Below, in pieces: positions 1 to 64,000 of a stretch of DNA of 64,000 nucleotides. Location of the stretch: the NCBI RefSeq assembly GCF_025353065.1, contig NZ_JANXRJ010000123.1, positions 1 through 64,000 of the forward strand, read 5' to 3'. This DNA is from Lapillicoccus sp. GTDB taxonomy: Bacteria > Actinomycetota > Actinomycetes > Actinomycetales > Dermatophilaceae. The notes under the pieces were generated by a model. The model did not search any database and was not told the DNA's origin. It worked only from the letters and a program-made list of their open reading frames with translations. Each line of letters opens with the position of its first letter. Position 1 is the first letter of the stretch. The position numbers and the translations under genes are program-made.

Positions 1-1
1 G

Positions 2-1258
2 TTCAAGCGGGTCAACGACACCGCCGGCCACGCCGCCGGTGACGCGGTCCTCGTCGAGACGACGCGGCGGATGCGCGCGGTCCTGCGCGAGCAGGACACC
101 GTCGCGCGGGTCGGCGGCGACGAGTTCGTCGTCGTCGTCGAGCCCTGGCAGCGAACGCCCGGCAACGGACCGACCGACGCGCCCTTCGACGACCGCGCGC
201 TCGCGGTCGAGCTGGCCGAGCGCCTGGCGGAGGCGCTCCGGCAGCCCGTCGAGGTCGACGGGGTCGAGCACGTCGTGACGGCGAGCATCGGCATCACCTA
301 CGCCGGCACCGTCGCGGTGGCCGCCGAGGACGTGCTGCGCGACGCCGACGCCGCGATGTACCACGCCAAGCACGCCGGCAAGGACCGCTTCGAGGTCTTC
401 GAGGACGGGCTGCGCGTCGACCTGGCCGAGCGGGGGCGCGTGGAGCAGCTCCTGCGCCGGGCTGTCTCACCCACCGTGGTGCCTGCACCCCGCGGGACTC
501 CTACGCTGGCCGCGGCATACCAGGCGGTCGTGGACGCGGCGACCGGTAACCTGGTCGGCTTCGAGGCGCTGGCCCGACTGTCCGACGGCGAGGGGGGGAC
601 CATCCCCCCCGACGTGTTCATCCCGGTCGCCGAGAGCACGGCCCTGATCCGCCCGCTGGGCATCTTCATGCTCGACCAGGCCTGCCGACAGCTGGCCGAG
701 TGGCGTCGGACGTTCCCCGGCATGGCGCACGTCACGATGGCCGTCAACGTCTCAGCGCTGCAGGCTCAGCACGCAAGTCTGCTGGACGACGTCCGCGGCA
801 CCGTGCGGGCCCATGGGCTCACGGGCTCGGACCTCGTCCTGGAGCTGACGGAGTCCTCGCTGCTGCAGGCGGCGCACTCCACCCTCTCCGCCCTTCAGGC
901 CCTGCGCGACGACGGCGTCGGCATCGCCATCGACGACTTCGGCACCGGCTACGCCAGCCTGCGCTACCTCACGACGTTGCCCGTGTCCGCGGTCAAGGTG
1001 GACCGCTCCTTCACCGCCGGACTCCCCCACGACCAGACCTGTCAGACCATCGTGCGCGCCGTCATCGGCCTCGCTGCCGAGCTCAACCTCTCTTGCATCG
1101 TCGAGGGCGTCGAGACGGAGGAGCAGCGGGAAGCCCTCCCCGCCGGCGTGCAGCTCCAGGGCTGGCTCACCGGCAGACCCACCTTGGAGCCTGACATCGC
1201 CGCACTGCTCGTCGGCACGATCAGTGCTCGGCCGTATCCGGTGTTCATGGTGCGATGA
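2..1258 (+). CDS. GGDEF-EAL diguanylate cyclase/phosphodiesterase (5' truncated by window edge)
   Basis: Frame open from base 2; FKRVNDTAGHAAGDAVL, RVGGDEFVVVV (GGDEF) and GFEALARL (EAL), DDFGTGYASL. Confidence 0.93.
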   Translation, partial: FKRVNDTAGHAAGDAVLVETTRRMRAVLREQDTVARVGGDEFVVVVEPWQRTPGNGPTDAPFDDRALAVELAERLAEALRQPVEVDGVEHVVTASIGITYAGTVAVAAEDVLRDADAAMYHAKHAGKDRFEVFEDGLRVDLAERGRVEQLLRRAVSPTVVPAPRGTPTLAAAYQAVVDAATGNLVGFEALARLSDGEGGTIPPDVFIPVAESTALIRPLGIFMLDQACRQLAEWRRTFPGMAHVTMAVNVSALQAQHASLLDDVRGTVRAHGLTGSDLVLELTESSLLQAAHSTLSALQALRDDGVGIAIDDFGTGYASLRYLTTLPVSAVKVDRSFTAGLPHDQTCQTIVRAVIGLAAELNLSCIVEGVETEEQREALPAGVQLQGWLTGRPTLEPDIAALLVGTISARPYPVFMVR

Positions 1259-1680
1259 CCCGGGCCACTGCGCCAAGTAAGGAGACCCGGCTCAGCCGCT
1301 GCCCCTGACGTCAGATTCCCCGGATCTCCGCTGTGCTATACCGTCTTCCGGCCGATACCGACGAAATGACCCGCCCGCGCTCGAAGCTCAGGATGCCCGG
1401 ACACAACCGATGCATCCTGCTGTCGTCACCCCGGAGCACCGAGGAAGCGGTGCTTCCTCTCTCCCTCGAGACGACCATGCCACTCCTGGGCGTGGTCACG
1501 GCTGGATGCATCCTCGTGGGGTTCGTCTCGCTATCGACGTGGCTGGGCCGCAAGGATGGCGACTACCTCATGCAGTGGGGGCCCAGGACGCTCCAGGTCG
1601 AGAGCGTGGCCGCCGAGCACGGGCCGGAGGAACGTACCTGACCCACTTGACTCCGAGTCGAGCAGGCAGCTCTCGACCGG

Positions 1681-4600
1681 TCAGGCGTAGACGTCCGCGA
1701 CGTAGCGGCTGTGCTCCCGCTGCATCTCGATCATCCACGCATCGGCCCGCTCGGCCGTCGCGCCGGTCGCCTCGATGTAGATGCGGGTGCAGGTGTCGTA
1801 GACCGCCGGGGCCATCCGCTGACCGTCCCCGCAGACGAAGAAGATCGCCCCGGCACGGACGAGGTCGATCACCTCGGCGCGGTCGGCCCACAGCCGGTCC
1901 TGGACGAACGTCACGCCGTCGGCGGGGGTGACGGAGAACGCCGGCCGCACCGCGACGAGGCCCTGCTCCGCCCACTCGTCGAGCTCGTCGCGGTAGAGGA
2001 AGTCGACGTCGGGCTGGTCGCAGCCAAAGAACAGCAGGGCCGGCGCCGGAGTGACTCCCTGCTCCTGGGCCGCCAGCGCGCGGTCCTGCAGGAAGCCGCG
2101 GAACGGCGCGATCCCGGTGCCCGCGCACACCATCACGACCGGCGTGGCGAGCGACTGCGGCGGGTGGAACGCGACGTTCGACGGTCGCACGGTCACCGCG
2201 ACCTTCGTCCCCGGACGCGCGCGGGCGAGATAGGTCGAGGCCGCGCCCTCGTAGGTGCCGGAGCCCGACAGCGCCGGAGCGGTCAGCACCGAGACGGTGA
2301 GGGTGACGTGGTCGGTGCTCCACCTCGGCGAGGAGGAGATCGAGTACTGACGGGGGGTCAGGGGGGTGAGCATCTGCAGGAAGGTCCCGAACGCCAATTG
2401 GCATGCGGGATAACGCTCGAGGAGGTCGAGCACCGTGATCCGCGGGGTCAGGATCTCGTCGGTGTATGCCGCGGGGTCACCGGCGAGGGCGGCCAGGGCC
2501 GCCTTGTCGGGCGGGCACACCGTGGCGTCGGCGAGCAGCTCGAGCTGCTTGCGGGTGGCGGGCAGGGACAGCTCGACGTAACTGGCCAGCAGCTCGCCCG
2601 CGGTCACCGGCGTGTCGGTGGGCAGGAACGTGTGGCCGCCCTCGCTGATGCGGATCACGGTCTGGGCGTCGTACGCGAGGTCGAACCGGCTGAGGGCGCG
2701 ATCCACGGCCAGCGTCGGGTTGAGCGGCAGGACCGCGAGATAGTCCCCCGTCTCGTAGGTCATGCCGTCGGGGAGGGCGATCTCCAGGTGACGCTTGGAC
2801 CGGGCGCCCGAGGCGTCCATGTCCACCAGCTCACGGTTGGCCACGACCGCGCCCAGCTGCAGGTGGTTCTGGCGCAGGATCGGGTCCCGGGTCGCCCCGA
2901 CGAACTCGACCTCGAGCAGCGGGGTCGGCGCCGGGACCTCGTCGTCCTGGCCCAGCGCGGTGGTGACCGGTCCCCAGAACCCGGAGTACCAGTCGTCGAA
3001 GTCGCCGAAGAAGTCGCCGCGGGCGTTGGCCGCACCGCGGTCGACCAGGCGGGTGGCCCCGGCGCGGGCGAGGTGCTCGTCGATCGCGGTGGGGACGGCC
3101 TGGTAGGTGCGGGCCCAGTCCGTGTTGCCGCAGCCGAACACGGCATACCGCACTCCCTCGAGCGCGCCCTCGGGCAGCTCGCTCACCCAGGCGAGGAACT
3201 GGCGGGCGTTGTCCGGCGGCTTCCCCTCGTAGGAGGAGCAGACCACGATGACGGCGCCGTCGGTCGGGAGGGGACCCGCCGTGCTGTCGAGGGTGTCGAC
3301 GCTGGGGGTGTAGCCGCGCTGCTTCGCGTCTTGGCGATCCGCTCGGCGAAGGCCTGCGAGGTGCCCGCGTTGGAGCCGAAAAGCACGCGGAGGGGGATCC
3401 CGTTCGCGGCGGCCGCTGCGACCTGCCGACCGCCGGACTGCTTGGCGGCTTCGGGCGCCGAGACGATCGTGGTGTCGCGGCGTCGCGCTCTCATGTAGAG
3501 CTCGTCCGGCTTGATCGTCAGGGTCTGCTTGATCTTCAGCTGGTAGTCCGGGTCGACGGGGCTGAGATCGAAGCGCTGCAACAGCATCGCGAGGAACACG
3601 ACCGCCTCCTGCAGGGCGAACCCACGCCCGATGCACGACCGCTGACCGTTACCGAAGGGCTTCCAGGCGTTGGGCGGCAGCGCCTGGGCGCGGTCGAAGG
3701 CGAACCGGTCGGGGTCGAACGAGTCGGCGTCATCGCCCCATACGGCAGGGTCGCGGTGCAGCGCCGGTATGACGACGAGGAGCGCCTGCCCGGCGTCGAT
3801 GGCGAAGCGGCCACCGATGACGGTGTCCTCGTAGGGCGTCAAGGAGAAGGCGGGCGCGGTGGGCCACAGCCGCAGGGACTCCTTGAGGACCTGGTCGAGG
3901 TAGGTCAGGTCGGCGAGGTCGGAGAACTGGGGGGCGCGCTCGCCGAGCACCTCGTCGACGTGCGCGCGGGCCTTGGCCAGCAGCTCGGGGTGACGCAGCA
4001 GCTCGTAGAGCGTGAAGGTCAGCAGCCCGCTGGTGGTCTCGTGCCCAGCGATCAGGAAGGTCACCATCTGGTAGCGGAGGTTCTCGTCCGAGAGTCGTTC
4101 TCCGGTCTGGGGATCGGTGGCCGTGAGCATCGTGTCGAGGATGTCGTGCTGACCCTCGGGCAGCGGGTGGCGTCGGCGGTCGGCGATCAGCTGGTCGGCG
4201 ACGTCGTACATCACCCGCTTGTCTTCGTCGTACTGGTGACGCGTCTTCAGCATCAGCCGGGTCTGCAGCGGCAGCCGCTGCCCGCGCGCCCTGGACTCGA
4301 TCAGGGTGCGGGTCATCGAGCCGACGAAGGGGTGGGTCTGCTCGGAGTACATGCTGTTGAAGCGATAGGAGAACGAGCACAGGGCGATCGTGTCCAGGGT
4401 CAGCCGCGTCGCGTCGCCGCCGATGTCGATGGAGTGCTCGGGGCCCTGTCGCTCCCACTTCAACAGCAGCTGGTCGGCGATGTCGATCATCCCGTCGAAC
4501 ATCCCGTGCAGGGCTGCCGGTCCGAAGGCGGGCATCAGGATCCGGTGTGCCGCGCCCCAGTTCGGCTCGTCGGTGTCGGCCGTGAACAGCCCGTCACCGG

Positions 4601-4871
4601 CGAAGTCGCGCACCTGCAGGAGCGCGCGGTTCAGCTTCTTGTCGAACCGGGTCTCGTCGCACAGCTCGTTGACCAGCTCCTGGGAGGTGACGATCAGCAG
4701 GTTGTTGCCGAGGACCTCCAGCCGGAAGAGGGGGCCGTACTCCTTCGCCAGCTCCGCGAGCCCGAACACGCCCTTGTCCTGGTCGACGTCATTGAGGTTG
4801 CCCACGATGGGTCGCGGCTTGGGCTGGGGAATCGGTTGCAGGACGGGGAGTGGGCATGTGCGTACCTTCAT
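1681..4871 (-). pseudogene. Self-sufficient cytochrome P450-reductase fusion (CYP102/P450-BM3-like), frameshifted at the start of the flavodoxin domain
   Basis: P450 half in ORF 3183..5864 (FLIAGHETTSGLL, ESLRLWPTAPAFSL, PFGNGQRSCIGRGFAL) from ATG at 4871; FMN/FAD/NADPH reductase half in another frame, ORF 1681..3636 (SSYEGKPPDNARQF, RQYSISSSP, CAGTGIAPFRGFLQDR); join at about 3330. Confidence 0.88.
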
Positions 4872-5014
4872 CGGGGAGCCGGGACCAGCAGTATCGGGTA
4901 ACAGGCTAGGTCGGCCACCTGAGGTCGGCGCGAGCAGGGTCGCGCCACACCGTCCCGATGGGCACACCCCCACCGAGCTCCTCCCCCTCACGAACGGGTA
5001 GCGGTGCCCGGGCT

Positions 5015-5479
5015 CTAGACGGCGGAGTCTGCGACGACCGCCTTGGCCCGGGTGACACCGACCAGGCTGACGACCATCAGAACGGCTTCGACGACGAGGC
5101 TGATGAGGCCGAGCGGCTCGGTCCAGTTGCCCCGGTCGTCGGCGTAGTCGGGCAGGCCCGGGCCACGCGACAGGCAGTAGCCGACGATCGGCACGAGCCC
5201 GGCGAGGAAGGCGACCGCCCAGACCATGACCGAGTTTCGGGTCCGGGGGGCGAGCAGGAGGACGGCGACGATGACGGCGGAGATCTCGAGCAGGTAGTAG
5301 CCGATGCCGATGTCGCCCGGGTCCTTCGACCCGGGGACACCACCCTGGTCGATGAGGTGGATCGCGGCCACGCCCAGGCAGAGCACCGCTGCGATGGCGG
5401 CCAGGACGATGGGGACGTTCAGGGTTCGCGAGCTGGCGAGACCGGGGGGGGCCATGGTGCGGTCGGGACGCGAGGACAT
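5015..5479 (-). CDS. Small multi-pass membrane protein
   Basis: 155 codons; RBS AAGGAG upstream of ATG; MSSRPDRTMAPPG... with about four hydrophobic segments. Confidence 0.7.
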   Translation of the reverse strand: MSSRPDRTMAPPGLASSRTLNVPIVLAAIAAVLCLGVAAIHLIDQGGVPGSKDPGDIGIGYYLLEISAVIVAVLLLAPRTRNSVMVWAVAFLAGLVPIVGYCLSRGPGLPDYADDRGNWTEPLGLISLVVEAVLMVVSLVGVTRAKAVVADSAV

Positions 5480-6101
5480 CGTGGTACTCCTTCGGTGGGG
5501 GAAAGGTGCACTCACAACCGTGTCTCCGGTTTCTTGGAGGGATCTGGGAAACGGGCTTTTCGCCCGGTTCTTGACCGAGTCCAGACGAAATCCCGGCGAA
5601 GGGCGGGATGAATCGTGAATGTCGGCGGGACCTTCGGCACCTGACACGGGTGGCGGCCGGGCACACGATGGGGTCATCGGCCGTCCACCAGCAGCGAGAC
5701 CCGCGCTGGACCGGTCCGCGTGACGCTCCTGGCCAGTTGAGGTGCGACGCAGGACTCTCTGAGACAACCCCAAGATGCCCGGCGCATGCTCTGGTCCAGG
5801 AGGGAAACGCGTCGTCCACGCGCTCCTCCCCCTCCGCTCCGACCCGGAAGCGAAGGGGCACCACCCGTGAAGGGAACTGTCATGACATCCACCGGCAGGC
5901 GCGGCGCGGCAGTTCGCGCCTGGATCCTCCGCAACATCGTGGCCGACGATCCCCATCCCGTCCCGAGCGCCCTCGACGTCCTGGACCATGCGAACCCACC
6001 GAAGCCACTGACCACCCAGGCCACTGCGGCCGAAAGTGCGGCGAGCGGCACGAGGGGCTGAGCCGAGTGGCCGACCGCGAGCAGGGCGACGATCCCGAGG
6101 A

Positions 6102-6686
6102 CTAGGCGTGCGCCGGACCCAGCGACTCGCGCAGGTGGATCAGGGCGTTGCGGATCCTCGTTCTGGAGGTGCCGAGCGGGATCTGCAGGATGTGCGCAAC
6201 CTCGGTATGCGTATGGCCACCGAAGTAGGCCAGCTCGAGCGCACGCCGCTGGACCGGGGTCAGCACGGCCAACGAGGTCCGCACCCGCGCCGCCTGCAAC
6301 GACCCGGGCGACGCCTCCGCGATGACGTCGGCCTCGAACCCCGAGCCGAGCTCCCGGTCCCGGGCGTCGCGCCGGCCGGACGCCTCGGGCGACCGGACCC
6401 GGTCCACGGCCCTGCGGTGCGCGATCGTCAGCATCCAGCCCAGAGCGCCACCGGAGGCTGCGTCGAATCCCCCTGCGGTGCGCCAGATCTCGAGGAACGC
6501 CTCCTGCGTCACCTCCTCGGCCTGGCCGCGGTCACGCACCACCCGCAGGACCAGCCCGAACACCCGTGACGCGTAGGCGTCGTAGAGCCTCGAGAAGGCG
6601 TCCCGGTCACCGCTCGAGACCTGAAGGAGAAGCTCTGCCGCCTGGGAGGACCCGGACAGCTGGTCGGGCGAGGGCGTCGGGATCAC
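6102..6686 (-). CDS. ECF RNA polymerase sigma factor (SigK-like)
   Basis: LLLQVSSGDRDAFSRLYDAYASRVFGL, EEVTQEAFLEIWR, LTPVQRRALELAYFGGHTHTEVA sigma2/sigma4 regions. Confidence 0.9.
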   Translation of the reverse strand: MIPTPSPDQLSGSSQAAELLLQVSSGDRDAFSRLYDAYASRVFGLVLRVVRDRGQAEEVTQEAFLEIWRTAGGFDAASGGALGWMLTIAHRRAVDRVRSPEASGRRDARDRELGSGFEADVIAEASPGSLQAARVRTSLAVLTPVQRRALELAYFGGHTHTEVAHILQIPLGTSRTRIRNALIHLRESLGPAHA

Positions 6687-6908
6687 AACGACACGTCCTT
6701 CAGGATCGCGATGGTGACCCGGTGGTGGGTCGTGGTCGGGCAGGCCACACGGTAGATCCTATTTATCCATAATCGTCCGTTTATTACGATTTCTTGGTCG
6801 TCCTGAGACACAACCGCAAGAAACCCGGCTGCCATCCGTGTCGCGGCCCCGTCGTCCGCGAGGAAGCCGTTGACGAGCGAAACCACTACTTGACGAAATG
6901 GATCACGC

Positions 6909-7400
6909 ATGAGTAATTTGATGGTGACTGGAAAGAGGCTCCTCGTGAATCGAGTGGCACGACTAAGGCTGGACGACCAGCTCTGCTTCTCAATGTATGC
7001 CGCCTCGAACGCCATCGTCCGGGCCTACCGGCCGTTGCTCGGCAAGATCGGGCTCACCTACCCGCAGTACCTCGTGATGATGGTGCTCTGGGAGGAGGAC
7101 GGCCAGTCGGTGCGCGACATCGCCGATCGGCTGCTGCTGCCCCCTCATGCCCTCAGTCCGCTCCTCGAGCGGATGAGCACAGCGGGCCTGCTCACCCGCG
7201 ATCGGGACCCGCACGACGGGCGGGTCGTCCGCATCCACCTGACCAGGGCCGGGACCCGGCTGCACGACGCTGCCTCGCGGGTCCAGGCCTCCGTCGCCTG
7301 TCAGACCCAGTTGTCGCCGGACGCCTTGGCCGGCATGCGCGACCAGCTCCAGGAGTTCGTGATGGTCATGGAGCAGCGGCCCGATCTCGTGCCGGGCTGA
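6909..7400 (+). CDS. MarR-family regulator, OhrR-like
   Basis: LDDQLCFSMYAASNAIVRAY with conserved N-terminal Cys of OhrR; LTYPQYLVMMVLWEEDGQSVRDIADRLLLPPHALSPLLERM wHTH. Confidence 0.85.
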   Translation: MSNLMVTGKRLLVNRVARLRLDDQLCFSMYAASNAIVRAYRPLLGKIGLTYPQYLVMMVLWEEDGQSVRDIADRLLLPPHALSPLLERMSTAGLLTRDRDPHDGRVVRIHLTRAGTRLHDAASRVQASVACQTQLSPDALAGMRDQLQEFVMVMEQRPDLVPG

Positions 7401-7486
7401 GCCGGTGCCCAGATCGGCGAGCGAGCGTTTACCGCGCACTTCGTGCCGCGGCCGCATAGCAAACCCCGAGCCAAGGGAGTGAGTCG

Positions 7487-7807
7487 ATGGAGTCCGCACA
7501 ATGGGGCCCACGATCCATCAGCGTGGACGACGACCTCCTGCTGACGCTGGAGCGCCTCGACGAGCAGGTGCGCAGCCTCCAGGCGGCACTGCTGTCCAAC
7601 CGGCGCATCGGGGTCGCGGTCGGGATCGTGATGAACGAGCTGCGGATCACCGAGTCGGCGGCCTTCGAGGCGCTCCGACGCTTCAGCATGGACAGCAACC
7701 GCAAGCTGCGCGACGTCGCTGAGGACGTCATCGACACCGGTGAGCTGCCCGATGACCTTCGGCGGAGGGTCCTCGAGCCCATACCCCTGCGTCCGGCAGG
7801 TCGGTAG
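7487..7807 (+). CDS. ANTAR-domain protein
   Basis: LQAALLSNRRIGVAVGIVMNELRITESAAFEALRRFSMDSNRKLRDVAEDVI resembles the ANTAR RNA-binding domain. Confidence 0.8.
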   Translation: MESAQWGPRSISVDDDLLLTLERLDEQVRSLQAALLSNRRIGVAVGIVMNELRITESAAFEALRRFSMDSNRKLRDVAEDVIDTGELPDDLRRRVLEPIPLRPAGR

Positions 7808-7842
7808 CCGAGGAGGCCACCGGCGTGCCGGACCCCAGGCTA

Positions 7843-7857
7843 GTGAAATCGATTACC
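7843..7857. promoter_or_regulatory. Candidate LacI operator 1 (GTGAAATCGATTACC)
   Basis: Palindromic AATCGATT core with central CG, upstream of the lacI-type gene; matches three other sites in the locus. Confidence 0.75.
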
Positions 7858-7875
7858 AGCCCCTAGGGTTCGGTG

Positions 7876-8886
7876 ATGGTCAAGATCAAGGACGTCGCCC
7901 GCCTGGCCGGCGTTTCCTCGGCCACGGTGTCCCGCGTCCTCAACGGCGTCTCGACCGTGGACGCCGACATGGCAGAGCAGGTGCGCGCGGCGGCCAAGAG
8001 CCTCGACTACCGCGCCAACGGGGTGGCTCGCAGCCTGCGCCTGCAGCGCACCGACGTCTGGGCGCTGATCATCTCCGACATCGGCAACCCCTTCTTCACC
8101 GCGGTCGCCCGTGGAGTGGAGGACGTCGCACAGCGCGAGGGCTTCTCCGTGGTGCTCTGCAACACCGACGAGAACTCCGACAAGGAGGCGCGCTACATCG
8201 ACGTCGCCGAGCGGGAGCAGGTCGCCGGCGTCATCATGTCGCCCAACATGTTCGGCAGCGACATCTCGCGCCTGACGTCGGCGGGCATCCCGGTGGTGGC
8301 GATCGACCGGCCGCTGCGGGAGCCGGTCGACTCCGTCCTGGTCAGCTCGGGTGACGGCGCCCGCGACGCGGTGCTCCACCTGTTCGAGCAGGGCTGGACG
8401 CGACCGGCGTGCGTCACCGGCCCCGCCCAGGCCGACACCGCGGAGCAGCGGCTGGCGGGCTACCGCGAGGCGTTCGCCCGGACAGGTCGGCGCCCGGCCA
8501 GGTCGTTGGTGCGCCACGGCGACTACCGCGCCGAGGCGGCGCAGTCCGCGGTGGCGTCCCTGCTCGACTCTCCCCACCCCCCGGACTCCTTCTTCGTCGC
8601 CAACTCCTCGATGGCCCTCGGGGCGCTGGCGGAGTTCACCCGCCGCCGCCTGGTGCCCGGCAAGGACGTCGGCCTCGTCGCCTTCGACGATGCGCCGTGG
8701 GCCAAGTTCGTCAGTCCCCCGCTGTCCGTCGTGGTCCAGCCCACCTACGACATCGGGGTCCGTGCCGGTGAGCTCCTCCTCGAGCGGGTGCGCCGGCTCA
8801 CCGATGCCAAGCCGCGGATCGTGATGCTGTCGACGGAGCTCGTCGTGCGCGAGAGCTCCCTGAGACGAGGTCGGCGACGGTCTTGA
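7876..8886 (+). CDS. LacI-family transcriptional regulator
   Basis: VKIKDVARLAGVSSATVSRVLNG HTH; periplasmic-binding-like C-terminal domain; candidate operator just upstream. Confidence 0.95.
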   Translation: MVKIKDVARLAGVSSATVSRVLNGVSTVDADMAEQVRAAAKSLDYRANGVARSLRLQRTDVWALIISDIGNPFFTAVARGVEDVAQREGFSVVLCNTDENSDKEARYIDVAEREQVAGVIMSPNMFGSDISRLTSAGIPVVAIDRPLREPVDSVLVSSGDGARDAVLHLFEQGWTRPACVTGPAQADTAEQRLAGYREAFARTGRRPARSLVRHGDYRAEAAQSAVASLLDSPHPPDSFFVANSSMALGALAEFTRRRLVPGKDVGLVAFDDAPWAKFVSPPLSVVVQPTYDIGVRAGELLLERVRRLTDAKPRIVMLSTELVVRESSLRRGRRRS

Positions 8887-8917
8887 CGCTACGGCGACCC
8901 GAACCGTAGGTTGGGAC

Positions 8918-8934
8918 GAGAAATCGATTCCCCA
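8918..8934. promoter_or_regulatory. Candidate LacI operator 2 (GAGAAATCGATTCCCC)
   Basis: Same palindrome upstream of the DUF2961 gene. Confidence 0.75.
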
Positions 8935-8988
8935 CGCATGGGCTCGTCGCTGTCACACCTCGCGCAGTCATACCAAGGAGCTCTCCGT

Positions 8989-10104
8989 ATGCCGCTCGTC
9001 CCGCCCGCCGACATCTCGACGCTGCGTCGCGTCCGGACCCGCTCGATCTCCCCGGAGAACTTCGACGGAGCCAAGGGCGGCGGCGGACGGGCCACCGAGG
9101 GCACCGGCGCGAGCTGTGCCGTCGACCTCGGCCCGGGCTGGAAGATCTCCCCCAGCGTGGACATCGCCGCGGGCGCGACCTTCGACATGGCCACCATCGA
9201 GGGCGCGGGCCGGATCACCCACATCTGGCTGACGACCCACCGCAGCAACTGGCGCTCCCTCGTGCTGCGCGCCTACTGGGACGGCGCGAGCGAGCCCGCC
9301 ATCGAGGTGCCCGTCGGGGACTTCTTCGCCAACGGCTGGGGCACGTTCGCCCAGGTGTCGTCGTCGATGATCGCCGCCAACCCGCACGGCGGCTTCAACT
9401 CCTACTGGCCGCTGCCGTTCCGCACCGGAGCCCGGCTGACGATCGAGAACCTCTCGGACGCCGTCACGACGGTCTACTACCAAGTCACCTACGAGACCGG
9501 CATCGACCCGGCAGACCTCGGCGACGCGGGCTACTTCCACGCCCAGTTCCGCCGGTCCAACCCGCTGCCCGACCGCGAGACCCACCCGCTCCTCCTCGAC
9601 GTGCAGGGCCGCGGTCACTACGTCGGGACCTACATGGCCTGGGGCGTCAACAGCCCCGGCTGGTGGGGCGAGGGGGAGATCAAGTTCTACCTCGACGGCG
9701 ACCTGCGCCAGAGCGACGGAGCGTTCCCGACGATCGCGGGCACCGGCACCGAGGACTACTTCGGCGGCGCGTGGAACTTCGACGTGCCCGACCAGGGCTA
9801 CACCGAGTACTCGACGCCCTACCTCGGTATGCCGCAGGTGCTGCGACCCGACGGTCTCTACCACTCGCAGCAGCGTTTCGGTCTCTACCGGTGGCACGTC
9901 CTCGACCCCATCCACTTCGAGGAGGACCTGACCGTCGACATCCAGGCGCTCGGCTGGCGGTCCGGCCACCGCTACAACCTGCTGCACGACGACATCGCCT
10001 CGACCGCCCTGTTCTACCTCGACCGGCCGACCACCACGAGGCCGCCCTTCCCCGACCGGGACGCGCTCGAGCTGGCCGGCGAACCGATGGACCCGCTCAC
10101 CTGA
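8989..10104 (+). CDS. DUF2961 glycoside hydrolase (GH172-type; candidate exo-alpha-D-arabinofuranosidase or alpha-D-fructofuranosidase)
   Basis: RBS AAGGAG then ATG; SISPENFDGAKGGGG, GRITHIWLTT, VPVGDFFANGWG, GTGTEDYFGGAWNF, HSQQRFGLYRWHVLDPIHFEEDL are DUF2961 signatures; no signal peptide. Confidence 0.88.
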   Translation: MPLVPPADISTLRRVRTRSISPENFDGAKGGGGRATEGTGASCAVDLGPGWKISPSVDIAAGATFDMATIEGAGRITHIWLTTHRSNWRSLVLRAYWDGASEPAIEVPVGDFFANGWGTFAQVSSSMIAANPHGGFNSYWPLPFRTGARLTIENLSDAVTTVYYQVTYETGIDPADLGDAGYFHAQFRRSNPLPDRETHPLLLDVQGRGHYVGTYMAWGVNSPGWWGEGEIKFYLDGDLRQSDGAFPTIAGTGTEDYFGGAWNFDVPDQGYTEYSTPYLGMPQVLRPDGLYHSQQRFGLYRWHVLDPIHFEEDLTVDIQALGWRSGHRYNLLHDDIASTALFYLDRPTTTRPPFPDRDALELAGEPMDPLT

Positions 10105-12540
10105 TGATCGACTGGCCGGTCGTCCGGCGGTATGACGGTGAGTCGCTGCGCCGCATCGCCATGCCCGTGGGGGGCATCGGCCCTCAGCATCAGTCTCGGC
10201 GGCCGGGGTCAACTCATGGACTGGGAGCTGTTCAACCGGCCGGCGAAGGGCTTCGACCCGCAGTCCTTCTTCAGCATCCGCGTCGACGGTGCGCAGGGCA
10301 CCGAAACCCGCGTGCTCGAGGGGCCCCTCGACACCATCGACTACGAGGGCCACCTCGGGAGCCCGGTCCCGGTCCACGGACTGCCGCGCTTCCGCACTGC
10401 CGGCTTCGCGGCGGCATACCCCTTCGGGCAGGTGACCCTCACCGACCCGGACCTTCCCGTCGTCGTGACCGTCGGGGCCTTCAACCCGCTCGTCCCCGGC
10501 GACCCCGAGGCCAGCGGCCTGCCGGCGCTCGTCTACCGGGTGCGGGTCGAGAACACCTCGACCGCCCCCCTCGCCGTCGACCTCGCCGGCAACCTCCTCG
10601 CGGTCGTCGGGCACGTCCCCCACGCGGACCTCCCGGAGGGCAACCGCTTCGAGCGCGTCGACGACGAGGGGCTCTGCCTGCTGGTCGGTCGCTCGACGCG
10701 GGTCGCCGACGACGCCGAGGCCTGGGGTAGCCCCGCCCTCGCGGTCCTCGACCACCTGGTCAGCAGCTCCCGACTGACCTGGGCCCGGCGCACCTGGGGT
10801 GACTCGCTGCTCGACTACTGGGACGACTTCGGTGCGGACGGGCAGCTCGACGAGCCGCACGTCGCGGCCCGCGTCCCGACCGGGTCCCTGGTCGTCCACG
10901 ACGAGCTGGCGCCGGGCGAGAGCGCCGAGGTCACCTTCGTCATCGCCTGGCACTTCCCGAACCGGCGCGGCTGGAGCCACTCCTTCCGGGGTCCACCCGA
11001 CTTCGGCCACAGGGACGACATCGTCGGCAACCACTACGCGCGCCTGTTCACCGACGCCGAGGGAGTCGTGCGGCACCTTGCCCGCCGGCTCGACGACTAC
11101 GAGTCCCGCACCATCGCCTACGTCGAGACCGTCACCACCTCCGACCTGCCACGCGACGTGCAGGACGCGGTCCTGTCCAACGTCGCCGTCCTCAAGTCGA
11201 CCACCTGCTTCCGCATCGCGGACGGCACGTTCCTGGCGTGGGAGGGCAGCAACCAGGACCACGGCAGCTGCCACGGCAGCTGCACCCACGTGTGGAACTA
11301 CCAGTACGCCCTCGAGCAGCTCTTCCCCGACCTCGCCTGGAGCATGCGGGAGGTGGAGCTCCTGCACTCGCTGGACGTCCGCGGACTGATGAGCTTCCGG
11401 GCCGGGCTCCCGCTGGCGACCGAGGGCACCGGGTGGCGGATCGCCGCGGCCGACGGGCAGATGGGCGCCCTCGTGAGGCTGCACCGCACCTGGGTGCTGT
11501 CCGGGGGGGACGCGCAGCTCCGTCGGCTGTGGCCGCAGGCCCGCCGCGCGATGGAGTTCGCGTGGATCGTGGGCGGATGGGACGCCGACCAGGACGGCGT
11601 GATGGAGAGGTGCCAGCACAACACGATGGACGTCGAGCTCTTCGGCCCCAGCGGGGTCAACCAGTCGTGGTACCTCGCGGCCCTGGCCGCCTGCGCCGAC
11701 ATGGCGGAGTCCGTCGGCGACACCAGCTTCGCGCAGCGGTGCGCCGACCTCGGGCGACGGGGTGCGGCCACGACGGACGCGGAGCTCTTCAACGGCAGTT
11801 ATTACCAGCAGACCGTCCTGCCGCCGGTGTCGGTCGAAGCGATCGCCGATGGCCTACGAATCCGTTACGCGGACAACGACGCCGACATGGGCTCGGACGA
11901 CGTCACCGACCCCGACTTCCAGATCGGCCCGGGCTGCACGACCGACCAGCTGGCCGGACACGTCATGGGCCTGCTCGGCGGGCTCGTCGACGGGCTCGAT
12001 GCCCGCCACGTGCGCACCGCGATGCGGTCCGTCGTCAGCCACAACCACCGCGACGGGTTCCACACCCACGTCAACCACCTGCGCAGCTATGCGCTGGGGT
12101 CGGAGCGGGGGCTGGTCAATTGCACCTATCCGCGTGGTGGCCGTCCGCTGCGTCCGCTCCCCTACTGCCACGAGGTCTGGACCGGCTTCGAGTACACCGC
12201 CGCCGTCGGGCTCGCCGCCCTCGGCGAGCACGAGGTGGCCGGCCGGATCGTCACCGACGTCAGGGACCGCCACGACGGACGCAGTCGCAACCCCTTCAAC
12301 GAGGTGGAGTGCGGCAACCACTACGTCCGGTCGATGGCATCCTTCGGGCTCGCCCACGCCTGGAGCCGCGCCGTCGTCGACGCCGGCCGCGGCGTGGTCG
12401 TCGTCGATCCCGTGCCCGGCCGGTGGCCGGTCATCGCCGGGGGGCGGCTCGGCCACGTCGAGGTCTCGGAGTCCGCCGCCGGTCCCGTCGCGCGTTACCA
12501 CCGCCTGCTCGGGAATGCGCTCAAGGTCGAGATCCGCTGA
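10104..12540 (+). pseudogene. GH116/DUF608-like glycoside hydrolase with a frameshift near codon 27 (ORF track gives only 10132..12540)
   Basis: ATG at 10104 overlaps the upstream stop (TGATG); MIDWPVVRRYDGESLRRIAMPVGGIG in one frame, LSISLGGRGQLMDWELFNRPAKGF in the next; later CHGSCTHVWNYQYALEQLFPDLAWSMRE and CQHNTMDVELFGPSG. May be a sequencing error, in which case this is an intact CDS. Confidence 0.8.
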
Positions 12541-12580
12541 TGCCACCACGGCAGAACACGTTCTGGTCTCGATCATTGAC

Positions 12581-12598
12581 TCAGAAATCGATTTCTGA
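12581..12598. promoter_or_regulatory. Candidate LacI operator 3 (TCAGAAATCGATTTCTGA, perfect 18-bp palindrome)
   Basis: Immediately upstream of the FGGY kinase ATG at 12612. Confidence 0.85.
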
Positions 12599-12611
12599 TT
12601 CCCCTACGGAC

Positions 12612-14135
12612 ATGCGCAACGTTGCGACTCTGGGGGTCGATGTCGGCACCTCGAGCACCAAGGGCGTCCTTGTCGACCTCAGCGGTCGGGTGCTCCGTCA
12701 GGCGACCCGCGCCCACGCGCCCGCCCGCCCCCGGCCCGGCTGGGTCGAGTTGGACGGCGATCTCTGGTGGGCCGAGCTGGTCTCGATCTGCCAGGAACTG
12801 TTGGCCGGCGAGCACCCTCCGATCGCCGCGGTCGGCGTCAGCGGGATGGGTCCGTGCGTCCTGCTCGCCGACGAGGACGACGTCCCCGTCCGCCCCGCGA
12901 TCCTCTACGGCGTGGACACCCGGGCGTCTGCCCAGATCGAGCGCCTCACCGCTGAGCTCGGAGCCGACGAGATCGCCCGACGCACGGGCGCCCCCCTGTC
13001 CAGCCAGTCCGCGGGCGCCAAGATCGCCTGGGTCGCCGAGACCGAGCCCGCCGCCTGGGCCCGGGCCGCCCGGCTGTTCATGCCGAGCTCGTGGCTCGTG
13101 CGCCACCTCACGGGCGCCTACGTGCTCGACCACCACTCCGCGAGCCAGTGCGCCCCGCTCTACGACCTCGCCGACCAGGACTGGTATGCCGCGTGGGCAC
13201 CCGCCGTCGCACCGGGCCTCGAGCTGCCGCCCCTGCGCTGGGCCAACGAGGTGGCGGGCACCGTCACCGCGGTCGCTGCTGCGGTGACCGGCCTGCCCGT
13301 CGGCATCCCCGTCATCACCGGCACGATCGACGCCTGGGCCGAGGCGATCAGCGTCGACGCCCACGGGATCGGTGACCTCCTGCTGATGTACGGCACGACG
13401 ATGTTCCTCGTCAACACCGTCGACGCGCAGGTCACCGAACCCTCCCTGTGGTCGCCGGTCGGGGCCTACGAGGGGACCCGCAGCCTGGCCGGGGGGATGG
13501 CGACGACCGGGGCGGTCACCACCTGGCTGCGCGACCTCGTCGGGTCGCCCGACCACCAGCGCCTCGTCGACGCGGCGGGCCGGGTCCCGGCCGGCGCCGA
13601 CGGCCTGGTGATGCTGCCCTACTTCGCGGGCGAGCGGACGCCGCTGCTCGATCCCGACGCCCGGGGCGTCATCGCCGGTCTCGCCCTGACCCATACGGCG
13701 GCCGACCTCTATCGCGCGGCCCTGGAGGCCACGGGCTTCGGCGTGCGCCACAACGTCGAGACCATGCTCGCGGCGGGGGCCAAGATCAGCCGCGTCGTCG
13801 CCGGCGGCGGCGGCGTCCAGGGCTCGCTGTGGCCGCAGATCGTCTCCGACATCACCGGTCTCGAGCAGGTCATCCCCACGCAGACCATCGGCGCCTCCTA
13901 CGGCGCGGCATACCTCGCTGCGCAGTCGGTCGCCGACGTCGCCATCGGCGACTGGAACCCCCCGCGCGAGGTGCTGGTGCCCGACCCGCGCCCCCGCGAC
14001 ACCTACGACGAGCTCTACCGGCTCTACCGCGAGCTCTACCGCGGGACGGCCGACGTCGTCCACTCGCTCGCACGGCTGCAGCAGCAGGCGGCCACGCCGC
14101 CCACCACCCCCCGCACCCCAGGAGCCAGCAGATGA
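12612..14135 (+). CDS. FGGY-family carbohydrate kinase (predicted pentulokinase)
   Basis: LGVDVGTSSTKGVLVDLSGRV, GVSGMGPCVLLAD, YGTTMFLVNT, GGGGVQGSLWPQIVSDITG. Confidence 0.92.
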   Translation: MRNVATLGVDVGTSSTKGVLVDLSGRVLRQATRAHAPARPRPGWVELDGDLWWAELVSICQELLAGEHPPIAAVGVSGMGPCVLLADEDDVPVRPAILYGVDTRASAQIERLTAELGADEIARRTGAPLSSQSAGAKIAWVAETEPAAWARAARLFMPSSWLVRHLTGAYVLDHHSASQCAPLYDLADQDWYAAWAPAVAPGLELPPLRWANEVAGTVTAVAAAVTGLPVGIPVITGTIDAWAEAISVDAHGIGDLLLMYGTTMFLVNTVDAQVTEPSLWSPVGAYEGTRSLAGGMATTGAVTTWLRDLVGSPDHQRLVDAAGRVPAGADGLVMLPYFAGERTPLLDPDARGVIAGLALTHTAADLYRAALEATGFGVRHNVETMLAAGAKISRVVAGGGGVQGSLWPQIVSDITGLEQVIPTQTIGASYGAAYLAAQSVADVAIGDWNPPREVLVPDPRPRDTYDELYRLYRELYRGTADVVHSLARLQQQAATPPTTPRTPGASR

Positions 14136-15766
14136 CCACCTACACCTTGCCCGTGGCGAGCACGCGTCCCGCCACCGAGACGGGGGTCGTCTACCTCGTC
14201 GCCAGCGGTGACCTCCGTCCTATGGCCAACCTCACCCGCTGGCCGACGCAGCAGCAGCTCGAGGCCGACCTCGGCGCCGCCGTCGCGAGCCACGGGTGGC
14301 GCGTCCACCGGGCCCACGACGAGGACGCCGACAAGGGTCACGGGTTCATCGACAGCCAGCGGGCCGGCATCGAGGTCTTCAAGCGCATCCCCCTCGACGC
14401 GCCGCTCATCGTCGCGGAGGGCGTGTGGCAGTACAGCCACCACGTGCTCGCCGGGCTGCGTTCGCACCGGGGCCCGATCCTCGTCGTCGCCAACTGGAGC
14501 GGCGAGTTCCCCGGCCTGGTGGGCCTGCTCAACCTCGCCGGGAGCATGACCAAGGCCGGCATCGACTACTCGGTGCTGTGGAGCAAGGACTTCACCGACC
14601 AGTGGGCCGTCGACGGTCTCAAGGCCTGGCTCGTCGATGGCACGATCGTCCACGACCAGAGCCACGTGCGCGACCTGACGCCGCTGCCGGAGTCCGCCGA
14701 GCGGGAGCTGGGGACCGCGCTGGCCACGCAGCTCCGCACCGACAAGGCCGTCCTCGGGGTGTTCGACGAGGGCTGCATGGGGATGTACAACGCGATCTTC
14801 GACGACGAGCTGATCAACCCGCTCGGCATCTACAAGGAGCGCCTCTCGCAGAGCGCGCTGGTCGCCGAGATGCTCACGGTGACCGACGACGAGGCGCAGG
14901 CCGTCTACGCGTGGCTGAAGGACGCCGGGCTGACCTTCCACCTCGGGACCGACGAGGCCACCGAGCTCACCGAGGCGCAGCTCATCAGCCAGTTCCGAAT
15001 GTATGTCGCCGCCCTGCGCATCGCCGACGACTTCGGACTCGACGGGATCGGCATCCAGTACCAGCAGGGCCTCAAGGACACCGTCCCGGCCAGCGACCTC
15101 GCGGAGGGCCTGCTCAACAACGTCGAGCGGCCGCCGGTCCGCAGCCGCGACGGCTCCCGCGAGCTGTATGCCGGCGCCCCCCTCCCCCACTTCAACGAGG
15201 TCGACTGGGGCGTCGCGGTGGACTCCCTCGCCACCAACCGGATCTGGACCGCGATGGGCCTCGACCCGGCGACCACCCTGCACGACATCCGCTGGGGCGA
15301 GGACTACGACGGCACCTTCGTCTGGGTCTTCGAGATCTCCGGATCGGTCCCTGCCTCGCACAACGGCGGCTACGACAAGTCGTGGAGCATGCGGCAGCCC
15401 CCGATGTTCTTCCCGCTGGGCGGCGGCACCCTGAGCGGGGTGTCCAAGCCGGGCGAGATCGTCTGGTCACGGGTCTTCATCATGGACGGCCGGCTGCACC
15501 TCGACATCGGCCGCGCCTCCGTCGTCGAGCTGCCCCCGGAGGAGACCCGGCGCCGCCTCGATGCGACCAACCCGCAGTGGCCGATCATGCACGCCGTCCT
15601 CCACGGGGTCGCCCGCGACCAGTTCATGGCGCGCCACAAGGCCAACCACCTCAACGTCGCGTATGCCCCCGACGGCGGGACGGCCGACCGGGCCCTCGTC
15701 GCCAAGGCGGCGTTCTTCGCCGAGCTCGGTGTCGTGGTCCACCTCTGCGGCGAGGTCTCGGTCTAG
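14132..15766 (+). CDS. L-fucose/D-arabinose isomerase-like protein
   Basis: ATGA overlap with the kinase stop; 545 codons; VANWSGEFPGLVGLLNLAGSMTKAGI, GVFDEGCMGMYNAIFDDELINPLGIYKERLSQSALVAEM resemble the fucose isomerase family. Confidence 0.7.
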   Translation: MTTYTLPVASTRPATETGVVYLVASGDLRPMANLTRWPTQQQLEADLGAAVASHGWRVHRAHDEDADKGHGFIDSQRAGIEVFKRIPLDAPLIVAEGVWQYSHHVLAGLRSHRGPILVVANWSGEFPGLVGLLNLAGSMTKAGIDYSVLWSKDFTDQWAVDGLKAWLVDGTIVHDQSHVRDLTPLPESAERELGTALATQLRTDKAVLGVFDEGCMGMYNAIFDDELINPLGIYKERLSQSALVAEMLTVTDDEAQAVYAWLKDAGLTFHLGTDEATELTEAQLISQFRMYVAALRIADDFGLDGIGIQYQQGLKDTVPASDLAEGLLNNVERPPVRSRDGSRELYAGAPLPHFNEVDWGVAVDSLATNRIWTAMGLDPATTLHDIRWGEDYDGTFVWVFEISGSVPASHNGGYDKSWSMRQPPMFFPLGGGTLSGVSKPGEIVWSRVFIMDGRLHLDIGRASVVELPPEETRRRLDATNPQWPIMHAVLHGVARDQFMARHKANHLNVAYAPDGGTADRALVAKAAFFAELGVVVHLCGEVSV

Positions 15767-15768
15767 GT

Positions 15769-16935
15769 ATGCCGTTCCTGCACAGGGAGACTCGCGCATC
15801 GACGAGGTGGCCCGGGTTCACCAGGAGGACGATCCTGGTCGCCACCCTGACCGGCATCGTGGCGACGGTGGCCGCCTGCTCCACCACCCGCCCGGCCGCG
15901 TCACCCCGGCTCCGCGTCGCCGACCTGCCCTTCCTCCTCACGGGTCTGTCCGGGGTCCGACAGGTCGCCCAGCTGACCGGACCCACGTCGATCAACCGCA
16001 CCGGCACGGTCGAGGTCGCCGGCCAGGACCTCGGGTCGATGTTCGACGCCGACGGCAAGACGTGGTTCGTCTTCGGTGACACGTTCGGGCAGCGCGCCGC
16101 CGACCAGACCGGGGGCGGCGGCACCGAATGGCGTTCCAACGCCATCGCGTTCGCCTCCGACCAGGACCCGTCCGACGGCATCACCTTCGACGGTTACATC
16201 ACCGACAGCACCGGCTGGGCCAAGGAGCTGATCCCGGCCAAGCAGGTCGACGGCGACGAGATGACGATCATCCCGACCTACGGCTTCGCCGCCGGCGGGG
16301 CGATGTATCTCGCGTTCATGTCCGTGAAGCACTGGGGTGACCCCGGGGAGTGGGAGGCGAACTACGCGGGTCTGGCGAAGTCGACCGACGGCGGGCACAC
16401 GTGGACACCGCAGGCCGCGCCGCGTTGGTCCGGGGACAGCGGCTTCGTCCAGGTCAGCGTGACCGGCATCGACGGCGACCTCTGGTTCTGGGGTGTCACC
16501 CACGGCCGCTTCGGCGGCGTGAAGCTGATGAGGGTGCCGGAGGGCGACGTCGAGTCGCAGGCGGCATACCTCTATTTCGCCGGTGTCGAAGCCGGCGAAC
16601 CGACGTGGAGCCACGACCCGAGCCAGGCCGTGACCATCGTCGAGGGGACCGTCGGCGAGCTCTCCGTCGTGTGGAACGACCACCTCGGTCGGTGGCTGAT
16701 GACCTCGACGGACGGCGCCGCCGCCAGCGCCGTCATCCGCGAGGGGATCGCCCCGTGGGGCCCCTGGAGCCCACCGATCACCCTGCTCGCCCAGAGCGAC
16801 CTGCCCGGCGTCTACGCGCCCTACCTCCACCCCAGATACGTCGCCGACGGCGGCCGCACCGTCTACTTCACCGTCTCGCAGTGGGGTCCCTACAACGTGT
16901 TCTGGTATCGGGCCGACCTCGTCTCGGCGTCCTGA
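15769..16935 (+). CDS. DUF4185 lipoprotein (GH183-type candidate endo-D-arabinanase)
   Basis: TRRTILVATLTGIVATVAAC lipobox; GKTWFVFGDTFGQ, STDGGHTWTPQ, YAPYLHPRYV. Confidence 0.8.
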   Translation: MPFLHRETRASTRWPGFTRRTILVATLTGIVATVAACSTTRPAASPRLRVADLPFLLTGLSGVRQVAQLTGPTSINRTGTVEVAGQDLGSMFDADGKTWFVFGDTFGQRAADQTGGGGTEWRSNAIAFASDQDPSDGITFDGYITDSTGWAKELIPAKQVDGDEMTIIPTYGFAAGGAMYLAFMSVKHWGDPGEWEANYAGLAKSTDGGHTWTPQAAPRWSGDSGFVQVSVTGIDGDLWFWGVTHGRFGGVKLMRVPEGDVESQAAYLYFAGVEAGEPTWSHDPSQAVTIVEGTVGELSVVWNDHLGRWLMTSTDGAAASAVIREGIAPWGPWSPPITLLAQSDLPGVYAPYLHPRYVADGGRTVYFTVSQWGPYNVFWYRADLVSAS

Positions 16936-17007
16936 CACCTCCGCTGTATCCAGCAGCATCCCGTCCACCACCCACCCACCGAACCACCAAGCAAAGGGAG
17001 CAGGACC

Positions 17008-18342
17008 ATGCGTCACCGCAGACTCACGATCCTCGCCGCGGCCATCGTCGCAGCATCACTCGGCACCGCAGGGTGCAGCTCGTCCGGCGGCGCCGCCACC
17101 AACGCCAACGGCACCGTGATCGTCACCTTCTGGCAGCAGAAGTTCGAGGACTACCAGCAGAAGTGGTTCAAGGAGAACGTCGACAAGTTCAACGCGTCGC
17201 AGACCAAGGTCAAGGTCAACTACCTCGTCGTCCCCGCCGACACCTGGGCCCAGAAGCTCAAGGCCGCCCAGGCCGCCGGGACGCAGCCGGACGTCGCGAC
17301 GACCAACTACGGCGGGATCGGCTCCGGCGTCGCCAGCGGCCAGTTCGCCGCCCTCGACGGCCTGATGCCGCCCGCCGCGTTCACCGACGTCAAGGACAAC
17401 GTCAAGAGCTTCGTCACGATCAAGGACAAGCACTACGCCTACCCCATGCTCGTCGAGCCGTCGACGGTGCTGTACTACCGCACCGACCTCGCCAAGGCCG
17501 CCGGGCTCGACCCGACCAACCCGCCGAAGACGTGGGACGACCTCGTCACCTGGGCGACCAAGCTCACGGCCGGCAAGGTCAAGGGCATGACGATCGCCTC
17601 GGTCGCCGCCGACCTCGGCTGGTCGAGCTGGGGTCTGCAGTACAACGCCTGCGGCAGGCTGCCGCTCTCGACGGACTGGTCGAAGGCGCAGGCCACCGAC
17701 CCCTGCTACACCAAGCTCTTCACCCTCTACCAGACCCTCTTCCAGAAGGGCCTCATGCCGACCACACCCAAGGTGGGGTATGCCGACGCCTCCCCCTACG
17801 GTCAGGGTGAGGTCGCGATGATGGCCGACGGCAGCTGGGCCATCGGCCAGCTGAAGACGAGCTTCCCGGCGATGATCGCCAAGACGGCCGTGGCCCCGTT
17901 CCCGTCCATCGACGGCGACCCGTCGAGGACGACGGCGACGCTCGGTGGCTGGTCGCTCACCGTCGACTCCAAGTCCAAGGCCAAGCAGCAGGCCGCCGAT
18001 TTCATCTCCTACCTGCTCGCGGGCGACCCGGCGACGATGGCGGGCTTCTTCAAGCTGAGCGGGTTCTCGAAGTTCACCGTGCGCACCTCGGTGGACCAGG
18101 CCCTGTCCACCGACAAGGACGCCACCTCCGACCCCTTCATGAAGATCGTCGCCGACAAGATCGTCCCGAACGGGAAGGCGGAGCCGTCCTATCCCTTCGA
18201 CGTCTCGCTCGCCTTCGGCACGGCCATCGAGTCCGCCATGAAGGGCAAGGCGGACGTCGCCACGGCCCAGCAGTCGGCGAACACCGCCATCGACCGCGTC
18301 ATCCAGCAGCAGCACCTCGCCGGCACCAACGCCGGCAGCTGA
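17008..18342 (+). CDS. ABC sugar transporter substrate-binding lipoprotein
   Basis: LGTAGCSSSGG lipobox; VIVTFWQQKFEDYQQKWFKE, type-1 extracellular SBP architecture. Confidence 0.92.
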   Translation: MRHRRLTILAAAIVAASLGTAGCSSSGGAATNANGTVIVTFWQQKFEDYQQKWFKENVDKFNASQTKVKVNYLVVPADTWAQKLKAAQAAGTQPDVATTNYGGIGSGVASGQFAALDGLMPPAAFTDVKDNVKSFVTIKDKHYAYPMLVEPSTVLYYRTDLAKAAGLDPTNPPKTWDDLVTWATKLTAGKVKGMTIASVAADLGWSSWGLQYNACGRLPLSTDWSKAQATDPCYTKLFTLYQTLFQKGLMPTTPKVGYADASPYGQGEVAMMADGSWAIGQLKTSFPAMIAKTAVAPFPSIDGDPSRTTATLGGWSLTVDSKSKAKQQAADFISYLLAGDPATMAGFFKLSGFSKFTVRTSVDQALSTDKDATSDPFMKIVADKIVPNGKAEPSYPFDVSLAFGTAIESAMKGKADVATAQQSANTAIDRVIQQQHLAGTNAGS

Positions 18343-18401
18343 CCACCCTGGGGTGGGCGCCCGGGGACGGGCGCTTACCCCCCACCCGACGAGGAGGACC
18401 C

Positions 18402-19394
18402 GTGTCCGCCACCGACACCACACCCGTCACCCTGCCGACGGCCGCGCCGGCCGTCCCCCCGCCTGCCGGGCGGGCCCGACGACGGGGGGCCAAGGACCCG
18501 AAGCAGACGACCGCGCGCCACCTGCGGTCGAACCGCACGGCATACCTGATGATCGCGCCGATGGTGATCCTGCTGGCCATCTTCGTCATCTGGCCGCTGG
18601 GCTACGCGTTCTACCTCAGCCTGTTCGAGATCTCGTTCTACCAGGACGCCAAGTTCGTCGGGCTGCAGTTCTACACCTACGTGCTCACCGATCCGAGCTT
18701 CTGGCACTCCCTCGGCGTCGGGCTGCGCTACGCCCTCATGGTCGTCCCGACCATCCTCGTCCTCGCCCTCCTGCTGGCCAGCTTCATCAAGACGCTGTCG
18801 AAGCGGGCCGCCGCGATCATGAAGACGACGATCTACGTGCCCGCCGTCGTCTCCAGCGTCCTCACATCGGTGATCTTCCTCTTCATCTACCAGGACGAGG
18901 GCGTCGCGAACTGGTTCGTCGGGCTCGTCCACGCCAGACCCATCGCCTGGCTCAACACCGACGCCACGGCGCTCCCGTCGATCGCCGTGCCCGGTGTCTG
19001 GCTCGGCTTCGGCGTCTCGACGCTGATCATGCTCGCCGGCATCCTCGACATCCCCGAGAGCTACTACGAGTCGGCGCTGCTCGACGGGGCGAACTTCCGG
19101 CAGCGCACGTGGTACATCACCATCCCCGGGCTGAAGAACGTCCTGCTCTACCTGCTCGTGACGGGCTTCACCCTCGCCCTGCAGGAGTTCCAGCTCCCGC
19201 TCATCATGACCGGCGGTGGCCCCGTGGACGCGACCAACACCCCGAACCTCTACATCTTCAACAGCTTTCGCGACGCCACGCCCTTCGCCACCAGCTACTC
19301 GCTCACCGCGTCGCTCCTGCTGTTCCTCGTCCTGGGCGCCATCTCCCTGGTGATCTTCAGGGCCGTCAGCTCCCAGAAGTCAGCGGACAGCTGA
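18402..19394 (+). CDS. ABC sugar transporter permease (MalF/UgpA-like)
   Basis: MIAPMVILLAIFVIWPLGYAFYLSLF; EAA-like loop ESYYESALLDGANFRQRTWYITIPGL. Confidence 0.92.
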   Translation: MSATDTTPVTLPTAAPAVPPPAGRARRRGAKDPKQTTARHLRSNRTAYLMIAPMVILLAIFVIWPLGYAFYLSLFEISFYQDAKFVGLQFYTYVLTDPSFWHSLGVGLRYALMVVPTILVLALLLASFIKTLSKRAAAIMKTTIYVPAVVSSVLTSVIFLFIYQDEGVANWFVGLVHARPIAWLNTDATALPSIAVPGVWLGFGVSTLIMLAGILDIPESYYESALLDGANFRQRTWYITIPGLKNVLLYLLVTGFTLALQEFQLPLIMTGGGPVDATNTPNLYIFNSFRDATPFATSYSLTASLLLFLVLGAISLVIFRAVSSQKSADS

Positions 19395-19416
19395 TGGCAC
19401 CGATCGGAGACCTCTC

Positions 19417-20244
19417 GTGAACCACACCCGCAGCGTTCCCACCCGCGTCGTCTCGGCCGTCCTCGCCCTGCTCATCGCGGTCGCCGCGCTCTTCCCGCTC
19501 GCCTGGATGGCCATCTCCGGCTTCAAGGGCAAGACCGAGGTGCTGCGCAGCCCGTTCCAGTTCTTCCCCGACGTGTGGCAGCTCCAGAACTACACCGACA
19601 TCCTCCACGACCCGGCGTTCGTCCGGGCGATGACGATCACCTTCCTCGGCGCCCTCGTCTTCACCGTGCTGAGCCTCGCCGTCAACTCCTGTGCTGCGTA
19701 TGCGTTCGCGCGCCTGGACTTCGGGCTGAAGGGCCTGTGGTGGGTCTTCTGCATCATGCCGATGTTCGTGCCCATGACGGCCATCCTGCTGACGTCGTTC
19801 GTCGTCGTCACCAAGCTCGGGATGCTCGACACCCTGGCCGTGCTCATCATCCCGGGGCTCGCCTCGAGCGCGCAGATGTTCTTCCTGGGGCAGTTCTACC
19901 TCAACATCCCGCTGGCCGTGGAAGAGGCCGCCCTCATCGACGGCGCCAGCCGCTGGCAGATCTTCGTGCGGATCTTCCTCCCGCAGTCGCAGGGTCCCTT
20001 CGTCGTCGTGGGAATCGGCTCGTTCCTCGCCTACTGGAACGCCTACGTCTGGCCGATCCTCGTCATCCAGAACCCCGACCTGACGCAGATCATGCAGTAT
20101 CTCGGCAGCTTCCGGTCCGACCGCGGCAACGAGTGGGGCCTGCTCATGGCCGGCTCGACCCTGGCGGCGCTGCCCACCGTCGTCCTCGTGCTGATCTTCC
20201 AGCGCTACATCGTCAACGGGGTCCGCATCTCCGGGATGAAGTGA
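19417..20244 (+). CDS. ABC sugar transporter permease (MalG/UgpE-like)
   Basis: EEAALIDGASRWQIFVRIFLPQSQGPFV EAA loop; GTG start. Confidence 0.92.
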   Translation: MNHTRSVPTRVVSAVLALLIAVAALFPLAWMAISGFKGKTEVLRSPFQFFPDVWQLQNYTDILHDPAFVRAMTITFLGALVFTVLSLAVNSCAAYAFARLDFGLKGLWWVFCIMPMFVPMTAILLTSFVVVTKLGMLDTLAVLIIPGLASSAQMFFLGQFYLNIPLAVEEAALIDGASRWQIFVRIFLPQSQGPFVVVGIGSFLAYWNAYVWPILVIQNPDLTQIMQYLGSFRSDRGNEWGLLMAGSTLAALPTVVLVLIFQRYIVNGVRISGMK

Positions 20245-20285
20245 CCTCTCGGGTCGCGGCGGGACACCGTCGTGGTTACAGTCGT

Positions 20286-20302
20286 CAGTAATCGATTTCC
20301 CA
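20286..20302. promoter_or_regulatory. Candidate LacI operator 4 (AGTAATCGATTTCCCA)
   Basis: Same palindrome family, upstream of the second DUF4185 gene. Confidence 0.75.
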
Positions 20303-20333
20303 CATTGGACGTCACCACCGAAGGAGCAGCTCG

Positions 20334-21449
20334 ATGACTGCAGGAGCAGACGGACCGGACCTCCACCCCGCACTGGTCTCCCGGCGAACACTGTTGCGGG
20401 GGAGGGCTGCTGCGGCCGGCGTGGTCGCCGGAGGCGCCCTCCTCACTGGTCAGGGCGCGATGGCCTGTGCCGCGGCAGGACCGGTGGCGACGAAGGTCAA
20501 GAACCTCGTCGGCACCCAGACCCCGGTGCAGTTCGGTATCGGCGCCACCGACCTCGGCATCCCCGCCCGCTGCCCGGACGGACGCACGCTCTGGGTCTTC
20601 GGCGACACCTTCGCCGGGGCGACGGTGGGCAGCGGCAACTGGCGCTCGCCCGTCGCGCTCTACTCCACCACCAGCAACCTCGCCTCGGGCGTGACCTTCA
20701 ACGGCGCCGTGGGCGGCGCCACTGCGGCGCAGCTCTGGCCCTACACCCACGGCACCGACACCCAGACCGTCATCCCGTCCGACGTCATCACCATCGGCGG
20801 GACGATGTACCTCCAGGCCATCGTCAACGGGCCGTCCTTCGGCGCCGTCCGCCGGACCGAGATCTGGAAGTCCGTCGACTCGGGCGCGACCTGGGTGCTC
20901 ACCGCCGCGCAGTTCCCGGGCGACAAGGACGGCGGCCTCTTCCAGCTCCTCAGCTGGGGGCTCGGCAACGACGGCTACGTCTACATCTACTCGACCGGTT
21001 TCCAGCGGAACGCGGGCTTCATCCTCCACCGGGTGGCCCAGGGGTCGATCGAGGACCCCGCGGCATACGAGCCCTGGGGGTGGAACGGCCGGGCGTGGCA
21101 GTGGAACGCCGCTGCCGCCTCGGTCATCCTCGACGGGAAGTTCGGCGAGCTCTGCCTGCGACCGATCGGCGGCAAGTGGGTCCTGACGTGGTTCGACGCC
21201 GGCAACTACCGCATCGACGCGATGGTGCTCAACACCCCGACGGACAACCTCGTCACCGCACCGAGGACGACGCTGATCTTCGGCGGGTCCTGGGGCGCCG
21301 AGGACAACACCCACGTGGCCCAGCTCTACGGCGGCTACCTCCTGCCGGGGTCCAGCCTCTCGGACCTCCACCTGTCGGTGAGCCAGTGGAACACCTCGAC
21401 CAACGACGTCTACCACTCGATGCAGTTCCGGGTGCGCGGCCTCGCCTGA
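20334..21449 (+). CDS. Exported DUF4185 protein (second GH183-type candidate endo-D-arabinanase)
   Basis: Twin-Arg-like N-terminus SRRTLLRGRAAAAGVVAGGALL; TLWVFGDTFAGATVGSGNWRSPVALYST, KSVDSGATWVLTAAQF, HLSVSQWNTSTNDVYHSMQFRV. Confidence 0.78.
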   Translation: MTAGADGPDLHPALVSRRTLLRGRAAAAGVVAGGALLTGQGAMACAAAGPVATKVKNLVGTQTPVQFGIGATDLGIPARCPDGRTLWVFGDTFAGATVGSGNWRSPVALYSTTSNLASGVTFNGAVGGATAAQLWPYTHGTDTQTVIPSDVITIGGTMYLQAIVNGPSFGAVRRTEIWKSVDSGATWVLTAAQFPGDKDGGLFQLLSWGLGNDGYVYIYSTGFQRNAGFILHRVAQGSIEDPAAYEPWGWNGRAWQWNAAAASVILDGKFGELCLRPIGGKWVLTWFDAGNYRIDAMVLNTPTDNLVTAPRTTLIFGGSWGAEDNTHVAQLYGGYLLPGSSLSDLHLSVSQWNTSTNDVYHSMQFRVRGLA

Positions 21450-21481
21450 CGCTGCGGTTCCGCTTGCGTCCGACGCGGGGC

Positions 21482-22417
21482 TCAGGCGTGACTCGTCGCC
21501 TCGTGCTGCGTGTGGCTGTCGGGCTCGAGCTGGAAGGTGGAGTGCTCGATGGTCACCTCGAAGTGCTCGGCGACGCAGGCCTGAAGCTGGTCGAGCATCT
21601 GGGGGGCGTGCCCGTCGAGGAAGCAGGAGTCCTCGACCACGACGTGGGCACTGAGCACCGGCAGCCCGGAGCTGATCTGACTGGCGTGCAGGTCGTGGAC
21701 CGCGGTGACGTGGTCGAGGGCGAGCAGGTGCTCGCGCACCGACTGCAGGTCCAGCCCCCGGGGCGTGCCCTCGAGGAGCACCTCGACGGTCTCCCGCAGC
21801 AGCTTCAGGGTCCGCGGGATGATGAGCAGACCGATGAGGATCGACACCACGGCGTCCGCCCGCTGCCAACCGGTGAGGGCGATGACGAGGGCGGCCACGA
21901 GGACGGCGACGGAGCCGAGGGCGTCGTTGGCCACCTCGAGCAGGGCGGCCCGCATGTTGAGGTTGCCCGACCGGGCCCGGAGCAGGACCGCCATGGAGAC
22001 GAGGTTGCCGACGAGGCCGACGGCGCCGAAGACCACCATGGCGCCAGAGGCGACCACTGGCGGCTCGACCAGCCGACGGACCCCCTCGACGAGCACGAAC
22101 CCCCCGACCGCCAGCAGGATCGCGGCCTGCAGGGTCGCCGCGAGCACCTCGGAGCGGGCGTATCCCCAGGTGCGCCGGAGGGTGGCCGGCCGGAGCGCGA
22201 GGTTGGCCGCGATCAGGGCGATGAGCAGGCCGGCCGCGTCCGTGAGCATGTGGCCGGCGTCGGCCAGGAGCGCCAGGCTGCCCGAGACGACCGCGCCCAC
22301 CACCTCGACGACCAGGATCAGCGTGGTGATGGAGAGCACGACCACGAGGCGGCGCCGGTGGTCGCCGGACGCAGGGGTATGTGAGTGTCCGCTCGCGCCG
22401 TGGGTGTGGCCGCTCAC
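21482..22417 (-). CDS. Cation diffusion facilitator (CDF) efflux protein
   Basis: His-rich N-terminus GHTHGASGHSHT; SGSLALLADAGHMLTDAAGLLIAL; RRTWGYARSEVLAA; EVANDALGSVAVLVAAL. Confidence 0.93.
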   Translation of the reverse strand: MSGHTHGASGHSHTPASGDHRRRLVVVLSITTLILVVEVVGAVVSGSLALLADAGHMLTDAAGLLIALIAANLALRPATLRRTWGYARSEVLAATLQAAILLAVGGFVLVEGVRRLVEPPVVASGAMVVFGAVGLVGNLVSMAVLLRARSGNLNMRAALLEVANDALGSVAVLVAALVIALTGWQRADAVVSILIGLLIIPRTLKLLRETVEVLLEGTPRGLDLQSVREHLLALDHVTAVHDLHASQISSGLPVLSAHVVVEDSCFLDGHAPQMLDQLQACVAEHFEVTIEHSTFQLEPDSHTQHEATSHA

Positions 22418-22695
22418 GAGCGGACGAGGCGGGCGATGGCGTCCGAGGCTTCCTTGACCTTGGCCTCGGCCACGTCGCCACCCTCGCGGGCGGCGTCGAC
22501 CACGCAGTGCGACAGGTGGTCGTCGAGGAGGGCCAGCGCCACGGCCTGCAGCGCCTTGGTGGCCGCCGAGACCTGAGTCAGCACGTCGATGCAGTAGGTG
22601 TCCTGCTCGACCATGCGCTCGAGGCCCCGGACCTGGCCCTCGATCCGGCGCAGCCGCTTCAGCACGTCCTGCTTGTTGTCCTCGTAACCGACCAC
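22414..22695 (-). CDS. CsoR/RcnR-family metal-sensing repressor
   Basis: VLKRLRRIEGQVRGLERMVEQDTYCIDVLTQVSAATKALQAVALALLDDHLSHCV; GTG start; overlaps the CDF start. Confidence 0.9.
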   Translation of the reverse strand: MVGYEDNKQDVLKRLRRIEGQVRGLERMVEQDTYCIDVLTQVSAATKALQAVALALLDDHLSHCVVDAAREGGDVAEAKVKEASDAIARLVRS

Positions 22696-22717
22696 GGCGT
22701 GGTGTCCCTTCTCGGAT

Positions 22718-22763
22718 GGGGTACCCCGCGGGCACTTACTGATCTTATACCCCCCAGGGGTTT
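22718..22763. promoter_or_regulatory. Candidate CsoR-type operators: GGGGTACCCC (22718-22727) and TATACCCCCCAGGGGTTTG (22746-22763)
   Basis: G/C-tract dyads with flanking TA just upstream of the csoR-like start. Confidence 0.65.
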
Positions 22764-22843
22764 GTTCAGAGCCGTCCACCACCTCGCCGGCCTCGCAGTG
22801 CTCCGACGGATGGCGTTGTGCCCGGCTGCTACGTTGCTCCTCC

Positions 22844-23149
22844 ATGGACCTGACGCCGACCCTGTCGTCGCTCCTGGCCCAGGTCATCCCGGTGTTCATC
22901 CTGGCCCTGACCATCTCGCACGCCATCAACCGTGGGCCCCTGTGGTCGTTGCTCACCGTGACGTGGGTCCTGGTCGCACTGGTCGTCGGTGAGGTGGCAG
23001 CCCTGGTCGGCCCCTCCCTCTCAGCGGGGACAGCCGCATCGTGGTTGGCGGGGGTCGCCCTGTTCGCCGGCCTCCTCGGGGTGCTCGGGACCGCCATCGA
23101 GATCTGGCTGATCCTGCGCCGGCGCGACCATGAGCTGGGGAGACCGTGA
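22844..23149 (+). CDS. Small membrane protein
   Basis: 101 aa, three hydrophobic helices. Confidence 0.6.
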   Translation: MDLTPTLSSLLAQVIPVFILALTISHAINRGPLWSLLTVTWVLVALVVGEVAALVGPSLSAGTAASWLAGVALFAGLLGVLGTAIEIWLILRRRDHELGRP

Positions 23150-23258
23150 GTCCACGGTCGGGTCACGGGAGGCGGCGGCACTTGACGCCGAGTCAAGTGG
23201 ACGAGACGCGGTCCGCGTGAGGCTCGAACCCCATCGGAGCACAAGGAGATCGACACCG

Positions 23259-24002
23259 TTGCCGCTCAACGACGCCCACGACGAGGCGATCCGCACGATG
23301 GAGTTCGGTTCGCCCGCGGCGGCGACGCGGGTCGTCATCATCCCGGGTCTCGGGCTGCCCTCCTACGTGATTCCCACGGCCACGGCCCTGGCGGTGCGCG
23401 GGATGGCCTGCTCCGTCCTCGACCTCCCCGGGTTCGGGTCCACCTCGAGCCTCTCGTGCGCTCCGGACGTGACGGCGATGGGCCGCGCCGCCGCCGCCTG
23501 GATCGCGCGCCTCCCGGTCGCCACCCGGGTGGTGGTCATGGGCCACTCCACCGGGTCGCAGGCCGCGCTCACCGCCGCGCTCGACGTCCAGCACTCCCGT
23601 CCCGACGCGGCGCTGGTGATGGCCGGTCCGACGTTCCACCCCGCTCACCGCGGGCCGGTCGGGCTCGCGCTGGCGACCCTCACGGCATACCGGGACGAGA
23701 CGCTCAGCGAGACGGTCACCGTCGTACCGGACCTCGTCCGCGGCCATCTCCGGGTCGTCCGCATCATCGCCTCGGGCATGCGCGACCGGCCGGAACGGCG
23801 ACTGGCCGCGCTGCGGCTCCCCCTCGTGCTGACGGCCGGCGAGCACGACACCTACGCGCCGAGGTCATGGCTCGAGACGCTGGCCCGCGCCGCCTCTCGC
23901 TCCCCGGCCGTGACGAGCGCGGTGCTGGCGGGTTCGCACAACAACCTCTACACCCATCCCGGCGCCCTGGCCCGCCTGATCGACACCGCCCTGCGCGCCT
24001 GA
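23259..24002 (+). CDS. Alpha/beta hydrolase
   Basis: RBS AAGGAG before TTG; VVIIPGLGLPSY, VVVMGHSTGSQAALTAAL nucleophile elbow (GHSTG), GEHDTYAP. Confidence 0.85.
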   Translation: MPLNDAHDEAIRTMEFGSPAAATRVVIIPGLGLPSYVIPTATALAVRGMACSVLDLPGFGSTSSLSCAPDVTAMGRAAAAWIARLPVATRVVVMGHSTGSQAALTAALDVQHSRPDAALVMAGPTFHPAHRGPVGLALATLTAYRDETLSETVTVVPDLVRGHLRVVRIIASGMRDRPERRLAALRLPLVLTAGEHDTYAPRSWLETLARAASRSPAVTSAVLAGSHNNLYTHPGALARLIDTALRA

Positions 24003-24029
24003 GCCGGCGTCCTCGGCACAATGGGTCGC

Positions 24030-25502
24030 ATGACCGCAGCCCTTGCCCGCCTCTGGCGAGGAGGTCTGCGGCAGCAGGCCACCGTCGCGGCGGGCGCCGT
24101 GGTCGCGGTGGCCATGGTCGTTGGCAGCCTCGCCCTGCTCCTGCTGCTGCAGAGCTCCTTGACCTCGACCCTCCAGACGAGCCTCACCGCCCTGGTCGAC
24201 GAGGACGCGCAGACCCTCGTCGCCGAAGGCATGCAACCGATGGCCGCGGGGGAGGCCGACCGGGGTGCCGACAGCGTGCTGGTGCAGGTCCTGGCCACGG
24301 ACGGCACCGTCCTCTACACCTCCGAACCCGGTCGCCGGACCCCACCCACCTCGCTGCGGCCGGCGCCGGGTCAGACGGCGGTGAGCGGGCAGCGTCTCCT
24401 GCCGGTGCCCGGGCACCTCGCCGACCGACTCGTCGTCGCCCGGGGCGTCGTCCTCGGTGGCGCCCCGGTGGTGGTGGTGGCGATGGCGTCGCAGGAGCCG
24501 CAGGAGGAAGCGGTGCTCACCACAGGACTCCTGCTCCTCGGGGGGACGCCCCTGCTGGCGCTGCTCGCGGCGTGGGTCACGTGGTGGCGGGTGGGTCGGG
24601 CCCTGCGCTCCGTCGACCTCATCACCAGCCAGGTGGAAGGCATCGGGGCCGCCCACCTCACCCAGCGCGTCCCGGTCCCCCCGACGCGGGACGAGATCGC
24701 GCACCTCGCGGCGACGATGAACGAGATGCTCCGGCGGCTCGAGGCCTCGGACTCGCGGCAGCGTCGGTTCGTCGCGGATGCGAGCCACGAACTTCGTTCT
24801 CCCCTCTCGACGTTGACCGCTTCGCTGGACATCGCGGAGGCTGATCCGACCGGTCGCACCTGGGCCGAGCTGGCCGGCGTCCTGCAGTCCGAGACGCACC
24901 GGATGACCCGGCTCGTCGACGACCTCCTGCTCCTGTCCAAGGTGGACGACGGGGGGCTCGTCCTGCGTCACGAGGACGTGGACCTCGACGACGTCGCCGA
25001 CCGGGAGTGCCGCCGGCTGCGTCAGGTGAGCGGGGTGACGGTCGAGCTGGATGCCGTCGCCGTGCGGGTCGTCGGCGACGAGCTGCGGCTGGAGCAGGTC
25101 GTCCGCAACCTCGTCGAGAACGCGGCCCGCGCGGCCCGATCCGTCGTGCGGGTCGGTGTCAGGCGGCATACCGACGGGAGGGCCGGGTATGCCGCGGTCA
25201 CCGTCGAGGACGACGGGCCCGGCATCCCGGAGGAGGATCGCGAGCGGGTCTTCGAGCGGTTCGTGCGCCTCGACGAGAGCCGCTCCCGCCGCTCGGGCGG
25301 ATCGGGTCTCGGCCTCGCCATCGTCCGACAGATCGTCCAGGCGCACGGTGGCACCGTCCGGGTCGGCACCTCTGCCCTCGGTGGGGCGTTGGTCGAGATC
25401 GCTCTCCCCACCGGCGATCTCGTCACCGGCGATCTCGTCACCGGCGACGTCCTCACCGGCCACGACACACGCCCCCTGGGTCAGGTCGCCAGCAAGCGGT
25501 AG
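24030..25502 (+). CDS. Sensor histidine kinase
   Basis: HAMP region, FVADASHELRSPLSTLTASL H-box, NLVENAARAA N-box, VEDDGPGIPEEDRERVFERF, GGSGLGLAIVRQIV. Confidence 0.95.
   Translation: MTAALARLWRGGLRQQATVAAGAVVAVAMVVGSLALLLLLQSSLTSTLQTSLTALVDEDAQTLVAEGMQPMAAGEADRGADSVLVQVLATDGTVLYTSEPGRRTPPTSLRPAPGQTAVSGQRLLPVPGHLADRLVVARGVVLGGAPVVVVAMASQEPQEEAVLTTGLLLLGGTPLLALLAAWVTWWRVGRALRSVDLITSQVEGIGAAHLTQRVPVPPTRDEIAHLAATMNEMLRRLEASDSRQRRFVADASHELRSPLSTLTASLDIAEADPTGRTWAELAGVLQSETHRMTRLVDDLLLLSKVDDGGLVLRHEDVDLDDVADRECRRLRQVSGVTVELDAVAVRVVGDELRLEQVVRNLVENAARAARSVVRVGVRRHTDGRAGYAAVTVEDDGPGIPEEDRERVFERFVRLDESRSRRSGGSGLGLAIVRQIVQAHGGTVRVGTSALGGALVEIALPTGDLVTGDLVTGDVLTGHDTRPLGQVASKR
25411..25460. repeat. 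15-bp in-frame tandem repeat (CCGGCGATCTCGTCA, two perfect copies plus one degenerate)
   Basis: Encodes TGDLVTGDLVTGDVLTG near the kinase C-terminus. Confidence 0.85.
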
Positions 25503-26152
25503 CCCACGCCGCGGACCGTCTCGATGGTGCGGCGGTCGAAGGGCGTGTCGATCTTCTTACGGAGGTAGCCCACATAGACCTCGACGATGTTCACGTCGCC
25601 CTCGAAGGCCGTGTCCCAGACGTGCTCGAGGATCTCGGTCTTCGTGACGACCTGGTCGCGGCGGTGCATCAGGTAGTTGAGGAGGGTGAACTCCTTCGGT
25701 GTCAGCGTGATCTCCGTGCCGGCCCGCGCGACCCGACGCCGCGCCGTGTCGAGGGTCAGGTCCCCGACCGACATCGTCGCGGGGCGCTCCGGGGCGCCCC
25801 GGCGGATGAGGGCCCGGAGCCGGGCGACCAGGATGAGGAAGCTGAACGGCTTCGTGAGGTAGTCGTCCGCGCCGAGGTCGAAGGCGTCGGTCTGGTCGTA
25901 CTCACCGTCCTTGGCGGTCAGCATGAGGACCGGGGTCCACACGTTGCGGGCCCGGAGCTGCTCGACAACCTGGTAGCCGTTGAGGCCGGGCAGCATGATG
26001 TCGAGCACGATGACGTCGTAGGGCAGTTCGCTCGCCGCCCACAACCCGTCGACGCCGTTGCCGTAGACGTCGACCGTGAAGCCCTCCTGGACGAGCCCTC
26101 GACGGACGACGTCGGCGAGCGCCTCCTCGTCCTCGACGACGAGGACCTTCAT
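25481..26152 (-). CDS. OmpR-family response regulator
   Basis: MKVLVVEDEEALADVVRRGL, VIVLDIMLPGLNGYQV, MLTAKDGEYDQTDAFDLGADDYLTKPF, winged helix GYRLL. Confidence 0.96.
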   Translation of the reverse strand: MKVLVVEDEEALADVVRRGLVQEGFTVDVYGNGVDGLWAASELPYDVIVLDIMLPGLNGYQVVEQLRARNVWTPVLMLTAKDGEYDQTDAFDLGADDYLTKPFSFLILVARLRALIRRGAPERPATMSVGDLTLDTARRRVARAGTEITLTPKEFTLLNYLMHRRDQVVTKTEILEHVWDTAFEGDVNIVEVYVGYLRKKIDTPFDRRTIETVRGVGYRLLAT

Positions 26153-26329
26153 GACCCAGCTCCCGACCCGTGCACCGGGCCCATGGTGTCAGGGCTGCGG
26201 TCTCGACTCGTCACGTGCTCAGGCTAGAGCGGGCGGACTGAACTGCTCCTGAGGACGGGTTCTGTGCGTCCTCCGGTCGATCTCAACGTTCTCAGGTCGA
26301 TCTCAGCGGGCAGGCCCCATGATCGTCAG

Positions 26330-27175
26330 GTGACGAAGCGCTCCACGCCCCCACGCCTTTCGGCCATGCCCGCGGAGGCGCTCTCGCGGGTTGCGGCCCC
26401 GACCGTCGCCTTCTGGGTCGCGAAGGCGCTCTCCACAGCGATGGGCGAGTCGGTCTCCGACTGGTCGATCCGCGCGCTCCCCCCGGTCGTCGCGGTCCTC
26501 GTCGGCTTCCTCGCGTTCGCCGCCGCGCTGGCCGTCCAGCTGCGCACCGGCCGCTACGTCCCGTGGCTCTACTGGACCACGGTCGCGATGGTCGGCGTCT
26601 TCGGGACGATGGCCGCCGACGTCGCTCACGTCGTCCTCGGACTCCCGTATGCCGCCTCGTTCCTGCTCTGTGCGGCGTTGCTGGCCGGGCTCTTCGCGGC
26701 GTGGCAGCGGACCGAGGGCAGCGTCTCGGTGCACGACGTCACGACCACCCGGCGGGAGCTGTTCTACTGGTCCGCCGTCGTCCTCACCTTCGCGATGGGG
26801 ACGGCCCTCGGCGACCTTGCTGCCGTGACCCTGCGCGGTTTGACGCATGGGTATGCCGGGTCGATCGTGCTGTTCACGGCCGCCATCCTCGTCCCCGTGG
26901 CCGGCTACCGGCTGCTGCACTGGGGCCCGGTGCTCTCGTTCTGGTTCGCCTACGTCCTCACCCGGCCGCTCGGCGCCTCGGTCGCCGACTGGCTGGGCAA
27001 GCCGGTCGCCGAGCGCGGGGTCGGTCTCGGCTCCGGCTGGGTCGGCCTCGTCCTGCTCCTCGCCATGGCCGCGGTCGTGGCCACGATGGGACGGCGCGGG
27101 GAGGTGCTGATCGACGCGGGGGGCGCGGTCGACGTCCATCGGACGGCCCCCGGGGCGTTGGCTGCCGAAGACTGA
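26330..27175 (+). CDS. COG4705-like integral membrane protein
   Basis: AFWVAKALSTAMGESVSDW...; multiple TM; RPLGASVADWLGKP. Confidence 0.7.
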   Translation: MTKRSTPPRLSAMPAEALSRVAAPTVAFWVAKALSTAMGESVSDWSIRALPPVVAVLVGFLAFAAALAVQLRTGRYVPWLYWTTVAMVGVFGTMAADVAHVVLGLPYAASFLLCAALLAGLFAAWQRTEGSVSVHDVTTTRRELFYWSAVVLTFAMGTALGDLAAVTLRGLTHGYAGSIVLFTAAILVPVAGYRLLHWGPVLSFWFAYVLTRPLGASVADWLGKPVAERGVGLGSGWVGLVLLLAMAAVVATMGRRGEVLIDAGGAVDVHRTAPGALAAED

Positions 27176-27302
27176 ACAGTCCGAGCCGGGCACCGAGCGG
27201 CCAGACGGGGAAACGGAACAGCCCGTTCGGCGGAAGCGTTGGCGGCCGGGCCGCGCCACCAGAGACGGTCATTGGCGAGACGGCCACCGGCGAGACGGCC
27301 AC

Positions 27303-28115
27303 TCAGGCCCCGAGGGTCCCGGCGTGGTCGGGGACGGCATGCTGCAGCGACCGGGCGGTCCGCACGTAGCCGTTCGACGGGGGGCGCTTGGGCAGTCGCA
27401 GCGACGGCGCCTTCACCTCCGCATACGGGATCTGGGTCAGCAGGTGGGCGATCATGTTGACCCTGGAGCGGCGCTTGTCGTCGCTCTCGACGATGTTCCA
27501 ACGCGACTCGTCGACGTCGGTGTGCACCATCATCTCGTCCTTGGCGCGCGAGTAGTCCTCCCAGCGCGCGATCGACTCGATGTCGGTGCTCGAGAGCTTC
27601 CACCGCCTCATCGGGTCGGTCAGCCGGGACTCGAAGCGCTGTTGCTGCTCGACGTCGCTGACCGAGAACCAGTACTTGTGGAGGCGGATGCCGTCCTGGA
27701 CGAGCATCCGCTCGAAGATGGGGCACTGGCGCAGGAACCGCTGGTGCTCCTCGGGCGTGCAGTAGCCGAGGACGTGCTCGACGCCGGCCCGGTTGTACCA
27801 GCTGCGGTCGAACAGCACGATCTCTCCCGCGGCGGGCAGCAGCTCGACGTAACGCTGGAAGTACCACTGGGTGCGCTGGCGCTCGGTCGGCGTGGGAAGC
27901 GCCACGATCCGGGCCTGTCGGGGGTTGAGGTACTCCGTGACACGCTTGATCGTCGACCCCTTGCCGGCGGCGTCGCGACCCTCGAAGATCACCACGACCC
28001 GCTCACCCTCGCGGCGGACCCACTCCTGCATCTTGACGAGCTCGCCCTGCAGTCGCAGCAGCTCGCTCTCGTAGACCGACTTCTTGAGGCGCTCCGGATT
28101 TGCCACGCTGGCCAT
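27303..28115 (-). CDS. ppk2: Polyphosphate kinase 2 family protein
   Basis: VVVIFEGRDAAGKGSTIKRVTEYLNPR, QRTQWYFQRYVELLPAAGEIVLFDRSWYNRAGVEHVLGYC. Confidence 0.95.
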   Translation of the reverse strand: MASVANPERLKKSVYESELLRLQGELVKMQEWVRREGERVVVIFEGRDAAGKGSTIKRVTEYLNPRQARIVALPTPTERQRTQWYFQRYVELLPAAGEIVLFDRSWYNRAGVEHVLGYCTPEEHQRFLRQCPIFERMLVQDGIRLHKYWFSVSDVEQQQRFESRLTDPMRRWKLSSTDIESIARWEDYSRAKDEMMVHTDVDESRWNIVESDDKRRSRVNMIAHLLTQIPYAEVKAPSLRLPKRPPSNGYVRTARSLQHAVPDHAGTLGA

Positions 28116-28212
28116 CGTGTCACGCATGCGGTGACGGCAACCGATCGTCGGGCGCCCGAATCCACCACGGTTTGGCCGCGCTTCCGGCGGTGATCAGGGT
28201 TACGGTGGGCTC

Positions 28213-28854
28213 ATGCCGGAACACGACATTTCAGACATTACTCTCGAAGAGATCCTCGGTGACCTCCGCGCCGAGGGCATCGACCTCGAGACCGGCACCG
28301 AGGTCACCCATCGCAGCGACGTGACCGGCGAGATCCGTCACCCGATCCTGTCACCCGACGCGGCCCTCACGCGGCGTCTCGACGTCCTCACCTCGCGTGC
28401 ACTGCGCACCCTCCACGACCGCCGGCGGCCGTGGACCTTCCTCTCGATCAACCACCTCGTGGTCTGTCCGGCCGGGGTGGTCGTCGTGGATGCGCTCGAC
28501 GCCCGCAGCCGTCCCTCGCTCCGGCTCGAGGGCGGGACGGGCGGACTGCGGGAGCGGCTCGTCGTCGGCGACCGCGACTGCACCAAGCGGGTGGAGTCGT
28601 TGCTCGACGGGGTCCGCGCCGTCACCAGGGCCCTCGCCCGTAGCCTCCCCGAACCGCGTGGCATCGACGTCCACGGGGTGCTCGCCTGGATGGCCGACGA
28701 CCAGCCGGCACCCAGCGGCGCCTTCACCGTGAGGGGGATCCACGTCATCGGCCCGGACCGGCTCAGTGCCCGGGTCGCGGGGCCCGGCCCGCTCCGGTTC
28801 GACGAGATCGAGCTCGTCACGGCCGCGCTGGCCAAGGCGTTCCCGGCCGCCTGA
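28213..28854 (+). CDS. Nuclease-related (NERD-like) hypothetical protein
   Basis: WTFLSINHLVVCPAGVVVVDALDARSRPSL pattern; 213 aa. Confidence 0.45.
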   Translation: MPEHDISDITLEEILGDLRAEGIDLETGTEVTHRSDVTGEIRHPILSPDAALTRRLDVLTSRALRTLHDRRRPWTFLSINHLVVCPAGVVVVDALDARSRPSLRLEGGTGGLRERLVVGDRDCTKRVESLLDGVRAVTRALARSLPEPRGIDVHGVLAWMADDQPAPSGAFTVRGIHVIGPDRLSARVAGPGPLRFDEIELVTAALAKAFPAA

Positions 28855-28928
28855 GGGCACGACCTCATCGCGTATGCCGCGACGTCCCGCGGGGGCGCGC
28901 TGCCACACCGACGCACTACAGTTCCCCC

Positions 28929-29534
28929 ATGGTCGGGCCGGCAGCGAGGACGCGAGACCCGGAGCGCAAGGGCAAGATCCTCGCTGCGGCGACCGACCTC
29001 ATCGGCACCCGGGGTTTCAGCTTCGTCTCGATGGCCGACATCGGGCGGGAGTCCGGCATCACCGGGTCGGGGATCTATCGCCACTTCTCGAGCAAGGCGA
29101 CGATCCTCGTCCACCTCTTCGAGCAGATCATCGACGACCTGATTATCGGCCAAGAGGCCGTCATCGCCGAGAACCACACTCCCGCAACGACGCTCACGCA
29201 CCTCGTTGACGGCCAGGTGTCCTTCGTGGTCGACCAGCGCGAGCTGGCCCGGGTCTACTACAACGAGGTCCAGAACCTCCCGCGGGACGACCAGTCCCGG
29301 CTGCGTCGCAAGCAGCGCCACTACCTCGAGGAGTGGATCGCGCTCGTCGGCCGGTCCCGTCCGGACCTCGACGAGGCCGAGGCCCGCACCCTCGTCCACG
29401 CCGCGATCGGGGCCATCCAGTCGCCGCTCTTCCATCGCGTCGACCTCGACGACGAACGACTGCGGACCCGGCTGACGTCCGCGGCCCTCGCCGTCCTCGG
29501 CGTCCCGCGGCGCCGGGGCAGCACACGCCCTTGA
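28929..29534 (+). CDS. TetR-family regulator
   Basis: KILAAATDLIGTRGFSFVSMADIGRESGITGSGIYRHFSSKATILVHLFEQ. Confidence 0.94.
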   Translation: MVGPAARTRDPERKGKILAAATDLIGTRGFSFVSMADIGRESGITGSGIYRHFSSKATILVHLFEQIIDDLIIGQEAVIAENHTPATTLTHLVDGQVSFVVDQRELARVYYNEVQNLPRDDQSRLRRKQRHYLEEWIALVGRSRPDLDEAEARTLVHAAIGAIQSPLFHRVDLDDERLRTRLTSAALAVLGVPRRRGSTRP

Positions 29535-29536
29535 TC

Positions 29537-29556
29537 TAGTTAATCCCGATTCACTA
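29537..29556. promoter_or_regulatory. Candidate TetR operator TAGTTAATCCCGATTCACTA
   Basis: Imperfect 20-bp dyad TAGTnAATCnnGATTnACTA between the tetR stop and the ligase start. Confidence 0.55.
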
Positions 29557-29631
29557 TGCTGGAGGAGCAGCAGCGGACGGCGGAGGTCCGTGCAGAGTCC
29601 CGATCCGACACCGGCGTCGTCAGGAGTCCAG

Positions 29632-31302
29632 ATGACCATCGACGTGACCTCCCTCTACGACCGCCGAGCGGACAACCGGTGGGACCGGATCTGCGTCGCC
29701 GACCTCGTCGAGCGCGTGACCTGGAGCACGCCCGACAAGGAGGCCCTCGTCGGCTGGGAAGGTGCCTACGGCGACCCCCTCTACGCCCGCCTCACGTATG
29801 CCGCGCTCGACGCCTTGGCCAACCGCGTGGCCAACGGCCTGCTCGAGCGCGGGCTGCGACGCGGCGACCGGGCGGTGATGGTCGTCGAGAACTCCGTCGA
29901 GGCCTACGCGTTCGCGCTCGGCGCCTCGAAGGTCGGTGTCGTCGTCGCGCCCCTCAACCCGGCTCTTGCGGTCGACGTCGTCGAGCACCTGCTTCGCCGG
30001 CTCGCCCCCTCGTTCGCCGTGGTCGACGCGGAGCTGTGGCCGCGGGTGGCCCCGGCCTTCGCCCTCGTGGGTCTCGCGCCGACCGTGACCATCGAGATCG
30101 GTGGCGACGTCATCGAGGGGACGGTCGGCTTCACGGAGTTCGCCGAGTCCCCCTCCTCCGTCGAGCCCGAGGCCACGATCCACGGCGACGACATCTGGGA
30201 GATCCTCTTCACCTCCGGGACGACGGCGATGCCCAAGGGCGTGATGCTCTCGCACACGAGCAGCACGATGTCGGCTCACGGCTTCGCGCTGACCCTCACC
30301 CGCGGCACCCACCCCGAGACCGAGCTGCGGCTGGTCAGCTTCCTGCCGACGATCTACCACATCGGGCACGCCATCTTCGGCCTGTCGGTGCACGCCACCG
30401 GGGGCACGCTGATCCTCGGTCGCAAGCCGAGCGGGGCGGCCATCGCCGACGCCGTCGCGCGCGAACGGGCCACCGCACTCTGGGCCGGGTCGCCGATCAT
30501 GGTGGCCGGGCTGCTCGCCGAGGTGGAGGCCACCCCGCGCGACCTGTCGACCCTGTCGGTCCTGATCTACGGCTGGGCCGAGGTGTCGCCGGCGGTCTAC
30601 GACGGGCTGCGTCGGCACGCGCCCGACCTCCACATGGTCGAGATCTTCGGGCAGACCGAAGCCATTGCCTGCCACCGGTTCTGGCCCGACCAGCACGAGC
30701 AGCTCTTTCGCGCGACCGCTCCCCAGCTCAACGTCATCGGGCTCCCCAGCCCGCTGCTGGCCGCGCGGATCGTCGACGCGTTCGGCGAGCCCCTGGACGG
30801 CCAGCTCGGGGTCCCCGGCGAGGCCGTCTACCGCACACCGACTCTCACGGCCGGCTACTACCTCGACGAGGAGGCCACCCGGGCCGCCTTCGAGGGCGGC
30901 TGGTTCCACTCCGGCGACAGCTGCGCCGACGACGCGTCCGGCCAGCGGGTCATGGTCGACCGCTTCAAGGACATCGTGAAGTCGGGCGGCGAGAACGTCT
31001 CGACCATCCGCGTCGAGTCGGTTCTCACCCTCCACCCCGGCGTCGCGAAGGCCGCGGTCATCGGCCTCGCCGATGAGCGGTGGGGCGAGCGCGTGACGGC
31101 CATCGTCATCGCGAAGGAGGCGGGCAGCGTCACCCCCGACGAGCTCATCGCCTTCGCCCGCGAGCGCCTCGCCGGCTACGAGACACCGAAGCAGGTGATC
31201 CTCGTCGACGCCCTGCCGGAGACGGTGGGCGGCAAGGTGCTGAAGTACAAGCTGCGCCAGCAGTATGCCGCGCTGGCTGCGGCAGCGACGGCGCCCTCGT
31301 GA
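29632..31302 (+). CDS. AMP-dependent acyl-CoA synthetase
   Basis: EILFTSGTTAMPKGVMLSH, YGWAEVSPAVYDG, GWFHSGDSCADD, FKDIVKSGGENVSTIRVE, PETVGGKVLKYKLR. Confidence 0.94.
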   Translation: MTIDVTSLYDRRADNRWDRICVADLVERVTWSTPDKEALVGWEGAYGDPLYARLTYAALDALANRVANGLLERGLRRGDRAVMVVENSVEAYAFALGASKVGVVVAPLNPALAVDVVEHLLRRLAPSFAVVDAELWPRVAPAFALVGLAPTVTIEIGGDVIEGTVGFTEFAESPSSVEPEATIHGDDIWEILFTSGTTAMPKGVMLSHTSSTMSAHGFALTLTRGTHPETELRLVSFLPTIYHIGHAIFGLSVHATGGTLILGRKPSGAAIADAVARERATALWAGSPIMVAGLLAEVEATPRDLSTLSVLIYGWAEVSPAVYDGLRRHAPDLHMVEIFGQTEAIACHRFWPDQHEQLFRATAPQLNVIGLPSPLLAARIVDAFGEPLDGQLGVPGEAVYRTPTLTAGYYLDEEATRAAFEGGWFHSGDSCADDASGQRVMVDRFKDIVKSGGENVSTIRVESVLTLHPGVAKAAVIGLADERWGERVTAIVIAKEAGSVTPDELIAFARERLAGYETPKQVILVDALPETVGGKVLKYKLRQQYAALAAAATAPS

Positions 31303-32735
31303 TCCAGGAGGTGGCCACATCGAGCGCTGGAATCACGGCTGCGCACGGCCGAATCGTCCGTATCGGCAACGGAGCCGGCTTCTGGGGCGACTCCGCCCGC
31401 GGTCCCGCGCAGCTCGTGCACGACGGCAGCATCGACTACCTCACGATGGACTTCCTCGCCGAGATCACGATGAGCATCCTGCAGAAGATGCGGGCCCGGG
31501 ACCCCGACAAGGGCTACGCGACGGACTTCGTCAGCCAGCTCGAGGCGATCCTCCCCGAGTGCGTTGCCCAGGGCATCACGGTCATCGCCAACGCCGGCGG
31601 GGTCAACCCGGAGGCGTGCGGCCACGCGGTCCGGGCGGTCGTCGACCGGCTGGGGCTCGACGCCGTCGTCGCGACGGTGGCCGGCGACGACGTCCTGCCG
31701 CAGCTCGACGAGCTCGTCTCTGCAGGACACGAGCTGCGCCACCTCACCACGGGTGAGCCGCTGGCCGCTCACCTGGACCGGGTGCGGAGCGCCAACGCCT
31801 ACCTCGGCGCCTTCCCGATCGCCGAGGCCCTGAGGCGGGGAGCGGGGGTCGTCATCACCGGCCGGGTGGCCGACGCCTCCCTCACCGTCGCCCCCCTCAT
31901 CCACGAGTTCGGCTGGGGCCCAGCTGATCTCGACAAGCTGTCGGCCGCCACCGTCGCCGGTCATATCATCGAGTGCGGGCCGCAGTGCACCGGCGGCAAC
32001 CTCGACCGGTGGCGCGAGGTGCCCAGCCTCGAGACCATCGGCTACCCGATCGTCGAGGTGACCGAGGACGGCACCTTCGTCGTCACGAAGCCGGTCGGCA
32101 CCGGAGGCCTCGTCGACGTGGACAGCGTGACCGCGCAGCTGCTCTACGAGATCGGCGACCCGCAGCGCTATCTCACCCCCGACGTGGTCGCCGACTTCAC
32201 CTCGGTCGTCCTCACCCAGGCAGGCCCCGACCGGGTCCGGGTCACGGGCGTCCGGGGCACCGCGCCCACCGACTCCCTCAAGGTGTCGGTCAGCCTCCAG
32301 CAGGGGTGGAAGATCACGGGGGTCCTCACCGTCGGGGGCCCGGACGCCGTCGACAAGGCCCACGCCACGGTGCGCATCCTCTTCGCCCGGCTGGCTGAGG
32401 CGGGCGTCACCTTTCCCGAGCAGGACTGTCTCGTCGAGGTGCTCGGCACCAACGTGCTCTATCCCGGCATGCTGCCGAGCCCACCCGGCATACCGTCGGA
32501 GGTGCTGCTGCGGATCTGCGTCCGGGGTCCCGACCGGGCCGCGCTCGACCGGCTCGGCGCGGAGATCGCCTCGCTCGTCACGTCCGGCCCACCGGGGCTG
32601 ACCGGGTTCTCCGGGGGGCGGCCCCGGGCCAGCGAGGTCATCGGCTTCTGGCCCGCGCTGCTCGATCGCGGCGTCGTGTCGGCGACGGTCTCCGTCGGTG
32701 ACCCCGTGGCCACCGCAGCGGGGGTGCCGGCGTGA
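31299..32735 (+). CDS. AtuA-like (DUF1446) protein
   Basis: IGNGAGFWGDSARGPAQLVHDGSIDYLTMDFLAEITMSIL, VIANAGGVNPEACG, VITGRVADASLTVAPLIHEFGW. Confidence 0.9.
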   Translation: MIQEVATSSAGITAAHGRIVRIGNGAGFWGDSARGPAQLVHDGSIDYLTMDFLAEITMSILQKMRARDPDKGYATDFVSQLEAILPECVAQGITVIANAGGVNPEACGHAVRAVVDRLGLDAVVATVAGDDVLPQLDELVSAGHELRHLTTGEPLAAHLDRVRSANAYLGAFPIAEALRRGAGVVITGRVADASLTVAPLIHEFGWGPADLDKLSAATVAGHIIECGPQCTGGNLDRWREVPSLETIGYPIVEVTEDGTFVVTKPVGTGGLVDVDSVTAQLLYEIGDPQRYLTPDVVADFTSVVLTQAGPDRVRVTGVRGTAPTDSLKVSVSLQQGWKITGVLTVGGPDAVDKAHATVRILFARLAEAGVTFPEQDCLVEVLGTNVLYPGMLPSPPGIPSEVLLRICVRGPDRAALDRLGAEIASLVTSGPPGLTGFSGGRPRASEVIGFWPALLDRGVVSATVSVGDPVATAAGVPA

Positions 32736-33085
32736 CGGGCGCGACGGTGCGGCTCGGCGACGTCGCGTTCGCGCGGTCCGGGGACAAGGGCAATGAGGCC
32801 AACATCGGCGTCTGGACCCATGACGCGGGGACCTACGCGCACCTGGGTCGGGTGCTCACCGAGGAGGTCGTGGCGGCGCACTTCGCGGCGGTCTGCGACG
32901 GCGGCGTGACCCGCTACGACCTGCCCAACCTCAGCGCGTTCAACTTCGTGCTGCACGACGCCCTCGGCGGTGGCGGACTCGTCTCGCTGCGCACGGACGC
33001 CCAGGGCAAGACCCTGTCCCTCGGGATGCTCGAGCTGCTCATCCCGACACCCCCGATCACCAACGACCCATCACTGGAGGAGTGA
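32732..33085 (+). CDS. AtuA C-terminal ferredoxin-fold-like protein
   Basis: VRLGDVAFARSGDKGNEANIGVW...RYDLPNLSAFNFVLHDALGGGG; overlaps the upstream stop. Confidence 0.85.
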   Translation: MTGATVRLGDVAFARSGDKGNEANIGVWTHDAGTYAHLGRVLTEEVVAAHFAAVCDGGVTRYDLPNLSAFNFVLHDALGGGGLVSLRTDAQGKTLSLGMLELLIPTPPITNDPSLEE

Positions 33086-33086
33086 G

Positions 33087-34235
33087 ATGGACTTCGACGA
33101 GACCGAGGAGCACACGGCCCTGCGCGAGAGCGTGGCCAAGATCAGCCGGAGCTTCGGTGACCCCTATTTCCGGCAGAAGATCGAGGAGGACGGCCGCACC
33201 CACGAGCTGTGGCTGGCCCTCGGTGAGGCCGGGTTCATCGGCGTCAACCTCCCCGAGGAGTACGGCGGAGGTGGGGCCGGCGTGGAGGAGCTCGCGATCG
33301 TCGTCGAGGAGACCGCCGCGGCCGGCTGCCCGCTGCTCCTGCTCCTGGTGTCCTCGGCCATCTGCGGCGAGGTGCTCAAGGAGTTCGGCACCCGCGACCA
33401 GCAGGCCGCGTGGTTGCCGGCGATGGCCGACGGCACCGACAAGATGGTCTTCGCCATCACCGAGCCCGACGCCGGCAGCAACACCCACCGGATCACCACC
33501 ACCGCCCGCCGTGACGGCGACGACTGGGTGCTGTCCGGCACCAAGTACTACATCAGCGGCGTCGACGAGGCCTCCCACGTCCTCGTCGTCGCCCGCACCG
33601 GGGGTGACCGGACCAAGGGCCGGATGACCCTCTTCGTCGTCGACACCGACGCGCCGGGTCTCGGGCGGTCGCGCATCTCGGTCGAGGCCAAGGCGCCCGA
33701 GAAGCAGTTCTTCCTCACCTTCGACGACGTCCGGGTCGGCGACGACCGCCGCGTCGGCGAGGTGGACGCCGGCATGGACATCGTCTTCCGCGGCCTCAAC
33801 CCCGAGCGGATCACCGGCGCTGCGATCGAGAACGGGATCGGTCGCTACGCCCTCGAGAAGGCGTCCGCCTACGCCCGCGACCGGGTCGTCTGGGACGTCC
33901 CGATCGGCTCGCACCAGGGGCTCTCGCACCCCCTCGCCGCAGCCGCCGTCGACGTCGAGCTGGCCCGGCTGATGACGAGCAAGGCGGCCTGGCTCCACGA
34001 CCGCGGCCGCCCCGCCGGCGAGGCCTCCAACATGGCCAAGTATGCCGCCGCCGAGGCCGCGCTCAAGGCCCTCGACGCCGCCATCCAAACCCACGGCGGC
34101 AACGGGTTCGCCTCCGAGTACGGCCTGGCCCACCTCTGGGGGATGGCCCGGCTGCTGAAGATCGCCCCGGTCAGCCGCGAGATGGTCCTCAACTACGTCG
34201 CCGGCCACACCCTCGGCCTCCCCCGTTCCTACTGA
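33087..34235 (+). CDS. Acyl-CoA dehydrogenase
   Basis: FAITEPDAGSNTHRI, LSGTKYYISG, QTHGGNGFASEYGLAHLW. Confidence 0.95.
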   Translation: MDFDETEEHTALRESVAKISRSFGDPYFRQKIEEDGRTHELWLALGEAGFIGVNLPEEYGGGGAGVEELAIVVEETAAAGCPLLLLLVSSAICGEVLKEFGTRDQQAAWLPAMADGTDKMVFAITEPDAGSNTHRITTTARRDGDDWVLSGTKYYISGVDEASHVLVVARTGGDRTKGRMTLFVVDTDAPGLGRSRISVEAKAPEKQFFLTFDDVRVGDDRRVGEVDAGMDIVFRGLNPERITGAAIENGIGRYALEKASAYARDRVVWDVPIGSHQGLSHPLAAAAVDVELARLMTSKAAWLHDRGRPAGEASNMAKYAAAEAALKALDAAIQTHGGNGFASEYGLAHLWGMARLLKIAPVSREMVLNYVAGHTLGLPRSY

Positions 34236-34282
34236 ACCCGTCTACGTCTCCATCTGATTGCTACTGAAGGGAACTCGCTCCC

Positions 34283-35881
34283 GTGAAGACCCTGACGAGC
34301 GTCGTGGACCTCACCTCCGACACGGCCACGGCCAATCGGGCCGGCAACACCGCTCGCCTCACCGAGCTCGCCGTGCAGCAGGCCCTGGCCACCGCCGGCG
34401 GCGGTCCCCGCTACGTCCAGCGGCACCGCGACCGCGGCCGGTTGCTCCCCCGCGAGCGGATCGAGCTGCTCCTCGACCGTGACGCCCCCTTCCTGGAACT
34501 CGCCGTCGTGGCGGCCTGGGGGACGGAGTATCCCGTCGGCGCGAGCGTCGTCACGGGGATCGGGGTCGTCAGCGGGGTCGAGTGCATGATCATCGCCCAC
34601 GACCCGACTGTCAGGGGTGGCGCTTCGAACCCCTATACGTGGAAGAAGGTCCTGCGGGCGATGGACGTCGCCCGCGAGAACCGGCTCCCGCTGATCAACC
34701 TCGTCGAGTCCGGCGGCGGCGACCTCACCCGCCAGGTCGAGCTGTTCGTGCCGGCGGGACGGCTCTTCCACGACCTGTCGGCGATGTCGGCGGCCGGCAT
34801 ACCGACCATCGCGCTCGTCTTCGGCAACTCGACCGCCGGCGGCGCCTACGTCCCCGGCATGTGCGACTACACCGTCATGGTCAAGGGGCAGGCCAAGGTG
34901 TTCCTCGGCGGGCCCCCGCTGGTGAAGATGGCGACCGGCGAGGACGCCGACGACGAGAGCCTCGGCGGCGCCGAGATGCACGCTCGCACATCGGGACTCG
35001 CCGACTACCTCGCGGCCGACGAGATCGAGTGCCTGGCCCTCGGCCGGGAGATCATCGCGCACCTCGGGTGGCGCAAGCTCGGCCCCGGCCCGACCGCACC
35101 GGCCGACGAGCCGCTCCACCCCGCGGAGGAGCTGCTCGACATCGCGTCGGTCGACCTCAAGGTGCCGTTCGACCCACGCGAGGTGCTCGCCCGCGTCATC
35201 GACGGGTCGCGGTTCGAGGAATACAAGCCGCTCTACGGCACGGCGCTCGTCACGGGCTGGGCCTCGGTCCACGGCTTCCCGGTGGGGGTCGTCGCCAACG
35301 CCCGAGGGGTGCTGTTCAACGAAGAGGCCAAGAAGGGCACCGAGTTCATCCTGCTCTGCAACCAGTCCGATACCCCGATCGTGTTCCTGCAGAACACGAC
35401 CGGCTTCATGGTCGGCACGCGCTACGAGCAGACGGGGATCATCAAGGACGGCGCCAAGCTGATCAACGCCGTCACCAACAGCACGGTGCCCCACATCACG
35501 ATCAACCTCGGAGCGTCCTACGGCGCGGGCAACTACGGCATGTCCGGGCGCTCCTACGACCCCCGGCTGTTGTTCACCTGGCCCGCGTCCAAGACGGCGA
35601 TCATGGGCCCCGAGCAGCTCGCCGGGGTGATGTCCATCGTCGCCCGCCAGGCCGCCGCCTCCGCGGGCCGCCCCTTCGACGAGGAGGCCGACGCGGTGCG
35701 CCGGGCCGAGCTGGAGGCCAAGGTCGAGGCCGAGTCGCTGGCCCTCTTCATGAGCGGCCAGGGCTACGACGACGGCGTCATCGACCCGCGCGACACCCGG
35801 TCGGTGCTCGGCATCGCCCTGTCTGCCTGCCACTCCAACGAGATCCGGGGGGCGCGGGCATACGGCGTCTTCCGGATGTGA
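34283..35881 (+). CDS. Acyl-CoA carboxylase beta (carboxyltransferase) subunit
   Basis: RHRDRGRLLPRERIELLLD, GNSTAGGAYVPGMCDY, FLQNTTGFMVGTRYE, GASYGAGNYGMSGRSYDPR. Confidence 0.95.
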   Translation: MKTLTSVVDLTSDTATANRAGNTARLTELAVQQALATAGGGPRYVQRHRDRGRLLPRERIELLLDRDAPFLELAVVAAWGTEYPVGASVVTGIGVVSGVECMIIAHDPTVRGGASNPYTWKKVLRAMDVARENRLPLINLVESGGGDLTRQVELFVPAGRLFHDLSAMSAAGIPTIALVFGNSTAGGAYVPGMCDYTVMVKGQAKVFLGGPPLVKMATGEDADDESLGGAEMHARTSGLADYLAADEIECLALGREIIAHLGWRKLGPGPTAPADEPLHPAEELLDIASVDLKVPFDPREVLARVIDGSRFEEYKPLYGTALVTGWASVHGFPVGVVANARGVLFNEEAKKGTEFILLCNQSDTPIVFLQNTTGFMVGTRYEQTGIIKDGAKLINAVTNSTVPHITINLGASYGAGNYGMSGRSYDPRLLFTWPASKTAIMGPEQLAGVMSIVARQAAASAGRPFDEEADAVRRAELEAKVEAESLALFMSGQGYDDGVIDPRDTRSVLGIALSACHSNEIRGARAYGVFRM

Positions 35882-35891
35882 GGGGCGCACC

Positions 35892-37943
35892 GTGATCCGC
35901 AAGGTCCTCGTCGCCAACCGCGGTGAGATCGCCCGCCGCGTCTTCCGCACCTGCCGGGAGATGGGGATCGCGACGGTCGCGGTCTACTCCGAGCCCGACG
36001 CGCAGGCCCCCTTCGTCCTCGAGGCCGACGAGGCCGTGCCGTTGGGCGGCTCGACCCCTGCCCAGTCCTACCTCCGGGCCGATGCCGTCGTCGCTGCGGC
36101 CCTGCGCGTCGGCGCCGACGCCGTCCACCCGGGCTACGGGTTCCTCTCCGAGAGCGCCGACTTCGCGCGTGCCGTAGCCGAGGCGGGCGTCACCTTCATC
36201 GGCCCGGGGATCGAGGCCATCGAGCTGATGGGCTCGAAGCTCACCGCCCGCGAAATGATGGAGAGGGCGGGCGTCCCCGTCCTCCCGGGAGCCGACCTCA
36301 CCGGCATCGACGAGCTGGCGTATGCCGCCCTGGCCGACCGCGTCGGCTGGCCCATCCTCGTCAAGGCCTCCTTCGGCGGGGGTGGCCGCGGGATGCGCGT
36401 GGTCCGCGACCACGACGCCCTGCGGGGCGCGGTGGCCTCGGCCCGCCGCGAGGCCGGCTCGGCCTTCGGCAACGACACCGTCTTCCTCGAGCACTACGTC
36501 GACGAGCCGCGACACGTCGAGATCCAGATCTTCGGCGACCGGCACGGGACGATCGTCCACCTCAACGAGCGCGAGTGCTCGATCCAGCGGCGCCACCAGA
36601 AGATCATCGAGGAGTCGCCATCGCCGGCCCTCGACGACGAGCTCCGGACGACGATGGGCCGGGCCGCCGTCGACGCCGGGAAGGCGCTCGGCTATCTCGG
36701 GGCGGGGACGGTGGAGTTCCTCCTCACGCCGACCGGCGACTTCTACTTCCTCGAGGTCAACACCCGGCTGCAGGTGGAGCACCCGGTCACTGAGCTCGTC
36801 ACCGGCCTCGACCTCGTGCGCCTCCAGATCATGGTCGCCGACGGCGAATCACTTCCCGCAGAGGCGCTCTCGCCGCCACCGCGCGGTCACGCGGTCGAGG
36901 CCAGGCTGTATGCCGAGGACCCAACCCACGACTTCCTCCCGGCCGCAGGTCGCCTCACCGCCTTCGACGTGCCGCTCGGGCCGGGCATCCGGCTCGACAG
37001 CGGCGTCGAGCCGGGCGACGTGGTGTCGACCAACTACGACCCGATGCTCGCCAAGGTGATCGCGCACGCGCCGACCCGGCGCGAGGCGATCGCCCGGCTG
37101 GCCAGGACGCTGCGCGCGACCCGGGTCGAGGGTGTGACGACCAACCGCGCCCTGCTCGTGGGCATCCTCGAGCACCCCGACTTCGTCGGCGGGGCGATCG
37201 ACACCCACTTCCTCGACCGCTTCCCCGTGGCCGAACTCGTCGGCGTCGAGGCGGCGGGGGGTCACCTCGACGCCGCGCTCCTCGCGGTCGCCCTGACCGA
37301 TCAGGCCCAGAACCGTGCGGCAGTAAAGGTGCTCGGCACCATCCCCTCAGGATTCCGCAACAACCGGTCGCAGCTGCAGACCCGGCGGTTCCACAGCGTC
37401 GGCCATGTCACCCCGGACCACGGGCCCGCCGAGGTCGAGGTCGGCTACCTCGTCGCTGCGGCCGAGTCCCGCTACGAGGTCGATGGCCGGCCGATCGACG
37501 TCGAGGTGCTCACCACCACCACGGACGAGGTCGACCTCCTCGTGGACGGGGTACGACGCCGCTACCGCGTCGCGCGAGCCGGGCACACGGCATACGTGTC
37601 ATGGGCGAGTGACTCGCTGGTCCTCGAGATGGTCCCGCGGTTCCCTGACGCGAGAGACGCGCTGGTGCCCGGCTCCCTCGTCGCCCCGATGCCGGGGACC
37701 GTCGTCCGCATCGAGGTCGCACCCGGAGACGCGGTCCGGGCCCACCAGACGCTGCTCGTGCTCGAGGCGATGAAGATGGAGCACCCGGTGGCCGCGTCGA
37801 CGGACGGCGTCGTCGCCAGCATGTCCGTCGTGATCGGTCAGGCGGTCGACAACGGCGAGGTGCTCGTCGTCCTCCAGGAGGATTCCGTCGTCAGCCATTC
37901 CGTCGCCACAGACAGCGCCGTCCCGACGGAGGCGACGACGTGA
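35892..37943 (+). CDS. Acyl-CoA carboxylase alpha subunit (biotin carboxylase + BCCP)
   Basis: MIRKVLVANRGEIARRVFRTCREMGI, SFGGGGRGMRVV, MNTRLQVEHPVTE-like VNTRLQVEHPVTELVTG, LEAMKMEHPVAA biotinylation site. Confidence 0.96.
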   Translation: MIRKVLVANRGEIARRVFRTCREMGIATVAVYSEPDAQAPFVLEADEAVPLGGSTPAQSYLRADAVVAAALRVGADAVHPGYGFLSESADFARAVAEAGVTFIGPGIEAIELMGSKLTAREMMERAGVPVLPGADLTGIDELAYAALADRVGWPILVKASFGGGGRGMRVVRDHDALRGAVASARREAGSAFGNDTVFLEHYVDEPRHVEIQIFGDRHGTIVHLNERECSIQRRHQKIIEESPSPALDDELRTTMGRAAVDAGKALGYLGAGTVEFLLTPTGDFYFLEVNTRLQVEHPVTELVTGLDLVRLQIMVADGESLPAEALSPPPRGHAVEARLYAEDPTHDFLPAAGRLTAFDVPLGPGIRLDSGVEPGDVVSTNYDPMLAKVIAHAPTRREAIARLARTLRATRVEGVTTNRALLVGILEHPDFVGGAIDTHFLDRFPVAELVGVEAAGGHLDAALLAVALTDQAQNRAAVKVLGTIPSGFRNNRSQLQTRRFHSVGHVTPDHGPAEVEVGYLVAAAESRYEVDGRPIDVEVLTTTTDEVDLLVDGVRRRYRVARAGHTAYVSWASDSLVLEMVPRFPDARDALVPGSLVAPMPGTVVRIEVAPGDAVRAHQTLLVLEAMKMEHPVAASTDGVVASMSVVIGQAVDNGEVLVVLQEDSVVSHSVATDSAVPTEATT

Positions 37944-38713
37944 GCCCGGGGAGCGACGTCGTCCGCTACGAGGTGACGGACGCCGCCGCGTGGATCACCA
38001 TCGACAGACCGGAGGCCCGCAACGCCCTCAGTCGGGCGGTGCGCGAGGGGCTGCGCGAGGCGTTCCTGCGCGCCGAGTCCGACGACGAGGTGGCGGTCAT
38101 CGTGCTGACCGGCGCCGGTGACCGCGCCTTCTGCGCCGGCGGCGACCTCAAGGAGATGGCGGACGGCAGCCTCACCGTCCCGCCGCCGGACTACGTCCCA
38201 CAGCCGGGACGGACGCTGCACCTGACCAAGCCGGTCGTCGCCGCGGTCAACGGTGTGGCCCTCGGCGGCGGCTTCCTCCTCGCGCAGTCGGCTGACCTCG
38301 TCGTCGCCTCCGAGACGGCCACCTTCGGCATCACCGAGGCCCGTGTGGGCCGGGGCGCGCCGTGGGCGGCTCCCCTCCCCTGGCTCGTGCCCCCACGGGT
38401 GGCGATGGAGCTCCTGCTCACCGGCACGCCGATCTCGGCCCGGCGGGCGCTCGAGGTCGGGCTGGTCAACGCCGTCGTGGCTCCGGACGAACTCCGCTCT
38501 CACACTGAGGCGCTCGTCGCGACGATCGTCGCCAACGCCCCGCTCTCCGTCCGAGCCGGCAAGGCGATGGTGTATGCCGTGGCCGAGCACGGCCGCTCCG
38601 CCGCCTTCGAGGTGGCCGAGGAGATCTGGCGACCCGTCTACCTCAGCCGCGACGCCCAGGAGGGCCCACGAGCGTTCTCGGAGAAGCGTTCCCCGCGGTG
38701 GGAGGGCCGGTGA
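37940..38713 (+). CDS. Enoyl-CoA hydratase/isomerase family protein
   Basis: WITIDRPEARNALSRAVREGL, VLTGAGDRAFCAGGDLKEM, VAAVNGVALGGGFLLAQSADLVVAS. Confidence 0.95.
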   Translation: MSPGSDVVRYEVTDAAAWITIDRPEARNALSRAVREGLREAFLRAESDDEVAVIVLTGAGDRAFCAGGDLKEMADGSLTVPPPDYVPQPGRTLHLTKPVVAAVNGVALGGGFLLAQSADLVVASETATFGITEARVGRGAPWAAPLPWLVPPRVAMELLLTGTPISARRALEVGLVNAVVAPDELRSHTEALVATIVANAPLSVRAGKAMVYAVAEHGRSAAFEVAEEIWRPVYLSRDAQEGPRAFSEKRSPRWEGR

Positions 38714-39516
38714 CGAGCCTCGTGGTCGCGTCCCTCGTGACCGACCTGGACGCCGAGCGAGCCTCTCTGCTGGGCGTGCTCGACGGCCTCACCCCCGACC
38801 AGTGGCACCTGGCGACGCCGGCGCCGGGATGGACCATCCACGACCAGGTCGCCCACCTTGCGTACTTCGACACGGTGACCCGGCTGGCGGTCGAGGACCC
38901 TGCGGCGTTCGCGGTCTTCCGGGACGGGCTGGCCGACCTGCAGACCGCCGTCGACGCGGTGGGCCCCGACAACCGCCACCGAGACGCAGCCGCGATGCTC
39001 GCGTGGTGGCGGGATGAGCACGCCGCGCTGACGGCGGCCTTCCTGGCCGCCGACCCGGCTGTTCGCGTGCCGTGGTTCGGCCCACCGATGAGCCTGGCGT
39101 CGAAGGTGACCGCCCGCCTGATGGAGACGTGGGCCCACGGCCAGGACGTCGTGGACGCGGTCGGCGCCCGGCGTGAGCCGACCGACCGGCTGCGGCACGT
39201 CGCGCGCATCGGCGTCCTGGCCCTCCCCAACAGCTTCGTCGCCCGAGGGCTCGAGGTGCCCACCACGCCGGTCCGGGTGAGCCTCACGGCTCCGGACGGC
39301 GCATCGACGTGGGACTGGGGCCCGGCCGAGGCGACGGACGTGGTGTCGGGGACCGCCCTCGACTTCTGTCTCGTCGTCACGCAGCGGCGTCACCTCGCCG
39401 ACACGGCGCTCATCGTGTCGGGCCGGACAGCCCGGGCCTGGATGGACGTGGCCCAGGCCTTCGCCGGGCCGCCCGGCCCCGGTCGACGGCCCGGCCAGTT
39501 CGCCTCTGGGCGTTGA
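38710..39516 (+). CDS. TIGR03084/mycothiol-dependent maleylpyruvate isomerase-like metal-binding protein
   Basis: LLGVLDGLTPDQWHLATPAPGWTIHDQVAHLAYFD, RLMETWAHGQDVVDAVG (DinB-like H residues). Confidence 0.82.
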   Translation: MTSLVVASLVTDLDAERASLLGVLDGLTPDQWHLATPAPGWTIHDQVAHLAYFDTVTRLAVEDPAAFAVFRDGLADLQTAVDAVGPDNRHRDAAAMLAWWRDEHAALTAAFLAADPAVRVPWFGPPMSLASKVTARLMETWAHGQDVVDAVGARREPTDRLRHVARIGVLALPNSFVARGLEVPTTPVRVSLTAPDGASTWDWGPAEATDVVSGTALDFCLVVTQRRHLADTALIVSGRTARAWMDVAQAFAGPPGPGRRPGQFASGR

Positions 39517-39645
39517 GTCGCGGCGGCCGAGACGCCGTCGCCCACCCCCGGTGCAGCCTCAGTGCCCTTCCTGACGGAGCCGACGGGCCGTGGTCGACGA
39601 CCAGGTCCGCTCGTGATGTGACAGGGCCCCTGGCCGACGTGGCTG

Positions 39646-40924
39646 TCAACTGGCAGAACCTGATCGCGTCGACGCCCGGGGCGATGGCCCTCGGCCGGCT
39701 CCCCGAGGATCGGGATGAGCGTGAAGCTGGTCGAGGACGGGTGCCATCCGGTCGACGACATGGGACCACAGCATGTGGTCGGTGACGCGTTGCCTCCCGG
39801 CGGCTCCCATGCGGGCGGCCGTTGCGAGCTCGGTCAGCAGGTGGCTGAGGGCGTCGGCCAGCTCGTCCACGTCCACGGCTGGGACGTCTGGGGGCTCGTC
39901 ACCTGCCGCGTCAGTGGCCGTGGATGCGGGTCCGGTCCGGGCCGGGTTCTTGTCCCAGCCGACCATGGTCCCGGTGACACCGTCCAGGACGATCTCGGGG
40001 ATCCCGCAGGACCGCGTCGTGACACACGGCAGGCTGTGGGCCATCGCCTCCAGGATCACGAACCCGTAGGGCTCGAACGTCGACGGCAGACACATCACGT
40101 GGGCGGCGGCATACAGCGCCGACATCTCCTCCCGGCCCTGGACCCGGCCGATCACCTCGACCCCCGGTTGAGGGGCGATGGCGTGAGGGGTCCCGACGAT
40201 CCGCAGCCTTGCCTGCGGGACGCGCTGCCGCACGATGGCGAACGCCTCCAGCAGCTGAGGCCCGCCCTTGCGGACGAAGTCGTTCCCCACGAACAGCACC
40301 GTCGGAGGCAGCTCAGCCGGTCGCGGCCCGACCTCGGAGGGCAGTTCCTCGAAGTTCAGACCCGCCCCCACGACCGTGACCCGCTCCGGGGCGACCTTGT
40401 AGTCATCGACCAGGCAGACCCGCGTCTCGTCGGAGAACGCGAACAGGTGTCGAGCCGCGCGGTACTGACGCCGTTCCCGCTTGTACCAACGGCGCAGCGC
40501 AGCCCCCCGCAAAGGGTTCCAGTCCGGCCACTGCTGCGCGGACTGCCGGTGGGTGCAGTCGATGTAGATGACGGTGCGCGGGTCGGCCACCTCGAACAGA
40601 GCATGGATCTGGAAGACCACCTCAAACCGCTCCCCGATGCCACGCAATGCCTTCGCCGCATTCCGGGACCGCAGCCACGCCGACAGCTCGCTCTTGTAGA
40701 ACCGCTCCACCCACCCACGCCCGACGCGACGGCCGGAACGTGACGACCGCCGACATCAACCGCTGCACCTGCGACAGCTCCGCATCCACCTCACCGACCA
40801 ACGCATACCGCGCACCCAGAGCGGCGAGCAGGAACGGACCGAACCCATCCCCCCGACCCGCCATGACCAACCGCGGGGTATCGGGCGAGGTGAGCTTGCT
40901 GGGACTGCCAGAAGAGTTGGACAC
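39646..40924 (-). pseudogene. Family-4-type glycosyltransferase, frame broken at a (CCAC)3 tetranucleotide tract
   Basis: N-terminal frame ...LMSAVVTFRPSRRAWV then a different frame VERFYKSELSAWLRSRN...; FVGNDFVRKGGPQLLEAF, CLPSTFEPYGFVILEAMAHSLPCVTT. Confidence 0.8.
40707..40718. repeat. Tetranucleotide tandem repeat (CCAC)3 at the frame break
   Basis: ccacccacccac; two copies would restore RRAWVERFYKSE. Confidence 0.9.
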
Positions 40925-40984
40925 AACTTCTTCCCTGAGTGTAGGTCAGGGCTTTCGGCCGCCCTCTGGACGAAGAACGTGCGA

Positions 40985-41258
40985 GTCCAGAACTCTGGAC
41001 ATAGGCGGCAGGTCGGTCAGCCATGTTGTTGTCTTGCAACGGTTTTCGCGCCTCCCCGATGCTGGAGGTGCAGCGGTAGGTGAGAAGAACGCTGTGAGCT
41101 TTGGAGGTCCAATCCTTGCCCGCGACTTGCCTTGACTCCTCGACATGAGAGCCGGCAAGCCGTTGACCTGCAGCGATACAACCCGGCCCGGCCAGAATGA
41201 CGGTGTCCGCGGCCTGCTCCGATTGCGTGAATTTTCTCACCATGTCCAGAGTTCTGGA
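40985..41258. repeat. Inverted pair of a self-palindromic 17-mer (TCCAGAACTCTGGACAT, 40986-41002; ATGTCCAGAGTTCTGGA, 41242-41258)
   Basis: Exact reverse complements about 240 bp apart in a non-coding, lower-GC stretch. Confidence 0.8.
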
Positions 41259-41465
41259 GTCTGGCGGGACCCTTTCGAGACGTATGACAGGGTCTCACGC
41301 AAACATGTCGTTGACGCAAAGATTTTAAGCGGTGCCCCGGGCGACCAGGACATTATCGACGTAGGTGCGAACAGCTTGCGGTCGAGCCCCAGCAAGAATC
41401 ACAGCACGGTCCTTTTCGATCCTCACTACGTGCTTTTCGGCAGCACCAAGAAGCGGCACCAGTTC

Positions 41466-41789
41466 TCAGGCGCGCTTCAAAGAAAACATCCAAATCTCCC
41501 GGATGACGGGCGCGTCACCGACAGCAAGTCTCATAGTCCCCCAAAACTTGTTGAACTCAAAGTCCACCCGATGACTCTCAACGTTCCCTACGTCGAAGGT
41601 CATATTCATGGGTCTCGATCTCACCCCTGAGGCTAAGGCTGTGAATGAGACCAGAAGCATGAGGCCAACGAGGATCCAGCGCCTGCCCAGGACGGCGGTG
41701 CCAAGCGTGAAGATGACGAAGACAATGAGGGGAACTGTTCGCCAGACCCCTGTCCACGCTGGCTGTCGACGTGAGTCGTATTCGCTCAC
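41466..41789 (-). CDS. Small membrane protein with PH-like C-terminal half
   Basis: RBS AAGGAAAG then GTG; SEYDSRRQPAWTGVWRTVPLIVFVIFTLGTAVLGRRWILVGLMLLVSFTALA... Confidence 0.5.
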   Translation of the reverse strand: MSEYDSRRQPAWTGVWRTVPLIVFVIFTLGTAVLGRRWILVGLMLLVSFTALASGVRSRPMNMTFDVGNVESHRVDFEFNKFWGTMRLAVGDAPVIREIWMFSLKRA

Positions 41790-42039
41790 TTCCGCGACCT
41801 TTCCTTGAGCGAAGGCAAGACTTTGCCGCCTCGTTACCGGTCCCAGGGCAAACCCGTCCCCGGACCGGCGACGTCCAGATCGGCGCCCCTTCAGGGCCCC
41901 ACCGGCAACAGTGCGGTATGCCGCTCCGGTCAGCCAAACATACAGATGACGCTTGCGGTGGCGGCATACCGGGACATTGTGGGGCAGCGGGCGGAGGCGC
42001 AGGCCACGGTCGCGGGGGTGCGAGCGGCAGCCGACGGAC

Positions 42040-42915
42040 CTAGCCGACCTCGTCGCGCCAGGAGTGCTCCGGCTCGAACCCGAGCACCGACCGCGCCTTG
42101 TCGATCGAGAGCATCGTGTCGTGCTCGCCGAGGTCGCCGCGGACCTCGACACCCGGGAACACCGCAGCGACGAGCTCGGCATTGGGCCGGCCCATGACGG
42201 TGTCGGCGTTCGCGATGATGAAGACGTCCATGCCGGGCTCGCCGTACCCCAACGCGCGCCGAACGGCCTGGGCGCCGTCACGCGCGTCGATGTAGCCCCA
42301 GAGGTTCCACTTGCGCAACATCGGGTCGGCGTCGTAGGACGGGAACTGTTGGTAGTCATGGGGTTCCATCACGTTGGAGAACCGCAGCCCGATCATCGTC
42401 AGCTCCGGGTCCCACCGGCACAGCTGGGCGGCCATCGTCTCCTCGAGGGTCTTCGTCAGCGAGTAGGTCGACTCGGGCCGCGGCGGATAGGCCTCGTCGA
42501 CCGGGATGTAGGGCGGCGGCGTGTCGAAGGGGAGCCCGAGCACGGTCTCGCTCGAGGCCCAGACGATGGTCTTCACACCGGCCCGACGTGCTGCCGTGAA
42601 CACGTTGTAGGTCGTGTTCATGTTGTTGGCGAACGTCGCGTGGTCACCGATGATGCCTGGCGCGGGCACCGCAGCGAGGTGCACCACCGCGTCGATGTGG
42701 TCGTAGCGCTCCTCGACCCCGAGCATCGCGTCGAGCACCTGGGCGTAGTCCGTCAGGTCCAACGGCACGACAGTCACGGCCTGCTCGACCTCGTCCGCCA
42801 ACCCGGCCGGACGGACCCTGTCGAAGACCACGACGTCCCACTCGTGCGCGACGAGGTCCGTCACGACCGCCCGCCCCAGCTTGCCGGCGCCGCCGGTGAC
42901 CACCACTCGTGCCAT
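42040..42915 (-). CDS. NAD-dependent epimerase/dehydratase
   Basis: MARVVVTGGAGKLGRAVV, VVHLAAVPAP, STYSLTKTLEE. Confidence 0.93.
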   Translation of the reverse strand: MARVVVTGGAGKLGRAVVTDLVAHEWDVVVFDRVRPAGLADEVEQAVTVVPLDLTDYAQVLDAMLGVEERYDHIDAVVHLAAVPAPGIIGDHATFANNMNTTYNVFTAARRAGVKTIVWASSETVLGLPFDTPPPYIPVDEAYPPRPESTYSLTKTLEETMAAQLCRWDPELTMIGLRFSNVMEPHDYQQFPSYDADPMLRKWNLWGYIDARDGAQAVRRALGYGEPGMDVFIIANADTVMGRPNAELVAAVFPGVEVRGDLGEHDTMLSIDKARSVLGFEPEHSWRDEVG

Positions 42916-43060
42916 TGCAACCCACATCCTCGTGATCGGCCCCGGCCAGCTCTTGGCCACACCACCCTCTCACCCGGCTGCGGACGCCCCACCCCCGGTA
43001 GCCTGCAGTCGGGTTCGAGTCGAGTCCCCGGGGTGAGTCCGAAGGAGGTGGCAGCAAACG

Positions 43061-44128
43061 ATGCACGTGGCCGCCATGATCGACCCGCACGCCGACGGCG
43101 CCGCGGAGTTCGCCCGGGCGGCAGAGCGCATCGGCGTCCGCTCGCTGTGGGTGCCGGAGGTGTGGGGCTACGACGCCCTGACCGGTCTGGCCTTCCTCGC
43201 CGCCCACACCACGACGATCGGGCTCGGGACGTTCGTCGTCCAGCTCGGCTCCCGCAGCCCGGCGCTGCTCGCCACCTCCGCCCTCAGCCTCGAGCAGCTG
43301 TCGGGCGGACGGTTCTCCCTCGGCATCGGCGTGTCCGGCCCGGCGGTGATGGAAGGGTGGCACGGCGTGCGCTTCGCCCGGCCGGTGCAGACCACCCGCG
43401 AGACGATCGAGATCCTGCGGATCGTCAGCCGCGGTGAGCGGTTGGTGCACGACGGCGAGGTCTACCCCCTCCCGCTCCCGGACAGCAGGGGCCGCCCCAT
43501 CCGCCCGGCCACCGCCCCCGCCCACGTCCCGGTATACGTCGCGGCGATGGGGCCGGCCAACCTCCGGCTGACCGGCGAGCTCGCCGACGGCTGGCTCGGC
43601 AACGCGTTCCTGCCGGAGTCGGCCGAGGCGTTCTTCGGTCCGCTCCGCGAGGGGGCCGCGCGATCGGGCCGCACCCTCGCCGACCTCGACCTCGTCGCCC
43701 CCGTCGCGCTCGAGGTGGCGACGGACGAGGCGGACGCTGCAACCCGCGGACGACGACACGCCGACGGCTACGCCTTCACCATCGGCGCGATGGGCACCGG
43801 CGGCACGAGAGGCACGAATTTTTACAGCGAAGCGTGCGCCCGACTCGGGTTCGCCGACGAGGTGGCCGAGGTGGCCCGGCTCTGGGCCGCCGGTGACCGG
43901 ACGGCCGCCGCTGCGGCCGTCCCGCTCGAGCTGGGCACCCATACCAACCTCGTCGGCACGCCGGAGCAGCTCGCCGCCCGGGTCGAGGTCTACCGGGCCG
44001 CGGGCATCACGACCCTGCTGGCCAAGCTCGAGGGCCCGTATGCCGCCCAGCTCACCGCCCTCGAGCTGCTCGTCCAGCTCGTCCAGCTCGCTGGCGACCC
44101 TGCACCCGACACCGAAGGCGGACCCTGA
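43061..44128 (+). CDS. LLM-class (luciferase-like, probable F420-dependent) oxidoreductase
   Basis: RIGVRSLWVPEVWGYDALTGLAFLAAHTTTIGLGTFVVQLGSRSPALLATSALSLEQLSGGRFSLGIG. Confidence 0.9.
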   Translation: MHVAAMIDPHADGAAEFARAAERIGVRSLWVPEVWGYDALTGLAFLAAHTTTIGLGTFVVQLGSRSPALLATSALSLEQLSGGRFSLGIGVSGPAVMEGWHGVRFARPVQTTRETIEILRIVSRGERLVHDGEVYPLPLPDSRGRPIRPATAPAHVPVYVAAMGPANLRLTGELADGWLGNAFLPESAEAFFGPLREGAARSGRTLADLDLVAPVALEVATDEADAATRGRRHADGYAFTIGAMGTGGTRGTNFYSEACARLGFADEVAEVARLWAAGDRTAAAAAVPLELGTHTNLVGTPEQLAARVEVYRAAGITTLLAKLEGPYAAQLTALELLVQLVQLAGDPAPDTEGGP

Positions 44129-44628
44129 TGCGCTACCGCGACTGTCCCACCGTCGAGGTGACGAGGCGCGTCGAGGCGACACCGGCGGCCGCCTGGGCCG
44201 TCGTCTCCGACATCACCGTCCCCGCGCGGTTCTCGCCCGAGCTGCAGTCAGTTGCCTGGGTGGGCGAGGGAACCGGCCTCACGGTGGGCCGCCGGTTCCG
44301 CGGGACGAACAGCAACGCGATGCTCGGCGAGTGGACCACCGAGTGCCAGGTCGTCGAGGTCGAGGAGGGCCGACGCTGGGTGTGGGAGGTCGAGAACGGC
44401 TCGGGGTCGCCGAGCGCCACCTGGGGCTTCGAGGTCGAGCCGACCAGCACCGGAGCGCTCGTGCGGCAGTGGGGGCGGATGGGCCCGGCGCCGTCGGGGC
44501 TCACCGCAGCCATCGTCGCCATGCCCGCCAAGGAGGCGCGCATCGTGGCCGGCCGGATCGAGGAGTGGCGTGCCGGCATGACCGCCACCCTCGACGGCAT
44601 CGCGGAGCTGCTGGCCGGCCGCGGTTGA
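44128..44628 (+). CDS. SRPBCC-family protein
   Basis: VEVTRRVEATPAAAWAVVSDITVPARFSPELQSVAW; TGATG overlap. Confidence 0.88.
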   Translation: MRYRDCPTVEVTRRVEATPAAAWAVVSDITVPARFSPELQSVAWVGEGTGLTVGRRFRGTNSNAMLGEWTTECQVVEVEEGRRWVWEVENGSGSPSATWGFEVEPTSTGALVRQWGRMGPAPSGLTAAIVAMPAKEARIVAGRIEEWRAGMTATLDGIAELLAGRG

Positions 44629-44755
44629 CCACACGGTGCCGCGGCTGACCCCTCTGCGGCGGGGACGGAAAGTGGTGGTCGCGGCCGGCTGGGCGCGCCG
44701 AGAACCCCCCGGGGGGCCGCGAGGGGCCGCAGTCTGACCTAGGCTGTCACTCTAT

Positions 44756-45970
44756 GTGTCGTCAACGGGGGCTCCAGCGCGCCAGCGCCCGTTCCCGGGG
44801 ACGGGGCGCCCGGTGAAGATCGCCCACGTCACGGATTTCTACCTCCCCCGGCTCGGCGGCATCGAGATGCACGTCAGCGAGCTCTCGGGACGCCAACGCG
44901 CCCTCGGGCACGAGGTCGCGATCCTCACCAGCTCGCCCGGTCGGTGCGCGCACGAGGCCTACGTCCACCGGGTGACCGACGCCTATCGACGACCCCATGC
45001 GCTCCACCCGCTGGCCGTCCGGGCCGGCGTCGCGGAGCTCGAGCGGCTGGCGCCCGACGTCGTCCACGCCCACCTCGGCGTGGGGTCACCGCTGGCCTTC
45101 TTCCTCGCGCGGGCGGCGGCGCGACGCGGCATACCGACCGTCGTCACCGTCCACTCGATGTGGGCCGGGGTCCGGCCCATCATGCGCACGATGGACGTCC
45201 TCGGGGGCTGGTCCGACCTGCCCATCACCTGGACCGCGGTCAGCCGCGCCGCCGCGCAACCCGTGGCCAACATCCTTCCCGCAGGCACCCAGATCCACAT
45301 CCTCGCCAACGGCATCGAGCAAGAGGAGTGGCGGCGGCCCGCACCGGTCGAGACGCCCGGTGAGATCACCCTCGTCGCCGTGATGCGGCTCGCGCGCCGC
45401 AAGCGGCCCATCGCGCTGCTGAAGATGGTGCGACAGGCGCAGCAGGCGCTCGAGGAGCAGGGCGACCCGACCCGCCTGCGGCTCGTGGTCGCGGGGGACG
45501 GGCCACGGCGAGAGGCGATGGAGGGCTGGATCCGGCGCCACGGGATGCAGGACAGCGTCTCGCTGCTCGGCCGCCTCGAGCGGGGCGCGGTCCACGACCT
45601 CCTCGGACGCTCTCACGCCTTCCTCGCCCCGGCCGATCTCGAGTCCTTCGGGATCGCCGCCCTCGAGGCCCGCTGCTCCGGCCTGCCCGTCATCGCCAAG
45701 GCGCAGGGCGGGGTCGGGGAGTTCGTCCGGCACGAGCAGGAGGGCCTGCTCGTGGACTCCGACGCCGACATGGTCGACGCGATCGTCCGGCTTGCGAGAG
45801 ACCCTCAGCTGCGCCGCTCCATCGCCGCCCACAACCGCACCCAAGCCTGCCCCGTGGCGTGGGCGCCGCTGCTGGCGGCGACGGATGCGGCATACGCGCT
45901 CGCGACGAAGGCGGCTCACGACCGCCGCGGGGCCGACCCCCTCACGGCGGTCGCCGCGGTGACCCGGTGA
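44756..45970 (+). CDS. Glycosyltransferase family 4-like protein
   Basis: VKIAHVTDFYLPRLGGIEMHVSELS, VAVMRLARRKRPIALLKMV, LAPADLESFGIAALEARCSGLPVIAK. Confidence 0.92.
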   Translation: MSSTGAPARQRPFPGTGRPVKIAHVTDFYLPRLGGIEMHVSELSGRQRALGHEVAILTSSPGRCAHEAYVHRVTDAYRRPHALHPLAVRAGVAELERLAPDVVHAHLGVGSPLAFFLARAAARRGIPTVVTVHSMWAGVRPIMRTMDVLGGWSDLPITWTAVSRAAAQPVANILPAGTQIHILANGIEQEEWRRPAPVETPGEITLVAVMRLARRKRPIALLKMVRQAQQALEEQGDPTRLRLVVAGDGPRREAMEGWIRRHGMQDSVSLLGRLERGAVHDLLGRSHAFLAPADLESFGIAALEARCSGLPVIAKAQGGVGEFVRHEQEGLLVDSDADMVDAIVRLARDPQLRRSIAAHNRTQACPVAWAPLLAATDAAYALATKAAHDRRGADPLTAVAAVTR

Positions 45971-45991
45971 CCCGCGTGAACAGGTGACGAC

Positions 45992-46915
45992 GTGAACTTC
46001 GCCGCGGTCCTCATGGCGTCCATCGGCTCTGCCGCGTTCTTCTCCCTCGCCACCGCGCTCAAGCACCGCAGCGCGGGCCAGATGCCCCACATGGAGCACC
46101 TCAGCCCGAAGAACATCGCCAACTACATCTGGGCCACGCTCCGGCACCCGCTCTATCTGGGGGGCATCGGCTCCGACGTCTTCGGGCTCGGCCTGCAGGT
46201 GTATGCCCTCCACATCGGCCCGCTGTCCGTGGTCCAGCCGTTGCTCGTCAGCTCGGTCCTCTTCAGCCTCATCGTGTCGCACTGGATCGCCGGCACCCGG
46301 GTGAGCAAGCGCGAGATCGCGCTCGGTTCGGTGCTCGTCGTGGCGGTCGCAGGGTTCCTCCTCGTGTCCGGCGCCTTCGAGATCCGCGAGGGCCGGACGC
46401 ACTTCTGGTCGACCGTCATCGCCTCGGCCGTCGCGGTGCTGATCGTCGTGGGCTGCGTCATCGGCGCGCGTCGCGCCAGTCACCAACCCTTGGGAGCGCG
46501 ACGGGCGGCGGCCCTGCTGGGCATCGCCGCGGGCACGATCTACGCCTGCACGGCGGCCCTCATCAAGTCCTGCACCCACGTCCTGCAGCTGCACGGCCCG
46601 GTAGGCCTGCTCACGACCTGGCAGCCCTACGTGCTCATCATCGCCGGCGCGACCGGCCTCTTCCTCGCCCAGATGGCCTTCCAGGCGGGTCCGCTCGCCG
46701 CGAGCCTGCCGGCGACAGCGACCACCGACCCGCTGGCGAGCGTCGCCCTCGGGCTCGTCATCTTCCACGAGCGGCTTCACAACGACCCGCTCAGCGTCAT
46801 CGCGTCCCTCATCTGCCTCGGCGCGATGACGACGGCGGTGGTGCACCTGAGCCGGGTCCGGGCCCAGGTCGAGGACACGAACTCCGCAGCCGCGCACCAT
46901 CAGCGGACTCCCTAG
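45992..46915 (+). CDS. DMT/NIPA-like permease
   Basis: Roughly nine hydrophobic segments; YALHIGPLSVVQPLLVSSVLFSLIVS, FQAGPLAASLPATATTDPLASVALGLVIFHE. Confidence 0.75.
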   Translation: MNFAAVLMASIGSAAFFSLATALKHRSAGQMPHMEHLSPKNIANYIWATLRHPLYLGGIGSDVFGLGLQVYALHIGPLSVVQPLLVSSVLFSLIVSHWIAGTRVSKREIALGSVLVVAVAGFLLVSGAFEIREGRTHFWSTVIASAVAVLIVVGCVIGARRASHQPLGARRAAALLGIAAGTIYACTAALIKSCTHVLQLHGPVGLLTTWQPYVLIIAGATGLFLAQMAFQAGPLAASLPATATTDPLASVALGLVIFHERLHNDPLSVIASLICLGAMTTAVVHLSRVRAQVEDTNSAAAHHQRTP

Positions 46916-46974
46916 CGGCGCTTGCCCCCCGCCCCCTCCCCGCCCCGCCCACCCTTCTTGCTGAGGTCGTGGGG

Positions 46975-47448
46975 TTACTGCGTGACAGAGATCCGGCGCA
47001 GCGCCGGGGCGAGGTATGCCGCCCCGGGTGCCCCTGGGGAGGTGGCCGCCCCGTCTCTCGGGTTGGAGATCGCGCACCGCTGCAACGACAGGCAGCCGCA
47101 GCCGATGCAGGAGTCCAGGCCGTCCCGCATCTGCTGCAGCGCCGCGATCTGCTCGTCGAGCCGGGAGCGCCAGTGCCGCGTGATCCGTTGCCAGTCAGCC
47201 TTGGTCGGCGTGCGACCGCTCGGCAACCGGTCGAGCTCCTCGCGGATCTCGTCGAGGGACAGGCCGACATTGCTCGCCGCCCGGATGAAGGCCAGCCGAC
47301 GCAGCACGCCGCGCTGATAGCGGCGCTGCCCACCCGAGCTGCGGGTGGCGTCGATGAGGCCCTGGCTCTCGTAGTAGCGCAGCGCCGAGGCCGCGAACCC
47401 GCTTCGGTGGGCGACCTCGCTCACGGCCAGCACATCGTGCGCGTCCAT
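46975..47448 (-). CDS. soxR: MerR-family redox-sensitive activator, SoxR-like
   Basis: VSEVAHRSGFAASALRYYESQGLI, CIGCGCLSLQRC [2Fe-2S] cysteine cluster. Confidence 0.93.
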   Translation of the reverse strand: MDAHDVLAVSEVAHRSGFAASALRYYESQGLIDATRSSGGQRRYQRGVLRRLAFIRAASNVGLSLDEIREELDRLPSGRTPTKADWQRITRHWRSRLDEQIAALQQMRDGLDSCIGCGCLSLQRCAISNPRDGAATSPGAPGAAYLAPALRRISVTQ

Positions 47449-47471
47449 GACCCGCCCCTCACTATGCTTGA

Positions 47472-47495
47472 CTTCAAGTTGAGTTGAACTTGAAG
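47472..47495. promoter_or_regulatory. Candidate SoxR box (CTTCAAGTT-GAGTTG-AACTTGAAG)
   Basis: Perfect 9-bp inverted arms between divergent soxR and SDR genes. Confidence 0.7.
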
Positions 47496-47531
47496 GATGG
47501 CAGACATCACCCCCTCAGACAAGGAGATGCG

Positions 47532-48266
47532 ATGCCTGTCGCACTGATCACCGGTGGGTCCGCAGGACTGGGGCTCGCCCTCACCACCACCCTCGCCGCC
47601 GACGGCTGGAGCGTCGTCACCGACGGCCGTTCGGCCGACCGTCTGCGGGACGCCCTCGGCGCCACCCCCGGCGTCATGACGATCCCCGGTGACGTCGCCG
47701 ACCCGGACCACCGCGTCGCCCTGGCCGCGGCCGTCCGGACACTGGGGCGGCTCGACCTGCTCGTGCACGGGGCCAGCACCCTGGGGCCGCTGCCCATGCG
47801 CGCGCTGCGCGACCTGGAGCCCGCTGACCTGACGCGCGTCTGGGAGGTCAACGCCGCCGCTCCGCTCGCCCTCACCCGGCTGCTGCTCCCCAGCCTGCAG
47901 CACTCCCGCGGGGTCATCCTGTCCATGTCGTCCGACGCGGCGGTGGAGAACTACGGCACCTGGGGTGCCTACGGCGCGACCAAGGCGGCACTCGACCACC
48001 TCACCCTCACCCTCGCGGCCGAGGAGGCGGTCACCGCGTATGCCGTCGACCCGGGTGACATGCGGACCGGCATGCACCAGGACGCCTTCCCGGGCGACGA
48101 CATCTCCGACCGGCCGCTGCCGGAGACGGTCGTGCCGCACCTGTTGGCGCTGGTGCGCCGACGCCCACCGAGCGGTCGCCACCGGGCGGTCGACGTGCCG
48201 ATCTCCGACGAGCCGGTCTCCGACGTGGCAATCCTCGAACCGGTCGCCGGCAGGACGGGGATCTGA
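47532..48266 (+). CDS. Short-chain dehydrogenase/reductase
   Basis: VALITGGSAGLGLALTTTLAADGW; YGAYGATKAALDHLTLTL-type YxxxK motif. Confidence 0.92.
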   Translation: MPVALITGGSAGLGLALTTTLAADGWSVVTDGRSADRLRDALGATPGVMTIPGDVADPDHRVALAAAVRTLGRLDLLVHGASTLGPLPMRALRDLEPADLTRVWEVNAAAPLALTRLLLPSLQHSRGVILSMSSDAAVENYGTWGAYGATKAALDHLTLTLAAEEAVTAYAVDPGDMRTGMHQDAFPGDDISDRPLPETVVPHLLALVRRRPPSGRHRAVDVPISDEPVSDVAILEPVAGRTGI

Positions 48267-48267
48267 C

Positions 48268-49371
48268 GTGCCCCTCCTCACCGGGCACCCCACCACGCGG
48301 TTCGCGGCGCCGGGCAGCAGCGTCGCCCCCGCGCCCGCTGAGTACCGCGGAGTAGCCCGGGACGGCGTGCGTCTGCTCGCGGCGCGGCCGGGCGGCCTCG
48401 CCCACACCACGTTCCGCCATCTGGCCGACCACCTCGACGCCGGAGATGTCGTCGTGGTCAACAACTCCCAGACGGTGGCCGCGGCGTGGGACGCCCGGTC
48501 GGACGTGCGCGGCCCGGTCGTGCTGCACGCCGCGACCCCGCTCGACGACGGCACCTGGGTGGTCGAGCTGCGGACGGCTCCGGATGCCGCCCGCGCCGTG
48601 CTCGACGGACGACCGGGCGAACGCCTGACCTTCGGCCACCTCGAGGTGGTGCTCCTCGCGCCCTACCCGGAGGACGGGTCCTCCCCCACCGGAGCCGGCA
48701 ACCGGCTCTGGAAGGCCTCGGTCCGGCCATCGCGCGACGACCTCGCGGCACACCTGCTCCGGCACGGTCGCCCCATCGCCTACGGCTACCTCGACCGGCG
48801 CTACCCGCTCGCCGACTACCAGACCGTCTTCGGGACCCGCCCGGGCAGCGCCGAGATGCCTTCTGCCGCCCGGCCGTTCACCCCCGCGATCGTCACCGAG
48901 CTGGTCTCGCACGGGGTCGCCATCGCACCCATCACCCTCCACACGGGGGTGTCCTCCCAGGAGGCAGGAGAGGCACCGCTGGCCGAGCGCTTCGAGGTCA
49001 CCGACTCCACCGCCCGCCTCGTCAACGCCGCGCGTGCCGGCGGCAGCAGGGTCGTCGCGGTCGGCACCACCGTCACCCGCGCCCTCGAGTCTGCGGTCCT
49101 CGACAACGGCCTCCTCGTGGCCCGGTCGGGGTGGACCACCCGGGTCGTCACTCCTGCCGACCCGCCACGCGTCGTCACCGGTCTCGTCACCGGCTGGCAC
49201 GACCCGCAGGCCTCGCACCTGCTGCTCGTCGAGGCCGTGGCGGGGGCGGCGCTGACCCAACGGGCCTACGACGCCGCCACGGCCGGGGGCTACCTCTGGC
49301 ACGAGTTCGGTGACGCAGCACTGCTGCTGCCCGATCTGACGGACAGCAGCAGTGCGGCATACCCGACCTGA
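48268..49371 (+). CDS. QueA-like S-adenosylmethionine:tRNA ribosyltransferase-isomerase family protein
   Basis: TFRHLADHLDAGDVVVVNNSQTVAA, PIAYGYLDRRYPLADYQTVFGTRPGSAEMPSAARPFT, APITLHTGVSS, VVAVGTTVTRALES. Confidence 0.88.
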   Translation: MPLLTGHPTTRFAAPGSSVAPAPAEYRGVARDGVRLLAARPGGLAHTTFRHLADHLDAGDVVVVNNSQTVAAAWDARSDVRGPVVLHAATPLDDGTWVVELRTAPDAARAVLDGRPGERLTFGHLEVVLLAPYPEDGSSPTGAGNRLWKASVRPSRDDLAAHLLRHGRPIAYGYLDRRYPLADYQTVFGTRPGSAEMPSAARPFTPAIVTELVSHGVAIAPITLHTGVSSQEAGEAPLAERFEVTDSTARLVNAARAGGSRVVAVGTTVTRALESAVLDNGLLVARSGWTTRVVTPADPPRVVTGLVTGWHDPQASHLLLVEAVAGAALTQRAYDAATAGGYLWHEFGDAALLLPDLTDSSSAAYPT

Positions 49372-49393
49372 CCGGCTCGAGCCCGGGTGAGGC

Positions 49394-50329
49394 TCACCCC
49401 TTGGTCGCGCCGAGCGTCAGACCGGAGACGAACTGCTTCTGGAGGGCGAAGAAGACGATGAGCGTCGGAAGGGCCACGAGCACCGAGCCGGCGGCGACGA
49501 GGTTGTTGTCGGTGAAGAACTGACCACGTAGGTTGTTGAGCGAGCTCGTCACCGGATACTTGTCACCCGACGAGAGCAGCACCGTGGCCCAGAAGAACTC
49601 GTTGTAGATCCAGGTCACCTCGAGCGTGGCGAGAGCCGCGAGCGGCGGGCGGCAGAGCGGCAGGGTCAGCTGGAAGAACTGCCGGGTGACGCTGGCGCCG
49701 TCGACGACGGCCGACTCGTAGAGCTCGCGGGGCAACGTCTTCATGTAGTTGCTGAGGACGAAGGCGCAGAAGCCGGTCTGGAAGGCGACGTTGACGGCGA
49801 TGAGGCCGTAGTAGCTGTTGAGCAGCGTGCCGGAGTCACTGATCCAGTAGGGCACGTTGATGGCCTTGAACATCCGGAACACCGGGATGAGCAGCGCCTG
49901 CGGCGGCAGGAGGTTGGCCGCCGTGAAGAGCCCGAGCAGCGCCAGGTTGAACTTGAAGTTGAACCGGGAGACGACGAAGGCGATGCAGCACGAGAGGAAC
50001 AGTGTGAGGAGCACGGCCGGGATGGTGATCATCGCCGAGTTCGCCAGCGTGTGCGCGAAGTTCGCCTGCTGATAGGCCTGCACGTAGTTCTGGATGGTGA
50101 ACCCGCCGAAGGACACGTAGCCGTGTTGCGCCGTGTAGGAGTAGTCGCGGAACGAGCTGACGACGGCGAAGAAGACGGGGAAGAGCCAGACCAGGGCCAT
50201 CACGATGAGGAACGCCTGCAGGCCCACCCGGCCCGCGGTCATCGGCCGCTTCTGGGCGGTCTGGCCCTTGCCCGGACCTGGGCTCTTGCGGGTCTTGGCG
50301 TCCTGGGGGGTAACGGTGGTGGCGGTCAT
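49394..50329 (-). CDS. ABC sugar transporter permease (MalG-like)
   Basis: RELYESAVVDGASVTRQFFQLTLPLCRPPLAALATLEVTWIYNEFFWA. Confidence 0.92.
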   Translation of the reverse strand: MTATTVTPQDAKTRKSPGPGKGQTAQKRPMTAGRVGLQAFLIVMALVWLFPVFFAVVSSFRDYSYTAQHGYVSFGGFTIQNYVQAYQQANFAHTLANSAMITIPAVLLTLFLSCCIAFVVSRFNFKFNLALLGLFTAANLLPPQALLIPVFRMFKAINVPYWISDSGTLLNSYYGLIAVNVAFQTGFCAFVLSNYMKTLPRELYESAVVDGASVTRQFFQLTLPLCRPPLAALATLEVTWIYNEFFWATVLLSSGDKYPVTSSLNNLRGQFFTDNNLVAAGSVLVALPTLIVFFALQKQFVSGLTLGATKG

Positions 50330-51279
50330 CGCTGGTCCCTCATGACGATCCTCAGATAGATGACGATGAATACGGACGAGATGAGCAGCATGAACGTCGC
50401 GAGGGCCGAGCCGAAGCCGATCCGGCTCGCCTCCCCGACGATGTTCTGGGTCACGAGGGTCGAGATGAGCTCGAGCCCGTTGCGGCCCTTGTTGATGATC
50501 CAGACGAGGTCGAACGCGCGCAGCGACTCGATGACGCTCACGACGAGAACGATGATGTTGATCGGTCGCATGACCGGGAACACGATCTTGAAGAACGTCG
50601 TCCGCTCGTTGGCCCCGTCCACTTTCGCGGCCTCGCGCAACGACGGGTCGACGCCCTTCAGGCCCGCCAGATACAGCAGCATGATGTAGCCGGTCTGCCG
50701 CCAGCTGGACGCCACGAGAGCAGCGCCGAGGTTGTAGCGCTGGTCGCCGTACCAGTCGATCGAGCTGCCGGTGACGGCGTTGAGCAGGCCTTGGTCCTTG
50801 CTGTAGATCAGCTGCCAGATGAAGCCGATGAGGGCGAGGGAGAGCACGACCGGGAGGTAGAAGGCGGTCTGGTAGATCCGGCCACCCTTCATCTCCCGGT
50901 CGAGGAGCACCGCGAGGAAGACCCCCAACGGGGTGGCGATGAGGAACGTCACCGCCAGCCAGATGAGGTTGTGCTGCACCGCCGGCCAGAACGGCGGGTA
51001 TATCGAGACGACGTTCTGATAGTTCGTCAGCCCGATGAACTTCGCCGAGCTGATGCTACCGATGCCGTTCCAGTTGGTGAACGACAGCAGCACCGAACCC
51101 ACGGCGGGGAACCAGACCAGGGCAACCACCAAGAACGTCGGGATGATGATCATCAGGGCTACGACGACACGGTCGACGCCGTTCAGCTGGTCGATCCCGC
51201 GGTAGCGGGAGCGCCTCGGCTGCTTGGAGCGCGGGGGCTTCTCGGTGGTGTCGGCGGGCAGCGCCACGGGAGCAGTCAT
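50326..51279 (-). CDS. ABC sugar transporter permease (MalF-like)
   Basis: LREAAKVDGANERTTFFKIVFPVMRPINIIVLV EAA loop; six TM. Confidence 0.92.
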   Translation of the reverse strand: MTAPVALPADTTEKPPRSKQPRRSRYRGIDQLNGVDRVVVALMIIIPTFLVVALVWFPAVGSVLLSFTNWNGIGSISSAKFIGLTNYQNVVSIYPPFWPAVQHNLIWLAVTFLIATPLGVFLAVLLDREMKGGRIYQTAFYLPVVLSLALIGFIWQLIYSKDQGLLNAVTGSSIDWYGDQRYNLGAALVASSWRQTGYIMLLYLAGLKGVDPSLREAAKVDGANERTTFFKIVFPVMRPINIIVLVVSVIESLRAFDLVWIINKGRNGLELISTLVTQNIVGEASRIGFGSALATFMLLISSVFIVIYLRIVMRDQR

Positions 51280-51281
51280 GG

Positions 51282-52637
51282 TCAGCTCGTGAAGATGGTG
51301 AGCTTTTGCTTCTGGATGGATTTCACCAGGCCATCGATGTCGTCGGGCGACTTGATGAAGCTCTGGATGGCCGGGATCATCACCGTGGAGGCGAAGTCGG
51401 GGCGTGTGTCGCGGTCCATGAACTGGGCGATCGACTTGGCGGACTTGACGAACTCCGCCGACTTCTTCTGAAGGGCGGTGTATCCCGTCTGGTCGGCCTT
51501 GTCGCTCGTCGCGATGACGCTGGGATCGGCCTTGACGGCGAGGTTCTGGGCGTCGGCGGAGCCGAGGTAGCCCAGCAGCTTCTTGGCGCCCGCCTCGTTC
51601 TTGAGCTTCGCGGCCAGCATGTAGCCGTCGATCGGCGCCTCGATCGCGTCGCTGCCGACGGTGGAGTCGACCTCCGGGAAGTTGAAGAAGTCGAGGTCGT
51701 CCTGCTCGGCGCCCTTGGTGAACTGCTGGGCCACGAAGGCGCCGAGCACATACATGCCGGACTTCTTCTGCTGGAGGCTCTGGGCGGCCTCCTGCCAGGT
51801 GCGTCCGAGCGAGTCGGTCTGGTGCAGCGGGAGGATGCCCTTCCAGGTGTCGAAGACCTTCTTGACCTTGGCGCCGCTCCAGTCCTCCTTGCCGGCCATC
51901 AGGCTGACGTGGAACGCGTAGCCGTTGACGCGCAGGTTGAGCTGGTCGAACGTGCCCATCGCGGGCCAGCCGTCCTTGTCGCCGAACGCGATCGGGATGA
52001 GGCCATCCGCCTTCATCTTGGTCCCGAGGGTGTTGAGCTCGTCGAGGGTCTTCGGGATCTGGTAGCCCTTCGCGGCGAAGACGCTCTTGCGGTAGAAGAT
52101 GGCCCACGGGTAGTACGTCGAAGGCATGAAGTACTGCTTGCCGTCGTCGCCCGTCGACGCGGTCTTGAGGGCGGCGCTCATGTCGGTCTTGCTGCCCCAC
52201 AAGTCGCTGACATCGGTCGCGAGCCCCTGCGCGGCGAAGAACCGCATGCGGTAGCCGGAGAACCAGGTCCAGACGTCGTCGGGAGCGCCCTGGAGGTAGT
52301 TGTTGATGTTTTCCTGGAAGGTGTTGTGGTCGATCGTGTTGATCTTGACCGACAGCCCAGTGTTGGCCTTGGCGAAGGCGTCCATGACCGCCTGGACAGC
52401 GGCCTTCGGCACGGCGTCCGACTGGTTGGACCCGAGGGTGACCGTGCCGGTCGCGGAGGCGGCACCCGATCCGGTGCCGGTACTCGTGCTGCTGCTGCAG
52501 GCGGCCAGCGCACCGGGGACCGCGAGCAACGACCCCGCGCCGACGGCGCCGCGCAGCAGACTCCGCCGGGAGAACGCGCCCTGTGAGGCGGGGACCAGAC
52601 GGGCGAGGTACTCGGCCTCGGTCGAGGGGCGGGGCAT
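51282..52637 (-). CDS. ABC sugar transporter substrate-binding protein (Tat/lipoprotein signal)
   Basis: RRSLLRGAVGAGSLLAVPGALAACSSS; type-1 SBP features. Confidence 0.92.
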   Translation of the reverse strand: MPRPSTEAEYLARLVPASQGAFSRRSLLRGAVGAGSLLAVPGALAACSSSTSTGTGSGAASATGTVTLGSNQSDAVPKAAVQAVMDAFAKANTGLSVKINTIDHNTFQENINNYLQGAPDDVWTWFSGYRMRFFAAQGLATDVSDLWGSKTDMSAALKTASTGDDGKQYFMPSTYYPWAIFYRKSVFAAKGYQIPKTLDELNTLGTKMKADGLIPIAFGDKDGWPAMGTFDQLNLRVNGYAFHVSLMAGKEDWSGAKVKKVFDTWKGILPLHQTDSLGRTWQEAAQSLQQKKSGMYVLGAFVAQQFTKGAEQDDLDFFNFPEVDSTVGSDAIEAPIDGYMLAAKLKNEAGAKKLLGYLGSADAQNLAVKADPSVIATSDKADQTGYTALQKKSAEFVKSAKSIAQFMDRDTRPDFASTVMIPAIQSFIKSPDDIDGLVKSIQKQKLTIFTS

Positions 52638-52910
52638 GGTGATCTCCTTCGTCGTTGAATGAGCGTGGCGCGTCGGCAGACGAGTCAGAGGGCGACACGA
52701 TCCACCAGAAACGACCACTTCCGCACCGAAGGATGACTCTGCCAGCGCGTCGTGTCAAGCACACGAGGGCAATTCTCGGCATGGCGTGTCCGAACCGAGA
52801 CCGTTTGCTGGCAACGAATCCCGACGAGTCGGCCTGTCGTGGTCAACCTCCCACGGGCGCCTCGGGGCCCATGTTGCTTTCTGTTGACTTTCAGCAGGAT
52901 CACCTCCACG

Positions 52911-54926
52911 ATGGCGCCCATGCGTTCGTGGCCCGAGGATCGTGTCGCGTTCGGCGGCGACTACAACCCCGAACAGTGGCCCCGTAACACCTGGACCGAC
53001 GACATCGAGCTGATGCGTCGGGCACAGGTGTCCTTCGTGACCCTGGGGGTCTTCTCCTGGTCGTGGCTCGAGCCGGCCAAGGGGGAGTACGAGTTCGACT
53101 GGCTCGACGAGATCATGGACCGGCTCGCCGAGGCCGACATCGCCGTCGACCTCGCGACCGGCACCGCCACGCCACCACCATGGTTCTCGCTGGCCCATCC
53201 CCAGGTCCTCCCCGTCGACCACGACGGGCACACCCTCTGGGCCGGCAGCCGGCAGGCGTGGTGCCCCAGCTCCCCGGTCTACCGAGAGTACGCGCTCGCC
53301 CTGACCACCCAACTGGCACAACGGTTTCACGAGCATCCCGCCCTGGCGATGTGGCACGTCTCCAACGAGTACGCGTGTCACAACCTGCCCTGCTACTGCG
53401 ACACCTGCGCGGGAGCGTTCCGGGTCTGGGCGGAGCGCCGCTACGGCGACCTCGAGCGCCTCAACGACGCGTGGGGCACGGCCTTCTGGAGCCAGCGCTA
53501 CACCGCGTGGGAGCAGATCCTGCCCCCGCGCCGGACTACGAGCTTTGCGAACCCGACCCACCAGCTCGACTACCACCGCTTCGGATCCGACACGCTGCTC
53601 GACTTCTTCCGCGCCGAGAAGCAGGTCCTCGGCACCCTCTCCCCCGGCGTGCCCGTCACGACGAACTTCATGACGACGACGGCGTTCCGGCTGCTCGACT
53701 ACCACCAGTGGGCACCGCACCAGGACGTGGTGTCCACCGACCACTACCTGCTCGAGTCGCTGCCCGACCCGCGGGCCGAGCTGTCGTTCAGCGCCGACCT
53801 CACCCGCGGGATCGCCGGCGGGCGCCCGTGGCTGCTGATGGAGCACTCGACGTCGGCGGTCAACTGGCAGCCGGTCAACCGCGCCAAGGCCCCCGGCCAG
53901 ACCCTGCGGGACAGCCTCGTGCACGTCGCCCGGGGCGCCGACACCCTCGGCTTCTTCCAGTGGCGCCAGTCGCTCTCGGGGTCGGAGGAGTTCCACTCGG
54001 CGCTCGTGCCCCACGCCGGGCCCGACAGCGCGCGCTTCCGCGAGGTCTGCGCTCTCGGCGAGGTCGCCGAGCGGTTCGGTGAGCTGGTGGGCAGCACGGT
54101 CGAGGCGCGGGTCGCGCTGCTGTGGGACTACCAGGCCGGCTGGGCAGCCAACGGACCGGCCATGCCTTCCCAGCTGCTCGACTACCCCCTGACCGGCCGG
54201 CTCCTGCACGCGGCCCTGCGGCGACGCGGCGTGACCTCGGACATCGTGCACCCGAGCGCCGACCTCGCGGCATACGACCTGATCGTGGTGCCCACCCTCT
54301 ATCTGGTGAGCGACGAGCACGCACAGGCGATCTCGCACGCGGCAGAGGCCGGGGCGCATGTCCTCGTGACCATGTTCAGCGGCATCGCCGACGGCGACGA
54401 CCACGTGCGACTCGGCGGATATCCCGGTGCCTTCCGCGACCTGCTCGGCGTCCGCGTCGAGGAGTTCTTCCCCCTGCCCGAGGGGGAGACGGTCGCCCTC
54501 GATGCCGGGGTTGCTGGACGCGGCGGCGGCGAGGGGCGCATCTGGAGCGAGGACCTGTATGCCGTGGACGCGGAGGTCACGCACCGCTACGCCTCCGGCC
54601 CGCTGCGCAGCCGGCCGGCAGCGACCCGTCGCGTGGTCGGGTCCGGCACCGCGTCCTACCTCAGCACCCTCCCCGACGAGGAGAGCCTCGACGGCCTCCT
54701 CGGCGACCTGCTCGAGGCCGCTGGAGTCACCCCGGCCGCCGTGGTCCCACCGGGGGTCGAGGTGGTCCGGCGCCGGAGCGGCGAGCGGTCCTGGCTCTTC
54801 CTCGTCAACGACACCGACGAGCCGCAGCAGGTCGCGGTCACCGGCCACGACCTCGTCTCGGACACCGCGGTCAGCGGCTCCCACACCCTGGCGCCCGGCG
54901 GCGTCGCCGTCGTCCGAGAGGGCTGA
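52911..54926 (+). CDS. GH42 beta-galactosidase family protein
   Basis: FGGDYNPEQWPRNTWTDDIELMRRAQVSFVTLGVFSWSWLEP; MWHVSNEYACHNLPCYCDTCAGAFRVW; VVSTDHYL. Confidence 0.94.
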   Translation: MAPMRSWPEDRVAFGGDYNPEQWPRNTWTDDIELMRRAQVSFVTLGVFSWSWLEPAKGEYEFDWLDEIMDRLAEADIAVDLATGTATPPPWFSLAHPQVLPVDHDGHTLWAGSRQAWCPSSPVYREYALALTTQLAQRFHEHPALAMWHVSNEYACHNLPCYCDTCAGAFRVWAERRYGDLERLNDAWGTAFWSQRYTAWEQILPPRRTTSFANPTHQLDYHRFGSDTLLDFFRAEKQVLGTLSPGVPVTTNFMTTTAFRLLDYHQWAPHQDVVSTDHYLLESLPDPRAELSFSADLTRGIAGGRPWLLMEHSTSAVNWQPVNRAKAPGQTLRDSLVHVARGADTLGFFQWRQSLSGSEEFHSALVPHAGPDSARFREVCALGEVAERFGELVGSTVEARVALLWDYQAGWAANGPAMPSQLLDYPLTGRLLHAALRRRGVTSDIVHPSADLAAYDLIVVPTLYLVSDEHAQAISHAAEAGAHVLVTMFSGIADGDDHVRLGGYPGAFRDLLGVRVEEFFPLPEGETVALDAGVAGRGGGEGRIWSEDLYAVDAEVTHRYASGPLRSRPAATRRVVGSGTASYLSTLPDEESLDGLLGDLLEAAGVTPAAVVPPGVEVVRRRSGERSWLFLVNDTDEPQQVAVTGHDLVSDTAVSGSHTLAPGGVAVVREG

Positions 54927-54931
54927 GCACC

Positions 54932-55723
54932 ATGCTCGCGAGCCAGCGCCGCACGGCGATCCTCGGCCTCGTCGAGGAGTCCGGAGCGGTACGCGTCTCG
55001 GAGCTCGTGGAACGGTTGAGCGTCTCGGACATGACCATCCGGCGCGACATCGAGCACCTCGCCCGCGAGGGTCGGATCGAGCGCGTCCACGGTGGAGCGC
55101 TGGCGGTCGGTGGGGCCAGTGCCCACGAGCCCGGATTCCTCGCGAAGTCGTCGCTCATGACGAGCCAGAAGAGGGCGATCGCCGAGCACGCCGCCACCCT
55201 CGTGGAGCCCGGCTCGGCCATCGCCATCTCGGCGGGGACCACGACCTACGAGCTCGCCCGCTGCCTGCGCGCCGTTCCCGACATCACCGTCGTGACCAAC
55301 TCGGTGCCGGTCGCGCAGCTGCTCCACGAGTCGAGCACACCCGGTCAGACGGTGGTGCTCACCGGCGGGCTCCGCACTCCCTCGGACGCGCTCGTGGGAC
55401 CGGTCGCGGTTGGTGCCCTGCGCACGCTGCACGTCGACCGGCTCTTCCTGGGGGTGCACGGCATCGACCTCCACGCCGGGCTGACCACACCCAACCTCGT
55501 CGAGGCCGAGACCAACCGCGCCATGATCGCCTCCGCGCGACAGACGATCATCATGGCCGACCACACCAAGTGGGGGGTCGTCGGCCTCAGCACCATCGTC
55601 GACCTCGAGGAGATCGACCTCCTCATCACGGACAGCGGCCTGTCGTCCCGCGCCCGCACCACCCTCGCCGACACCGTCACGCAGCTGGTCGTCGTCAGCG
55701 CCGGGCGGCGACAGCAGGCCTGA
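54932..55723 (+). CDS. DeoR-family regulator
   Basis: QRRTAILGLVEESGAVRVSELVERLSVSDMTIRRDIEHLAREGRIERVHGGA. Confidence 0.95.
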   Translation: MLASQRRTAILGLVEESGAVRVSELVERLSVSDMTIRRDIEHLAREGRIERVHGGALAVGGASAHEPGFLAKSSLMTSQKRAIAEHAATLVEPGSAIAISAGTTTYELARCLRAVPDITVVTNSVPVAQLLHESSTPGQTVVLTGGLRTPSDALVGPVAVGALRTLHVDRLFLGVHGIDLHAGLTTPNLVEAETNRAMIASARQTIIMADHTKWGVVGLSTIVDLEEIDLLITDSGLSSRARTTLADTVTQLVVVSAGRRQQA

Positions 55724-55828
55724 CCCGCACGCCGATCCGACACCACGGCTCGTTCTTTCCACTCCCACCAGGGATCGGGTGGAGATGACCCTGCCCTGAC
55801 GTGGTCACGTCCACCCGATCCTGAGGGC

Positions 55829-57385
55829 TCAGGCGGAGGCGACCGACGGCATACCGGCGTCCCGCAGCTCCTTCTTGAGGATCTTGCCGCTCGGCCCCTT
55901 CGGCAGCTCCTCGATGAATCGCACCTCACGGGGATACTTGTAGGCGGCCATGTGCTCGCGGCAGAAGGCGATGATCTCGTCGGCGGTGGCGCTCGCCCCG
56001 GGCTCGAGGGCGACGACCGCGACGACCTCCTCGCCGAGGCGCTGGTCCGGCTTGCCGATGACGGCGGCCTCGGCGATCGCAGGGTGGGTGTAGAGCACCT
56101 CCTCGACCTCCCGGGGGTAGACGTTGTAGCCGCCGCGGATGACGAGGTCCTTGCTGCGGTCGACGATGAAGACGTAGTCGTCCTCGTCCTGGTAACCGAG
56201 GTCCCCGGTGTGGAACCAGCCCCCGCGGAACGCCTCGGCCGTCTCTTCGGGGCGCCCCAGGTAACCCTTCATCACGACGTGGCCGCGCACGACGATCTCG
56301 CCGATGTGCTCCGCGCCACGAGGGATCGTCACGTCGTCGTGGTCGACGACGCGGACCTCGACACCCCACTGCGGCTTGCCGATCGAGAGGATCCGTCGCT
56401 CCTCGGCGCTCTTGTTGAAGGTGCAGACCGCTCCGGTCTCGGACATCCCGAACCCCTCGAGGACGACGATGTCGAACTTCTCCTCGAACGCCCGCAGGAT
56501 GTCGCCGGGCAGCGACGCCCCACCGGAGATCGCGACGCGCAGCGAGCTGACGTCGCGGCCGGTCAGGTCCTGGGCCAGCAACGCCTGCAGCATGGTCGGG
56601 ACCCCGAGCACGACGGTCACCCGGTCGCGCTCGATCGCGTCGAGCACGGCGCCCGCCTCGAAGCGCGGCACGACCGAGAGGATCCCGCCGAAGCGGATGT
56701 TGGTGTTGAGCACCGCGGCCAGACCGAAGACGTGGAAGAAGGGCAGCACCGCGAGCGCGACGTCCACCTCCGACGCCCCGAAGGTGCTCCCACCGACGGA
56801 CGCGCCCATGAACATCCCGAAGTGGGTGAGCTCGGCGCCCTTGGGGTGACCGGTCGTCCCGCTCGTGTAGATGATGCAGGCCGTGTCGTCGGCGTTGGTG
56901 GGGGCGACCTCGTCGTCGGGGTCAGGGTCGGTCGCCAGGAGAGAGGCGAAGGGCGAGAACCCTTCCGGCAGTGGGGTCCCCGGCACCGGCACGACGACCA
57001 GCGGGACGTCGCCGGCACCTCGCACGGCCTGCTCGAGGAAGCCCATGAAGGTGATGAGGAGCGATGAGCCCGAGTCCTGCAGGTGGTAGGCGATCTCCGG
57101 CCCCTTGAGCAGGGGGTTGAGCGGCACCATCGTCATCCCGGCCTTGAGGATGCCGAACCAGGCGATGACGAACTCCGGCAGGTTGGGCACCTGCACCGCG
57201 ACGACGGCGCCGTGGCCGAGACCGCGCGCCCGCAGGCCGACGGCGCACCGCGTCGAGGCCGCGTCGAGCTGGGCGTAGGTCATCGACCCGCTCGCAAAAC
57301 GCAGCACGTCCCGGTCGGGATGGGACTTCGCCGACTCGCGCAGGATGGTGGCCAGGTTGAAGCTCACGGGCTGAAGATCCTCCAT
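55829..57385 (-). CDS. Long-chain acyl-CoA ligase (AMP-forming)
   Basis: CIIYTSGTTGHPKGAELTH, EGFGMSETGAVCTFN, GWFHTGDLGYQDEDDYVFIVDRSKDLVIRGGYNVYPREVE, PKGPSGKILKKEL. Confidence 0.96.
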   Translation of the reverse strand: MEDLQPVSFNLATILRESAKSHPDRDVLRFASGSMTYAQLDAASTRCAVGLRARGLGHGAVVAVQVPNLPEFVIAWFGILKAGMTMVPLNPLLKGPEIAYHLQDSGSSLLITFMGFLEQAVRGAGDVPLVVVPVPGTPLPEGFSPFASLLATDPDPDDEVAPTNADDTACIIYTSGTTGHPKGAELTHFGMFMGASVGGSTFGASEVDVALAVLPFFHVFGLAAVLNTNIRFGGILSVVPRFEAGAVLDAIERDRVTVVLGVPTMLQALLAQDLTGRDVSSLRVAISGGASLPGDILRAFEEKFDIVVLEGFGMSETGAVCTFNKSAEERRILSIGKPQWGVEVRVVDHDDVTIPRGAEHIGEIVVRGHVVMKGYLGRPEETAEAFRGGWFHTGDLGYQDEDDYVFIVDRSKDLVIRGGYNVYPREVEEVLYTHPAIAEAAVIGKPDQRLGEEVVAVVALEPGASATADEIIAFCREHMAAYKYPREVRFIEELPKGPSGKILKKELRDAGMPSVASA

Positions 57386-57559
57386 GTCGAAGCCGAGTCG
57401 TATACCGCGAATTTTACTCCGCGGCATACTGCTCGGGATCGGCGCACCCGAGGCCGGGAGCTCTTGGTCCTTCGGCCGGCAGGTGCCGATCCGCGAACAG
57501 TGGTCTGGCGCAGCATGGGACGTGGCACTTGGGTACACCAAGTCGGACGGCAAGGGCCT

Positions 57560-57804
57560 ATGCCTGTCACAGCAAGCGAGGCCCGCAAGAACCTTTCCCG
57601 CTCATCGAGCAGGTCAACGAGGACCGGACCCCGGTCGAGATCATCTCCCGTCGTGGCGACGCGGTCCTGATGTCCCGCGCGGACTACGACGCACTCGAAG
57701 AGACAGCCCACCTCTTGCGGGTCCCAGCGAACGCTCGCTACCTGCTGGAGAGCCTGCCGCAGGCCCCGTCGGAGCAGCGGGACGAGCAAGATCTGGAGCG
57801 ATGA
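57560..57804 (+). pseudogene. YefM/Phd-type antitoxin, frameshifted
   Basis: MPVTASEARKNL in one frame, FPLIEQVNEDRTPVEIISRRGDAVLMSRADYDALEETAHLLR in the next; break at about 57595. Confidence 0.85.
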
Positions 57805-57911
57805 GGCTGGTCTTCACCCCGAACGGGCGGGCGGACGACACGCACTGGCTGGCAGCTGACCGGAAGACACTCACACGGATCAACCGGTTCGTTGACGACG
57901 CCCTGCGCGAC
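57801..57911 (+). pseudogene. YoeB-type toxin, 3'-truncated remnant
   Basis: MRLVFTPNGRADDTHWLAADRKTLTRINRFVDDALRD, then homology to YoeB stops; ATGA overlap with antitoxin. Confidence 0.8.
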
Positions 57912-58358
57912 CTGGTCTGCGAATTTCTCGGCGGCGTTCTGGGCGATCAGGTCTCGTTCGAGGAGCCAGTCGACGGCGCGGCGCCGGGCTCGGACGTCGC
58001 GGAGGGCGTGCTACGGCGAGATCAGCTCGGGAAGTTGCTCGTGGAGCTGGTTCTCGAACCGACGGAACGCTCCCGGCCCCTGAAGCGCCCTGGCCAGGCG
58101 TCGTCCAGCCGCACCGTCACTGAGGCCCTCAGCGAGGTCGACCATGTCCTGGTACCAGACGTCCGACGGGATCGATTCGATGGGAATGAGGTCCAGCTCG
58201 TCGATCTCGACGGGGTTCTCGCCATCGATGCCTGTGTCGCTCGTCCAGAACGCGACCTGGCCCGTGCGCGGGTCGAGCAGCCATCGGTGCTCGTGGTGCG
58301 TCTGATCCGCGAGAGCGGTGGCGATCTCGTCAACGTCGATCCCGCCCAGGTCCAGCAT
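57912..58358 (-). pseudogene. UPF0158-like protein with in-frame TAG
   Basis: MVDLAEGLSDGAAGRRLARALQGPGAFRRFENQLHEQLPELISP*HALRDVRARRRAVDWLLERDLIAQNAAEKFADQ; stop at 58011-58013. Confidence 0.75.
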
Positions 58359-58465
58359 CCACTCAGGCGGTAGCCCGAGCCGGAGGTCCTGAAAGCACCG
58401 GTTGCACGGCTCCGCGGCTGACGCCCAGCCCGCGGCGGAGCGACGCGGGCGACCGGCGTTGGGTG

Positions 58466-58906
58466 TCAGCCGCGTTCGAGCAATGCCTGGAGCCGGGAGA
58501 GGTCCTGACTCGTCGCCCGTCGGATGGCGCGTTCCATCACGGGCGCGACGATGTGGGAGAAACCGGTGGGGTTGCCGCGGTTACCAAGCGTCATCCGGGT
58601 CTGTTCCGTTCCGGTCGATTCCCACGTGTAGGTGGTCTCCATCGGGAAGGGGCCGTCCGTGGTGCGCATCACCAGCCGGCGCTCGGGGTCGAGCTCGACG
58701 ACCTCATAGGTGTAGGCCAGACGCCGTCCGAGGAACTGGGCGACGAAGTCCAGCCGAGAGCCCACAGCGACCGGTGGAGGTGTCTTCCAGGTCACCGATC
58801 GGATGTTGGCGTACCACAGCGGCGCATTGGTCGGGTCGCCGGCGAAGGTCGCGACGTCCGCGACCGGTCGCCCGATCGTCGTCTCCACCTGAACGTCAAC
58901 GGTCAT
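58466..58906 (-). CDS. SRPBCC-family protein
   Basis: MTVDVQVETTIGRPVADVATFAGDPTNAPLWYANIRSV...ERRLVMRTTDGPFPMETTYTW. Confidence 0.85.
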   Translation of the reverse strand: MTVDVQVETTIGRPVADVATFAGDPTNAPLWYANIRSVTWKTPPPVAVGSRLDFVAQFLGRRLAYTYEVVELDPERRLVMRTTDGPFPMETTYTWESTGTEQTRMTLGNRGNPTGFSHIVAPVMERAIRRATSQDLSRLQALLERG

Positions 58907-58989
58907 GGTGGCAATCTTCCTCCGTGGCGGCGCCGTCGGAGTCATTGCGGCGGCGAAGGGTCCCCCCTGGACCATCCGTCGTCGCCACG

Positions 58990-59545
58990 GGCGTCGGGCA
59001 AGGACCTGCGCCGTCGCTGTCAGCGACACCGCCTCGAGGTCGGCCGCATCGTTGCGCGACAGGGGCCACCGGTGCGGTTGATCCAGGCGGTCCGTAGACC
59101 GGCCTGGTGCGCGCCGCGGATGTCCCACGGGCGGTCGGCCACGAGCATCGCCTGGGCTCCGGGGACTCGGCAGGCCTGTATCGCGTAGCGGAAGGCCGAC
59201 GCCGCCGGCTTCCGTGCGGGGGCGTGCTGGGCGGACAGCAGCCGTTCGAAGGGGTTGCGCGGCCGGCGGCGTTCCGGAAGCCCTCGGGCGACGGTGGCGG
59301 CGCCGTTGCTGAGGGTGACCAGGGGCGGGCCGAGGCCGTGGAGGGCGCGGATACCGTTCGCCACGTCGGCGTGGAGCGGGAGCTGCGCGAACCCGGACAG
59401 CACGTGGCTGGTGGCGTCGTCGACATCGGGAGCGCACCGAGCGAGTCGCTGGCGAGGGCGGCGAAGGAGGGGTTGGCTCCGGTGACGGTCAGGGCGAATC
59501 CGTCCCTGAGCAGCCCGGCTAACCACGACGCCGCAAGGTGCCCCG
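58990..59545 (-). pseudogene. Haloacid dehalogenase type II-like remnant
   Basis: LRDGFALTVTGANPSFAALASDSLGAL / PDVDDATSHVLSGFAQLPLHADVANGIRALHGLGPPLVTLSNGAATVA...MLVADRPWDIRGAHQAGLRTAWI / DLEAVSLTATAQVLA lie in three frame segments; N-terminal nucleophile region missing. Confidence 0.78.
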
Positions 59546-59667
59546 GTAACCCCCGTCCTCGAATAGCGCTGGGACGACATGGCGGTATGCCGCAGGTTTC
59601 GCGCGGGTTGATCGTGACTGCCCGGGTCGTCCTTGCTTGGCGTGGCCGTTACATGTGACGTACCCCT

Positions 59668-59871
59668 ATGGCCGTGAGGGACAGGGTCAATGCGTACGGG
59701 GCCCGGATGCGGGCCCAGGGGCTGTGCCCGGCCCAGATCTGGGTCCCCGATGTCCGCTCGCCAGATTTTGCCGCTGAGGCTCACCGCCAGTCGGCCCTCG
59801 TTGCAGCAGCTGGCGGCACCAGTGACGACATGGACTTCGTTGAGGCAATCTCAGACGATCGAGACGCATGA
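59668..59871 (+). CDS. MazE-like antitoxin (DUF3018-type)
   Basis: MAVRDRVNAYGARMRAQGLCPAQIWVPDVRSPDFAAEAHRQSALVA. Confidence 0.82.
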   Translation: MAVRDRVNAYGARMRAQGLCPAQIWVPDVRSPDFAAEAHRQSALVAAAGGTSDDMDFVEAISDDRDA

Positions 59872-60054
59872 GGCGCGGGGACATCGTCAGCGTCGCAGGC
59901 GGTGCCTACGCAACCAAGCCGCGGCCCGCCCTGATCGTCCCCGATGACCACGGTTCGAAGGAGCAATGCCGGCACAGTCGTTGGGAAACTCGAGGCAACG
60001 ACGTTGGTCGAGTTTGAGAGGCGACTCCTCGTGTTCCTCGGCTTCGGCGCCTGA
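59868..60054 (+). pseudogene. MazF/PemK-type toxin with internal deletion
   Basis: MRRGDIVSVAGGAYATKPRPALIVPDD then, in another frame, GTVVGKLEATTLVEFERRLLVFLGFGA*; only 187 bp. Confidence 0.78.
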
Positions 60055-60287
60055 TCCGCGCGAGGCGCGCCCTCGCGCGGCGATATGACGGAGATTCTGG
60101 CGCCCAGCGGTTGACTGCTGGGTGAACCGCGACGACGACGTTCGCAGCTCCGTGCGCCTCCGCCGGTGCCGACTTCGTGAGCTCGACCCCACGTCGACCG
60201 TGTTTGTCCGCCATCAGGGGCCGGGGCGACCTAGACGGACCGCCAAAACCAGTGGCCCGCGCTCTGGCGTTCCGCGAGGCTGCTTTC

Positions 60288-60818
60288 ATGTCCGTGCGCA
60301 CTCCCGACTTCCTGGATGCTGCCGCTGCTGTCAGGGCGGCCGACGCCGCCGACGTCATCCCGATCCACGCCCTCGCGGTCGACAACGCCATGTTCGCTCC
60401 CGACGACATGGCCGGGTTCGCCGAGATGCTTCAGGGCTACCTGGACGGCTCCCTCGACCAGCATCGCTGGATCGTCGCCGACGACCCCGCCGATCGGGTC
60501 GTGGGCGCGGCCTACTACGCCCCCGAGCCGTTCGCTGACCGCCTCTGGAACCTGTACTTCCTCGCCGTGCACCCAGGAGAGCACCGCAAAGGTATCGGCA
60601 CCCTTCTGACCTCCCACGTCGAAGAGTCGTTGCGCAACGCCGGTAGTCAGGTCGCCCGCGTGCTGATCGTCGAGACATCCAGCACCGACGAATACCAAGC
60701 CGCCCGACGCTTCTACGAGCGCGACGGCTTTGACCGTGAGGCTCGTGTCCGAGAGTTCTACGGTCCAGGCGATCACAAGATCGTCTACTGGAAGTCGCTT
60801 GTGGAGACGGGTGACTGA
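60288..60818 (+). CDS. GNAT-family N-acetyltransferase
   Basis: LYFLAVHPGEHRKGIGTLLTSHVEESLRNAG; YQAARRFYERDGF. Confidence 0.92.
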   Translation: MSVRTPDFLDAAAAVRAADAADVIPIHALAVDNAMFAPDDMAGFAEMLQGYLDGSLDQHRWIVADDPADRVVGAAYYAPEPFADRLWNLYFLAVHPGEHRKGIGTLLTSHVEESLRNAGSQVARVLIVETSSTDEYQAARRFYERDGFDREARVREFYGPGDHKIVYWKSLVETGD

Positions 60819-60916
60819 GCAACCGCCGCTTCGGTGACACAGCTGCGTCGCTGGCGTCGCTGGCTGGTCCTGGATGTCAGCCCATCGGGTACGGGCATGT
60901 GGTCGGGAGAGGGTGC

Positions 60917-61480
60917 TTACGTCGTCGGGTCGGTGATGCGCACTCGGCCGGTGTCCAGGTCGTGCACCATCCCGACGACGATGAACTGCGGCGCGAGCGT
61001 CCTGTTCAGTTGTGCCACGTCGCCGGCGACAGCGGCGTTGGGGTCGGTGACGTTCCGGGACTCGACGTCGTCGACATCGATCCCGAAGTAGGTGGCGAGC
61101 AGGTCGGGGTGGTCCCCGAGTCGGGTGATGCCGCAGTCGGTGTGCTGGAGCACGACGAACGTCCAGGTGTCGGCGGGACTTGGCGCTGCGGGCTGATCGG
61201 GGGCGTCGGCGCGGGTGATCATCTGCAGCATGGCCATGGTTTGCATGACTGCGGGTGTCACGCGGCCGCCGACGTTGCGGATCACGGCGGCGTCGCCTTC
61301 GCGCAGGTCCAGGATGCGGGCCGGGTCGACGCGAGGGTCGACGCAGCTGAGGATCACCGTGCGCTGCTTGGGCGTGATAGACAGTGGTCCGGGGACGCCG
61401 TGTTCGAGATAGCGGGCGTTGCCCTCCAGGAGCGCCGACTGTTGGCTCGGGCTCGGGGTGGCAGCGGGTTCGGTGGTCAT
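60917..61480 (-). CDS. Beta-class carbonic anhydrase-like protein
   Basis: VILSCVDPRVDPARILDLREGDAAVIRNVGGRVTPAV; VVLQHTDCGI. Confidence 0.9.
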   Translation of the reverse strand: MTTEPAATPSPSQQSALLEGNARYLEHGVPGPLSITPKQRTVILSCVDPRVDPARILDLREGDAAVIRNVGGRVTPAVMQTMAMLQMITRADAPDQPAAPSPADTWTFVVLQHTDCGITRLGDHPDLLATYFGIDVDDVESRNVTDPNAAVAGDVAQLNRTLAPQFIVVGMVHDLDTGRVRITDPTT

Positions 61481-61491
61481 GTGGCGACCTT

Positions 61492-62559
61492 TCAGGTTGT
61501 CTGGGGCTCCGGCTGGGCATGGCGGTGTTGCCAGTCGGGGCTGTCGATGGACAGGGCGGGGTGGGCCAGCTGGGGGAGCTGGAGGGCTCGGGCCTGCCGT
61601 TCAGCGTTCGGTGTGGGTGTGATTCCGATGCGGAGGAACCGCAAGATGGTGCGGGCCACCAGTGCGGGCGTCCGGGCGGCGAAGGGCATGGCCGCGTAGC
61701 GGGCTGCGGTGACTGCGAAGGGTTCCGCTGGTGTGCCGGTCAGGGTGGCGACGTCGTCGGTGGGCGCGCCGATCGCGAAGGTGCCGCGACGGTGCTCGGC
61801 GAAATAATGCCCGATGTTGAGGAGCTCTATCGGGCTCACCCCGGACAGCTTCGCCGCCCGAAGGAACATCCACACCGGCAGGTCGATGTGGCGTACAGGC
61901 CGGTCCAGGACATGGCCGATGACTGCCGCCATCTGGGCTGCGTCGAGGAGCTCGGGACCGGTGGGCCGGTACGTTCGGCCCGCGTGTCTATTCGGGTCGG
62001 TCAGTGCGGTCACGGCGACGCGGGCGATGTCCTGGTTCGATGGTGGCGCGTTACTGCTGCTGCCGGTGGGGCTAGGGAACAGGCCCAGGTGGGCAGCGAA
62101 GTTGATCGTCTGGAGGTAGCTGTCGGCGAAGTAGCCCGGGTTGAGGCACGTCTTGGCCACATCGGGCAGGGTCCACAAGATCTGGTCGACCAGGTGGTGC
62201 TGGCGAGTGGTGGGTGACGGGCTGACGGGGTTGGCCAGCCACTGGGTGAGCCAGACCAGTGACTCCAGGTCCGACTCGCGGGCAGCGGAAGCGAACGCGG
62301 CGGCGGAGTCGAGCATGTGGGCGTGCCACGGCGGCACGAAGTAGGCCCGTCGGACACCGCGCAGGGCTTCGCTGACGCTGGTGGCATCGAACAGGTCGCC
62401 GACGACGATGTCCGCGCCGCGCCGCCGTAACCGCTCGCTGCGGCCGTCGCGGGCGCGCACCAGTGCTCGCACGCGGGCGCCCCGGTCGAGCAGCAACTCC
62501 GCGACGGCTCCGCCGGTGCGTCCGGTCGCTCCGGTCACCAGGATTGTCGGGCTGGTCAT
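61492..62559 (-). CDS. NAD(P)H-binding (NmrA-like) protein
   Basis: ILVTGATGRTGGAVAELLLDRGARVRALVR. Confidence 0.9.
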   Translation of the reverse strand: MTSPTILVTGATGRTGGAVAELLLDRGARVRALVRARDGRSERLRRRGADIVVGDLFDATSVSEALRGVRRAYFVPPWHAHMLDSAAAFASAARESDLESLVWLTQWLANPVSPSPTTRQHHLVDQILWTLPDVAKTCLNPGYFADSYLQTINFAAHLGLFPSPTGSSSNAPPSNQDIARVAVTALTDPNRHAGRTYRPTGPELLDAAQMAAVIGHVLDRPVRHIDLPVWMFLRAAKLSGVSPIELLNIGHYFAEHRRGTFAIGAPTDDVATLTGTPAEPFAVTAARYAAMPFAARTPALVARTILRFLRIGITPTPNAERQARALQLPQLAHPALSIDSPDWQHRHAQPEPQTT

Positions 62560-62605
62560 GATGTTCTCGTCCTCTCGGTGGTGATGGGTCGAAGGGTGCG
62601 CTGCG

Positions 62606-62632
62606 GCGTATGCCGGCACGCCCGGCATACGC
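62606..62632. promoter_or_regulatory. Candidate LysR-type operator: 11-bp inverted repeat GCGTATGCCGG-cacgc-CCGGCATACGC
   Basis: Perfect arms, 5-bp spacer, between divergent NmrA-like and lysR genes. Confidence 0.65.
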
Positions 62633-62639
62633 TGTGGCG

Positions 62640-63548
62640 GTGGAGATCCGGCAGCTGCGCTACTTCGTCGTGGTGGCCGAGGAGCTGAGTTTCACCAACG
62701 CCGCCCGCCGGATCCCGGTGGCGGTCAGTGCCCTCTCCACTCAGGTCCGCAAGCTGGAGTCCGAGCTGGGGCGGGTCCTGCTGAACCGCACGACTCACTC
62801 CGTGGAGCTGACCGCGGCCGGTCAGGCGTTCCTCACCGTCGCGGTGGACGTCCTGGACCGCCTCGACCGCGGGGCGGCCGAGATCAAGCTGTCGGCGCCC
62901 ACCCGCACGCTGCGCCTGGGGGTGGTCGAGGAGGGCCTGGCCGAGCTGACCGGGCCGGTCATCGACGCCTTCCGGGCGGCCTACCCACTGATCGAGTTGG
63001 ACGTGCGGCCCTGCACGGCAGCCTCGCTGTTCGAGCGTCCAGGTGAGGTCGACGTGCTGTTCTGGGTCCACCCCGAACCACCGTTGCCGGGTTGGATGTT
63101 CACGCCGGTACTGGAGTCCGACGCGGTGGCGGTCCTCGGCGTCGGCCATCCCTTGGCGGGCCGGGCGCAGTTGCAGGCCAGGGAGATCATCGACTCGACG
63201 TTCGTGGGCGTTCCCGACCAGGCCCGGCCCTGGTTCGTCCGGCACTACCTGGAGGACCAGCGTGGCGGGCCGCCCCGAGCCCTGTCGACAGCCGTAGTGC
63301 GCGACGTGCCTGGTGGCCAGGGACTGGTCTCCCTGGACGGTGCGGTGATGGTGCAACCCGCGGCCAAGCTGCGCTACTTCAACCGCCCCGACATCGTCGC
63401 CATCCCCCTCGTTGACATAGCAGCGTTCCCCCTGGGCATCGCCGCCCCCTACGGCGGCCGACGCGCCGGTGTCGGTGACCTCGTCGCTACCGCCCGGCAG
63501 GTGGCGGCGACCTTCCCGCTGCCCACCGACACCAGGGCCGTGCCCTAA
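62640..63548 (+). CDS. LysR-family transcriptional regulator
   Basis: VEIRQLRYFVVVAEELSFTNAARRIPVAVSALSTQVRKLESELGRVLLNRTTHSVELTAAG. Confidence 0.95.
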   Translation: MEIRQLRYFVVVAEELSFTNAARRIPVAVSALSTQVRKLESELGRVLLNRTTHSVELTAAGQAFLTVAVDVLDRLDRGAAEIKLSAPTRTLRLGVVEEGLAELTGPVIDAFRAAYPLIELDVRPCTAASLFERPGEVDVLFWVHPEPPLPGWMFTPVLESDAVAVLGVGHPLAGRAQLQAREIIDSTFVGVPDQARPWFVRHYLEDQRGGPPRALSTAVVRDVPGGQGLVSLDGAVMVQPAAKLRYFNRPDIVAIPLVDIAAFPLGIAAPYGGRRAGVGDLVATARQVAATFPLPTDTRAVP

Positions 63549-63933
63549 GTCGGGGCTTGTGAATGACATGCCTCAAGTGAAACCGTCCGCGTGAGCCACG
63601 GAAACGGCGCACTGGAGAACTCGGTATGCGCACATCGAGAACGCCGTCGGAGAACGACCTGCCCGGCCGCTCGGGACGGCCCAGTTCGATCACCGGCTCG
63701 ATGTGAACGACGCAGCCTCCGGGCGCGTCGCCCAAGTGCCCGGCCACCAATCGGTGCTGCGGTCCGCACGATCGGCAAAGCGGCCCACCATCACTACCCC
63801 GACGAAGTCGCATAACTCTGTTCGCGCAGAAGCACACGGCCACTACGCGGTGACAGGACGCTTGCCGCACTCGCGGCGAAGTGAGGCAGACTCGGGCACC
63901 GCTGTCTCCTCTCGTCGACGCATTGGACACGAC

Positions 63934-63950
63934 ATAACGCGACGCGTTAT
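63934..63950. promoter_or_regulatory. Palindrome ATAACGCG-A-CGCGTTAT, candidate TA-module autoregulatory operator
   Basis: Perfect 8-bp arms with 1-bp spacer, 10 bp before a predicted GTG start. Confidence 0.65.
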
Positions 63951-63959
63951 GCTTCCAGG

Positions 63960-64000
63960 GTGATCCGGTCGTTCGGCAACACCATGACCGAGCGCCTCTG
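63960..64000 (+). CDS. HigB/RelE-like toxin (only N-terminus in window)
   Basis: VIRSFGNTMTERL from GTG; resembles the HigB N-terminus; truncated by window end. Confidence 0.5.
   Translation, partial: MIRSFGNTMTERL

Follow-up and report, generated by a model that had tools for sequence, protein, structure and literature searches.

CYP102A1 (P450 BM3) is the type member of the CYP102 family, whose genes encode a P450 heme domain, an FMN domain and an FAD/NADPH reductase in one chain. Among CYP102-type genes, those of Pseudonocardia kunmingensis, Pseudonocardia MH-G8 and Pseudonocardia acaciae are the closest to the gene described here, with 73–76% identity in both halves, and share a supported clade with it. 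They belong to another family, Pseudonocardiaceae, and unlike the gene described here each consists of one uninterrupted frame.

Domain layout of the CYP102-type gene

The window, that is, the whole stretch of 64,000 nucleotides that was analyzed, belongs to the 65,964-base contig C110, part of a draft genome (5.1 Mb, 343 contigs, 92% complete). Frames, domains and relatives together place the whole CYP102-type gene, with a single frameshift inside it, at 1681–4871 on the minus strand, and its domain order is that of BM3. The P450 heme domain (PF00067, 3507–4829) contains the I-helix motif AGHETT, the ExxR motif as ESLR, and the heme-ligand loop PFGNGQRSCIG. It is followed by the FMN phosphate-binding loop GSNAGTS (3357–3377, residues 499–505 of protein P0001), the remaining flavodoxin (FMN) domain (PF00258 positions 22–130, 3019–3324), the FAD-binding domain (PF00667, 2230–2859), and the NAD(P)H-binding domain (PF00175, 1801–2133), all on the minus strand. 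A motif check thus finds the P450 heme domain with its cysteine ligand loop, AGxxT and ExxR, and the three Pfam domains C-terminal to it constitute an FMN plus FAD/NADPH diflavin reductase of the CPR type. Both halves match bifunctional P450/NADPH-P450 reductases of solved structure (PDB entries 8dme, 8dmg and 9wuc), BM3 chains among them, over their full length. The BM3-like identity proposed in the first-pass annotation is therefore well founded, and we consider this an ordinary CYP102/BM3-family gene rather than a novel enzyme type. It retains the heme-ligand, I-helix and ExxR motifs and the FMN loop, but unlike BM3 it is one base short inside the FMN domain. The domains do not lie in one reading frame, and the sequence identifies the gene as a broken CYP102 member that, as written, would encode no fusion.

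The substrate-binding residues point to one further difference. In the column that we equate with BM3 Arg47, the gene has Asn (motif NNLLI, heme residues 56–60, 4692–4706, minus strand), and 37 of 68 relatives have Arg. Because Asn replaces Arg in this column, the gene may lack BM3's substrate-carboxylate anchor, and a preference for fatty acids, whose NADPH-driven subterminal hydroxylation characterizes CYP102 enzymes, should not be assumed.

The 5' end of the gene is ambiguous. The ATG at 4871 shares the frame of the heme half, but its Shine-Dalgarno match is weak (−2.7 kcal/mol). A second ATG, 14 bases downstream at 4857, is preceded by GAAGG and has a better match (−4.2 kcal/mol), and its leader, MPTPRPA..., would equal the leader of the relatives in length. 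This ATG is in the reductase frame, where a stop follows after 22 codons (4789–4871 region, minus strand), and it may belong to a short upstream reading frame or else hint at a second one-base lesion near the start. The heme segment assigned by a codon-model Viterbi segmentation, trained on the window's own genome, starts only at 4808. A further one-base lesion may lie near 4836, but good codon usage is absent from both frames there, which makes the evidence for it weak.

Position of the frame switch

The heme frame (codon starts with remainder 2 modulo 3) runs without interruption from the ATG at 4871 to a stop codon at 3183–3185 on the minus strand, which closes a truncated P450 product of 562 amino acids. 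The reductase frame (remainder 0) is likewise uninterrupted from a GTG at 3636 to a stop at 1681–1683. By frame-specific GC3, the heme frame (about 0.9 or more) gives way to the reductase frame (0.94 or more), with the crossover at approximately 3315–3330, and the Viterbi segmentation places the switch at 3330/3331. The frameshift and its site agree with the first-pass annotation; its placement of the break between the heme and reductase domains does not hold. The break falls within the flavodoxin domain, after GSNAGTSQAFAERIA and past the phosphate loop. The loop GSNAGTS and the following helix (to ...AERIA) are in the heme frame, and the remaining flavodoxin is in the reductase frame, the second half matching the Pfam flavodoxin model only from model position 22. 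Because the split falls inside the FMN domain, neither product contains a whole flavodoxin.

At the frameshift site (3328–3335, minus strand) the sequence reads GCC AA GAC, with only the two bases AA between GCC and GAC. Relatives were collected from 84,980 species genomes plus the window's own family. In 83 loci with both halves (a few being the same gene reached via two collections) a single frame continues through the junction, with no stop and with a complete codon in place of the window's two bases. This in-frame codon means that one base is missing from the window gene, as had been proposed. The choice of G as the lost base, which would restore a Lys codon, is no better supported than other bases. 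Among 62 relatives the junction codon encodes Asn (19), Ser (12), Asp (8), Ala, Thr and others, with Lys found once; in the closest relatives it is Asn. Since the residue varies among relatives, they single out no one base as the lost one.

We considered a break recurring in relatives and rejected it. Three relatives are discontinuous. The CYP102 gene of Pseudonocardia sp. CNS-004 has two apparent frameshifts, at 6300 and 6545 of its own locus (L021), and one of them follows the position of the window's break by only about five codons; its surroundings contain many other frame switches, so that this stretch is apparently indel-rich, and its breaks are likely assembly errors. The second relative (L055) has a gap of Ns, and the third (L092) is broken elsewhere, later in the reductase. 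A literature search for a CYP102 gene with a frameshift found nothing relevant.

Age and nature of the lesion

Neither half of the gene shows decay. Among near-invariant columns, defined as those at least 97% conserved among relatives, none of 134 is changed in the heme half and one of 91 in the reductase half, in agreement with the earlier description of the halves as otherwise full-length with key motifs intact. The dN/dS ratio (Nei-Gojobori, against Pseudonocardiaceae genes) is approximately 0.3–0.4 in both halves, similar to that of intact pairs, and the terminal branch of the window gene (0.22) is not one of the long branches of the tree. Because the conserved columns are intact, the dN/dS ratio is as in intact relatives and the branch is unremarkable, the lesion is either very recent in the lineage or present in the assembly only, which bears out the earlier wording that it is recent or an error.

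The strongest alternative to a real mutation is a sequencing or assembly error, in which case the organism's gene would be intact and an ordinary CYP102 fusion would be made. Its chance of being right is appreciable, somewhat below even. The assembly is a draft, the absence of decay in both halves fits an error, and the apparent breaks of the CNS-004 gene, in an indel-rich-looking contig, indicate that such errors do enter public genomes. However, in a sample of 246 kb of the own assembly, window included, the same codon model found only one other frameshift candidate besides the window gene, and the gene in question is interrupted by an in-frame stop as well. This gene (L142:920–1820, contig C150) resembles an alpha/beta hydrolase by eye; with a TAG in frame near 1064 and a frame switch near 1505, it is probably a true pseudogene. 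The remaining same-strand frame changes in the 246 kb look like ordinary junctions of close or overlapping genes. With one other candidate and the rest resembling gene junctions, the assembly is not indel-rich; moreover, no homopolymer at the frameshift site is longer than two. On these two grounds, the sequence data slightly favor a real recent deletion over an error.

Other readings fare much worse. It is very improbable that the strain keeps the split and uses a free P450, for which another reductase, or peroxide, would stand in, whether or not low-level recoding also yields the full fusion. Programmed −1 ribosomal frameshifting, which would join the frames so that the gene yields a short P450 alongside the full fusion, deserves even less credence: a −1 shift is indeed what is required and conservation extends to both frames, but the slippery heptamer X XXY YYZ is absent at the switch (ATC GCC AAG ACG), the RNA downstream has no unusual structure (z of −0.90), and the 83 relatives are plain in-frame fusions. 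The idea that two proteins are truly made, a free P450 and a reductase that each have a start of their own, can be dismissed with similar assurance despite the two long open frames, because the break cuts the FMN domain in two, parting the phosphate loop from the remainder, and the reductase has no plausible start. The first-pass annotation had named a separate reductase start with a ribosome-binding site as the observation that would refute its reading; near the break, the reductase frame offers no starts other than unsuitable GTG codons. The GTG at 3636 would first produce a nonsense leader of about 100 out-of-frame residues, and the GTG at 3246 and further GTGs downstream lie inside the flavodoxin, which would then have no FMN phosphate loop. 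A promoter and terminator scan of 3000–5100 found none, so that a promoter-like site for such a reductase is absent as well.

Thus, we hold with a probability of roughly 0.93 that this is a CYP102-family gene, encoding a P450, an FMN domain and an FAD/NADPH reductase in one chain, that was probably horizontally acquired and has one base lost in the FMN domain.

Origin of the gene and fate of its product

The nearest genes are found in Pseudonocardiaceae, with up to 76% overall identity, and the window gene falls in a seven-row clade, with support of 97, together with genes of Pseudonocardia and Saccharopolyspora. Within the window's own family, heme-half identity to homologues does not exceed 63%. 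A search of 396 genomes across the order added a single relative, whose frame is open and whose identity is 65%. The gene is absent from both genus mates sampled. The position of the nearest genes in Pseudonocardiaceae and the lack of the gene in both genus mates suggest that it was likely acquired horizontally.

Adjoining the P450 gene, at 5015–5479 on the minus strand, is a predicted protein of 154 amino acids with no Pfam match. The DNA here has a counterpart of 78% identity in genus mate G001, itself without the P450, so the neighborhood belongs to the genus. A GGDEF-EAL protein at 1–1258 on the plus strand is cut by the contig edge; contig C339 of this genome carries a second copy, 81% identical.

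As written, the gene would yield a truncated P450 of 562 residues and no working reductase, and loss of a single base in the FMN domain would thereby inactivate the fusion enzyme. Beyond annotation, where automatic pipelines will call two genes or a pseudogene, the importance of the lesion is small. A working enzyme is better sourced from the intact Pseudonocardia relatives. If the mutation is real, the strain carries a CYP102, probably of horizontal origin, that has only just been broken.
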